A stretch of DNA of 44,267 nt from Chthoniobacterales bacterium (GTDB taxonomy: Bacteria > Verrucomicrobiota > Verrucomicrobiia > Chthoniobacterales > UBA6821): the NCBI GenBank assembly GCA_019747895.1, contig JAIEQF010000025.1:1-44267 (forward strand), in the 5' to 3' direction. Below are positions 1 through 44,267 of this stretch, piece by piece. The notes under the pieces were generated by a model. It was not told the origin of the DNA. It searched no databases and saw only the letters and a list, made by a program, of their open reading frames with translations. Each line of letters starts with the position of its first letter. The stretch's first letter is position 1. The position numbers and the translations under genes are program-made.

Positions 1-3000
1 GACAAACACGGGAACGTTGGGGATTTCTAGTTCAAATAGCTTTGCTGGACCTGTCGTCCTCAACGGAGGAACGCTGAATGCCTCTAACAACTATGCGCTT
101 GGTAGTGGCACCGCAATCAATGTTAATAGCAATGCGACCTTAAATGTTGCATCCAATAACAATGTCGGAGCCATCACAATTGCTTCTGGAACGTTGAGTG
201 GAAGCGGGACTTTGAGTACTACAGGAGTAAATGTATCAGGTAGTAGCAATACCATCTCGCTCAACCTGGTTAACTCTGGAGGATTGACTAATACAGGAGC
301 ACTTGCACTTTCTGGTTCCAATACTTTTGGAGGACCAATTACTCTGAATGGAGGTAATGTGATTGAAGGGGCGATTAACGCATTGGGAAATGGAACGGCA
401 CTCAATATCAATAGTAATAGTTTGCTCACACTAGCAGGGATAGGAACTAATAATTTTGGAGCAATCACGCTCTCTAATGGTGCAATCAGTGGAGGAGCCT
501 TTACCAATAACGGAATAACGGCATCAGGAACTAGCTCGATCTCTTCCTCCATTTTAGGTGGAGCGGGAGTGACTAACAATGGTGGCACTTTGACTCTTTC
601 CGGATCGAATAGTTATACCGGAGGAACCGTTATTAATAGCAGTACATTAGCTCTGAGTGGTGCTGGTACTTTGGGTGCTGCAACAAACACAACCATTATC
701 ACCAATGATGGTGTCTTAAATCTTGGAGGAACGACCCAACAACAAGGTGTGATCAGCATGAGCGGTTGTTCGATAACTAATGGTACCGTCACTAACACCC
801 AAGTGCTCTTCACAGGAAGGACCAACACAGTGAGTGCTTCCATCGTTGGGGCAAGTAGTGTTGTGAGCATCTTAGGAACCAACACCCTTTCGGGCACAGG
901 CAATACCTATACCGGTGGAACCCATATCACCAATAGCGAAATCATTGTAGCTAGTGGCAGCTCCTTGGGAGCAAGTACTAATGTGCTTTCGATGAGCAAT
1001 GGAACTTTGAATCTCTCGGGAGGAACTGTTACCAACGGAGTTGCTACCATTGCTAGTTCAACCATCACCAATGGTAATCTCAAGCTCACCGCTCTTGTTG
1101 GTGTAGGAGCAGGCGCAACGAATAATATTTCAGCAAATATTGGAGGCACTGGTTCTATCACTAACAATAGTGGAGTGATGATTCTTTCTGGAAACAACAC
1201 TTACACAGGAACGACGATGATCAATGGGGGTGCTGTTAATGTTGATTCTACGACAGGACTTGGAACATCAGCAACTGTTCTTAACGGAGGAGGCCTGGTA
1301 CTTGATGCCAATGCCACTGCCGGTTCTCTCAACTGGGCGACAAATACTTCTCGGATCACTATTACAACACCTGGTACTTCAAAGCTCAGTGTTAACGGAC
1401 TTAATTTTGGTGATGCAACAAGTACCTATACTTTTGTGGCCGGCTCTCTAGATAATAATCTCAATGAAGTGCTGAGTTACACCAATGGAACCAATGTTAA
1501 CATTGATAATTTAATTCTTTTCGGACAAGCAGACGGCTCTTATACCTTCTCAACAAATACGATTGCTGGAGAAACGAAGGTCTATTATCAACTATCCACC
1601 AATGGTACTTATTATGTGACGGGAACTAATAACCTCATCGACGCTAATTTTACAAAAGGCAATGTTGTTTATACGGCCGGCAGTGTTCTGACAATTGCAA
1701 CCAATGGAATATTAAATGTAACGACCAACTACACCAGCAGTCCTACTGGAACACTTGAGTGCACCTTTGGTTCAAGTGCTGTTCCCATCACCGTTGGAGG
1801 GACAGCAGCACTTGATGGAAAGTTGATTGTTCACTATGCGAATGGAACATACGATGGAAATGTGAACCAATTGATGACAGCAGGTTCTCTCACAGGAAAA
1901 TTTTCTAGTATCATAGGAGATAATCCAGAGCGTTACCGCTATCGTGGTGTTTGCGTAGGAGATCCTGAGTACTATATCGTCACAGCTCCTGCAAATTATA
2001 CGATAGTCGCAGTGAATCAAAATCAACATAACGTTGCCTCAGCGCTCAACAGCTTTATTAATGCTTCGGGAGATTATGGGACTGTAAGCGCAGACCTTGA
2101 TTACTTAACGGATCCGCAATATCCGAATGTCTTCAACCAAATCTCGCCGCAACTTTACACGACATTGGCTACAGTAGCCTTCAATTCAGCAGTGGCGCAG
2201 TACAATGAGATGGTCCAACGTCTAGGAAACATCAGGGTTGCCGGCGTTGGTTTCAGTTCCATGGGTATGAATGATTCACCGATCATGGATGACAACAAGA
2301 ATCCAAAATCAAATGGAAAAGATATCCTGATTCCTTCCGTAGATAATCATTGGGGATGCTTCGTTGATGGAAATGGAATATTCGCTAACGTCAACATCGG
2401 CAACCAACTTCCTGGCTACAGTGCTGAAGGCGGTGGAGTCACCATTGGAGCTGATTACAAATGGAACAATGAATTTTCAACAGGACTTTACGTTGGTTAC
2501 GAAGGATTCCAATCAAAACAAAGTGGCGGCAATTTCATTTCTGATAATGGATCACGTTTTGGTGCTTTTGGGACTTACCAACACGGGGGCTTCTTTGCGA
2601 ATGGAATTCTCGGAGGAGATTCTCACAGCTATCAAGTCAATCGCAGTATTCAATTTCAAGGACCTAGTAGTATTGCCCCAGCGCTTAATCGTACTGCAAG
2701 TAGCGCGCCAACAGCTGGCGAGCTTGATAGCATGCTGGCTGCAGGCTATGACGTGAAACGCGGGAACTTCACTTTTGGTCCCATCACGAGCTTGCAATAC
2801 ACTTACTTCGGACTCCAACCCTTCACCGAATCAGGAGCTAACTCACTTGATCTCTCGGTTGCCAGTGCCAATGACAACAGCATGGTCTACAGCTTAGGAT
2901 CGCATTGTTTCTACACCTGGCAGGCAAGTAAAAATATTCTCGTTGTGCCGCAGATCAATCTCGGATGGCAGCACGAGTTTTTACAAAATCCTTACACCCT

Positions 3001-3196
3001 CAATTCGACTTTTGGAAATGGATCAAGCTTTGCTTACAACTCCACAACGCCGCTTCGTGACTCACTCTACACGGGTGTTGGCTTCACCGTGAACTTGGAT
3101 AAAAAGTATGACGCTTCGTTCTTCTACAACGCCTCAGCTTGCAACCCAAGCATCATGAGCCAAAACTTCTTTGTTTCACTCGGAACGAAATTTTAA
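1..3196 (+). CDS. Autotransporter with PATR beta-strand repeats, 5' end missing
   Basis: The reading frame is open from the left edge of the window, so this is the C-terminal part of a larger protein. The first two thirds are Gly/Asn/Ser/Thr-rich, with repeated units of the type GTLTLSGSNSYTGGT (around nt 590-630, 885-925 and 1180-1215), the signature of autotransporter-associated beta-strand (PATR) repeats. These fold as a surface-exposed beta-helix passenger. From about nt 2340 to the end the sequence changes to alternating aromatic/polar strands typical of an outer-membrane autotransporter beta-barrel, and it ends in Phe (SLGTKF), the usual barrel C-terminus. The stop overlaps the stop of the convergent hscB gene by 3 bases. 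The passenger's function (adhesion or other) cannot be read from the repeats. The family call is firm; the true start is outside the window. Confidence 0.9.
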   Translation, partial: TNTGTLGISSSNSFAGPVVLNGGTLNASNNYALGSGTAINVNSNATLNVASNNNVGAITIASGTLSGSGTLSTTGVNVSGSSNTISLNLVNSGGLTNTGALALSGSNTFGGPITLNGGNVIEGAINALGNGTALNINSNSLLTLAGIGTNNFGAITLSNGAISGGAFTNNGITASGTSSISSSILGGAGVTNNGGTLTLSGSNSYTGGTVINSSTLALSGAGTLGAATNTTIITNDGVLNLGGTTQQQGVISMSGCSITNGTVTNTQVLFTGRTNTVSASIVGASSVVSILGTNTLSGTGNTYTGGTHITNSEIIVASGSSLGASTNVLSMSNGTLNLSGGTVTNGVATIASSTITNGNLKLTALVGVGAGATNNISANIGGTGSITNNSGVMILSGNNTYTGTTMINGGAVNVDSTTGLGTSATVLNGGGLVLDANATAGSLNWATNTSRITITTPGTSKLSVNGLNFGDATSTYTFVAGSLDNNLNEVLSYTNGTNVNIDNLILFGQADGSYTFSTNTIAGETKVYYQLSTNGTYYVTGTNNLIDANFTKGNVVYTAGSVLTIATNGILNVTTNYTSSPTGTLECTFGSSAVPITVGGTAALDGKLIVHYANGTYDGNVNQLMTAGSLTGKFSSIIGDNPERYRYRGVCVGDPEYYIVTAPANYTIVAVNQNQHNVASALNSFINASGDYGTVSADLDYLTDPQYPNVFNQISPQLYTTLATVAFNSAVAQYNEMVQRLGNIRVAGVGFSSMGMNDSPIMDDNKNPKSNGKDILIPSVDNHWGCFVDGNGIFANVNIGNQLPGYSAEGGGVTIGADYKWNNEFSTGLYVGYEGFQSKQSGGNFISDNGSRFGAFGTYQHGGFFANGILGGDSHSYQVNRSIQFQGPSSIAPALNRTASSAPTAGELDSMLAAGYDVKRGNFTFGPITSLQYTYFGLQPFTESGANSLDLSVASANDNSMVYSLGSHCFYTWQASKNILVVPQINLGWQHEFLQNPYTLNSTFGNGSSFAYNSTTPLRDSLYTGVGFTVNLDKKYDASFFYNASACNPSIMSQNFFVSLGTKF

Positions 3197-3765
3197 GACA
3201 GTGTCGTCAACATCAATGCTCGTTCGTTCAATTGTTGATTCCAGCGTTGAGCAAAACTGAAACTATTAGCCAGCTCGAGAAGCTCTTGAGGCGATGCTCC
3301 TGTGGTGTCGAGATCACGGAGCTTTTTTTCAAGCGCCTCTTGCCACTTTTGAACAGAAGAAAGTACTTCATTGATCTTAAGGCGCGCATTAACCAGTTCA
3401 TCGATCATGATTGCCTTGGCTAAACTTCCTTGAATTGCTTGGTATTTTTTAAGGAGCGAGTCACTGGATTGCAATTGAGTGACAATCGTAGGAAAGAGAT
3501 CCGTTGCCACAGCTGGGAGAGGGATCGAAGAAGTTTCCGCAACACCTGCCAGATAGCGAAGGCGTTTTGCAGGATCACGTAAAATTGCTGCCGCCTCTTG
3601 AAGCTTATGAAAAGAGGCAGTAGAGCCATCGGCTTGATCAGGATGGCATAAAGCGGCGGCACGACGAAAGGCTTCTTCGATTGCGCTGGGATCAAGATGA
3701 AAAGCCCGTGATAGGCCAAGAACGCCATAGGGGTCAGTCCTGCCTTTTGTAACATTTAATGACAT
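3193..3765 (-). CDS. hscB: HscB-like J-domain co-chaperone for Fe-S cluster transfer
   Basis: 190 aa. An N-terminal J domain (about residues 11-75) carries the HPD tripeptide at 41-43 that stimulates an Hsp70 partner. The C-terminal half is helical (about 95-185) and matches the three-helix bundle that binds the scaffold IscU in HscB proteins. The length is typical for HscB. An A-type Fe-S carrier gene lies just upstream on the same strand, which supports a role in Fe-S maturation rather than general DnaJ work. The start is odd: ATG at 3765 and the first 13 codons lie inside palindrome F1, and the conserved J-domain start (DPYGVLGL) begins where the repeat ends. No other start codon is available downstream before the J domain. 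HscA and IscU are not in the window. Confidence 0.8.
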   Translation of the reverse strand: MSLNVTKGRTDPYGVLGLSRAFHLDPSAIEEAFRRAAALCHPDQADGSTASFHKLQEAAAILRDPAKRLRYLAGVAETSSIPLPAVATDLFPTIVTQLQSSDSLLKKYQAIQGSLAKAIMIDELVNARLKINEVLSSVQKWQEALEKKLRDLDTTGASPQELLELANSFSFAQRWNQQLNERALMLTTLS

Positions 3766-3829
3766 AGCATGAATTTTAAAACTAATGAAACTAGTGTCAA
3801 ATGTTACAAAAGGCAGGACTGACCCCTAT
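3727..3829. repeat. Palindromic repeat F1 (GGGGTCAGT type)
   Basis: Two 31-base arms, 3727-3757 and 3799-3829, are perfect reverse complements around a 41-base loop. Each arm begins ATAGGGGTCAGTCC at its outer side. The left arm and part of the loop encode the first residues of HscB; the right arm lies 7 bases past the iscA stop. The GGGGTCAGT outer motif is shared with F2 and F3, but the inner stem is different. Confidence 0.85.
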
Positions 3830-3836
3830 GCCTGCC

Positions 3837-4208
3837 CTATGCGGAAAAGCTTTCGCCGCAGGAGCAATGAGCAACAGCATTGGGGTTGGTGACTTTGAAG
3901 CCTCCTTTTTGAAGGTCATCGCTGTAGTCGAGTTCGGAACCGCTGACAAAGAGCGCGCTTTTGGGGTCAATGACAATGCGTACGCTTTGAGATTCGACCA
4001 TGATGTCGCGAGGAACTGGGCCATCGACGAGATCCATTTTGTATTGTAATCCTGAGCAGCCACCACCGATGATAGCGACCCGCAGAGCTCCTCCAGGACG
4101 GCCTTGGCGCGTGAGGAGTGAGATCAGCTTGTCCGCAGCAGCCTGAGTGATGCGACAGAGTTTTTCATTGCCGATGCGGTAGGGAAGGGGAGTAGCGAGA
4201 GAAGACAT
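3837..4208 (-). CDS. A-type iron-sulfur carrier (IscA/ErpA family)
   Basis: 123 aa when started at ATG 4208. HesB-like domain with the three conserved cluster-binding cysteines: Cys51 in GGGCSG, and Cys115 and Cys117 in the C-terminal CSCGESF motif. Proteins of this family accept Fe-S clusters from IscU and pass them to apo-enzymes. The gene lies 71 bases upstream of hscB on the same strand, so a small isc-type operon is plausible. A longer frame exists upstream, but it would read through a heptamer array (family A1), so the ATG after the array is preferred. I cannot tell IscA from ErpA or SufA without a tree. Confidence 0.88.
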   Translation of the reverse strand: MSSLATPLPYRIGNEKLCRITQAAADKLISLLTRQGRPGGALRVAIIGGGCSGLQYKMDLVDGPVPRDIMVESQSVRIVIDPKSALFVSGSELDYSDDLQKGGFKVTNPNAVAHCSCGESFSA

Positions 4209-4210
4209 AA

Positions 4211-4602
4211 CAGGTTGCAGGTTACAGGTTGCAGGTTGCAGGTTCAAGATAACAGCAAGGATAATTTAATTTTGAAATCCGTAATCTTAGAAAGCTCACT
4301 AATACGATATCCCTAAAATAACTGGATTATATGACGCAGGAGTTTTGACGTTGAGCAAGACGGAAGAGTGCAGCGCTATGTCTCATAACGTAAGCTCTGA
4401 CAACGAAGCTCAGCGACAAAACATACATGCTGCGTGGCAGCCGCTGGATCGACTGCTGTCAGGCAGCCCGTAAGGGCGAGCCTCGCGGGCGCGAGCGAGT
4501 TGCAACAAGTCAGATGGTCCAGTTACTTTGGGGATATGGTATAAGATTAAAAATAATCTGATCGAATTTTCTTCAGCCTGTAACCTGCAACCTGTAACCT
4601 GA
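4211..4602. repeat. Composite palindromic element D1 flanked by heptamer arrays (gene-free region)
   Basis: This fills the 405-base gap between iscA and the carbonic anhydrase gene. Outer layer: heptamer array of CAGGTTG/CAGGTTA units at 4211-4245, and the inverted version (CCTGTAA/CCTGCAA) at 4574-4602. Middle layer: inverted arms 4306-4335 and 4509-4538 match at 24 of 30 positions when one is reverse-complemented. Core (about 4336-4508): a GC-rich, hairpin-rich stretch with a homologue in the opposite orientation at about 43026-43170 (D2). The short frames that cross it contain the same peptide (SGCHAAC) in both copies, which reflects DNA homology rather than a gene. Confidence 0.75.
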
Positions 4603-4613
4603 ACGCCTCTTTT

Positions 4614-5267
4614 ATGAGCGATCTTAATCACCTGTTTTCCAACAATGAAGCCTGGGCTTCCAATGTCCGTCAGGAAAATCCTACTTTTTTTGAAAAGCTT
4701 TCAGCGCAACAACGACCAGAATATCTTTGGATCGGTTGTGCCGATAGTCGTGTGCCTGCAAATGAGATTGTCGGTCTGGCACCGGGAGAACTTTTTGTGC
4801 ATCGCAATCTTGCAAACATTGTCGTTCATACCGATTTGAATTGTCTTTCGGTGATTCAATATGCCGTTGATGTTTTACGCGTTAAACATGTCATCGTCTG
4901 TGGCCATTACGGTTGCGGTGGTGTGCTTGCTGCTCTGCGGAATGAGAGAGTCGGTTTGTCGGATAATTGGCTGCAACATGTACATGATGTGATTCACAAA
5001 CATCATGCTCTCATCCAGAGCGTCAGCGATGAAGTAGAGTGTGGCTATCGGCTCTGCAAGTTGAATGTGATCGAACAAGTGGTCAATGTTTGTCGGACCA
5101 CGATTGTTTCTGATGCCTGGGATCGAAAACAGGAACTGACCGTTCACGGTTGGATTTATGGCATGAAGGATGGACTCTTGGAAGACCTACACTGCTCAGC
5201 ATCTTCCCATGAGGAAGTAAGGATGGCTCATGCTAAGGCTGTGGCTGGGGTTGCAGGTTTATTTTGA
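4614..5267 (+). CDS. Beta-class carbonic anhydrase
   Basis: 217 aa, the usual length of bacterial beta-carbonic anhydrases (Can/CynT type). It catalyses reversible hydration of CO2 to bicarbonate in the cytoplasm. The zinc ligands are present: Cys42 in CADSR (with the Asp44/Arg46 dyad), and His98 and Cys101 in HYGCGG. ATG at 4614 follows CTCTTTT with no Shine-Dalgarno sequence, 11 bases after a heptamer array. The gene stands alone on the plus strand and its 3' end overlaps the convergent gene at 5259 by 9 bases. No cyanase gene is nearby, so a bicarbonate-supply role is the default inference. Confidence 0.93.
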   Translation: MSDLNHLFSNNEAWASNVRQENPTFFEKLSAQQRPEYLWIGCADSRVPANEIVGLAPGELFVHRNLANIVVHTDLNCLSVIQYAVDVLRVKHVIVCGHYGCGGVLAALRNERVGLSDNWLQHVHDVIHKHHALIQSVSDEVECGYRLCKLNVIEQVVNVCRTTIVSDAWDRKQELTVHGWIYGMKDGLLEDLHCSASSHEEVRMAHAKAVAGVAGLF

Positions 5268-6521
5268 TTTAATATTCCAAGATGTTTCCAGCGAAGTGCA
5301 ATGAAGTGCTGTAATTTTTCCATCTTCTCCGATTTTTGCAACGATATCTAAAGAAACCGTTCCTTGAGGATTAATATTTTCAGATCCAAGTGGTGTTGCA
5401 TTGCCATTAACAATGCCAATCAAAGTGTTGTCTTGAGGTTTTGAAAAAGTACCTATGGCTCTTATGGTAATTTCTCTTAGACCTGTGATGGAATAAGAAA
5501 AATCACCATGCGATGCCTGTCCTTGTATCAGGCATGTTCCAGGGCTTGGTGGATGATCGGTAAATACTTTTAAAGGAGTTGAAAAGAGAGCTTGTTGAGA
5601 AATTCCTTTTAAATTATTACTTAATGTTTTTCTAAAAGTTGCATTATCGGGATGATCATAATCATCTGTCTCTGGAAAAATGGCTTCTGCAGTGGTATCA
5701 GTGACCTGATGAGCCTTAATGACCCTTGGATTTTTTCCAGGTGTTTCAGAATCATTAAGTGTTGCTTCTTGATTAGTAATAGAAGAGGCGCAGAGAGAAG
5801 TCTTCTCTAGTCTGTAAGTAAATCCTCTGTTGGCATCAAGATTAAAAGAATCAATCTGGGGTCCTTGAGGCTTTTCTTCAGTCGGTTCAGCATCATGATA
5901 TCCCTGATTGATCTCAGCTAGATCGTCGCTAGCGAGCTTTAAACTTTCCTGATCGGTTATTTTCTGACTGCTTTCTCGTTTAAGTTCTATTCTAATATCT
6001 TTTTTTTCTCCTCCTGATCCTTGAATATGTTCACTTGTGTTAAACGAGATCGTATCAACTTCAGGAGAATCATCAATGAGTCGAACACTAGGAGGTCCTT
6101 GAGTTTTCGTTCCTTTTGAACCAAACATCTTTGAGAACCAACTTAGCAAACTACTATTACTTTCTTTTTTCTTTTGTGCTGATGAGCCATCAGTCGTTGG
6201 TGGTCCAAAAAAGAAAGAGCTTATTTTTTGCTTTAATGAAAGCTTCGGCTGAGTGTTGGTGCCAGATGCGTTTAAACTTTCTGTGCTTATGGAACCATCT
6301 GGTTTAGCAGGTGTTTTTGCTTTCCCAGAATTTCCAAAAAGGTTGAAGCTAATTCCAAAAAGAGAAAAGCTACCGCTGCCTAAAAAACTTGGTTTAGTTG
6401 AATCACCTTTAGAAGTGCTATTGGCAGCACCGACTACAGAAGGACTTTTAGCATTGTCAGAACCAGCTAGAGATTGATAAGCAACAGGAGTGCTTACTGA
6501 CAATCTTGGAGAGTCGCTCAT
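5259..6521 (-). CDS. Hypothetical Ser/Lys-rich protein, 420 aa
   Basis: I do not recognise this family. No signal peptide or clear membrane segment is visible. The N-terminal 150 residues are rich in Ser, Thr, Pro and Lys and contain two similar short hydrophobic patches (FLGSGSFSLFGISFNLFG and, further on, SSFFFGPP and LLSWFSKMFGSK). The middle is acidic and polar, probably disordered. The last 110 residues (about 310-420) look like a folded beta-rich domain, with segments such as SYSITGLREITIRAIGTF. It begins 7 bases after the rodA stop on the same strand, so it may be co-transcribed with rodA. A secreted effector or a cell-envelope accessory protein are both possible. Coding is supported by the length and ATG start, not by homology. 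Confidence 0.6.
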   Translation of the reverse strand: MSDSPRLSVSTPVAYQSLAGSDNAKSPSVVGAANSTSKGDSTKPSFLGSGSFSLFGISFNLFGNSGKAKTPAKPDGSISTESLNASGTNTQPKLSLKQKISSFFFGPPTTDGSSAQKKKESNSSLLSWFSKMFGSKGTKTQGPPSVRLIDDSPEVDTISFNTSEHIQGSGGEKKDIRIELKRESSQKITDQESLKLASDDLAEINQGYHDAEPTEEKPQGPQIDSFNLDANRGFTYRLEKTSLCASSITNQEATLNDSETPGKNPRVIKAHQVTDTTAEAIFPETDDYDHPDNATFRKTLSNNLKGISQQALFSTPLKVFTDHPPSPGTCLIQGQASHGDFSYSITGLREITIRAIGTFSKPQDNTLIGIVNGNATPLGSENINPQGTVSLDIVAKIGEDGKITALHCTSLETSWNIKSK

Positions 6522-6528
6522 AAAAAAA

Positions 6529-7623
6529 TTAATAAACCAACTTCCGGTGAATCCAGATGCTTTGGAGCAATCCCAGGCTGAGCATGCTCACTAAAATAAA
6601 AGAGCCTCCGTAGCTGATCAGCGGAAGCGGGAGTCCCGTGATGGGAGTGACACCGATGGTCATGCCGATATTCATGAAGGTGTGCGTGAAGAAAAGAAAG
6701 ATGATGCCGATTGCCAGCAGTCGGCCAAAGGGATCGTTGGCTTGGTCGGCAATTGTGAGGCCTATCAGGACAAATGAGGCAAAGGCCATCAAAAGAAAAA
6801 ATCCTCCGACAAATCCATGCTGCTCGCCAAGAACCGAAAAAATAAAATCATTGTGCACGATCGTGCTCGGAAGGTAGCCGAGTTCGTTCAAAGTATTGGC
6901 AGCTTTGAATCCTTTGCCAAAGAGTCCACCAGAGCCGATCGCATTGAGAGATTGATTGATGTTCCATCCTGCGCCTTGAGGATCCAGCGAAGGATCAAGA
7001 AAAACGGTGATCCGATCTCGTTGATACGGTTTCATTCCAAAGTTAACCATCAAGGGAATGAAGGAGATGCCAAGCAAGATGAGGGTGAGGAGATAGCGAG
7101 CCGGAACATTCGCTGCATAGAGCATCGCAAAGAAAATCGGAAGCCAAACGATCGCTCCGCCTAAGTTGGGTTGGACTAAAACCAAAATCCACGGAAGACC
7201 CATGATAGCTCCACAGACAAGAATGCGAATGATAGGAGGGCGTTTTTCTGAGTTGCTAAGATAGAGAGCCAGGACCATGACTCCGCTGACAACGGCGAGC
7301 TCGGAAGGCTGGAAACGACAAAAGCCGAGATTCAACCAGCTTCTCGCGCCATAAACTTTGACGCCAAAAAGCATGACGGCAAGGAGTCCCAAGAGCGCAA
7401 CTCCATAAATCGGGATGGCACCAAGACGCACCCAGCGATAGTCAATGAAGGCTGTAGCAAAAAAAAGTGGAATGCACAAAAGCAACCAGCAAAATTGGCT
7501 CAGGGTAAAATGAGTCTCACGCATCCAAGTCGCACTGTAGATGGAATAGAGTCCAAAGGCCAGCAGCGCGAACATTAGCAGCAAAAGCGGCTTGTTGAGT
7601 GCTGAGAGTTTTTTGAAAAGCAT
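6529..7623 (-). CDS. rodA: Rod-shape determining SEDS glycosyltransferase RodA
   Basis: 364 aa with about ten hydrophobic segments, matching the SEDS family (FtsW/RodA/SpoVE). These inner-membrane enzymes polymerise lipid II into glycan strands with a partner class B PBP. RodA-type features include RSWLNLGFCRFQPSE (about 94-108), the QPxLG motif at 151-155, and the catalytic-loop Asp259 in VHNDFIF followed by GEQHGFVGG. Position 153 is Asn where most RodA proteins have Asp (QPDLG), which is unusual. The start ATG at 7623 sits 5 bases downstream (in gene sense) of a seven-copy heptamer array. No mreBCD or pbp2 gene is in view; the next genes downstream are unrelated in function. Confidence 0.9.
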   Translation of the reverse strand: MLFKKLSALNKPLLLLMFALLAFGLYSIYSATWMRETHFTLSQFCWLLLCIPLFFATAFIDYRWVRLGAIPIYGVALLGLLAVMLFGVKVYGARSWLNLGFCRFQPSELAVVSGVMVLALYLSNSEKRPPIIRILVCGAIMGLPWILVLVQPNLGGAIVWLPIFFAMLYAANVPARYLLTLILLGISFIPLMVNFGMKPYQRDRITVFLDPSLDPQGAGWNINQSLNAIGSGGLFGKGFKAANTLNELGYLPSTIVHNDFIFSVLGEQHGFVGGFFLLMAFASFVLIGLTIADQANDPFGRLLAIGIIFLFFTHTFMNIGMTIGVTPITGLPLPLISYGGSFILVSMLSLGLLQSIWIHRKLVY

Positions 7624-7628
7624 AATTG

Positions 7629-7677
7629 CAGGTTACAGGTTACAGGTTACAGGTTACAGGTTACAGGTTACAGGTTA
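7629..7677. repeat. Heptamer array A2: seven perfect CAGGTTA units
   Basis: 49 bases, exactly 7 x 7. It reads TAACCTG on the rodA coding strand and ends 5 bases before the rodA start codon. Confidence 0.95.
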
Positions 7678-7684
7678 TAGAAAA

Positions 7685-7848
7685 AATTCACAGGGATGGA
7701 AGCGATGGAAGGGATGAAAGAATTTTACATACATTAAAATAGAATTTTAAAAAATATGGATAAAACTTATTGAGATCTGATTTCAAAAAACTAAAACTCC
7801 AAACAATCTTTTTCAGCATCCCTTTCATCGCTTCTATCCCTGTGAATT
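7685..7848. repeat. Inverted-pair repeat G1
   Basis: Arms 7685-7716 and 7817-7848 match at 30 of 32 positions as reverse complements (AATTCACAGGGAT at the outer ends) around a 100-base AT-rich spacer. It occupies the gap between the OppF-like gene and rodA. A single related half-arm occurs at about 10863-10886, where it supplies the tlyA start. Confidence 0.85.
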
Positions 7849-7851
7849 TCG

Positions 7852-8652
7852 TCAAATCCTAGGCACCGCAGCAAGGAGCGCCTTCGTATATTCATCTTGT
7901 GGGTTTTTTAAAACTTCATTGGCTAGTCCTGCCTCAACAAGGCGACCATGATGGAGGACAAGGACGCTATTGCTGATATGCTTTACCACAGCAAGATCAT
8001 GTCCAATAAAAAGCATCGTCAAACCAAGTTCTTCTTGCAGGTCTTGGAGTAAATTAACGATCTGAGCTTGCACACTCACATCGAGAGCACTTACCGGTTC
8101 ATCGCAAATGAGTAATTCTGGCTCAACTGCCAAGGCCCGTGCAATGCCGATGCGCTGGCGTTGTCCGCCGCTAAATTCGTGAGGATAGCGACGCATCATC
8201 TCAGGAAGTAATCCCACTTTTTCGAGTAGCTCTGCCACACGCGCTTGGCGTTGACCAGAGGACATCGCAGGAAAGTGAATTTCCAACGCTTCTGAAATCG
8301 TGCTTCCAATGGTCAGGCGAGGATTTAAGGAGCCGTGAGGATCTTGAAAGATCATCTGAATTTTTTTTCGATAAGGATGAAATTCAGCATGGGTCATCAA
8401 AGAGATATCAATGCCCCGATAAAAAAGAGAGCCAGAGGTGATCGACTGAAGTTTGACAATGGTACGGCCAATGGTTGTCTTGCCGCTTCCACTCTCGCCA
8501 ACAAGCCCGACCGTTTGGCCAGCTGGGATCGAGAAGCTGACATCATTAACCGCTTTGACTTCTCCTCGCTGACGACGAAAAATTCCTCGACGGATTGGAA
8601 AAGAAACGGAGAGGTTGCGAACTTCAAGAAGAGGGAGCGTTGTTTCATTCAT
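7852..8652 (-). CDS. Peptide/nickel-type ABC transporter ATPase (OppF/DppF family)
   Basis: 266 aa from ATG 8652. Walker A GESGSGKT at 52-59, signature SGGQR at 161-165, Walker B LLICDEP at about 180-186, switch His218. The C-terminal YTKALLAAVPRI is characteristic of the OppD/OppF/DppF subfamily, which energises import of oligopeptides or similar solutes. The usual C-terminal extension with Cys residues is short, so the protein is at the small end for OppF. No permease or binding-protein gene adjoins it. It overlaps the upstream EIIA-like gene by 8 bases, which suggests translational coupling. Substrate is unknown. Confidence 0.85.
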   Translation of the reverse strand: MNETTLPLLEVRNLSVSFPIRRGIFRRQRGEVKAVNDVSFSIPAGQTVGLVGESGSGKTTIGRTIVKLQSITSGSLFYRGIDISLMTHAEFHPYRKKIQMIFQDPHGSLNPRLTIGSTISEALEIHFPAMSSGQRQARVAELLEKVGLLPEMMRRYPHEFSGGQRQRIGIARALAVEPELLICDEPVSALDVSVQAQIVNLLQDLQEELGLTMLFIGHDLAVVKHISNSVLVLHHGRLVEAGLANEVLKNPQDEYTKALLAAVPRI

Positions 8653-9103
8653 GATGTTGAGACAGAATGTCGATAAATTCATCGGCGCTTTCTGTAGTGA
8701 GGAGCTTTTCAAAAACAGCAGGCTCTTTCAGTGAGCGAGCCAATGAGCCCAGCACCCGCAAGTATTCTTGACTTAAGGCATGTGGAATTCCGATGACAAT
8801 GATCAGACGTACGAGTTGTTCCGATTCTTTAAAAGAAATTCCTGAAATACTTCTCCCTGCTGCCATGACAAGATCTTGAACACTATTGGTTCTAATATGA
8901 TAAATGATGACGGCATTTTCTTCATCAACTTTTAAGGGAGAATTGGAAAGCGCTATCATTGCTTGAAAGAATTCACTCCAGTTAGTGACACGCCTATCTT
9001 GCTTGAGTAGTTTAATAACTTCCTCAACAGCGGCTGATTGTTCCTGATTGGTGAGCGTTAGACGAACAGAATCGGGTGAAAAAAAATAGGGGCGATGATC
9101 CAT
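8645..9103 (-). CDS. PTS EIIA type-2 domain protein (PtsN-like)
   Basis: 152 aa from ATG 9103 (a TTG at 9124 would add 7 residues). The pattern around His69 (IIYHIRTNSVQDLVMAAGRS) matches the phosphorylated-His region of EIIA fructose/nitrogen-type domains, and the flanking segments (SEFFQAMIALSNSPL, RLIIVIGIP, LARSLKEPAVFEKLL) also fit. PtsN-type proteins are usually regulatory phosphocarriers, not sugar transporters. The stop overlaps the start of the ABC ATPase gene. A perfect 16-base palindrome lies 62 bases upstream. Whether the protein is phosphorylated depends on EI and HPr genes elsewhere. Confidence 0.78.
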   Translation of the reverse strand: MDHRPYFFSPDSVRLTLTNQEQSAAVEEVIKLLKQDRRVTNWSEFFQAMIALSNSPLKVDEENAVIIYHIRTNSVQDLVMAAGRSISGISFKESEQLVRLIIVIGIPHALSQEYLRVLGSLARSLKEPAVFEKLLTTESADEFIDILSQHHE

Positions 9104-9164
9104 GGGAGTGCGTTGCTCAGACAAGTAGTCTTAAGAAGAGAATTGAAATTGTAAATGAAGTAAG

Positions 9165-9180
9165 GTTGAAACGTTTCAAC
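9165..9180. promoter_or_regulatory. Perfect 16-bp palindrome upstream of the PtsN-like gene
   Basis: GTTGAAACGTTTCAAC. The centre resembles operators of LacI/GalR-family repressors. It could equally be a hairpin fragment of the GTTGAA-rich repeat family seen at 38519, 40499 and 40623. It is in the 121-base gap upstream of the PtsN-like gene. Confidence 0.4.
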
Positions 9181-9224
9181 ACTACGTCATTGCCGCGAAG
9201 GTGGAAACAACGGGACGTTGGTAG

Positions 9225-10064
9225 TCATAAATTACTCCCTGTCCATTTTAATTTTTGGCGAAGGATCTGAGGAAAGCTGGTGTCTGGCAACATCGCCAGA
9301 GGAAGCGTTTTTTCAGAAGTGGTGATGGAAAGACGCTCTTGAGCCTCCATGAGTCGAGGTTCGCGACCATCGAGTGAAATGAAAATTTGCTGATCTCCAG
9401 GTGCCTCAATCGTGAGGTTGCTTTTATCATTAATCACCATCGAGCGGTTGCTAAAGACATGAGGACAGATCGGAGTGATGAGGAGTGTTTTGCTCTCTGG
9501 CATCATGACAGGGCCTCCTGCAGCCAGGGAATAGGCTGTCGAGCCAGTGGGCGTTGCGATGATGAGGCCATCGGCGTGGTATTCGGTGAGGGGAGTTCCA
9601 TCGATAGTGACGGAGAGGCGAATCAATTGCGAACGTTCACCGCGACTGATAACGATATCGTTCAACGCTAAGCCATGAAAACGATCATTGATCTTGAGTT
9701 CTACGAGACTGCGATGACTGAGGATGTATTCTTGATCGATGATGCATTCGAGTGCTCGCTGATATTCTTGTGCCGGCAAGCAGGTCAGAAAACCAAGAGA
9801 ACCAATGTTGAGTCCAAAAATAGGACGAAGATAAGGCCCAGAATGATGCATGGCGCGTAAGATGCTTCCATCTCCTCCCATCACAAGAAGCAGATCAACT
9901 TTTTCTGCAAGCATTTCTTCATTGAGGGGGGACTGTTCTTGGATCAGAGCCGCCGTGGCCCGTTCCATGAGAAAAGGAACATGGCGTGCGTGAAGCTCGG
10001 CGACAATCGTTTTGACAACGGAAGCAGCGCCGGGTTTTTGGGTATGGGCTATGAGGCCAATCAT
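9225..10064 (-). CDS. nadK: NAD kinase
   Basis: 279 aa from ATG 10064. It phosphorylates NAD to NADP in the cytoplasm. Diagnostic motifs: GGDG at 63-66 (catalytic Asp), LNIGSLGFLT at about 85-94, NDIV at 135-138, and DGLIIATPTGSTAYSLAAGGP starting at about 165. A longer frame upstream crosses a heptamer array (family A3), so the ATG just after the array is preferred; it also gives the normal family N-terminus (MIGLIAHTQKP). tlyA lies immediately upstream on the same strand; nadK and tlyA are neighbours in many bacteria, consistent with an operon. Confidence 0.95.
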   Translation of the reverse strand: MIGLIAHTQKPGAASVVKTIVAELHARHVPFLMERATAALIQEQSPLNEEMLAEKVDLLLVMGGDGSILRAMHHSGPYLRPIFGLNIGSLGFLTCLPAQEYQRALECIIDQEYILSHRSLVELKINDRFHGLALNDIVISRGERSQLIRLSVTIDGTPLTEYHADGLIIATPTGSTAYSLAAGGPVMMPESKTLLITPICPHVFSNRSMVINDKSNLTIEAPGDQQIFISLDGREPRLMEAQERLSITTSEKTLPLAMLPDTSFPQILRQKLKWTGSNL

Positions 10065-10070
10065 AGGTAG

Positions 10071-10102
10071 CAGGTTACAGGTTGCAGGTTGCAGGTTACA
10101 GG
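10071..10102. repeat. Heptamer array A3 upstream of nadK
   Basis: CAGGTTA and CAGGTTG units, four and a half in all, beginning 6 bases upstream of the nadK start and reading as CCTGTAA/CCTGCAA on the gene's coding strand. Confidence 0.9.
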
Positions 10103-10137
10103 AAAAAATGATGCCTTCCTGTTTGCTATAACCTTGT

Positions 10138-10869
10138 TTAAGGTCGCAATAAAGCCAGGAATTCAATGTTTCCGGTCATGCCGGGGAGCGTTGACTCCAT
10201 GACATTCTCAAAACGGTGACCAGCTTGTTCAACCCACTCTTGAATCGAGGTAACCGCTTTTTGACGTGCTTCAGCGTCGCGAACGATGCCGCCATGACCG
10301 ACTTCTTTTTTTGAAAGTTCAAATTGAGGTTTAATTAAAACGATCATGCATCCTGTTGGCTTCACAAGTTGAAAAGCAGCTGGCAGCACGCGGGTCAGCG
10401 AGATGAAACTCAGGTCTGCAACAATGAGGTCAAATTGATTTTCAAAATCAGGAGCCTCCAAATAACGTGCGTTGACTCCCTCGTGTACAATCACGCGAGG
10501 ATCTTGTCGCAGCGACCAAGCGAGTTGTCCTTTCCCAACATCAACAGCCGTGACCTGCTTAGCTCCATGTTGCAAGAGGCAATCGGTGAATCCTCCTGTT
10601 GAAGAACCGAGATCGAGGCATTCCCAATCGGTAGGATTGATTTCAAATTGTTGCAATGCGCCTTCTAATTTGTGACCGCCGCGGCCGACGTAGCGATCTT
10701 GCTGGGTGATTTCAATCTTGCAGGTGGGAGCGGTTTTCGTTCCAGCCTTGCTCGCAACCTGTCCGTTAACAAGAACACGACCCGCCAAGATGGAACGTTG
10801 CGCTTTTTCTCGCGAATCAAAAAATCCCTGCTCGTGGAGGAGCTGATCAAGACGTAAGGAAGATTTCAC
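10138..10869 (-). CDS. tlyA: TlyA-family rRNA 2'-O-methyltransferase (hemolysin A family)
   Basis: 243 aa. S4 RNA-binding domain at about 4-60, then an FtsJ-like methyltransferase domain. SAM-binding motif LDLGSSTGGFTDC at 85-97; residues fitting the catalytic Lys-Asp-Lys set are K67 (GRGGHK), D152 (ADLSF) and K180 (IKPQFE). TlyA proteins methylate 16S and/or 23S rRNA. The start is GTG at 10869, and the surrounding sequence (CATCCCTGTGAAAT on the coding strand) is a half-copy of repeat G1, so the repeat supplies the start codon. Downstream is nadK. Confidence 0.92.
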   Translation of the reverse strand: MKSSLRLDQLLHEQGFFDSREKAQRSILAGRVLVNGQVASKAGTKTAPTCKIEITQQDRYVGRGGHKLEGALQQFEINPTDWECLDLGSSTGGFTDCLLQHGAKQVTAVDVGKGQLAWSLRQDPRVIVHEGVNARYLEAPDFENQFDLIVADLSFISLTRVLPAAFQLVKPTGCMIVLIKPQFELSKKEVGHGGIVRDAEARQKAVTSIQEWVEQAGHRFENVMESTLPGMTGNIEFLALLRP

Positions 10870-10886
10870 AGGGATGGAAGAGAATG
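10863..10886. repeat. Half-copy of repeat G at the tlyA start
   Basis: TTTCACAGGGATGGAAG matches the outer arm of G1 at 7685 and has no matching inverted partner nearby. It contains the tlyA GTG start codon. Confidence 0.65.
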
Positions 10887-10925
10887 GAATAAAAAGAAAT
10901 TGGCCATAAAGAAATCAAAGAATTT

Positions 10926-11014
10926 AATAGCCACAAAAGAACACAAAGAACACAAAAGAAAAATTATCTTTTCTTCAAAATTCTTTGTGATCTTTGTGTT
11001 CTTTTGTGGCTATT
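10926..11014. repeat. Palindromic repeat B1 (AATAGCCACAAAAG type)
   Basis: Left arm 10926-10960 and right arm 10981-11014 are near-perfect reverse complements. Related copies are B2 (13086-13174) and B3 (23261-23347). The right arm contains the stop codon of the HAD phosphatase gene. Confidence 0.9.
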
Positions 11015-11657
11015 CCTCTTTCTTTAATTTGAAAGCAAGCAGCTGCTCCGGATGATCAAAAAGAAATTCCGGATTCATCGAGCGGAGGACTTCAGCTGAG
11101 TTATAGCCCCAAGTCACCGCTGCTATGCGGATTGCGGTTGAATGGGAGGCCTCGATGTCACGAGTTTCATCGCCAATGTAGATGAGGTCTTCCGGCTGGA
11201 GGTGATGTTCCTTCATGATGCGCCGGATCTCACGACTTTTTCCAAAAAGTTTGGAGGAGCTCCGTAGGAATTCAAAGCAAGTGATCTGATGATGTTTTAA
11301 AAAAGCGCTGACATTGGCTTCTGAGTTGGAAGTCAAGATGCCAAGGCGAAAGCCTCGCTCATGGAGTTGCTGTAAGATTTCAGGAACATTAAGGATCGGT
11401 TCGACTTGATGGATCCGTTCATGAAATTTTACTAACCCGCGACGTGCGATCTTTGGGACTCGCCAACGGCGGATGCCTAAATGGCGAATGAGTTTTTGCG
11501 TCGTCATGTTGCGCGCTTCAGGAAGTTCTTCCTCGGGAAGCGAGCGAAAACGAAACTCTTCAGAGAGCTCATTCAAAATACGAAGAGCCATCGTCCTCGT
11601 ATCAGCGACAGTACCATCAAAATCAAAAAGGAGGACTTTGGCAGAGGAAGAGATCAC
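11010..11657 (-). CDS. HAD-superfamily phosphatase (phosphoglycolate phosphatase-like)
   Basis: 215 aa. Motif I FDFDGTVADT at 11-20 gives nucleophile Asp12 and Asp14; motif II is LGILTSNS; motif III Lys lies in the KLFGKSREI region; motif IV GDETRDIEAS binds Mg2+. The helical cap between motifs I and II fits the Gph subfamily. Substrate cannot be assigned from sequence. The start is GTG at 11657 (MISSSAKVLL). The last codons run into repeat B1, and the TAG stop is part of the B1 arm. It follows the small ORF at 11675 by 17 bases on the same strand. Confidence 0.85.
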   Translation of the reverse strand: MISSSAKVLLFDFDGTVADTRTMALRILNELSEEFRFRSLPEEELPEARNMTTQKLIRHLGIRRWRVPKIARRGLVKFHERIHQVEPILNVPEILQQLHERGFRLGILTSNSEANVSAFLKHHQITCFEFLRSSSKLFGKSREIRRIMKEHHLQPEDLIYIGDETRDIEASHSTAIRIAAVTWGYNSAEVLRSMNPEFLFDHPEQLLAFKLKKEE

Positions 11658-11674
11658 AAAATGGTGTTGGAAGT

Positions 11675-11860
11675 TTAGGACGAAGAAGAAGTCCCACTAT
11701 TGTTATTTGAAAACATAAAATCAAAAGAAGGAAATGGTTTGATGTCACTTCCCATGGGAATAGGAGCTATAGCTCCTGTTAGTCCAGGAGAGGAAATGTT
11801 GCTAGGAGCTGGCGGAGTCGTTGGGAGGTTGAGCTCAATGTGGGTGGAGGAGGTTTCCAT
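11675..11860 (-). CDS. Small hypothetical Pro/Ser-rich protein, 61 aa
   Basis: The frame starts at ATG 11860, 7 bases after a heptamer array (A'), and ends 17 bases before the HAD gene. The product is Pro, Ser and Asn-rich, with no charged core, no signal peptide and a Ser-run C-terminus (NNNSGTSSSS). I do not recognise it. It could be a short real gene or a chance frame; spacing between its neighbours and the start context are the only support. Confidence 0.35.
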   Translation of the reverse strand: METSSTHIELNLPTTPPAPSNISSPGLTGAIAPIPMGSDIKPFPSFDFMFSNNNSGTSSSS

Positions 11861-11867
11861 GGCGAAT

Positions 11868-12008
11868 AGGTAACGAGTAACGGGTAACGGGTAACGAGTC
11901 AAAGTTAGTTGCTTGCGGCAAATTCATAAAAAATGACGGTAGCACAACGCGATAGTTTTACCAGTTTGATGAAACTCATCTGTTAACATTTACTCGTTAC
12001 TCGTTACT
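11868..12008. repeat. Heptamer arrays A' in inverted pair (GTAACGG/GTAACGA)
   Basis: GTAACGA/GTAACGG units at 11868-11899 and the inverted TACTCGT/TACTCGT units at 11991-12008, with about 90 bases between. The second array encodes the last residues and the stop of the aldo/keto reductase; the first lies just upstream of the small ORF's start. Confidence 0.8.
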
Positions 12009-13037
12009 TTTTATTGGCCAATCCATGATCCCTTTAAATTTGCCTTCTTCAGGTTCCATGCCAAAGTTGCCAGCGACAAGTTCAGCAATGCGCTGCATCT
12101 CTTCGTTGGTCAACGTTGGCGTCTCGGAAGTCGCAGCAAATTCACGAAGTTGTTCTTCGTTGTAAATGTTAGGAAGAACAGTGGCCACGCGAGGATCGTG
12201 CAAGAGCCATTGCAGGGCGGCTTGGCCGAGCGTCCGATTTTTGTTTTCTAAGAAACGAAGTTGGTCGATTTTCTTAACACCATTTAAGAGCCAGCTGCGA
12301 GGACGGTGATTGCGGTGGTCGTTCGGTGGAAAGACGGTTTCGGCTGTATATTTTCCTTCCAGCATTCCTGAAGAGTGAGGGACCCTGATAAAAAATTTCG
12401 TTTTTGCCTGGCACTCCTCCGCAATACGATGAAGCGCTTTGCCTGGATGTTGTTCGAGCAAGTTATAGATGTGTTGCAAGACATCGGGTTGGCGTTTTTC
12501 AATCGCGGCTCCACCTTCGCCGAGCCAGCCGATGGCAGGTCCGAGGGCAACACCATCGTGGAGGATTTTTCCTTCAGCGCGAAGTGCTTCGAGGACTTCC
12601 CAAAGATCATCCTGCATCACTTGTTCGATGTGAATGTTGTGCAATTGTAAAACATCGATGTGATCGGTCTGGAGACGCTTCAGAGCGGCCTCCGTCGCTT
12701 GTCGGATGGAATCGGGACGAAAATCCTGCGGGATTTCGCGTTGACCACGACGCTCATTACCGTGGTTGATAAAATCATAACCAACTTTTGTTGCGATGAC
12801 GATGCGCTCGCGTTCGCCAACACTCGTGAATGCTTTGGCTATGAGTTCTTCACTGCGACCATTGCCGTAAGTGTCTGCTGCATCAAAAAGCGTAATGCCC
12901 AGATCCGCGCCCAAACGCATCAAACGAACAGCTTCGTCATCGGTGAAGGTTCCCCACCAGCCAGTGGAGAGGGTCCAGAGACCAAAACCAATTTCACTAA
13001 TTTTCAAATTAGAACCAGGGAGTGTGCGGTATTTCAT
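11997..13037 (-). CDS. Aldo/keto reductase
   Basis: 346 aa from ATG 13037. NADPH-dependent oxidoreductase with a TIM barrel; the catalytic tetrad is visible as Asp52 and Tyr57 (FDAADTYGNG), Lys84 (ATKVGYDF) and His133 (VLQLHN). It begins MKYRTLPGSNLKISEIGFG, the normal family N-terminus; a longer upstream frame is only translation of repeat B2. The C-terminal MDWPIKSNE ends in a heptamer array that supplies the stop codon. It is divergent from the glucosidase gene. Substrate is unknown. Confidence 0.9.
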   Translation of the reverse strand: MKYRTLPGSNLKISEIGFGLWTLSTGWWGTFTDDEAVRLMRLGADLGITLFDAADTYGNGRSEELIAKAFTSVGERERIVIATKVGYDFINHGNERRGQREIPQDFRPDSIRQATEAALKRLQTDHIDVLQLHNIHIEQVMQDDLWEVLEALRAEGKILHDGVALGPAIGWLGEGGAAIEKRQPDVLQHIYNLLEQHPGKALHRIAEECQAKTKFFIRVPHSSGMLEGKYTAETVFPPNDHRNHRPRSWLLNGVKKIDQLRFLENKNRTLGQAALQWLLHDPRVATVLPNIYNEEQLREFAATSETPTLTNEEMQRIAELVAGNFGMEPEEGKFKGIMDWPIKSNE

Positions 13038-13047
13038 AAGGAATGAT

Positions 13048-13213
13048 TTAACCACAAAGAAATCAAAAATTAAAAAGAAAAAAGAAATAGCCACAAAAGA
13101 ACACAAAGAAAACAAAAGAAAAAGCATCTTCTCTTCAAAATTCTTTGTGTTCTTTGTGTTCTTTTGTGGCTATTCTCTTCTTTGTCTTTCTTTATTGCAT
13201 TCTTTGCGGTTAA
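13048..13213. repeat. Nested palindrome B2 between divergent genes
   Basis: Inner arms (AATAGCCACAAAAGAACAC at 13086 onward; its inverse ending at 13174) match family B. An outer pair, TTAACCACAAAGAA at 13048 and TTCTTTGCGGTTAA ending at 13213, extends the palindrome. The whole lies in the promoter region shared by the aldo/keto reductase and GH63-like genes. Confidence 0.85.
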
Positions 13214-13224
13214 TTCTTTTTGCT

Positions 13225-15954
13225 ATGTCTGAAAACCAAGCAGCACTCAATCCAGAATTGCAGCGCATGAAAATGCGCGATGAAAGAAAAGAACACTGGA
13301 GTTTGTGGGGAACTTATTTGAGCGATCGGCAATGGGGGACGGTGCGTGAGGACTATTCTGCAGATGGTGATGCCTGGAACTATTTTCCATTCGAGCATTC
13401 TCGTTCTCGTGCTTATCGCTGGGGTGAAGATGGATTGCTAGGATTTACCGATCGAGATAATCAAGTCTGCTTCGCGCCCACATTTTGGAATGGAAAGGAT
13501 GAGATCCTCAAGGAACGCCCTTTCGGCCTCTCCAATCCTCAAGGAAATCACGGAGAAGATCTCAAAGAATATTATTATTTTCTCGAAAATACGCCGACCG
13601 GCAGTTTGATGCGAGCGCTGTACAAATATCCTCAAGCAGCCTTTCCTTACAAACAACTCATTGAAGAAAATGGGCTGCGTTCGAAAAATGATCCTGAGTA
13701 TGAATTGGTCGATACCGGTATTTTTAATGAAGGACGCTATTTTGATATTCTTGTCGATTACGCCAAAAACGACACCGATGACATTTGCATTCGTATTCAG
13801 GCTACGAATCGAGGTCCCGAGGCAGCGCCACTTTATATTTTGCCGACCATTTGGTTTCGCAACACATGGTCTTGGGGGGAGGGTGATCTTTCGAAGCCCG
13901 AGATGCATTTAACATCGAATGCTGAGAGTATCATTCTTCAACCGGCCAAGCTCTCCGTCCCCAACAAAGATCAAGAGATTGCCCATCCGTGGGAATTACC
14001 GGAATATAAATTATTTTTTGAGCAACCTACAGAAATCTTATTTACAGAAAATGAGACAAATGATGAAAAGATTTTTAAATCTAAAAATCCTGCGCTTTAT
14101 GTCAAAGACGCTTTTCATGAATATCTGATTCAAGGACGCAAAGAGGCTGTTAATCCGGAAAAAAAAGGAACAAAAGCAGCCCCTGTCTATTTTAAAAATG
14201 TAGCGCCTGGAGAGACATGGAGTGTGCGTCTTAGGTTGGTCTCCTCTAAAAAATTAGAACCGAACTCTACGCCCTCTTCAAAGCTTCTTGGCACTGTGAT
14301 CGATGAAGTGATTCTCCGTCGCGAAGAGGAATGTAAAAAATATTACGAACAACTAAATCCTAACATCGATCCAGATTCTGCTCTCATTCAACGGCGCGCT
14401 TTTGCAGGACTTTTTTGGTGCAAAAAGTTTTATTACTATCCCGTGATCACTTGGCTGCGAGGAGATCCCACTATGCCGCCGCCTCCGCCAGAGCGTTGGA
14501 AAGGCCGTAATATTACCTGGCAAGAGATGCATGCTCACGATTTGATCTTGATGCCTGACTCTTGGGAATATCCTTACTTTTGTAGTTGGGACTTAATGTT
14601 TCAATCACTCGCTCTTGCTGTTGTTGATCCAGCTGCTGCCAAACGACAAAACTTATTGCTCCGCGGCGAACGTTATACTTCTCCTGGGGCTCAAGCGCCT
14701 TCTTACGAGTGGTCACTTTCTGATGCAACGCCTCCCATCGATGCATGGGCCGCCTGGAGAATTTATTCTATCGAGCGAGCAAAGACCGGAAAGGGCGATC
14801 ACGCCTACCTTCGCGAATCATTTAACAAATTGCTCCTGACTTATTCTTGGTGGTGTAATCGCGTTGATAGTCGCGGAGATGATGTTTTTGCCGGGGGGTT
14901 TTTAGGGCTCGATAACATTAGCATTTTTGATCGGCGCTATGATCTTCCTGATGGCAGCAAGATCATGCAAAGTGATGGAACTGCCTGGATGTCGATGTTT
15001 GCTTTGAACATGCTCAACATTGCGATCGAATTGGCAAAGACCGATCCAGAGTACGAGCGTGTCGCCAATAAATTTTTAAGTGACTTTGTTTACCTTGCTG
15101 CAGCCTTGAATAATAAAGGTCCTGATGGCTTCACTCTTTGGGATCATGAAGATGGATTTTATTATGATGTCATTAAGCGACCTGATGGCTCTTCAGCTCA
15201 TTTAAAAGTTCGTTCGGTAGTCGGTCTGACGCCTCTTTTTGCTGTAGAGAGTTTTGATGCAGCGACCGTGGATAATTTCAAATCCTTGCTCAAGCGATTT
15301 GATTGGTTTCGTCATCATCGTCCTGAATTGATGTTTCAATTGCAGCATGTCCAAGAAGTCATTGAGGGCCGTCGTCTGGTTTCTTTGGTACCACCAGACC
15401 GACTTAAAAGAATTTGCAAACGTCTCTTTGATGAAAACGAATTTCTTTCACCACATGGAATCAGAGCTCTTTCAAAATATTATTTGGATCATCCCTACAC
15501 CTTCACCGAAGGGGAGACCAGTGCGACTATTACTTATTCGCCAGCAGAAAGCCCTTCCGGGATGTTTGGGGGAAATTCCAATTGGCGTGGGCCTGTTTGG
15601 ATGCCGATGAATTTTCTTATTATCGAAGCGCTCCAGAAATTTGGTTTTTATTATGGAGATAAATTGAAAATCGAATTTCCAACAGGAAGCGGTGTCATGA
15701 TGAATCTTTGGGACATCTCGCTAGAATTGGAACGGCGTGTCGTGAGTCTTTTTGTTAAAGATAAAAAAGGCCGGCGACCTTTTAATGGTGATGTTGACCT
15801 TTTTCAAAATGATCCTCATTGGAAAGATGAAATTCTCTTTTATGAATATTTTCATGGAGACACCGGCGCTGGTTTGGGAGCAAGTCATCAGACAGGCTGG
15901 ACGGCACTTGTGGCGAAGTTAATTCACCAGTTGTCTTCGTTTGAGCAGCTCTAG
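13225..15954 (+). CDS. GH63-like (MGH1-type) glucosidase
   Basis: 909 aa from ATG 13225. The N-terminal third is a beta-rich domain (LWGTYLSDRQWGTVREDYS, HSRSRAYRWGEDG); the C-terminal two thirds form an (alpha/alpha)6-type catalytic domain with motifs seen in bacterial GH63/GH37-like enzymes: FCSWDLMFQSLALAVVDP (candidate acid Asp), YEWSLSDATPPIDAWA, and GNSNWRGPVWMPMNF. Such enzymes hydrolyse alpha-glucosides; the natural substrate here is unknown. No signal peptide is seen at this start, so it is probably cytoplasmic. A longer upstream frame reads through repeat B2 and the divergent gene and is not credible. The TAG stop lies in the left arm of repeat C1. Confidence 0.82.
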   Translation: MSENQAALNPELQRMKMRDERKEHWSLWGTYLSDRQWGTVREDYSADGDAWNYFPFEHSRSRAYRWGEDGLLGFTDRDNQVCFAPTFWNGKDEILKERPFGLSNPQGNHGEDLKEYYYFLENTPTGSLMRALYKYPQAAFPYKQLIEENGLRSKNDPEYELVDTGIFNEGRYFDILVDYAKNDTDDICIRIQATNRGPEAAPLYILPTIWFRNTWSWGEGDLSKPEMHLTSNAESIILQPAKLSVPNKDQEIAHPWELPEYKLFFEQPTEILFTENETNDEKIFKSKNPALYVKDAFHEYLIQGRKEAVNPEKKGTKAAPVYFKNVAPGETWSVRLRLVSSKKLEPNSTPSSKLLGTVIDEVILRREEECKKYYEQLNPNIDPDSALIQRRAFAGLFWCKKFYYYPVITWLRGDPTMPPPPPERWKGRNITWQEMHAHDLILMPDSWEYPYFCSWDLMFQSLALAVVDPAAAKRQNLLLRGERYTSPGAQAPSYEWSLSDATPPIDAWAAWRIYSIERAKTGKGDHAYLRESFNKLLLTYSWWCNRVDSRGDDVFAGGFLGLDNISIFDRRYDLPDGSKIMQSDGTAWMSMFALNMLNIAIELAKTDPEYERVANKFLSDFVYLAAALNNKGPDGFTLWDHEDGFYYDVIKRPDGSSAHLKVRSVVGLTPLFAVESFDAATVDNFKSLLKRFDWFRHHRPELMFQLQHVQEVIEGRRLVSLVPPDRLKRICKRLFDENEFLSPHGIRALSKYYLDHPYTFTEGETSATITYSPAESPSGMFGGNSNWRGPVWMPMNFLIIEALQKFGFYYGDKLKIEFPTGSGVMMNLWDISLELERRVVSLFVKDKKGRRPFNGDVDLFQNDPHWKDEILFYEYFHGDTGAGLGASHQTGWTALVAKLIHQLSSFEQL

Positions 15955-16094
15955 TGCATTGTAAATTCTACTATTGCGGCGAAGAGCTGCGTTGCGCCGG
16001 TGCTCAACTCGTCGAGTATGTTCATATACACTCCTCGTCTGTGCGCCGTCGCGCCTTGCTCTTCATCCGCACTAGCGAATTTCCAACGCACTAG
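15951..16094. repeat. Palindromic repeat C1 with copy-specific arms
   Basis: Arms 15951-15968 and 16077-16094 (18 bases, beginning CTAGTGC) match at 16 of 18 as reverse complements. The 108-base core (15969-16076; contains GCGCCGGTGCTC and CATATACACTCCTCG) is shared with C2, C3 and C4, but the arms are not. Confidence 0.88.
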
Positions 16095-16122
16095 CTTAAT
16101 GAAAAAAGTAAAACTATAAGCA

Positions 16123-17325
16123 CTAGTGCTTCTTCTCAATATTCGGCAAAAAGCCTGTCAGCAAGCCGAGAAAGGGGAGGAAGGCGCAGACTTTAAAAAC
16201 GAACTCAATGCTTGTCTTGTCAGCAAGAGCTCCTAGAAGAACGGAACCGAGGCCTGCCATTCCAAAAGCAAGGCCGAAGAAGAGGCCTGAGATTAAGCCT
16301 ACATTTCCTGGTAGCAATTCTTGAGCATAGACGAGGATGGCTGAAAAGGCAGAGGAAATGATGAGACCAATAAAGACAACTAAGACGCCAATCCAGAAGA
16401 GGTTTGCATACGGAAGAAAAATAGAGAAGGGGGTAGCGCCAAGAATGGAGATCCAAATAATTTTTTTACGACCATAACGATCTCCGAGAGGGCCGCCAAT
16501 GATGGTTCCCACGGCCGTTGCAAAGAGGAACAGAAAAAGAAAATATTGAGCGTGAGGAATGGAGAGGTGAAATTTTTTGATCAGAAAGAAAGTGAAATAG
16601 CTGATCATGCTCGACATGTAGAAGAACTTCGAAAAGACAAGAACGATTAAGATGGTGAGGGCCATGGCAATTTTGGCTCGTGGCAATCGACTGTAATGTG
16701 ATTTAGCCGCAGCCTTGCTAGGAAGGCGATGAATGTTTTGGATAAACCAAAAACCGATTCGTGTGAGGATGATGATTCCCATGAAAGCAAAAGCTCCAAA
16801 CCAAACGAGCTTAGGGCGTCCATAGGGAACGATGAACAAAGCTGCAAACAAAGGTCCGAGCGAGGTTCCCATGTTTCCTCCGACTTGAAAAAGCGATTGG
16901 GCCAGTCCATGATTGCCTCCCGAAGCCATGTGAGCAATGCGAGATGCTTCTGGATGAAAGATCGCTGCGCCTGCTCCAATAAGGCCTGCCGCCAGCAGGA
17001 CATAATAGAAATGTCCTGCAAGAGCCATCAGGACAATTCCGCTGAATGAAAGTACCATTCCTGCAGCCAAGGCAAATGGTTTTGGATAACGATCGGTATA
17101 AAGTCCGATAAAGGGTTGCAGCACGGAGCCTGTGAACTGGCTTGCGAGTGTGATCAATCCAATTTGAAAAAAAGTAAGGTGAAAAGAACCTTTTAAAAGC
17201 GGATAAATGGCAGGAACTAACGATTGCGTGACGTCATTCAGCAGGTGGCAAAAGCTGAGTGTGAGGAGAACAACAATAACAGTCTGATGAGATTGTTGGG
17301 GATGAGTCTCAGTCGGGGTCTTCAC
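16123..17325 (-). CDS. MFS transporter, fosmidomycin-resistance (Fsr) type
   Basis: 400 aa with twelve predicted membrane segments. The N-terminal pattern SFCHLLNDVTQSLVPAIYPLLK, the loop LYTDRYPKPFALAAGM and GAGAAIFHPEASRIAH are typical of the Fsr group of drug/proton antiporters. The real substrate is unknown. Start is GTG at 17325. It lies 56 bases downstream of the Asp-box protein gene on the same strand, with no obvious functional link. Repeat C1 separates it from the convergent glucosidase gene. Confidence 0.88.
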   Translation of the reverse strand: MKTPTETHPQQSHQTVIVVLLTLSFCHLLNDVTQSLVPAIYPLLKGSFHLTFFQIGLITLASQFTGSVLQPFIGLYTDRYPKPFALAAGMVLSFSGIVLMALAGHFYYVLLAAGLIGAGAAIFHPEASRIAHMASGGNHGLAQSLFQVGGNMGTSLGPLFAALFIVPYGRPKLVWFGAFAFMGIIILTRIGFWFIQNIHRLPSKAAAKSHYSRLPRAKIAMALTILIVLVFSKFFYMSSMISYFTFFLIKKFHLSIPHAQYFLFLFLFATAVGTIIGGPLGDRYGRKKIIWISILGATPFSIFLPYANLFWIGVLVVFIGLIISSAFSAILVYAQELLPGNVGLISGLFFGLAFGMAGLGSVLLGALADKTSIEFVFKVCAFLPFLGLLTGFLPNIEKKH

Positions 17326-17381
17326 GTCATTTGACTATAATACATCAATCAAGAACGGTCAAAGGTTGGATAAGTAAAAGT

Positions 17382-18563
17382 TTAAAAAGCGAGGGCTGTG
17401 CTTGCCATGTAAGCGGTCCCATCATTCGCGATTGCAACCAGTGCATTGCCGGCGTTGTTATTTTTTTCTAAAGCTGCAAACATGGCGGCGCTGATGGCTA
17501 TAATCGGATTATCAAGAGCCGTTGGACTGGCATCAGCGACGAAAAAAATTCTATTGCCGGAGTAGATGATGAGAGATCGTTCTGTCTTAAAATCTTTGCC
17601 AAGATAAACCCAGGCTGTTCTTTGACCAATGGGGCAGGTGATGACATCGAGAATTTTAATCTGAGGGGTAGTGCTAGCTTGCATGGCTTTGAAATGAGGA
17701 GAGCTGTTTTGTGCAGGAGTTATGGAGTAGTCAGATCCTGTTTCAACGCCAGCGTAATGGTAGGCAAATCCCTTTCCTTGATAAATCAAGAACTCTCCCG
17801 AGCCAGCTGAAAAAGAATTGGTCATGGCCTCTGTTTTTTTCCAAGTCATACCATCCGTTGAAAAAAGTGGTTCCTGTTGTGAAAAATCATCGACAAGAAA
17901 AAAGCCATCACGCTTTTTCTGAGAGGCTTCTACGACGACAAATCCTAGTTGATTATTGGGACTCTGTTGCAGAGAAAAAACTTTTTTCTCCGAACCAGAG
18001 GGAGAAGTGATCTGCGTCCAGGTGATACCATCACTAGTTTTTGCAACAGCACCGTCGCGTCCTGTCACCAGGCCTTGTGTTGAAGAAAAAGCAGCAACAT
18101 CGTAGTGGCTTGCGGAGCCTGGAATTTCCTGCTGATTCCAAGTGTTGCCACCGTCAGCGGAGGACGCGACCACAGAGTGATTATTTTTAGCATCAATGCC
18201 AAAAATAAAAAAACGTCCCAATCCATATTGAACACTGCAAACAGCCGCATGTTCAAACTCTCCTTTTTTTTGCCACCCAAGATGGAGGTTGGCATGATCG
18301 AGAAGATAGATCTCATCATCAGCTCCTTTTTTGTTTTTGATGACAGCAATAAAATCCCCAAGACCTGTAGCAGCCCCAATACTGATCGGATGCCCTGGGA
18401 GTGGCTGCTCCATCGAGATCCGTTCCCATGCAAAATGAGGCATGTGATCCTGGCCCATCGGCATCGCAGCAACGAGGCTTGGAAAAAGTTCTGCGACGAC
18501 TAATAACAAGAATGCTGCTCGTAAAAAAAAGAATCGATGAACAAGTGAGAGATGCTGGATCAT
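17382..18563 (-). CDS. Secreted Asp-box (BNR/sialidase-like repeat) protein, function unknown
   Basis: 393 aa from ATG 18563 (a TTG 18 bases upstream is less likely). The N-terminus has an Arg/His-containing basic part and a long hydrophobic stretch ending VAAMP, fitting a signal peptide. Three Asp-box motifs are visible: SADGGNTW at about 135-142, SDGITW at 177-182 and STDGMTW at 235-241. Asp boxes mark beta-propeller blades in sialidases and photosystem assembly factors. The Arg triad of true sialidases is not evident, so enzymatic activity is not claimed. It follows holA by 85 bases. Confidence 0.7.
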   Translation of the reverse strand: MIQHLSLVHRFFFLRAAFLLLVVAELFPSLVAAMPMGQDHMPHFAWERISMEQPLPGHPISIGAATGLGDFIAVIKNKKGADDEIYLLDHANLHLGWQKKGEFEHAAVCSVQYGLGRFFIFGIDAKNNHSVVASSADGGNTWNQQEIPGSASHYDVAAFSSTQGLVTGRDGAVAKTSDGITWTQITSPSGSEKKVFSLQQSPNNQLGFVVVEASQKKRDGFFLVDDFSQQEPLFSTDGMTWKKTEAMTNSFSAGSGEFLIYQGKGFAYHYAGVETGSDYSITPAQNSSPHFKAMQASTTPQIKILDVITCPIGQRTAWVYLGKDFKTERSLIIYSGNRIFFVADASPTALDNPIIAISAAMFAALEKNNNAGNALVAIANDGTAYMASTALAF

Positions 18564-18604
18564 CCTTATTGGACAATCCAAACGGCAATTTGTTCAAAAT
18601 TTAT

Positions 18605-18652
18605 AACTGACAACGTTCCGTTGTCAGTTAACTCTGCGAAAGCAGGAGTTAA
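18605..18652. terminator. Twin hairpins at the holA 3' end
   Basis: AACTGACAAC / GTTGTCAGTT form a perfect 10-bp stem with a 5-base loop (18605-18629). A second stem pairs TTAACTC with GAGTTAA plus TGC with GCA (18628-18652), sharing two bases with the first and overlapping the holA stop. There is no long T-run on either strand, so termination is a guess; it may act as an attenuator or RNA 3' end protector. Confidence 0.4.
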
Positions 18653-19887
18653 ATGATGTTGGTAGGTGCCACCAGCCTCACCACCAACTGCGTGAGGAGC
18701 ATCTCTTCTCCTCCCTGGCTGCGAAGCAGCTGCTGATTGGTGTTGCGGCAGACTAAGAATCCTTCTTGGAGTTCCTGTTCTTGAAATTTATTTGCATTCA
18801 CTGCTGAAATGCCTAGGCCATAAGCATTCAACGAGCCATCTTTTTTGCGAGGAAGGTGAGCTGTTTCTGAAGCTGGAAGTTTTTGAAGAACCGAGGCAAA
18901 AAATTGAGGCTTCTCAGGGGTCTTCAAACGATGTTTGGTGAGGAGGCTTTTTGCTAGGAGGAGATTACGAACGGTTGGTACGATGGCCGCAAGCAAAATT
19001 CCCATGGCACTCTCGCCTTGACGGAGTAATTGTTTCAGCGTCTTGAGAGAGAGCGGAAGATCACGTTTTGCAATGGCATTACTCAAATCAAAAATTCCGC
19101 CCGTGCGTGTTTGAGGGACAAGATCCCGAACCATTTCTTCATGAATCACGGCTCCTTCTCCAGCAGCTGTGATTAATTTTGCCAACTCTGACTCCATTTG
19201 CCCAGAGTTTGCTCCGACGCGTGCTGCCAAAATTTCAGCAGCTTCCTCATCTAAACGAACACCACGTTCTCGTGCCCGTGAGGTGACCCAGGAGATGACA
19301 TCATTTTCGGTAGCATTAAATCCAAAGTCCGGTTTATCACAAAGAGTCGTGATGGCGAGCGCTGATAAGCTTTTATAAAAAGCACGTCGCTTGTCGGGTT
19401 CTGGAGCGCTCATCAGAAAACGAGTTCCTTCTGGTAATTCTGACTTCAAGATTTTTAATAATTTTTCGAGTGCCTCTTGAGTGGCTTCAGAACGGCCTGC
19501 AGGGCTCTCTTTTAAAAAAGTCGCGCTTTTGAGCCAGACCAATTTTCCTCCTCCTAAAAAAGGAAAAGTCTGCAAACTTTGGATTGTTTCATGAATCGCG
19601 TTAACAGAATGGTCTACGGTTTCTCCTGGAGCCTCGATGACTTCCATGCCAAAAGCATCGTCACTAGGTGCTAGCTCGATCGCCAGCGCTTGGGCTTTGC
19701 GGCGGACCTCGGCATCATCGCTTCCAGTAACGAAAAAAATAGAGCGTGTCCCAAAATGTTTCAAATCGCGCACTGCGTCGTCGCTCCGGTGCTCGTCTCG
19801 TCGAGTATTTCCATATACACTCCTCGGCTGTGCTCTTCGCTCCTCGCATTGCATCGATTTTAAATCATTTTTGGACACGCTCTTCAT
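18649..19887 (-). CDS. holA: DNA polymerase III delta subunit (clamp loader)
   Basis: 412 aa. The conserved fold starts at FFVTGSDDAEVRRKA (about residue 52) and continues with FPFLGGGKLVWLKSATF, RFLMSAPEPDKR and GGIFDLSNAIAKRD, all fitting HolA, the subunit that opens the beta sliding clamp. The first 50 or so residues are not native: they are the translation of repeat C2 and its arms. ATG at 19887 and the next 10 codons come from an inverted copy of holA's own 5' coding DNA. No other good start is seen closer to the conserved domain, so the gene appears to use a repeat-derived N-terminus. It is followed by the Asp-box gene and preceded by uvrB. Confidence 0.85.
   Translation of the reverse strand: MKSVSKNDLKSMQCEERRAQPRSVYGNTRRDEHRSDDAVRDLKHFGTRSIFFVTGSDDAEVRRKAQALAIELAPSDDAFGMEVIEAPGETVDHSVNAIHETIQSLQTFPFLGGGKLVWLKSATFLKESPAGRSEATQEALEKLLKILKSELPEGTRFLMSAPEPDKRRAFYKSLSALAITTLCDKPDFGFNATENDVISWVTSRARERGVRLDEEAAEILAARVGANSGQMESELAKLITAAGEGAVIHEEMVRDLVPQTRTGGIFDLSNAIAKRDLPLSLKTLKQLLRQGESAMGILLAAIVPTVRNLLLAKSLLTKHRLKTPEKPQFFASVLQKLPASETAHLPRKKDGSLNAYGLGISAVNANKFQEQELQEGFLVCRNTNQQLLRSQGGEEMLLTQLVVRLVAPTNII
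19741..19883. repeat. Palindromic repeat C2 inside the 5' end of holA
   Basis: Arms 19741-19768 and 19855-19883 begin AGAGCGTGTCC and match closely as reverse complements (one 1-base gap and a few substitutions). The core shares TCGTCGAGTATTT and CATATACACTCCTCGGCTGT with the other C copies. It is read in frame by holA. Confidence 0.88.
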
Positions 19888-19924
19888 CCTATTACTGATA
19901 GTTCTCTGAATAAAGGCGATAATG

Positions 19925-22033
19925 CTATGATTTCTTTTTTCGTTTCTTATACGGCCGTGAGACTTGTTTCAAGTTCTCTCCCGATTTTACAGCTTGAATC
20001 TGATCGCGCAAGAGAGCAGCTCGTTCGTATTCCATTTTTCGAGAGGCTTCCACCATTTCTGTTTGTAATTCTTTCAATAAGACGGCGCGGTCATAAGGGG
20101 TCTCTTCCAAAAGATCATTTTCATCAGCCTCTAAGATGACGCGCAAACTTTTTTGAACAGGGCGAGAGACACCTGTTGGAGTGATCTTGTTTTCACGATT
20201 ATAATCCATTTGACGACGACGTCGATCTTCTGTGATCTCAAGGAGTGCGCGAATGCTTTCCGTGATTCTATCAGCAAAGAGAAAAACTTCTCCATTGATA
20301 TGACGTGCCGCACGGCCTGCTGTTTGAATCAGCGAAGTTTTGCTCCGCAAGAAACCTTCTTTGTCGGCATCAAGAATGCAGACGAGGCTGACTTCTGGAA
20401 GATCGAGCCCTTCTCGAAGCAAGTTAATGCCAACCAAAATATCAAAATCACCAGTACGAAGAGATCTCAAAATTTCCACACGTTCAATCGTATCAACATC
20501 GCTGTGAAGATAACTCACCTTGAGGCCAACTTCTTTGAGGTAGTCGCTCAAATCTTCAGCCGTTCTTTTGGTGAGCGTTGTTACCAAGACCCGCTCGTGT
20601 CGCTCCACCCGAGAGCGACAGAGCTCGATGGTCTCATCGATCTGTGATGCTAAAGGACGAACGGTAATACGTGGATCAAGCAATCCTGTTGGCCTCATGA
20701 TTTGTTCAACAACCAGGGTTGTTCCTGGAACGGTGGGATCAAGCGGTTCTGTTGCTGTGTTTGGTTTTGGATGCTCCAACAGCGGCATGCTTGTTTTGGG
20801 ATCCGTGTAATCTTGCTTGCCGGCGATGCTGTTAGAAAATTCAAATTTTCCAGGAGTGGCACTGATATAAAGATGTTGCTTTCCTGTTGCCATGAACTCT
20901 TCAAAGTTAAGTGGACGATTGTCCAAAGCGCTTGGGAGGCGGAAGCCATACTCAACGAGCGTCATTTTGCGAGCGCGATCGCCAGCGTACATTCCTCCAA
21001 TTTGAGGAAGCGTGGCGTGGGATTCATCAATCACAATCATCGTATCTTGAGGCAAGAAGTCGAGGAGCGTGTAAGGTCGCGATCCAGCTTCTCTACCGGT
21101 GAGGTGACGGGAATAATTTTCAATGCCATTGCAAAATCCCATCTCTTGCATCATTTCTAAATCATACTCAGTCCTCATTTTTACTCGCTGTGCTTCGATA
21201 TATTTTCCTTGTGATTCGAGGCAGGCGAGGCGTTCTTTAAGCTCTCCCTGAATGCTCTGCATCGCTTTTTGCATTTTATCCTTAGGCGTGACAAATTGCT
21301 TGGCAGGAAAAAGAGTCAGGTGCGTTAGATTGTATTTAGCATTTCCGGTCAAAGGATCAAAGGCCGCAATTCGATCAATTTCATCTCCAAAAAATTCAAG
21401 GCGGATGCCGAGATCTTCCTCTTGAGCGGGGTGAATTTCGATAACATCACCACGCACGCGAAAAGTGCCTCGAGAAAATTCAATTTCATTTCGCTCATAA
21501 AGCATCGTGACTAATTTTTTTAAAAGTTCTTCACGAGGGATGCTGGTCCCTTGCTTGAGTGTCAGAACCATTTCTAAAAAATCCTCAGGCGAAGCTAAAC
21601 CGTAGATGCACGAAACACTGGCAACCACGATCACATCGCGTCGTGTCAGGAGCGAGCTTGTGGTCGAAAGACGGAGGCGCTCAATCTCTTCGTTGATGGA
21701 ACTATCTTTTTCGATGTAGGTGTCCGAGCGAGGAATGTAGGCCTCTGGCTGATAGTAATCAAAGTAACTAACAAAATATTCGACCGCATTGTTAGGGAAG
21801 AACTGCTTAAACTCCGAATAGAGTTGTGCCGCTAATGTTTTATTGTGCGACATGATCAATGTCGGGCGATTCAACGCTTGGATGACATTGGCCGTTGTGT
21901 AAGTTTTTCCAGAGCCGGTGACGCCAAGCAAAGTCTGATGGCGGTTTCCAGCCGAGAGCGAGCGCGTTAATTTATCAATGGCCTGAGCTTGATCTCCTTG
22001 AGGTTGGTAGTCTGAATGAAGCTCGAAAGACAT
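19925..22033 (-). CDS. uvrB: Excinuclease ABC subunit B
   Basis: 702 aa, normal length. UvrB is the DNA-binding helicase-like subunit of nucleotide excision repair. Walker A GVTGSGKTYT near residue 40, beta-hairpin region with YFVSYFDYYQPEAYIP, helicase motifs including DESHATLPQIGGMY and QTAGRAARH, and a C-terminal UVR domain (LQTEMVEASRKMEYERAALLRDQI) that contacts UvrA/UvrC. ATG at 22033 follows a short CTTCAGT/CTTCAGC heptamer array by 6-7 bases. Divergent from mqnE. Confidence 0.97.
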   Translation of the reverse strand: MSFELHSDYQPQGDQAQAIDKLTRSLSAGNRHQTLLGVTGSGKTYTTANVIQALNRPTLIMSHNKTLAAQLYSEFKQFFPNNAVEYFVSYFDYYQPEAYIPRSDTYIEKDSSINEEIERLRLSTTSSLLTRRDVIVVASVSCIYGLASPEDFLEMVLTLKQGTSIPREELLKKLVTMLYERNEIEFSRGTFRVRGDVIEIHPAQEEDLGIRLEFFGDEIDRIAAFDPLTGNAKYNLTHLTLFPAKQFVTPKDKMQKAMQSIQGELKERLACLESQGKYIEAQRVKMRTEYDLEMMQEMGFCNGIENYSRHLTGREAGSRPYTLLDFLPQDTMIVIDESHATLPQIGGMYAGDRARKMTLVEYGFRLPSALDNRPLNFEEFMATGKQHLYISATPGKFEFSNSIAGKQDYTDPKTSMPLLEHPKPNTATEPLDPTVPGTTLVVEQIMRPTGLLDPRITVRPLASQIDETIELCRSRVERHERVLVTTLTKRTAEDLSDYLKEVGLKVSYLHSDVDTIERVEILRSLRTGDFDILVGINLLREGLDLPEVSLVCILDADKEGFLRSKTSLIQTAGRAARHINGEVFLFADRITESIRALLEITEDRRRRQMDYNRENKITPTGVSRPVQKSLRVILEADENDLLEETPYDRAVLLKELQTEMVEASRKMEYERAALLRDQIQAVKSGENLKQVSRPYKKRKKKS

Positions 22034-22039
22034 AAATGT

Positions 22040-22067
22040 GACTGAAGACTGAAGGCTAAAGGCTGAA
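22040..22067. repeat. Heptamer array upstream of uvrB (CTTCAGY units)
   Basis: On the uvrB coding strand four 7-base units, CTTCAGC, CTTTAGC, CTTCAGT and CTTCAGT, end just before CACATTTATG. Sequence unrelated to family A, same placement next to a start codon. Confidence 0.65.
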
Positions 22068-22169
22068 GTGTATAGAAATTCCCAACTTTAATTTACTGGT
22101 CTTCAGCAAATCAGCAAAACAATTTAATAGTTTGCCATGAATTGATCGTAAAAGTTACTCTTATTGTTC

Positions 22170-23258
22170 ATGAATATTCAGGATCCTTTGTTACTTCCTC
22201 TCTGGAAGAAAGTAGAAGCAGGAGAGCGTCTCTCACCAGACGAAGGGATGATTCTTTATGCATCTGATGACTTGGAGGGAATTGGGGCGATGGCGAATGA
22301 GGTGAGGAAGAGAAAGCATGGAGCCGTTGCCACCTATATTTCCAATCGCTATATCAACTATGCTAATCTTTGTGTTCTCAACTGCCAATTTTGTGCCTTC
22401 AGTGCCAAGAAACGAGATCCGCATGCTTTTGAAATGGCTGTTCCTGAAGTTGTCGCTGCCACCAAAGAGGCTTGGGAAGAAGGTGCCACCGAGATTCACA
22501 TGGTTGGGGGTCTTCATCCGACATTGCCAGCGAGCTGGTATCTCGAGTTGCTGCGTGAAATGAAACGTGCTTGCCCTGAGATCAAGGTGAAGGCTTTTAC
22601 AGCGATTGAAATCCGACATTTATCAAAACGTATTTTTAAAAAATCAATTTCTGAAACACTCCATTTGCTACGCGAGGCTGGATTGGATGCGTTGACGGGG
22701 GGAGGTGCTGAAATTTTTGATCCGATCGTTCGTGATCAAATTTGTCGTGGCAAAGAAACAGCAGAGGAGTGGGCCGAAGTTCATCGTCTTTGGCATCAAA
22801 TGGGAATGAGGAGTACGGCAACGATGCTCTACGGTCATATCGAAACGGCGGCTCATCGCATCGATCATTTGCGACAGCTTCGAGAACTTCAAGATGAGAC
22901 CCGTGGTTTTACGGCCTTCATTCCATATGCTTTTGTTCCTGAGACAACCGAGTTGGCTCATATCGTTCCCGTCGCCCCGGAAGAAAATTTAAAGAACTTG
23001 GCTATTGCCCGTTTGTTTCTCGATAACTTTGATCATATCACCGCTTATTGGATTAGCATGGGGCTTTTGGTTGCTGCGGCAGCGCTTGATTATGGCGTGG
23101 ATGATTTGCACGGAACGATCAAAGAAGAAAAAATCTTTCACATGGCTGGCGTTAAAACGCCTCAAGAGCAGAGCATCGTTTCCTTTGAAGAGGTTATTCG
23201 AAAAGCAGGTCGGGAGCCATGTCAGAGGGATACGTTTTATCAGAAAATTCAAAATTAA
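22170..23258 (+). CDS. mqnE: Aminofutalosine synthase MqnE (radical SAM)
   Basis: 362 aa from ATG 22170. Radical SAM cysteines Cys68, Cys72 and Cys75 (CVLNCQFC). GGLHPTLP, LLREAGLDALTGGGAEIFD and the C-terminal DDLHGTIKEEKIFHMAG favour MqnE over its relative MqnC. MqnE joins SAM-derived adenosine to the MqnA product in the futalosine route to menaquinone. mqnA follows, separated only by palindrome B3, so the two are probably co-transcribed. MqnB, MqnC and MqnD are not in the window. Confidence 0.92.
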   Translation: MNIQDPLLLPLWKKVEAGERLSPDEGMILYASDDLEGIGAMANEVRKRKHGAVATYISNRYINYANLCVLNCQFCAFSAKKRDPHAFEMAVPEVVAATKEAWEEGATEIHMVGGLHPTLPASWYLELLREMKRACPEIKVKAFTAIEIRHLSKRIFKKSISETLHLLREAGLDALTGGGAEIFDPIVRDQICRGKETAEEWAEVHRLWHQMGMRSTATMLYGHIETAAHRIDHLRQLRELQDETRGFTAFIPYAFVPETTELAHIVPVAPEENLKNLAIARLFLDNFDHITAYWISMGLLVAAAALDYGVDDLHGTIKEEKIFHMAGVKTPQEQSIVSFEEVIRKAGREPCQRDTFYQKIQN

Positions 23259-23260
23259 TT

Positions 23261-23347
23261 AATAGCCACAAAAGAACACAAAGAGCACAAAAGAAACGAT
23301 TTGATTATATGCCATTTTTGTGTTCTTTGTGTTCTTTTGTGGCTATT
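23261..23347. repeat. Palindromic repeat B3 between mqnE and mqnA
   Basis: Begins AATAGCCACAAAAGAACAC and ends with the inverse (…GTGTTCTTTTGTGGCTATT). It nearly fills the 97-base gap and could form a long RNA hairpin in an mqnE-mqnA transcript. Confidence 0.9.
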
Positions 23348-23355
23348 CTCTTTGA

Positions 23356-24060
23356 ATGTATTCTCTCGGCGCCGTATCCTACCTTAATGCGCAGCCTTTG
23401 CTGAGAGGGATTTCATGTGAGCTCATTAAAACAACCCCTTCAAAGTTACTCTCCATTTTTGAGTCAGGCAAAGTCGATGCGGCATTGTTATCGCTTTATG
23501 ATATTTTGAAGAGGCCTCAATTAAAAACAGTCGATAACATTGCGATTGGGTGTCGGGGGCCCGTTTATAGTGTGATTCTAGCTTATGAGGGTTCGTTAGA
23601 AAAAATAAAAAAAATAAGACTCGATCCAGCGTCGCACACATCGAATGAACTTATAAAAATTATTTTTAAAAAATTTTACCAACTCGATCCAGAGTTTGTA
23701 GAAGAGGGTAACTCAAATGATTTAAAATTGTTGCCGCGTCTGATCATTGGCGATCCTGCCATTGCCTTTCGCGAGGGCAGTACCACTTGTTCGATTTTAG
23801 ACTTGGGAGAAGAATGGTATCGATTTACAGGGCTTCCTTTTGTTTTCGCGAGATGGTGTTTGAAAAAAGATCATCCTCATCAACAAGAAATCATTCGCAT
23901 GCTTCAGCAGGCGAAAGAATGTGGCTTGCGTGAGCGAGAGAAAATCGCAGCTTCTTGTTCTGATCCAGTATTTGCTCTTCTCTATTTCACAGAATATATC
24001 CGTTATGATTGTGGGGCAGAGGAAGAGAGGGGGATTGAGTTGTTTAGATCGTTTCTCTAA
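23356..24060 (+). CDS. mqnA: Chorismate dehydratase MqnA
   Basis: 234 aa. Starts MYSLGAVSYLNAQPLLRGI, the classic MqnA N-terminus, and has the periplasmic-binding-protein-like fold of the MqnA/MqnD family, with RLDPASHTSNELIKI, LLPRLIIGDPAIAF and LGEEWYRFTGLPFVFARW. It converts chorismate to 3-enolpyruvyl-benzoate, the first step of the futalosine pathway. Downstream of mqnE on the same strand, separated by repeat B3. Confidence 0.92.
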   Translation: MYSLGAVSYLNAQPLLRGISCELIKTTPSKLLSIFESGKVDAALLSLYDILKRPQLKTVDNIAIGCRGPVYSVILAYEGSLEKIKKIRLDPASHTSNELIKIIFKKFYQLDPEFVEEGNSNDLKLLPRLIIGDPAIAFREGSTTCSILDLGEEWYRFTGLPFVFARWCLKKDHPHQQEIIRMLQQAKECGLREREKIAASCSDPVFALLYFTEYIRYDCGAEEERGIELFRSFL

Positions 24061-24104
24061 ACCGTTATTTGATTTCTGAGTGGGAGCTGGTATTTTAAAT
24101 CAAG

Positions 24105-25001
24105 ATGATCTCCCGAGCCAAACCCCTCCTGCTTTTATTACTAGCACAAGCGTGCGTTGGAATTAATATTGTTTTATCCAAAGGATTAGTGGATCACATT
24201 AATCCTTTGATCATGATGACAACTCGTTTTACTTTTGCAGCATTGTTTATGTTGCCGTTATGTCTGCAATCAGGTGAAACAAAGGACTGGAAATTTCATT
24301 TAACAAAAAAGGATTGGCTTGCCTTGTTAGCGAAGAGTCTTGGAGCTGGACTCTTTTTTAATTTGTTCATGTTAACTGGACTTCATTTTACTAATGCCAA
24401 TAGCGCAGGCCTCATCACAAGTCTTCTGCCAGCAATTGTTGTTGTGTTAAACATTCTCATTTTTAAACAAAAACTTAGTAAGCAGATGTTCATTGCCATC
24501 ATTATTTCGATAGCTGGGTTAATTTTGATTAACGTAGAATCTTTTGGAGGCTCTAGTGCCAATGCGTTGCTCGGAAATTCGCTGGTTTTTTTATCCTTAC
24601 TGCCCGAGGGATTATATTACACTTTGAGCAAGTACTATCCCATTTCAAAAATCCCCGCTGTTACGAATGCCATCCTTTTGAATGCGCTGAATTTAATTTT
24701 TCTTTATGGAGTTCTAGCATTCATGCCACTCTCCGTATGGCGCCTCATTACCTGGCATGATGGAATAACCATGGCATTCTTAGGACTCACAACAGGACTC
24801 TTCTTTCTTTGCTGGCAACGTGGAGTTGAGCAAGTCGATGCTGGTTATGCCTCCTTGGCTACGGCCTTCATGCCATTATCAACGGTAGTGTTGGCTTGGT
24901 TGATTCTGGGAGAAACACTCACCGCAATCAAATTCAGTGGGATGTTATTGGTGATCCTCTCGATTGTTCATTATGCGAGGCATCAAAGAAGGAACTCGTA
25001 G
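24105..25001 (+). CDS. EamA-family (DMT) transporter
   Basis: 298 aa with about ten membrane segments in two EamA repeats. MISRAKPLLLLLLAQACVGINIVLSKGL and NANSAGLITSLLPAIVVVLNILIFKQKLS are typical of the first repeat, YASLATAFMPLSTVVLAWLILGETL of the second. These are inner-membrane carriers of metabolites or amino acids; the substrate is unknown. It follows mqnA by 44 bases on the same strand. Its 3' end overlaps the convergent ribE gene by 57 bases. Confidence 0.88.
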   Translation: MISRAKPLLLLLLAQACVGINIVLSKGLVDHINPLIMMTTRFTFAALFMLPLCLQSGETKDWKFHLTKKDWLALLAKSLGAGLFFNLFMLTGLHFTNANSAGLITSLLPAIVVVLNILIFKQKLSKQMFIAIIISIAGLILINVESFGGSSANALLGNSLVFLSLLPEGLYYTLSKYYPISKIPAVTNAILLNALNLIFLYGVLAFMPLSVWRLITWHDGITMAFLGLTTGLFFLCWQRGVEQVDAGYASLATAFMPLSTVVLAWLILGETLTAIKFSGMLLVILSIVHYARHQRRNS

Positions 25002-25691
25002 TTCCATTATTTTTTCAAGTTGAACTTCCATTTTTAATTGCTGTTCCGCAGCAAGGTTTGGAAGTAAAAGCCTCACTTGCTCTGCCACAGCCGTTCTCAC
25101 GCCATCGACGACAATCTGAGTGCTTCGTTCAATTTCAATATTGACGAAGTCGCCAACTTTTTTTTCTGAAAAAGTGGTCCGTCGCAATGTTTCAGGAATA
25201 AGCCAAATATCGAACGACTTTCTTTCTGCATCAACATCACTCACGGTAAGGCTTGCACCATTGATGGCCAGGAAACCTTTGCTGAAAATATAGCGCATCC
25301 ATTCAGGTGACATTTCTATTTTCACCATCCAATTATTGGGTGGCTTTTGAATTTCAATAATTTTTCCGCGGCAATCGACATGACCTGATAAAATGTGGCC
25401 GCCAATTTCCGCGCCTTCTTTGGCGGAGCGTTCGACGTTAATGTGAGATCCAACTTTGGCATCGACTAATGTTGTTATTCGAAGGCTCTGAAGCATGATG
25501 TCAAAATCAACGGTCTGTTGATCGTAGATTTTACTGACGGTCAAACAAACGCCATCGACAGCAACGCTGGCTCCTATTGCGAGACCATCACTAAAATTAG
25601 GATCTTCAAAATAAAGTGTGATGGTGCGCAGGCCATCGAGATCGTTGATGGCCTTGATGGTGGCGATGTCTTGGACGATTCCGGTAAACAT
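24945..25691 (-). CDS. ribE: Riboflavin synthase alpha subunit
   Basis: 248 aa from ATG 25691, which gives the invariant N-terminus MFTGIVQ. Two lumazine-binding repeats are visible, the second starting near GGHILSGHVDCRG. It dismutates two 6,7-dimethyl-8-ribityllumazine to riboflavin. Slightly long for the family: the last ~40 residues (after IVVDGVRTAV) are atypical, and the final ~19 are antisense to the eamA 3' end. No FMN riboswitch was recognised in the 163-base upstream gap, which instead holds repeat A4. Other rib genes are not in the window. Confidence 0.92.
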   Translation of the reverse strand: MFTGIVQDIATIKAINDLDGLRTITLYFEDPNFSDGLAIGASVAVDGVCLTVSKIYDQQTVDFDIMLQSLRITTLVDAKVGSHINVERSAKEGAEIGGHILSGHVDCRGKIIEIQKPPNNWMVKIEMSPEWMRYIFSKGFLAINGASLTVSDVDAERKSFDIWLIPETLRRTTFSEKKVGDFVNIEIERSTQIVVDGVRTAVAEQVRLLLPNLAAEQQLKMEVQLEKIMELRVPSLMPRIMNNREDHQ

Positions 25692-25703
25692 AAAAGCAGG
25701 TGG

Positions 25704-25843
25704 CAGGTTACAGCATTTCAGGGTACAGGGTAAATACTTGAAAACAAAGATACGCTTTTTGAATCCAATAGGTGGCAAAAAATATTTCCTTCATTTGTAA
25801 GCTCTTTCAGTCTGTATCCTGTAACCTGAAACGCTGTAACCTG
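25704..25843. repeat. Inverted pair A4 of CAGGTTA-type units upstream of ribE
   Basis: Arms 25704-25729 and 25818-25843 match at 24 of 26 as reverse complements, with an 88-base spacer. The left arm lies 12 bases upstream of the ribE start; the right arm lies just past the metQ stop. Confidence 0.85.
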
Positions 25844-25854
25844 AATAGCTGTTT

Positions 25855-26655
25855 TTACCATCCCTGAATGACTGCTCCCTCAAAAAGTTGGTTGGCTTTA
25901 CTGAAGACCTCAGCGCTTTGATAGGCTTTGACAAATTCCTGAACGTTTTTTTCGTTTTTATTATCTTCACGAGCAACGATGACATTCACGTAGGGAGAAT
26001 CTTTTTCTTCAACAAATAATCCGTCGCGTGTTGGAATCAAATTGATTTGCGTGGCATAAGTCGTATTGATAACCGCTACATCGACATCTTCGAGAGAACG
26101 AGGTAATTGGGCTGCCTCGAGCTCAATAAACTGGAGATGCTTTGGATTGCTGATGACATCGAGAGGCGTTCCTGTAAGACCAACATTTTCTTTTAAGGTG
26201 ATGAGGCCTTGTTTTTGAAGCAGGAGCAGCGCACGACCAAGATTCGTTGGATCGTTGGGAAGAGCGATTTTCGCTCCATCAGGGAGTTGATTCATCTGCT
26301 TAATTTTTTGAGAGTAGCCAGCCAGCGGAAAAACAAAAGTGTTACCAACCGAAGCAAGATGGTATCCACGATCTTTGATTTGAGCATCAAGATATGGTTT
26401 GTGCTGAAAAACATTCAGGTCGATGCTTCCATCGTTGAGCGCAATGTTAGGTGTCGCATAATCCGAGAAAGTAACAATCTGAACGGTGAGATCATATTTT
26501 TCTTTGGCTATCTTAGCAGCTGTTTCCATGAGGTCTGACTCGCGACCGCTAATCACACCGACTTTTAAAACATGATCCTCTTTTTTCCGTTGGCAGCTTG
26601 TGAAGGCAACAGTGAGGAGAAGAAGGGTGGTGAGGAGTTGGGTAGGGAGTCTCAT
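25855..26655 (-). CDS. metQ: Methionine ABC transporter lipoprotein (MetQ/NlpA family)
   Basis: 266 aa. Signal peptide with a lipobox-like end (AFTSC, Cys21), then the NlpA fold: LKVGVISGRESDLMETAAKIA, NDGSIDLNVFQHKPYLD, ALPNDPTNLGRALLLLQ, VAVINTTYATQ. It binds D/L-methionine at the membrane for the MetN/MetI importer encoded upstream on the same strand. In most genomes metN-metI-metQ are contiguous; here a DUF2442 pseudogene and repeat C3 separate metI from metQ. Confidence 0.93.
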   Translation of the reverse strand: MRLPTQLLTTLLLLTVAFTSCQRKKEDHVLKVGVISGRESDLMETAAKIAKEKYDLTVQIVTFSDYATPNIALNDGSIDLNVFQHKPYLDAQIKDRGYHLASVGNTFVFPLAGYSQKIKQMNQLPDGAKIALPNDPTNLGRALLLLQKQGLITLKENVGLTGTPLDVISNPKHLQFIELEAAQLPRSLEDVDVAVINTTYATQINLIPTRDGLFVEEKDSPYVNVIVAREDNKNEKNVQEFVKAYQSAEVFSKANQLFEGAVIQGW

Positions 26656-26670
26656 GTAAAAAATTATTAT

Positions 26671-26912
26671 TTATGCTTCTTTAGCGAAAGAAAGAATCTG
26701 ATCGATGTGCATATCATGAGATTCATCCCAGTAGATGAGACGATGGTCATGCTTGACGGATAAAAAAATCCTATGTGAGATAGTTTTTTATATGCCGGAG
26801 ATTTTAAAAAGCGCTTCATCTTTAAAAAAAGACGTCGATGATCAGATAGAGTAATATCCAACGAAAAATCTTTATGAGGGACTACTTCAAGAATTTTAGC
26901 TCTGTTTAGCAT
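26671..26912 (-). pseudogene. DUF2442-like gene with a -1 frameshift in a T7 run
   Basis: From ATG 26912 the frame reads MLNRAKILEVVPHKDFSLD and continues to KKLSHIGFF. It then meets seven T (A-run at 26762-26768 on the plus strand) and runs on out of register to a stop at 26667. If one T is added, the frame continues LSVKHDHRLIYWDESHDMHIDQ to a stop at 26671. That second ending matches the usual DUF2442 C-terminus, so the intact product would be 80-81 aa. The cause could be mutation, an assembly or sequencing error, or slippage at the homopolymer. DUF2442 proteins often sit in small toxin-antitoxin-like pairs; the partner is not evident here. Confidence 0.7.
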
Positions 26913-27004
26913 ATGCGATTAATTTTTTAATGGCCGATGACCGAACTACTCTATCGAATCTTTTGACATGATAAAATCAAAAAAAATGTAACTCAAAAGA
27001 CTGG

Positions 27005-27147
27005 AACTTTGTTTTTAAATTCGCTGAGGCAGATGAGGAACAAGGAGCGGCGGCGCACAGCGGCTGAGTGTATAGCTAATACTCGATGACGCGAGCACCG
27101 ACGCGACACAGTTCCTCGCTGCATCAGTAGAATTTAAAAACAAAGTT
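27005..27147. repeat. Palindromic repeat C3 (inverted orientation) with 18-bp perfect arms
   Basis: Arms 27005-27022 and 27130-27147 (AACTTTGTTTTTAAATTC) are perfect reverse complements. The 107-base core is the family C core read on the other strand (GAGTGTATAG, ACTCGATGACGCGAGCACC). It ends within the metI stop codon. The 233-base gap between metI and the DUF2442 remnant holds this and little else. Confidence 0.9.
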
Positions 27148-27799
27148 ACCGGTGATCAAATTTTTTCACGAGATAGTGACCCACACTCTGAATGAATTGA
27201 ACAAGGAGAATCAAAATTAAAACCGTCACCAACATGACCGTAGCATCAAAGCGTTGGTATCCGTAGCGAATGCCGATATCTCCTAGACCGCCGCCGCCGA
27301 TGGCTCCTGCCATGGCTGAATAGTTGACTAGCGTGATCATCGTGATGGTGACGCTATTCAAAATGCCGGGTAATGCTTCCGGCAAAAGAATTTTGGTGAT
27401 CATTTGAAAAGGTCGCAATCCCATTGCTTGAGCAGCATCCATGAGGCCGGAAGGAATTTCCATCAAGGTTCCTTCAACGAGTCGCGCCATGAAAGGAATA
27501 GCAGCGACGGTGAGTGGTACAATCGCAGCAACGGTTCCAATGCTGGTCCCAACAATGAATCGTGTGAAGGGAATGATCGCGACTAAGAGGATAATAAAGG
27601 GAATGGAACGGCCAGCATTAACGAGCATTTCGAGTGTTTTTTGGACGCGCGGGAGTGGCAGGATCTGACCTGGCCGCGTGATATGCAAAATAACCCCAAG
27701 TATTAATCCGAGGAGAGAGGCCACGAGCGTGGAGAAAAAAACCATGAGCATGGTTTCGCCTAATGCTGCTACGAGTAGTTTAATCATTGGTTCTGACAT
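27146..27799 (-). CDS. metI: Methionine ABC transporter permease
   Basis: 217 aa from ATG 27799, beginning [17 protein letters not shown]. Length and N-terminus match MetI of E. coli. Five hydrophobic segments; the EAA-type loop [25 protein letters not shown] contacts MetN. A longer frame upstream only reads metN in another register. The start overlaps the metN 3' end by 20 bases, so translation is likely coupled. The stop codon is at the edge of repeat C3. Confidence 0.93.
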
Positions 27800-28823
27800 A
27801 TCCGAGGACTTCCAATTGAATGTTATTTTGAATGAAGAATTGTTGAGCTGCCTTGCATTGATGCTGCGTTCCAAAAAGTTCTGCAAGGAGATAACCAAAT
27901 TTGACTCCTCCGGCATATTCAACATCAGCGCTGAGAATGCTGATATCGATATTAAAAAAGCGACAAGCCTCGGAGATGAGTGGTTTGTCGACTGTGTTGC
28001 CCGTGAATCCAAGCTTTACCAAGGGATAGCTCTGATCGCATGGTGTTGATTTCATGCGAGCCACATACTCTTCAGGAATTTTGAGATGAAAGGTAGCATT
28101 AATAAATTCACGCGCAATGGGTGTTGCAGCATTGCTAAAAAAAGAAGTCACGCTGCCTCGTTCTATCAACTTGCCTTGATCTAGAATGGCCACTTCATCG
28201 CAAATAGTTTTGATGACATCCATTTCGTGCGTGATGAGCAAGATGGTAAGTCCTAATTTTCGATTAATTTTTTGAAGGAGGTTCAAGATGGAGTGCGTTG
28301 TTTTAGGATCCAAGGCGGAGGTCGCTTCATCACAAAGCAGCACTTTGGGAGAGGGGGCCAATGCTCTCGCAATAGCGACACGCTGCTTTTGGCCTCCAGA
28401 CAGCTCCGAGGGATAAGCCATGGCTCGATCTTCGAGGCCGACTAGTTGAAGTAACTCGCCAACTCGTTGTTTGATCTCTTTTTTGGAATGACCCGTTAGT
28501 TCTAATGGTAATGCAATATTTCCAAAAACAGTCCGCGAAGAGAGTAAATGAAATTGTTGAAAAATCATTCCCATTTTTCGACGCGCTTCGGTTAACTCTT
28601 CACGATTGAGGTGCATGAGATTCATCCCATCAACAAGGACAGAGCCTTGATCGGGACGTTCGAGAAGATTGACCATGCGGATCAAGGTGCTTTTTCCAGC
28701 TCCAGAAGCTCCAATGATCCCCATGATTTTTCCAGCAGGAACATGAAGACTAATATTTTGAAGAGCAGAGACGCTGCTGGAACCAGAATGATACTTTTTA
28801 TAAATGCCGTTGAGTTTAATCAT
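27780..28823 (-). CDS. metN: Methionine ABC transporter ATPase
   Basis: 347 aa. Walker [10 protein letters not shown] at 38-46, signature LSGGQKQR, Walker [14 protein letters not shown], and a C-terminal NIL domain (about 255-345; [14 protein letters not shown] to [16 protein letters not shown]), which in MetN binds methionine and causes transinhibition. The start is 15 bases downstream of manA, so transcription may begin upstream of manA. No SAM riboswitch was recognised upstream. Confidence 0.95.
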
Positions 28824-28838
28824 GGAAGAAAAAAAAGT

Positions 28839-29783
28839 TTATTTTAATGATGTCCTCAAAAGAGTCGTGCCTGGGGATTCTGGGATCAAAAGAGGTTCTT
28901 GCATGCTTGCGGGGACTAAGAAAAATTGGCCTGGTGTGAACGTTTGAGTGCCACAACGGACTGTTCCGGTGAGGCAGGTGATCAATGAAAAATTATTTTC
29001 CTCGTTTGCTAAGCGAGGTTTGTCTAGCGTCCATTTTTCTATTTGAAAATAGGGAGAGTCAGCAATGAGTGATTGATCGCAAGATTGGATGCTTGGCTCG
29101 TAGTCCTCAAAATTAATCGAGGCTAAAGACTCGGCAAGGTGCAGCTGGCGCGGCTTGCCATCAAGCCCTTTGCGATTCCAGTCAAAGACGCGATAGGTCG
29201 TGTCGCTGTTTTGCTGGATTTCAGCAATCATGATTCCTTTTCCAAGAGCATGAAGACGTCCACTAGGAATAAACATGCTCTCTCCAGCATGGACAGGCAC
29301 CCGATGCAATGTCGATTCAATGTTTCCCTCCTGCAGCGCTTGTTCAAATTGTTCGCGCGTAACTCCTCGATGTAAACCGACATCGATCGTGGCTCCTGGA
29401 TCAGCTTCTAAAATATACCAGCATTCTGTTTTGGCTTCGCCGCCAAGCTGCTTGGCGAGGGCTTCTGGAGGGTGAACTTGAAGAGAGAGAATTTCAGCAG
29501 CATCGAGGACTTTGCAGAGGAGAGGGAAGCGAGATGAAGAATTTTTTGAATGAGCCTTTCCAAAAATCTCTTCGCGATGTTGCGTCCAAAGTTCCTGTAA
29601 ATTTTTTCCAGCCAGAGGGCCTTGTGCAACGATGCTCTGTGCCTCTGAGCGATCGACAATGGCCCAAAGCTCCCCAATTTTTTTTTCTGGAGGAAGAGAA
29701 AAATGCAAGAGCATCTCCAACCGGCGTCCTCCCCATGGGCGCTCCATAAAAATTGGTTGAAAGGTAATCGGATCGTTCGACAT
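28839..29783 (-). CDS. manA: Mannose-6-phosphate isomerase, class I
   Basis: 314 aa. Interconverts fructose-6-P and mannose-6-P with a zinc in a cupin fold. N-terminal FMERPWGGRRLE and KIGELWAI; zinc-site motif LSLQVHPP near residue 100; FIPSGRLHALGKGIMIAEIQQNSD later. The size is that of the short bacterial form. It is the first gene of a minus-strand run into metNI, with no obvious functional link, and is divergent from the secreted-protein gene at 29908. Confidence 0.92.
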   Translation of the reverse strand: MSNDPITFQPIFMERPWGGRRLEMLLHFSLPPEKKIGELWAIVDRSEAQSIVAQGPLAGKNLQELWTQHREEIFGKAHSKNSSSRFPLLCKVLDAAEILSLQVHPPEALAKQLGGEAKTECWYILEADPGATIDVGLHRGVTREQFEQALQEGNIESTLHRVPVHAGESMFIPSGRLHALGKGIMIAEIQQNSDTTYRVFDWNRKGLDGKPRQLHLAESLASINFEDYEPSIQSCDQSLIADSPYFQIEKWTLDKPRLANEENNFSLITCLTGTVRCGTQTFTPGQFFLVPASMQEPLLIPESPGTTLLRTSLK

Positions 29784-29907
29784 GGGTGCTATTTCAAGGA
29801 AAAGAAAAGCAGAATAACTACTTCTTTTATGAGAAGCAAATAGAAGGAGAAGTTTTTTGCAATTACGCCGTTTTGTGAGATATTGTAACGCTCTTAAACT
29901 AAAATTG

Positions 29908-31377
29908 ATGATGATGAAGAAGTTCCCCTCTGTTTTTTGCTTATTATTTTTATTGCTCCGTGCCGTTGCTGTGGCCCAAGAGAGCAGCGATGCTGCTTTA
30001 GCTCAACCAGCAACTTCACAAGATGCATCCAGGGGTGAAAACAGTTCTCCCTTAATGATGGCTCTTCGCGGGCCTCTAGCTCCAGCAGGAGCAGGCGAGC
30101 GCGGTGAGGCAGGTGGAGGAAGGGATCCTAGAAATGATGGCCGCGATCCTCGCTTTGATCGTGATGATGAGGAAGGTGACGGTGCTGATAGTGATGATGA
30201 GCAGCGAGGTGATCCGCAGCATCTTCATGTTCAAGAAGGAGTGGCGAGAGCGATACCGATAAACCCAATACTGCAACAAGACAATGAGTTTGGAAATCGA
30301 GCTGACATAAATCTTCTGAGAGGACAAGAAGCAAGATCTCTCGCAAGGCTAAGAGCCATGCAGCAAAAAACGTGGGTTGATAATTTCATGGAAGCATTTG
30401 GTAATCCGTTGAAGACCTTATTGAGATTAAAGGATGCTGTCGTTGAAAAAGCTTCCGCCTGCTGGCAAGGAGAATCAAGATTGCAGCAAGCGCAGAGACA
30501 AGCACGAGTATTGCAACAAAATATTCAATTAATGCAACATCAACTTGATAGAGCGGCGCCAGCAGAGCAGGTAATAATTCCAATTACCATGGAGAGACTC
30601 AACAATCTAGAAGCTCAATTGAATAGCGTGATTCGAGAGCAAGAAGATGCAGGAACTCCTTTGAACCCTGAACAAAAGGCTCAAAAGATGATAGAGCTAG
30701 CTACAACAGAATACTTCAATGATAGAGGTACTTCAACACTGTCAGAGGATGATTTAAAATGGCCCAATCTCAATTCCCTTGATTGGAGTTATTATCTTCA
30801 TGCAGATGATCGTGAACTTTTAGGTGCTCTCTATCAAAATCTATTTCAAAGCACATACGCGCAACTGCAATTAGAGCGACTTCAGTTAGCATCTCCCGAA
30901 AATCATGAGTTGAGTATTGATGAACAAGCAGAGCTGATGATAGAGGTTCTTAAAGCAAATTTACCAAGCCAGTATTTTAGTGATAATGTTCAACAAAGCA
31001 GGTGGCTTTATCAGCAAACATATATTCAAAAATGTTGGATGGATTTTGCACGCTTTCAAAATGTTTCTGACCTATTGCTGCGCAATGTTGCGTATAAGAT
31101 TTTTGATGAAGTGAATAACATTCCGTCATTCAATCGTTCAAACAATCGTCTTCTGACACCTCCACAACTATCATACCGCTTAATTCGAGTTGTTACTCAA
31201 GTGGCCCCTTTGTTGAATATTCCTGAGGAACAACGTTTGGATTATTGTCACGAATGGGCTTGCTCTCGACAAGGTCGCATGAATGACAACGAAATGACAA
31301 CATTGCTCAATGAGATTCGTCGTAATGGTCCTTTGATGGGGCTGCCGTTACCTTCTAGAATTATACCTCAGCAATAG
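29908..31377 (+). CDS. Secreted protein of unknown function, paralogue 1
   Basis: 489 aa from ATG 29908 (TTG 29857 has a better ribosome site, AAGGAGA at 29844-29850, but gives a 20-residue extension before the signal peptide). Signal peptide MMMKKFPSVFCLLFLLLRAVAVA. After it comes a low-complexity Gly/Asp/Arg stretch, then helical, Gln-rich sequence. Features shared with the protein at 31904: a PLMM tetrapeptide soon after the signal peptide, FMEAFGNPLKTL (near nt 30385-30420), and a C-terminal module ending YCHEWACSR (31243-31269). An earlier related module ends KCWMDFARFQ. I do not recognise the family. Periplasmic or exported location is inferred from the signal peptide. Confidence 0.72.
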   Translation: MMMKKFPSVFCLLFLLLRAVAVAQESSDAALAQPATSQDASRGENSSPLMMALRGPLAPAGAGERGEAGGGRDPRNDGRDPRFDRDDEEGDGADSDDEQRGDPQHLHVQEGVARAIPINPILQQDNEFGNRADINLLRGQEARSLARLRAMQQKTWVDNFMEAFGNPLKTLLRLKDAVVEKASACWQGESRLQQAQRQARVLQQNIQLMQHQLDRAAPAEQVIIPITMERLNNLEAQLNSVIREQEDAGTPLNPEQKAQKMIELATTEYFNDRGTSTLSEDDLKWPNLNSLDWSYYLHADDRELLGALYQNLFQSTYAQLQLERLQLASPENHELSIDEQAELMIEVLKANLPSQYFSDNVQQSRWLYQQTYIQKCWMDFARFQNVSDLLLRNVAYKIFDEVNNIPSFNRSNNRLLTPPQLSYRLIRVVTQVAPLLNIPEEQRLDYCHEWACSRQGRMNDNEMTTLLNEIRRNGPLMGLPLPSRIIPQQ

Positions 31378-31468
31378 ATTTTTTTTGAGCTTGGGTTTCA
31401 GCTGATTTTTTGATAGTAACGACGCCTTCATCAAAAATAGTAGCGACTTGTTGCAGCAGGGTGATAGG

Positions 31469-31830
31469 ATGAAGGAAGTTCAATTGTTGCGTGAGAGCGC
31501 TCAATATGTTTTTCAAACCCGCAAAGATGATCTTTCAAAGAGTGAAATTTTGAATTTAAAAGATATTTATCATCACCAACTCAAAGGAATATTATGACTC
31601 TCACAGAAGCATGGATTGAAGAAGGTCGACAAGAGGGCCTGCACAAAGGCTTGCAAGAAGGTCTACAAAAATTTCGCTCTTTGCTCGTTAAGCAGCTAGA
31701 ACGACGTTTTCCAAATCAAGTTACTTCTAATCATCTCCAATTGATTAAAGAAGCGGATAGTGAATCGCTTTCTCTTTGGGGAGAGAAACTCATCGATGCC
31801 AGTTCTATTGAAGAAGTTTTTATTTGGTAG
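31469..31830 (+). pseudogene. Decayed C-terminal fragment of an Rpn/PD-(D/E)XK-type nuclease (DUF4351-like tail)
   Basis: Two overlapping frames: 31469-31597 (MKEVQLLRESAQYVFQTRKD…) and 31594-31830 (MTLTEAWIEEGRQEG…), joined by ATGA. The second has the EGxxxGLQEGLQ repeats followed by LLVKQLERRFPNQV and KLIDASSIEEVFIW, the usual tail of recombination-promoting nuclease/putative transposase (Rpn, DUF4351) proteins. The catalytic N-terminal nuclease domain is absent. It is probably a remnant; the second frame alone could still make a 78-aa protein. Confidence 0.6.
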
Positions 31831-31903
31831 GATTTGAGACAGGAGAATAAAAGAAAATTCCACTTGTATCAAAAGCGCTTCGTGTGGTACTAATGCTTTT
31901 TTT

Positions 31904-33331
31904 ATGAAAGTCTCCCTCCATTTTTTCTTTGCCATTTTCTTTGCATCTTTTGCTTGCTCTGTTTTTGGAGAAACGCCAGAAATCGATCCCACGCTAAATA
32001 CTCCGTTAATGATGAAGAAACCCCCTGGTGCTCATGAAAAATCAAAGAATAATGGTGTAGAAGTAAGATTTGATTATGACGGCAGAGATAATAGACTTGT
32101 AACGGATCCTAATAATGATCCTTCTGTCTTCGCACAACGAGAAAATCTTACTACTACTACCCGAGGCATACAGGAGAGTAAATCTAACAACTTAAAAGAA
32201 GAATCAGAGAGTCCAGTTGTCAATCAGAACACCATGTTCGATCGTTTCATGGCAGTTTTTGGAAATCCAGTAGGAACACTTTTTGGACCCAATAAACAAC
32301 TAGAAGCGCAGGAGAGAATTCGTGCGGTAACGCAAAGGCAACGAGAAACTCTTAGTGCAGCTCTTAATCAAAAGATAACAGCTTCTAACAAAATAACGCT
32401 TAATTCAAGTGAGATGGCTGATTTATTAATGCAGGTGAAAGCAGAATTTAATCGAAGCCACATAAATCAGAGTGATGTTATAGATCGTCTTCTTGAATTG
32501 GCAGAAAAGGAAGGTGGAGTAGACTGTGCTGATGAATTTATTTTTAAAAATTTTGATGAATCTTTAGAGAATCTCCAACAAAGTCATGGCACTCTTGGCA
32601 GTTCTACTGCTGATCATGCAGTTATCGAACAAAGTGAACAAGAGCAAGCTCAGCAGTTGATCACAGCTGCTAAAAATTCACCTCTCTTTTCTAAGATTTT
32701 TAAGGTGAAAAGACTTAGTTGGTGCTTAGGGTGGGCTTCATCAAGACGTCATTCGGAGGCTGTGCTTGCTCAAGTAAAAGTTCTTGCAAATAGAGACGAG
32801 CCCTCCTTCGGTACACGCCAAGAGGAAAAAAATCAATACCGAATATTATATGAAGCTCAAGGAGCTCGAGCTTTAGAAAATGAATTTATGAAACTTCTCG
32901 CAAAAGAAAGTGCTGAACTTGCTGGAGCTGCCTTAAATGATCCTAACAAAATTGCTGATTTACTCATGACAGTCAGATGGCAATTTTATAAGGCTGTTCA
33001 AGTAGGCGCTGTCAATATTGATTCACAACTACTCTCTTTGGCAAAAGCTCAAGGAGATTTAGTTAGAGATGCTTTTTATTATCAAATTTTTGATCAGTCT
33101 CTTGATCAAATACAAAATAACCAACAACAGCTACTACGAGGGAATAATCGTCCGCTTTCTGCTCCTGAACTTGCTGAACAACTCATTAAGGCAGTTAAAC
33201 AATCGTCGCTTTTTACGACTGTTCCTGTAGACCAGCGCTTATCTTATTGTAGTGAATGGGCACGTTCTCGGTTAGCTGATGAAGAGGTTCTTAATCTTAT
33301 TCGTATTAACTGGACCCAGACCACAATATAG
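31904..33331 (+). CDS. Secreted protein of unknown function, paralogue 2, with two tandem modules
   Basis: 475 aa. Signal peptide MKVSLHFFFAIFFASFACSVFG. PLMM and FMAVFGNPVGTLFG motifs align with paralogue 1. Two internal modules of about 125 residues: nt 32405-32790, ending WCLGWASSR, and nt 32940-33310, ending YCSEWARSR. Each module runs ADLLM…V, then a segment like IFDQSLDQIQ / NFDESLENLQ, then LI.A.K.S.LF, then the [YW]C..WA.SR box. No enzyme motif was recognised. A conserved Cys and Trp in each box suggest a structural or binding role. The Rpn remnant separates the two paralogues. Confidence 0.75.
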   Translation: MKVSLHFFFAIFFASFACSVFGETPEIDPTLNTPLMMKKPPGAHEKSKNNGVEVRFDYDGRDNRLVTDPNNDPSVFAQRENLTTTTRGIQESKSNNLKEESESPVVNQNTMFDRFMAVFGNPVGTLFGPNKQLEAQERIRAVTQRQRETLSAALNQKITASNKITLNSSEMADLLMQVKAEFNRSHINQSDVIDRLLELAEKEGGVDCADEFIFKNFDESLENLQQSHGTLGSSTADHAVIEQSEQEQAQQLITAAKNSPLFSKIFKVKRLSWCLGWASSRRHSEAVLAQVKVLANRDEPSFGTRQEEKNQYRILYEAQGARALENEFMKLLAKESAELAGAALNDPNKIADLLMTVRWQFYKAVQVGAVNIDSQLLSLAKAQGDLVRDAFYYQIFDQSLDQIQNNQQQLLRGNNRPLSAPELAEQLIKAVKQSSLFTTVPVDQRLSYCSEWARSRLADEEVLNLIRINWTQTTI

Positions 33332-33427
33332 TTTTTGGCTAGAGGCCCCTCAAAATCCTTGAGGAGATAATCAGCAGTCTGAATACTCGTACTTTAATCA
33401 GGCCCTTGTTTTTCCATGACAATGGGA

Positions 33428-33455
33428 AAGCTCTTCTCTACGATGAGGAGAGCTT
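33428..33455 (+). promoter_or_regulatory. Hairpin covering the mlaE ribosome binding site
   Basis: AAGCTCTTCTC (33428-33438) pairs with GAGGAGAGCTT (33445-33455) through 10 Watson-Crick pairs and one G-U, with a 6-base loop. The right strand contains the GAGGAG Shine-Dalgarno sequence, 8 bases before the GTG start of mlaE. Confidence 0.6.
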
Positions 33456-33458
33456 GCC

Positions 33459-34304
33459 GTGACTACAAACCAAACATCGATTGCTGTCTCTTCAGCGTCA
33501 GCAAAAGCTCCCAAAGAAAAAAAACCGCTCCGACTTTTTTTAGGCGAGAATGTGTTGCAATATTTGCAGAGCAGCAAACAAACACTTGCTTTCATTGGGA
33601 GTGTAACGCTCAGCACGTTTCGATTCAAAAAATTTCGCTGGATGGATTGGTTTGTTCAAATGCAGCAATGTTGGCAATCCTCCATCTTCATTGTGAGTTT
33701 GATCAGTTTTTTAGTTGGCGTGATCTTAGCTTTTCAATCGGCGATTCAGCTGCGGCAGTATGGCGCTGGAATTTTTGTGGCTGATCTTGTTGGGCTTGCC
33801 GTGGTGCGCGAAATGGGGCCGATGATGGCTGCGATTGTGGTGGCAGGCGGTACGGGGGCCGGCTTCGCAGCAGCGTTGGGAAACATGCGAATCAATGAAG
33901 AGATCGATGCCTTAGAAACGTTAGGGATTTCTTCGATCGACTTTCTCGTGCTGCCGCGACTTTTGGCAGTGACTATCATGATGCCGATCCTAACCCTCTA
34001 TGCCAATCTTATGGGGATTTTAGGTGGCCTTTTTGTTTCATCAACCTTGCTCAGCATTCCAGCAATGGCTTATTGGATCGAGACTCAAAATCGTGTCGGT
34101 GTAACGGATGTTTCTATTGGAATTATCAAAAGTTTCTTTTTTGGAATCATGATTGCACTAACCGGCTGCTGGCGCGGCATGCAATGCAGTCGAGATACAA
34201 CCGGAGTGGGCGTGGCAACTTCTTCCGCTGTCGTGACGAGCATTATGCTCATTGTCTTGGGAGATGCGCTGTTTGCAGTCATCTACAATGCTCTAGGAAT
34301 ATGA
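33459..34304 (+). CDS. mlaE: Lipid-asymmetry ABC transporter permease (MlaE family)
   Basis: 281 aa from GTG 33459. Five to six membrane segments. MlaE family signatures: FLVGVILAFQSAIQLRQYGA, VVREMGPMMAAIVVAGGTGAGFAAALGNMRINEEIDAL and the C-terminal GVGVATSSAVVTS. MlaE forms the inner-membrane channel of the system that moves phospholipids between membranes. It overlaps mlaF by 4 bases (ATGA) and mlaD follows, giving the order mlaE-mlaF-mlaD. A second mlaE-like gene lies at 43298. The GAGGAG ribosome site is buried in a hairpin. Confidence 0.93.
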   Translation: MTTNQTSIAVSSASAKAPKEKKPLRLFLGENVLQYLQSSKQTLAFIGSVTLSTFRFKKFRWMDWFVQMQQCWQSSIFIVSLISFLVGVILAFQSAIQLRQYGAGIFVADLVGLAVVREMGPMMAAIVVAGGTGAGFAAALGNMRINEEIDALETLGISSIDFLVLPRLLAVTIMMPILTLYANLMGILGGLFVSSTLLSIPAMAYWIETQNRVGVTDVSIGIIKSFFFGIMIALTGCWRGMQCSRDTTGVGVATSSAVVTSIMLIVLGDALFAVIYNALGI

Positions 34305-35092
34305 ACGCCATCGAAGTCGAAAATTTAACCTGTGCTTATGGAGATAAGACCATTTTAAAAGATGTCTCTTTTTCGGTGAAGGAGAGAGAGATTCTCTTTA
34401 TCATTGGTGGGAGTGGTTGTGGTAAGAGCACACTCTTGCGTTGCATGATTGGATTACTCGCTCCAAAAAGTGGAGAGATTCGTTATTTTGAGAAAAGTTT
34501 TTTGAATGCTTCTGAGGAAGAGCAGCGCCATATTTTGAAATCGTTTGGCGTCCTTTACCAAAGTAATGCGCTTTGGAGTTCGATGACGATTGCTGAAAAT
34601 ATTGCTTTGCCTTTAGAACAATACACAACTCACACCAAAACAGAGATTGCAGAAAAGGTTGCTTTGAAATTAGAACAAGTGGGACTGCCAGGAGTGCAAG
34701 AGCTTTATCCGCGAGAGTTGAGTGGCGGGATGAAAAAGAGAGCGGCTCTAGCGCGAGCGCTGGCACTCGATCCTAAAATTGTTTTCTTTGATGAACCGAC
34801 AAGCGGCCTGGATCCCGTTACAGCGCGAGGAATGGATGATCTGATTTTAGAGGTGAGTAAAACATTTGGAACAACGATGGTCATCGTTTCGCATGAGCTT
34901 GCTAGTATTTTCAGCCTTGCTCATCGCGTGATCTTGCTTGATGGAGAAGTTCAAGGCATCATTGCTGAAGGGAGCCCCGAAAAATTAGCTGCAGAAAGGA
35001 ATGATAAACGTGTTGCTAATTTTTTTACCAACAGGAAATCAAACATAAATCCCGCTAGCTTTTGGGGTCAGTGTTCAAATTTCAAATTTTAA
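34301..35092 (+). CDS. mlaF: Lipid-asymmetry ABC transporter ATPase (MlaF family)
   Basis: 263 aa from ATG 34301, which overlaps the mlaE stop. Walker A GGSGCGKST at 36-44, signature LSGGMKKRAALARAL, Walker B KIVFFDEPTSGLDP. MlaF energises lipid transport by the MlaE-MlaD complex. A longer upstream frame is mlaE in another register. The C-terminus is odd: the last ten residues (FWGQCSNFKF, roughly) and the stop codon are encoded by the left arm of palindrome F2, so the native tail has been replaced. Confidence 0.93.
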   Translation: MNAIEVENLTCAYGDKTILKDVSFSVKEREILFIIGGSGCGKSTLLRCMIGLLAPKSGEIRYFEKSFLNASEEEQRHILKSFGVLYQSNALWSSMTIAENIALPLEQYTTHTKTEIAEKVALKLEQVGLPGVQELYPRELSGGMKKRAALARALALDPKIVFFDEPTSGLDPVTARGMDDLILEVSKTFGTTMVIVSHELASIFSLAHRVILLDGEVQGIIAEGSPEKLAAERNDKRVANFFTNRKSNINPASFWGQCSNFKF

Positions 35093-35148
35093 ATGTGACT
35101 CTAACTTTGAAAAAATTAAAAATTTGAAATTTGAACACTGACCCCAAA
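35060..35148. repeat. Palindromic repeat F2
   Basis: Arms 35060-35090 and 35118-35148 begin TTTTGGGGTCAGTGTTC and are near-perfect reverse complements. Nearly identical to F3; the two bracket mlaD. It ends 7 bases before the mlaD ATG. Confidence 0.92.
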
Positions 35149-35155
35149 ATTGTTT

Positions 35156-35824
35156 ATGAAATCAAAATTAAACCCAGTCAGCATCGGTAGTTTTGTGATC
35201 GGTGCCCTGATTCTCTTGGTGGTAGGGCTTCTTTCTTTCAAGTCGCTTTATTTTTTGAATAAGCCACTCCGTTTTGTTTGCTACTTTGATGAATCGGTTC
35301 AAGGACTCGATGTCGGGAGTCGCGTGAAGTTACGAGGGGTTCCGGTAGGCAGTGTTGTATCGATTAAAGTTCAGTATGATTGGAAAGCAAATAAGTCGGA
35401 AGTTATGGTGGTAGGGGAAATAGAAAAAAATGCCATCGTGGATCGCTCCGGACATTCCATTCAAGTAAAAGATGACTTCATGCTGCAGCCATTAGTGGAT
35501 CAAGGGTTGAGGGCTAAGGTCGATTTGATCGGTATTACCGGAATGCAGTTTGTGCAACTCGATTTTTTTGATCCTAAAAAAAACAAGCCAGAAATTCCGG
35601 ATGGGCATTCGCCATATCCTGTGATTCCGACGATGCGGTCAGGAATTTCACAGCTTAAAGAAAACTTACTTGAAGTTGCCGATCATTTGAAAGAAGTCGA
35701 TTTCAAAAAAATGACGACGCAGGTTACCACGGCTGCCGCAGCGATCGAGCGCTTGGCTAATTTTATCGACAAGAATCCCTCGGCGTTGATTTTTGGAAGA
35801 AGGTCTAGGAAAGAGAAGAAGTGA
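35156..35824 (+). CDS. mlaD: MlaD-family substrate-binding protein (MCE domain)
   Basis: 222 aa from ATG 35156 (a TTG two codons earlier lies partly in repeat F2). One N-terminal membrane anchor (SIGSFVIGALILLVVGLLSF) and an MCE domain: FDESVQGLDVGSRVKLRGVPVGSV, VDQGLRAKVDLIGITGMQFVQLDF. MlaD hexamers sit on MlaE and pass lipids across the periplasm. It lies directly after mlaF but is bracketed by two F repeats, and no Shine-Dalgarno sequence precedes it. Confidence 0.9.
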   Translation: MKSKLNPVSIGSFVIGALILLVVGLLSFKSLYFLNKPLRFVCYFDESVQGLDVGSRVKLRGVPVGSVVSIKVQYDWKANKSEVMVVGEIEKNAIVDRSGHSIQVKDDFMLQPLVDQGLRAKVDLIGITGMQFVQLDFFDPKKNKPEIPDGHSPYPVIPTMRSGISQLKENLLEVADHLKEVDFKKMTTQVTTAAAAIERLANFIDKNPSALIFGRRSRKEKK

Positions 35825-35855
35825 AGCAGGCTGTAGGCTATAGACTGGAAACAGC

Positions 35856-35938
35856 TTTTGGGGTCAGTGTTCAAATTTCAAATTTTAAATGTGACTCTAA
35901 CTTTCAAAAAATTTGAAATTTGAACACTGACCCCAAAA
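35856..35938. repeat. Palindromic repeat F3
   Basis: Arms 35856-35886 and 35908-35938. Same sequence as F2 apart from a few bases in the loop. It lies between mlaD and ftsK. Confidence 0.92.
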
Positions 35939-35991
35939 TTGTTGTTCGTGCGTGATTGCAAAAAAGCATTTTTTGCTGCATCATAACCCGA

Positions 35992-38469
35992 ATGTCTCAA
36001 TCTCGTCGTCGTCATAGCTGGAATGAAGTGATCGGAGTTCTTCTCGTTGGAGGAGGGGTTCTTCTCTTGCTCGCGTTGCTCTCTTTTGAGCCACGGGATG
36101 TTCCGCCGTGGCTATTTTACGCAAAATATTCTTCCGCTTCTCCAATCCCTCTCAATTTTGTAGGACGTGTTGGCGCTATCATTGCGGGACTTCTCTTTTT
36201 TCTTCTTGGAGGTGCCTCTTTTTTTGGAGCAGCTGCTTTACTTGGACTCGGCATTGCTAAATTCTTAGGTGAGGAGGGGCATTTTGGAATTCGTTTTGGA
36301 TGGTCTTTTGTTTTTGTTTTGAGTTGGTCTTTTTTTCTCGACCTGATGGATCAGTTGCAATTGGTTTCCACCGTTTGGAAAAAAACCTTGGCTCTTCCTA
36401 GTGCAGGAGGCTGGTTTGGTCATGCTTTTGGAGTCGCTTTGGGGAAAAATTCCATGGGCACGGTTGGATCGATTTTTCTTTTTCTCATGGTGATGCTCAC
36501 CAGCCTCATCTTGGCAACCGGCTTTCATCCTATTCATACGAGTCGCCGCATTTTTGTCGCTCTTGGAAAAGCTCTTCTTTGGCTCTTCCATTGGGTGAAG
36601 AGAAGGGTTGTTAAGGGCACTGCTTCTGAAGAGCCAGAAGATCTAGCAATACCTCAGTCAAAGCCAACCCGGCGACGCTCTAAAAGTAAAGAGATGGAGT
36701 CGATTCCCTTCGAGGAAGAAGTTATTTCTGAAAATACTTTTGAAGAGCCCACAGAATTTCCTCTTCCTAAAATCATCGATGCCAGCGTTCCTGCGCCGCC
36801 TCGTAAACCAACTCTTGCTGAGGTGATGAAAGTCTCTTCGCCTAAAGCTCCTGCTAGCTCGAGTGCGGAAACAGCATTGACAAGTCTTGATTTAGAAAAC
36901 TACACCTTGCCCGACTTGGACCTTTTAGAAAAGCATGAGAGCGACGATCGGAAACCAGCTGATCCGGCCGTGCTCCAGGCTGTGCAGAAAGTTATCCTCG
37001 AAACGCTGGCTCAATTTGGAATTGAAGCGAGCCCTGGTGATATTACGAAAGGTCCCACCATCACTCGCTACGAGGTCTATCCAGCAAGCGGTGTTCGAGT
37101 TGACCGCATTTCCAATTTGGAACGCGATCTGGCGCGGGCCACGCGGGCTGAGCGGATCAATATCTTGGCTCCAATTCCCGGCAAAGATACCGTTGGAATT
37201 GAAATTGCTAACAGCGATAAAGTCAAAGTTGCCATTCGTGAACTTTTCGATAGCGATGCATGGCATTCTTCAAAAGCAAAACTGCCACTCGCATTAGGAA
37301 AAGATGTTTATGGAAATCCGATCATTGCTGATTTGGCCCAGATGCCTCATTTGCTCGTTGCTGGAGCCACCGGTAGCGGAAAGAGTGTTTGTATTAACTC
37401 GATCATTACGAGTCTAATTTTTAAACATACCCCTGAAAATTTACGTTTTATCATGATCGATCCGAAAGTGGTCGAGATGCAAATTTATAATAAACTTCCA
37501 CACTTGGTGACCCCTGTGGTCACTGATCCTAAAAAAGTCCTGCTCGCTTTACGATGGGTCATTGAGGAAATGGAATTGAGGTATAAGATTTTTGCAAAGA
37601 CGGGAGTTCGCAATATCACTGGCTTCAATGCACGTCCTGAAGCTACAGCCGTTCCAAAAGAAGAGCCGACATTGGAAGAAGTTCAGGAGTTAGCAGATGC
37701 TTTGGCCGCAAAAGAAGAGGCTGACAATGACTCATTGGAAAACGAGGAAGAAGAGCCAGTCGTGCGAATGGTTCCTCATCGTCGGACAGAAGAGCCTGAA
37801 ATTATTATTCCTAGGCACATGCCATTTATTGTCGTGATTGTTGATGAGTTGGCTGACTTGATGCAAACAGCACCTGCCGATGTGGAGTCAGCGATTGCTC
37901 GGATTACCCAGATGGCTCGTGCAGCTGGGATTCACATGATCGTTGCAACGCAAACACCTCGTGCTGACGTTGTCACTGGAATTATCAAGGCTAACATCCC
38001 AACGCGCATTGCGTTCCAAGTGGCTTCGAAGATTGATAGCCGAGTGATCCTCGATGCAAATGGTGCGGACAAGCTCTTGGGACAAGGTGATATGCTTTAT
38101 CTTCCTCCAGGAAGTGCGAAGGTGACGCGCGCTCAAGGTGTGCTCGTCACGGATGAGGAGATTGGAAAAGTTGTCGACTTTTTGGCCACTCAAAGCAAAC
38201 CTGTTTTTGAACCGAGCATTGCCGAAAAATTATCGAGCACCACTTTCCCCGAAGAAGAGATTACGGATGGTGAAGAAGAGCTGGTTACAAAATGCCTCGA
38301 AATTATTCGTCAGGAAAAACGAGCCTCGACCTCAATGCTGCAGCGACGTTTGCGCCTCGGTTATACTCGGGCAGCCCGTGTTGTCGATATTCTTGAACAA
38401 CGCGGTATTCTTGGACCTAAAGATGGGGCAAGAGATCGTGAGATTCTTATCGACCTTGAAAGCTTGTAG
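35992..38469 (+). CDS. ftsK: DNA translocase FtsK/SpoIIIE
   Basis: 825 aa from ATG 35992. The N-terminal 200 residues have four membrane segments, then an acidic/Pro linker (about 220-310), and the alpha-beta motor: Walker A GATGSGKSV (near nt 37365) and Walker B region PFIVVIVDELADLM. The C-terminal gamma winged-helix (KCLEIIRQEKRASTSMLQRR…GYTRAARVVDILEQRG) reads KOPS-type polar sequences. FtsK pumps chromosomes at the septum for dimer resolution. An insert of about 45 Glu-rich residues (EEPTLEEVQELADALAAKEE) lies between the Walker motifs. A short hairpin (GCAAAAAA…TTTTTTGC at 35958-35977) lies just upstream. Confidence 0.95.
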   Translation: MSQSRRRHSWNEVIGVLLVGGGVLLLLALLSFEPRDVPPWLFYAKYSSASPIPLNFVGRVGAIIAGLLFFLLGGASFFGAAALLGLGIAKFLGEEGHFGIRFGWSFVFVLSWSFFLDLMDQLQLVSTVWKKTLALPSAGGWFGHAFGVALGKNSMGTVGSIFLFLMVMLTSLILATGFHPIHTSRRIFVALGKALLWLFHWVKRRVVKGTASEEPEDLAIPQSKPTRRRSKSKEMESIPFEEEVISENTFEEPTEFPLPKIIDASVPAPPRKPTLAEVMKVSSPKAPASSSAETALTSLDLENYTLPDLDLLEKHESDDRKPADPAVLQAVQKVILETLAQFGIEASPGDITKGPTITRYEVYPASGVRVDRISNLERDLARATRAERINILAPIPGKDTVGIEIANSDKVKVAIRELFDSDAWHSSKAKLPLALGKDVYGNPIIADLAQMPHLLVAGATGSGKSVCINSIITSLIFKHTPENLRFIMIDPKVVEMQIYNKLPHLVTPVVTDPKKVLLALRWVIEEMELRYKIFAKTGVRNITGFNARPEATAVPKEEPTLEEVQELADALAAKEEADNDSLENEEEEPVVRMVPHRRTEEPEIIIPRHMPFIVVIVDELADLMQTAPADVESAIARITQMARAAGIHMIVATQTPRADVVTGIIKANIPTRIAFQVASKIDSRVILDANGADKLLGQGDMLYLPPGSAKVTRAQGVLVTDEEIGKVVDFLATQSKPVFEPSIAEKLSSTTFPEEEITDGEEELVTKCLEIIRQEKRASTSMLQRRLRLGYTRAARVVDILEQRGILGPKDGARDREILIDLESL

Positions 38470-38625
38470 GTGACTACCGACATCATTTCATTTCTTGAAA
38501 ATAAAATAACATCGGTAGTGTTGAAACGTTGAAATGTTGAACGGAATATAACTTAGCTCGTTAAGAGTTTTTTTCTATTTCATCCTAAACCCCTAAATCA
38601 GGCGCTGAACATCTGCTCATTACTA

Positions 38626-39147
38626 ATGAACTTAATTTTTATAAGACGTCTGAGTTATCTTTTACGTAAGAAGTTTTTTCCATCATCGGAGTCCATTGGT
38701 TCTTTAGGAAAAGAATTCAAACAGGCTCGTGAAAAAAAAGAGCTTTCTGTTGCTCAAGTTGCCAAAAAATTACGGCTTCCTGATTATGTGATTGTGCTGC
38801 TTGAAGAGGGGAAATGCCATGACATGATTTCCCCTTCGTTGTTAGACCCTGGTTACTTTAGGCTCGTAGCCGTCGCTTACGCACGACTTCTTGGCCTCGA
38901 CTTCAAGGCGATCTATCCTCTTCTCCCTCCCGTTGCTTCATTGAGGTCTGCCTCCTTCATTAAAAAATTGAGCCCGCTTCAATCAAAGCCCCGGAAACCT
39001 TATTTTATCAGGGAGCAGCAGCAACTGACCTATTCCTTGAACGATGCGATGCTTTTTTTGTGGAAGGTCCTTAAAATCACACTCGTTATTGTCATCGCTC
39101 TCTATCTATGGGGAGTGGCGAGACATTTCATGAGAGTGATTTTTTAG
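38626..39147 (+). CDS. RodZ-like helix-turn-helix protein with a C-terminal membrane anchor
   Basis: 173 aa. HTH domain at about 27-95 (SLGKEFKQAREKKELSVAQVAKKLRLPDYVIVLLEEG), the Xre-like domain found in RodZ; a linker; and a hydrophobic segment at about 148-165 (VLKITLVIVIALYLWGVA). The RodZ periplasmic domain is missing, so it is a short form. Being next to ftsK suggests a division or envelope role, but it is 156 bases away and may be separate. The gap holds an inverted repeat (CTACCGA/TCGGTAG) and a few GTTGAAAC-type units. Confidence 0.75.
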   Translation: MNLIFIRRLSYLLRKKFFPSSESIGSLGKEFKQAREKKELSVAQVAKKLRLPDYVIVLLEEGKCHDMISPSLLDPGYFRLVAVAYARLLGLDFKAIYPLLPPVASLRSASFIKKLSPLQSKPRKPYFIREQQQLTYSLNDAMLFLWKVLKITLVIVIALYLWGVARHFMRVIF

Positions 39148-39613
39148 GGTGTTTAAGGCTAGTAGTCGTTCAATTGACTGGTAAAGCGCTAGTTTCGTAT
39201 AACTGCTTTTGTAGAAAGTTGAAAGGTTGAGCCGCTGCTGAAGCAGCTGTTGAGCGCCACTTGCGCGGCTGTTGAGAAGACCCCATCCTGTTAACCTCTC
39301 AACTCCCCAACAAAACCTACGATATAAGATTGTGTTTTCTTTTGTACAATCTGGTCTTCTGAACGGATATAGTCAAATTACTTAGAAATTACGGGGAAGA
39401 ACGCAGGAATTTTTAGAAAAGGCCAGGCCGAAGACCAAGCGCTATCTAAACGATAACGTGACGGGATGAGAACGCAGTCTTTTCCTAAAAAGGACAAGTC
39501 AGTTGCTTGTAAGTTCTAAGTAATTTGACTATACTAAGGCTATGCAGCTTGAGGAGTTTTTTTCTCTGCTTTGAAAATGTGCCAATAGGACGGACCGAAC
39601 CCTTTGATTTGAC
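39148..39613. other. 466-base gene-free stretch
   Basis: No credible gene. It holds a loose GTTGA-rich inverted pair (about 39219-39233 and 39290-39306) around GC-rich hairpins (GCTGCTGAAGCAGC), and element E1 (39370-39531). The remainder has no recognised feature. Confidence 0.7.
39370..39531. mobile_element. E1: 162-bp MITE-like element with terminal inverted repeats
   Basis: Ends TAGTCAAATTACTTAG… and …CTAAGTAATTTGACTA are inverted copies (about 22 of 23 positions). It is flanked on both sides by TA, as expected for TA-targeting (IS630/Tc1-like) transposition. No coding capacity. Its right-end sequence recurs, inverted, at 44195 to the window edge (E2) with one mismatch in the first ~70 bases. 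Confidence 0.85.
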
Positions 39614-40393
39614 CTAATCTTCATCTGAATCATAATTAGCTTGGGTAGGTGGAGTTAATACCTTCTTTAAGATTTCAATGCGGGCAGCTTTTGATGTGGA
39701 CTTATCAAAGAGCTTCTTCACATCATTTTCTTTTAGGTTTAATAGCTGTTTCTTTATCTGTGTAATTTGATTCTTAGTAAAAAATGCTTTTAGATCATAG
39801 GAAGGAGGGGTAAGGACACCATAATGGGCAGTTAAAGGAGAAAGGTCACTATTAGTGAGCCTATCTAGTTTCATTCCTTCAGTAGTAAGATAACCATTAT
39901 GAGTTCCGTAGCCTTCTATAATTTTTGTATCCTTAGCCAATACATTTATTGCATCCGCAACCTTGTCGGCGGTTACATCTAGGGAGGCATTTTGTGTCTT
40001 TAAAAATTGCGCTAGTGCACCTTTGGTGAGAGGGCTTCCATAATCTTTCTTCGACTTCATCGTTGCTGCAAAGGCATCAGCTGTCTTGTCGCCATAAACA
40101 CTTCTTATGTCGGCTTCAACTTGAATAAAAACACTTTTGTTATTCTTTTTTATTTGAGGTTCTCTAAAGAGTGCTCTGCACATCAGACCAAAGATGCTTG
40201 AAGGCTTTTGACCACCTACTTCGTAGGTTTGAGCAATGTCGTTGGTGTGATTAATTTCTGTTGTATCACTATGAGTTCTCTCTAGGGCTTGTAAACGAGC
40301 TGCTGCTGGATTGCTTCCGGAGAGTTGCATATAAATTAGAATTATAAAGCTAAGATGACTTTTTCTAAAAAGTGAAAATATCAACAGTCTCAT
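39614..40393 (-). CDS. Hypothetical secreted protein, 259 aa
   Basis: Signal peptide-like N-terminus (RLLIFSLFRKSHLSFIILIYMQLSGSNPAAA). The mature part is Lys/Asp/Thr-rich, mostly helical, with no Cys pairs or recognised motif, and ends in an acidic tail (NYDSDED). I do not recognise it. It is alone on the minus strand, between element E1 and a repeat-rich gap. An exported or effector role is possible but rests only on the signal peptide and context. Confidence 0.6.
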   Translation of the reverse strand: MRLLIFSLFRKSHLSFIILIYMQLSGSNPAAARLQALERTHSDTTEINHTNDIAQTYEVGGQKPSSIFGLMCRALFREPQIKKNNKSVFIQVEADIRSVYGDKTADAFAATMKSKKDYGSPLTKGALAQFLKTQNASLDVTADKVADAINVLAKDTKIIEGYGTHNGYLTTEGMKLDRLTNSDLSPLTAHYGVLTPPSYDLKAFFTKNQITQIKKQLLNLKENDVKKLFDKSTSKAARIEILKKVLTPPTQANYDSDED

Positions 40394-40498
40394 TATCTGT
40401 CACTTTTTTTAGCGGCATCTCCGTCAGAATGGTGCTCATTATGATTTAAAACAGCAGTTCAATTTAAAACAAGAATGCTTTTTATTGCTACGAAGAAA

Positions 40499-40654
40499 GT
40501 TGAAGCGTTGAAATGTTGAAGGATTGAAAGTGGACTTTAAGTCTCGGTGAAAATCTTTAGTATAATTGACAATAAAAACAGTATTGACTCTATGACTCAC
40601 GACACCGTGTTAAAATGCGCCTCCTTTCAACATTTCAACGCTTCAACGTTTCAA
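40499..40654. repeat. Inverted pair of octamer arrays (GTTGAAGC/GTTGAAAT)
   Basis: Left array 40499-40530 has units GTTGAAGC, GTTGAAAT, GTTGAAGG, ATTGAAAG. Right array 40623-40654 is the inverse. A further short array occurs at 38519-38541. Confidence 0.8.
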
Positions 40655-40669
40655 CACTGCCAACGGTAT

Positions 40670-40706
40670 GTTGGCAGGTAGCGTGAATGGTGCTATACTT
40701 TCACGC
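40670..40706 (+). promoter_or_regulatory. Candidate sigma-70 promoter and operator upstream of rimO
   Basis: TTGGCA (40670-40675), 17-base spacer, TATACT (40693-40698). An 8-bp inverted repeat, AGCGTGAA (40679-40686) and TTCACGCT (40699-40706), encloses the -10 box, which would suit a repressor site. The -35 box overlaps the right arm of the TGCCAAC/GTTGGCA hairpin. If used, the rimO leader would be about 185 bases and include F4. Confidence 0.45.
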
Positions 40707-40763
40707 TGTTATCAGGCAGACTGTATGAGCTCAAAATTCGTGGTAATGCTAACAAATTGCGTT

Positions 40764-40830
40764 GAGCAATGGGATCAGTCCCTTAATTTTAATCATTAAA
40801 TGAAAAATTACGGGACTGACTCGCTTGCTC
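40764..40830. repeat. Palindromic repeat F4 (GATCAGTCCC / GGGACTGACTC)
   Basis: Arms 40764-40796 and 40799-40830 pair imperfectly with almost no loop. The outer motif (GGGATCAGTCCC) is a variant of the F family's GGGGTCAGTCC. Confidence 0.7.
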
Positions 40831-40891
40831 TGGATCCACTGTTCCCCTGAAAAATTGAGATAATACGACAAACTTCGCGACACTATTTTTT

Positions 40892-42298
40892 ATGAGTCTC
40901 TCTTCTAATTCTGAATCCATGTCCACTCTTCCCACCAAGCGCAAGATCGGCTTGGTCAGCCTTGGCTGCGCTAAAAATCTGGTCGATGCGGAGATTCTTC
41001 TCGGGAATGCCATGGTGCATGGTTATGAGCTGACTCAGGAAAATGATGAGGCTGATGTGGTCCTTGTTAACACTTGCGGTTTTATTGATCCAGCAAAGGA
41101 AGAAAGCATCAATGCTATTTTGGAAGCGCATCGTCGTCGCCTTCATGGTGCGAAGCCAGGTCAGAAGCTCGTAGTGGGAGGATGTCTCTCTCAACGCTAC
41201 TCGACGAACTTAGCGGAACAACTTCCCGAGGTGGATGCGTTTTTGGGGCTCGATGAGATCTCGCGCGCAGGAGAAATTTTTAATCGTCTCTTCGATGAGG
41301 AGGCAGGTGAGGGACCGCAAGTGACCGTCTCGCGTCGCGCCGCCTATATTCCTGATTTTGATACGCCTCGGGTGCGCCTGACTGCGAGTCATACGACTTA
41401 TGTCAAAATCGCCGAGGGGTGTAATCATCCTTGCTCATTCTGTGTCATTCCACGGATGCGGGGACGGCATCGGAGTCGGACGATTGAATCGGTGGTGAAG
41501 GAAGTCGAAGCGCTCGTGGCTTCCGGCGTGAAAGAAATTAATTTGGTGAGTCAAGATACGACTTATTTTGGAATGGATCTTTGGGAAGAAAAAGCAGGGC
41601 CGCGTCAACCCGTCGACGAGACACGTGGTGTCAGCTTGGTGGGGCTGCTGGATGCTCTTGGAAAAATTGAAGGTGATTTTTGGATTCGTTTGCTCTACAC
41701 GCACCCAGCGCATTGGAGTGACTCTTTGATTGAAGCGATTGCTCGCAATCCGAAAGTAGCTCGTTACATCGACATGCCGTTGCAGCACATTCACGAAGAG
41801 ATGCTGAGCGCGATGAAGCGTGAGACAGGACGGCAACACATCGTCGATCTCATCGACCGTCTTCGTGCAGGCATTCCTGACCTCACGATTCGAACAACGT
41901 TCATCGTTGGCTTCCCAGGAGAGACCGAAGAGCATTTTGAATCGCTGCTCGATTTTATTCGAGAGACGCGTTTTGAACGTCTCGGTGTTTTTGCTTACTC
42001 TCGAGAAGAAGAATCCCGCGCGGCCAAGATGCCCGATCAAATTCATGGTAACACCAAGCAACGCCGTCTGCGCGAAGCGATGCTCTTACAACAAAAAATT
42101 GCTCGTGAATGGGCAGAGGCTCAAATTGGAAAAACCATCAAAGTTCTCGCTGACACGAATCTCCTAGGCCGTACGGAAGGAGATGCACCTGACGTCGATT
42201 GCCGTGTTCATTTTACGAAGCCTGTGACAGCTGGTAGTTTTGTTTCCTGCACCGTTACTGGAACTCAGGATTATGATTTGATTGCAACGCCGGTCTAG
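40892..42298 (+). CDS. rimO: Ribosomal protein S12 methylthiotransferase RimO
   Basis: 468 aa from ATG 40892 (a second Met ten codons later would also fit). UPF0004 domain with LVSLGCAKNLVDAEILLG and NTCGFIDPAKEES; radical SAM CNHPCSFC (nt about 41419-41442) followed by IPRMRGRHRSR; and a C-terminal TRAM domain. It attaches methylthio to an Asp of S12 using two 4Fe-4S clusters. The CAKNLVDAE and VASGVKEINLVSQDT motifs separate it from MiaB. Alone on the plus strand; no SD sequence before the start. Confidence 0.95.
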   Translation: MSLSSNSESMSTLPTKRKIGLVSLGCAKNLVDAEILLGNAMVHGYELTQENDEADVVLVNTCGFIDPAKEESINAILEAHRRRLHGAKPGQKLVVGGCLSQRYSTNLAEQLPEVDAFLGLDEISRAGEIFNRLFDEEAGEGPQVTVSRRAAYIPDFDTPRVRLTASHTTYVKIAEGCNHPCSFCVIPRMRGRHRSRTIESVVKEVEALVASGVKEINLVSQDTTYFGMDLWEEKAGPRQPVDETRGVSLVGLLDALGKIEGDFWIRLLYTHPAHWSDSLIEAIARNPKVARYIDMPLQHIHEEMLSAMKRETGRQHIVDLIDRLRAGIPDLTIRTTFIVGFPGETEEHFESLLDFIRETRFERLGVFAYSREEESRAAKMPDQIHGNTKQRRLREAMLLQQKIAREWAEAQIGKTIKVLADTNLLGRTEGDAPDVDCRVHFTKPVTAGSFVSCTVTGTQDYDLIATPV

Positions 42299-42347
42299 GG
42301 TTTGTCCAAATGTGGGTCAGTTTTAAGAATAAAAATTTATTTTCTTG

Positions 42348-42376
42348 TTGACAATAGGCACACATTGTGCTCGTAT
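42348..42376 (+). promoter_or_regulatory. Promoter with operator for the toxin-antitoxin pair
   Basis: TTGACA (42348-42353), 17-base spacer, TCGTAT (42371-42376). The spacer contains the inverted repeat GCACA-CAT-TGTGC (42358-42370), well placed for autorepression by the RHH antitoxin. The expected +1 is 42383, one base before the toxin ATG, so the mRNA would be nearly leaderless. Confidence 0.55.
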
Positions 42377-42383
42377 CTGCTAG

Positions 42384-42665
42384 ATGAATGAATCTTATGA
42401 TTTTTGTGCCAAGAAGAATCGCTGGCTCAAAGAACATAGATCGATCAGTTTTGAAGAGATTATCGCTGCCATAAAAACCGATAACCTGTTATCGATTGTT
42501 ACTCATCATAATCACAATAAATATCCGGATCAACTCATGTACCTTATTGACATTGATGATTACGTTTATGTTGTACCATTTATCAGAAAAGATAAAAAAA
42601 ATGTTTTTCTCAAAACAATTTTTAAAAGTCGCAAAATGACCAAGCAATATTTACTGGGAAAATAA
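42384..42665 (+). CDS. BrnT-like type II toxin
   Basis: 93 aa. Pattern …KNRWLKEHRSISFEEII…KYPDQLMYLIDIDDYVYVVPFI…VFLKTIFKSRKMTKQYL is typical of the small BrnT-related toxins (ribonuclease fold) paired with CopG-like antitoxins. The gene comes first, with the antitoxin 4 bases downstream, the order of brnTA. The toxin's RNA-cleaving role is inferred from the family. A promoter with an inverted repeat lies immediately upstream. Confidence 0.75.
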   Translation: MNESYDFCAKKNRWLKEHRSISFEEIIAAIKTDNLLSIVTHHNHNKYPDQLMYLIDIDDYVYVVPFIRKDKKNVFLKTIFKSRKMTKQYLLGK

Positions 42666-42669
42666 AATT

Positions 42670-42954
42670 ATGAGCAAATCAAAAGAAAGTGATCAAAAGT
42701 TAGATGCAGAAGAACAAGATTTATTGACCTCTTTTGAACGCAATGAATGGAAAGAATCTCCTAATTTCAAAGAAGAAAAATCTTTTGCAGAGCGCGCTGC
42801 TGAAAATTATTTTCGCAAAGATGCGCGAATTAATATTCGACTCACCAAAAACGATCTAACAAAGATTAAACAATTGGCAGCACATGAGGGCATGCCTTAT
42901 CAGACGTTGATAGCAAGCCTGCTTCACAAATATGCCAAAGGTCATTTAGCGTAA
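42670..42954 (+). CDS. CopG/RHH-type antitoxin
   Basis: 94 aa. N-terminal acidic half (probably the toxin-binding part), C-terminal ribbon-helix-helix: RINIRLTKNDLTKIKQLAAHEGMPYQTLIASLLHKYAKG. This class of antitoxin binds its own promoter as a dimer and neutralises the toxin. It starts 4 bases after the toxin stop with no SD sequence, suggesting coupled translation. Confidence 0.78.
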   Translation: MSKSKESDQKLDAEEQDLLTSFERNEWKESPNFKEEKSFAERAAENYFRKDARINIRLTKNDLTKIKQLAAHEGMPYQTLIASLLHKYAKGHLA

Positions 42955-42993
42955 AGGACCAGCAGGAATGGAGTCTATACAGAAAGTTTAACT

Positions 42994-43267
42994 TATACCT
43001 TTCACAAATGATTTTTAGGATTTTCTGCTTGTTGCAACTCGCTCGCTCCCGCGAGGCTCGCCCCTTCGGGGCTGCCTTCGGCAGTCGATTCAGCGGCTGC
43101 CACGCCGCATGTATTCTATTGCCCCTGGCTGTCTTGCCCTCGCTTACGTTATGTACGCCTAACGTCGCACTCGGGAAACGTCATCCCCGCGAAGGCGGGG
43201 ACCCAGTAGATAGTTAGACAATAGTTACTGCCCATAAAATTCCTAAAAATCATCCGCAAAAGGTATA
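42994..43267. repeat. Palindromic element D2 with copy-specific arms (gene-free region)
   Basis: Fills most of the 343-base gap between the antitoxin and mlaE2. Arms 42994-43024 and 43236-43267 match (23 of the first 27) as reverse complements and begin TATACCTTT. The core at about 43026-43170 shares TTGCAACTCGCTCGC, GCGAGGCTCGCCC, CAGCGGCTGCCACGC and CGCTTACGTTATG with D1 on the opposite strand. Between core and right arm is a CCCCGCGAAGGCGGGG hairpin (43187-43202) absent from D1. Confidence 0.8.
43187..43202. repeat. GC-rich hairpin inside D2
   Basis: CCCCGCGAAGGCGGGG within GTCATCCCCGCGAAGGCG, a motif type found dispersed in many bacterial genomes. Confidence 0.6.
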
Positions 43268-43297
43268 CATGAATGCGGCTAAAATATTTCACACTAA

Positions 43298-44119
43298 ATG
43301 CACCCTTCTTTCTGGCAACGTCTTCAGATTTTATCATGGTTGGAAAAATTTCCATTAGCTCACTCCTTCGTTATTTACGTTGGACAGACAGCATTGCTTG
43401 TTATTGAGACTTTGCAGGCTATTGTCGCCGGTCGCGTGCGACCCAGGCTCGTGCTGCAACAACTCGTCGATATTGGATATGGATCACAATTTGTGGTCAT
43501 CGTCACGGGAGCTTTTACAGGAGCTGTTTTTACAGCACAGACCTTTTATCAATTTTCGACTCTTGGAATGAGTTCTGCCGTTGGTCCTGTGGTGGCGGTT
43601 TCTTTGTTTCGAGAATTAGGACCAGTCTTAACTGGCTTGATGGTTGCAGGACGGGTAGGGGCTGCAATGAGTGCTGAAATTGGAACGATGAAAGTGACCC
43701 AGCAACTTGATGCCCTTCGTGCCTTGGCGGTGAGTCCGATCGATTACCTCGTTGTGCCACGAGCTGTGGCGATGTTGATTTCGATGCCGCTCCTCGTTTG
43801 CGAGTGTGTTTTTTTTGGAATCTTAGCTTCTTACTTTGTTGCCGTAAAACTCTTGGGAGTGAACTCCATTTACTTTTTACAAAACATTTGGCGCTTCATT
43901 GATGGACACAATATCGTGATGTCACTTTCCAAAGGATTTGTTTTTGCCATCATCGTTGTCTTTTTGAGTTGCCAGCAAGGACTGACCACGCGCGAAGGAG
44001 CTGTGGGCGTCGGTCGTGCGACAACAGAGGCTGTTGTGATCTGCTCGCTTTGTATTTTGATTGCGAATTTTTTCCTAACGATGGCGCTGAATATGGTCTT
44101 CCCTGCTGGTCTTCGTTAG
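43298..44119 (+). CDS. Second MlaE-family permease (orphan)
   Basis: 273 aa. Same fold as the protein at 33459 but clearly diverged: FVVIVTGAFTGAVFTAQTFYQF, LFRELGPVLTGLMVAGRVGAAMSAEIGTMKVTQQLDAL, and a C-terminal QQGLTTREGAVGVGRATTEAVV. It has the more canonical MlaE sequence of the two. No mlaF or mlaD follows inside the window: repeats C4 and E2 come next, so partners either lie past the edge or the protein uses MlaF/MlaD from 34301. The gene follows the D2 element. Confidence 0.9.
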   Translation: MHPSFWQRLQILSWLEKFPLAHSFVIYVGQTALLVIETLQAIVAGRVRPRLVLQQLVDIGYGSQFVVIVTGAFTGAVFTAQTFYQFSTLGMSSAVGPVVAVSLFRELGPVLTGLMVAGRVGAAMSAEIGTMKVTQQLDALRALAVSPIDYLVVPRAVAMLISMPLLVCECVFFGILASYFVAVKLLGVNSIYFLQNIWRFIDGHNIVMSLSKGFVFAIIVVFLSCQQGLTTREGAVGVGRATTEAVVICSLCILIANFFLTMALNMVFPAGLR

Positions 44120-44134
44120 AGCATTCCTAAACTC

Positions 44135-44194
44135 TACTGATGCGGCGAAGAGCTATGTCGCGCCGGTGCTCGCGCCATCGAGTATTTTCATATA
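44135..44194. repeat. Repeat C4, interrupted by element E2
   Basis: TACTGATGCGGCGAAGAGCT to CATATA is the left part of the family C core. At the point where C1 and C2 continue with CACTCCTCG, C4 instead enters the TAGTCAAATTACTTAG terminus of E2. Confidence 0.85.
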
Positions 44195-44267
44195 TAGTCA
44201 AATTACTTAGAACTTACAAGCAATTGACTTGTCCTTTTTAGGAAAAGACTGCGTTCTCATCCCGTCA
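44195..44267. mobile_element. E2: second copy of TIR element, cut by the window edge
   Basis: From TAGTCAAATTACTTAG to the edge, matches the reverse complement of the E1 right end with one mismatch. It sits after TA within repeat C4. Whether this is a full IS or another short MITE cannot be seen. Confidence 0.8.

Follow-up and report, generated by a model that had tools for sequence, protein, structure and literature searches.

Does the N-terminus of a replication protein stem from a repeat, and if so, from which kind? The question is raised by holA (18649..19887, minus strand), which lies in a stretch of 44,267 nucleotides from a freshwater bacterium of the Chthoniobacterales that was analyzed as a whole (the window). 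Its predicted product of 412 aa, most likely including an element-coded N-terminus, was recognized as the DNA polymerase III delta subunit by its Pfam domains (PF06144 and PF21694) and by its match to PDB 3zh9_B ("DELTA"). The ORF starts just upstream of an inverted repeat (25 nt, 88% complementary; 19741-19765 and 19859-19883) and is free of stop codons through it up to the conserved delta domain, with 49 residues preceding I50. That the repeat is real and that the frame crosses all of it before the conserved domain had been noticed in a sequence-only reading, and both observations held; its account of where the repeat and the start codon came from did not.

The inverted repeat at the 5′ end of holA

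Based on the inverted repeat and on comparison with about 100 further copies, the boundaries of a palindromic element were set at 19742..19882 (minus strand; 141 bp, corresponding to 47 codons and in-frame at the 5′ end of holA). It begins and ends with GAGCGTGTCC...GGACACGCTC, its terminal inverted repeat arms being located at 19859..19882 (5′) and 19742..19765 (3′; both minus strand). The element strand is predicted to fold at −56.7 kcal/mol (z = −7.2 versus its own shuffles), and Rfam contained no match for it. On the side facing holA, the element abuts a TA dinucleotide (19740..19741, minus strand), the target site; the opposite flank (19883-19884) reads AA instead, which is why a duplication is not visible at this locus. 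The proposed ATG start (19885..19887, minus strand) and the two bases between it and the element are outside the element.

The sequence-only reading had derived the start codon and the first codons of holA from an inverted copy of the gene itself. Despite the fact that the inverted repeat is local and includes sequence adjoining holA, this origin is refuted. The ATG (19887-19885) is not within the repeat, whose arm extends no further than 19883, or 19882 when the element boundary is used; near-identical arms were found at other loci of the family, e.g., CATTTTGGGACATGTTCT at C43:46461-46600; and holA of relatives lacking the element contains no such sequence. Because they recur at other loci, the arms are the terminal inverted repeats of an element and not inverted holA.

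Copies, distribution, and target site of the element family

The family occupied at least 49 places in the genome containing the window (G000; own count, with profile and covariance model searches included), and a 147-bp stretch gave at least 40 matches there among the matches listed; more than 100 distinct copies were found in the genus. Within the window, further copies were located at 15954..16091 (minus strand; 138 bp, flanked by TA at either end, with no long ORF running through it in frame) and 27006..27146 (plus strand), and a partial one at 44122..44200 (minus strand), which is broken off at a sequence resembling an IS630-type terminus (TAGTCAAATTACTTAGAA). The latter, and likewise 39459-39533, ends in a manner reminiscent of disruption of the element by an insertion sequence.

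Other repeats were present as well. A second inverted-repeat family (AATAGCCACAAAAGAACACAAAGAACACAAA) was observed at 10926-11015, 13086-13175 (close to where a long ORF, 12871-15954, begins), and 23261-23350 of the window, short inverted repeats with GGGGTCAGTG or GGGGTCAGTC at 35057-35154, 35853-35943, and 3726-3830, and tandem 7-mers (ACAGGTT/GCAGGTT) at 4196-4258, 7621-7697, and 10063-10111. In the sister genome (G005), a high-copy repeat (AGAATTATACCATCTCCCTAAAATAACTGG...) with inverted partners occurs in many places and adjoins one copy of the element (L106, from about position 437).

When genomes were searched with the covariance model, the family was found in all six of the genus, and the 207 other genomes of the order that were covered yielded no copy except for one marginal match (G014); the family is confined to one verrucomicrobial genus of the order. 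All genomes compared are drafts, mostly metagenome-assembled (MAGs). In a collection-wide pattern scan, the matches listed were from Verrucomicrobia MAG records, several of which originate from lake samples, going by their names, and from one contig labeled Alphaproteobacteria (JAIEMR010000182.1). Horizontal transfer to Alphaproteobacteria was considered and rejected: the contig is 100% identical to contig C5 of G000 over 4.9 kb and is likely misbinned or mislabeled.

Most copies measured 135-148 bp. TA flanked 42 of 109 copies on both sides and 47 of 109 on one side, but the boundary search favored TA, so that the weight rests on empty sites, which close relatives show for insertions. At one such locus, the empty site GAGGTTAAGAGG corresponds to GAGGTTA[136 bp]TAAGAGG when filled, the TA being duplicated; in dxs, empty TCTAGCTC corresponds to filled CTA[136 bp]TAGCTC (site CTAG). 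Insertion at TA with duplication of the TA was thereby shown at several loci. The asnB locus was found in three states: G000 has the complete element, G005 only TA-GGTC-TA, and another relative (G002) neither; the short form in G005 is possibly the footprint of an excision or a hairpin deletion that kept the frame. Only three insertions shared between G000 and G005 were found among the copies examined, one of them that in holA, where the two genomes exhibit 99% DNA identity.

In-frame insertions and the start of HolA

Of 100 near-full copies, 37 were located in-frame inside long ORFs (a minimum of 170 codons overall, with no fewer than 25 flanking the copy on each side), in both orientations and mostly within recognizable conserved genes. 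Of the remaining copies, at most seven had a long open stretch on either side on the same strand, and intergenic positions are conceivable for some of them. Host genes (a non-exhaustive list, named by us from their Pfam domains; a few host ORFs had no Pfam match) included secA, aconitase, glucan phosphorylase, PEP carboxylase, RNase R, uvrA, coaE, rho, phosphomannomutase, dxs, dnaX, nnrD, asnB, hom, ackA, ribD, sua5, an arginase-family gene, rmlD, rsmE, and ogt. At 20 copies analyzed with Rfam, only tRNAs were found nearby, and none of these copies was inserted into an RNA gene. When aligned to PDB chains, the element peptide formed a cleanly delimited extra segment in AckA (query 214-259 versus chain 190/189), in SecA (query 774-818 versus 676/674), and in aconitase. 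In G005, a second element is present midway in holA, antisense and in-frame (L011, 1359-1500), so the predicted HolA of this genome (459 residues) carries a pair of in-frame elements that differ in orientation. In a PD-(D/E)XK family gene of G003 and G004, the in-frame element was observed in three similar copies (L049, L057, and L061; PF12784 in L057), which may carry it along.

The positions of these copies midway in conserved enzymes would also be expected if they were removed after transcription or translation, as introns or inteins are, leaving the proteins unaffected. This is very improbable because the copies preserve the reading frame and lack stop codons whichever way they point, a restriction that removal from the RNA would not impose, and because neither an intron or ribozyme (Rfam) nor an intein domain was recognized. 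Predicted peptides that would mark translation through the element are SVYGNTR, or HFGTR joined to SIFFVTGSDDAEVR.

Whether HolA begins with the element-coded segment depends on the start codon used. In relatives lacking the element, leaders of about 8-23 residues precede the conserved FVTGSDE-type core. The extension is not shared by lineages without the repeat: G002, G003, G004, and the sister genus all have short leaders of different sequence. The genome of G001 (same genus, 97% complete) had no holA match at E 0.001. The extension of about 50 residues proposed earlier corresponds to 49 residues of open frame and is likely but unproven, since translation could also start within the element, at a GTG (codon 39) or a TTG (codon 42), and ribosome-binding sites give no guidance here, most genes of the window having none. 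It is accordingly conceivable, albeit rather unlikely, that the insertion parted holA from its old start and that the element itself now supplies it. A GGAG located 10 nt before the GTG has the best duplex energy of the candidates (−5.8), the resulting leader of 8-11 residues would resemble those of the relatives, and a simple TA duplication, adding 143 bp, would put the present ATG out of the ancestral frame. On the other hand, this ribosome-binding cue is weak where most genes have no such site, the ATG frame crosses the element without interruption in G000 as well as in G005, and dozens of other genes carry the element midway, where it must be read through. An internal start would take away most of the extension.

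The locus is most probably explained by a non-autonomous, TA-targeting palindromic mobile element, confined to the genus, which inserted behind the holA start and whose in-frame insertions are tolerated. An element of ∼140 bp would have inserted directly behind the start in the ancestor of G000 and G005, with a net gain of 141 bp (47 codons) and therefore with the frame kept; the HolA N-terminus would then most likely comprise about 48 element-coded residues. The ancestral gene presumably began with ATG AAT ATT TTT TTC, and one TA copy would have been lost. This exact 5′ end was not found in any relative, and the sequence upstream of holA in G002 differs from the uvrB end present upstream in G000. 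In-frame copies free of stops would be tolerated, and other copies in genes would be purged.

Arms, mobilization, and related systems

The left arms of different copies were only 61% identical. The two arms of each copy, in contrast, matched one another at 83%, versus 58% across copies (gapped comparison, 24 nt), and RNAalifold predicted 35 consensus pairs for 34 copies, 25 of them with two-sided changes. Swapping between arm and core was dropped as a candidate because the top cases of the ungapped comparison were register shifts. Template switching, a process described for the homogenization of inverted-repeat arms (PMC8604942), would account for the matched arms, and so would selection on a hairpin substrate; the data fit both. 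Either correction templated by the hairpin or selection acting on it may maintain the complementarity within each copy. A tentative extension, possible at best, is that of mobile protein-coding palindromes specific to this genus of Verrucomicrobiota, with termini of no set sequence, whose machinery reads the hairpin and not the arm sequence, so that matched arms would drift freely while insertion at TA goes on, in-frame insertion into essential genes included.

In all three copies shared by G000 and G005, the element had diverged less than its flanks. In holA, none of the 48 codons of the element region was changed synonymously and two were changed nonsynonymously, versus 34 synonymously and six nonsynonymously changed codons among the next 199. 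Few sites are involved, and they suggest that constraint or homogenization acts at the level of the DNA and not on the peptide. This conservation, together with the strong covariation and the fold (z-score given above), would also be consistent with a structured RNA whose hairpin is kept for a role at the RNA level. We consider such a function unlikely: copies are found in both orientations inside genes and also between genes, they turn over rapidly, Rfam does not recognize them, and wobble is rare among the outer stem pairs (98 GT versus 1,484 Watson-Crick), which fits a process at the DNA level better.

As a mobile element, the family is presumably mobilized by an enzyme acting in trans. The IS630 family inserts at TA. 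Its copies here end in TAGTCAATTAAATTGAAAAGGG or TAGTCAAATTACTTAGAA, unlike the element arms, and none of them qualified as an autonomous partner with the same termini as the element. Because both IS630 (PF13358) and Y1 transposases (PF01797) are present only in the same three copy-rich genomes, co-occurrence singles out neither.

The sequence-only reading had likened the holA repeat to the Rickettsia palindromic elements (RPEs), stem-loops of 105-146 bp fused in-frame to conserved rickettsial genes and, in at least one case, ending in TA (PMC2229807; see also PMC10969869); a guanylate kinase carrying an RPE was reported to be active (PMC2229807). With more than a third of the near-full copies in-frame and with empty sites in close relatives, this analogy is well supported and extends further than could be seen from one sequence. 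The element shares with RPEs the size range, the palindromic structure with terminal inverted repeats, the open frames, and the in-frame location in conserved genes. It differs in its host, a genus of Verrucomicrobia and thus of a different phylum than Rickettsia, in arms that vary strongly between copies yet match within each, in the use of both orientations, and in a TA duplication visible by comparison with empty sites. With the TA-targeting MITEs RUP, Correia/NEMIS, and ERIC, which are small, lack a transposase, and have terminal inverted repeats with TA at the ends (PMC2229807), it shares the inverted repeats and the TA target-site duplication; it differs from them in that its ends vary in sequence, in that one copy in three is intragenic, and in that comparison with IS630 ends revealed no parent insertion sequence with the same termini. 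By description, the family works like RPEs and TA-type MITEs but, being from another phylum, is not classed as an RPE.

Other systems are more distant. The QMITEs of Coxiella are MITE-type repeats that are sometimes fused in-frame to ORFs, described as occasional (PMC5896051), but QMITE1 measures 300-400 bp and QMITE2 has direct repeats of 7-11 nt. PARCEL repeats are palindromic and coding (PMC2996958) but consist of tandem 25-residue repeats in unassigned ORFs, whereas the present element is dispersed in housekeeping genes. REPs (20-40 bp with GTAG or CGTC tags; PMC3733652) are likewise dispersed hairpins, and Y1 transposases, as in REP/RAYT systems, occur in three of the genomes, but the element is about 140 bp long, has TA ends, and lies outside the REP definition. 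Coding palindromes have also been reported from Wolbachia and Methanocaldococcus jannaschii. Among the open-licence papers found, none was noticed that describes such elements in Verrucomicrobia.

In the literature found, in-frame palindromic insertions on such a scale are known mainly from Rickettsia; here, they occur in a second, unrelated lineage. Arms that match within a copy yet diverge between copies raise the question of whether the ends are recognized by shape or by sequence. With some 50 copies, sister species in which sites are empty, and one gene struck twice, the family offers a comparative test of protein segments born from mobile DNA, and the same comparison probes how well enzymes tolerate new segments.
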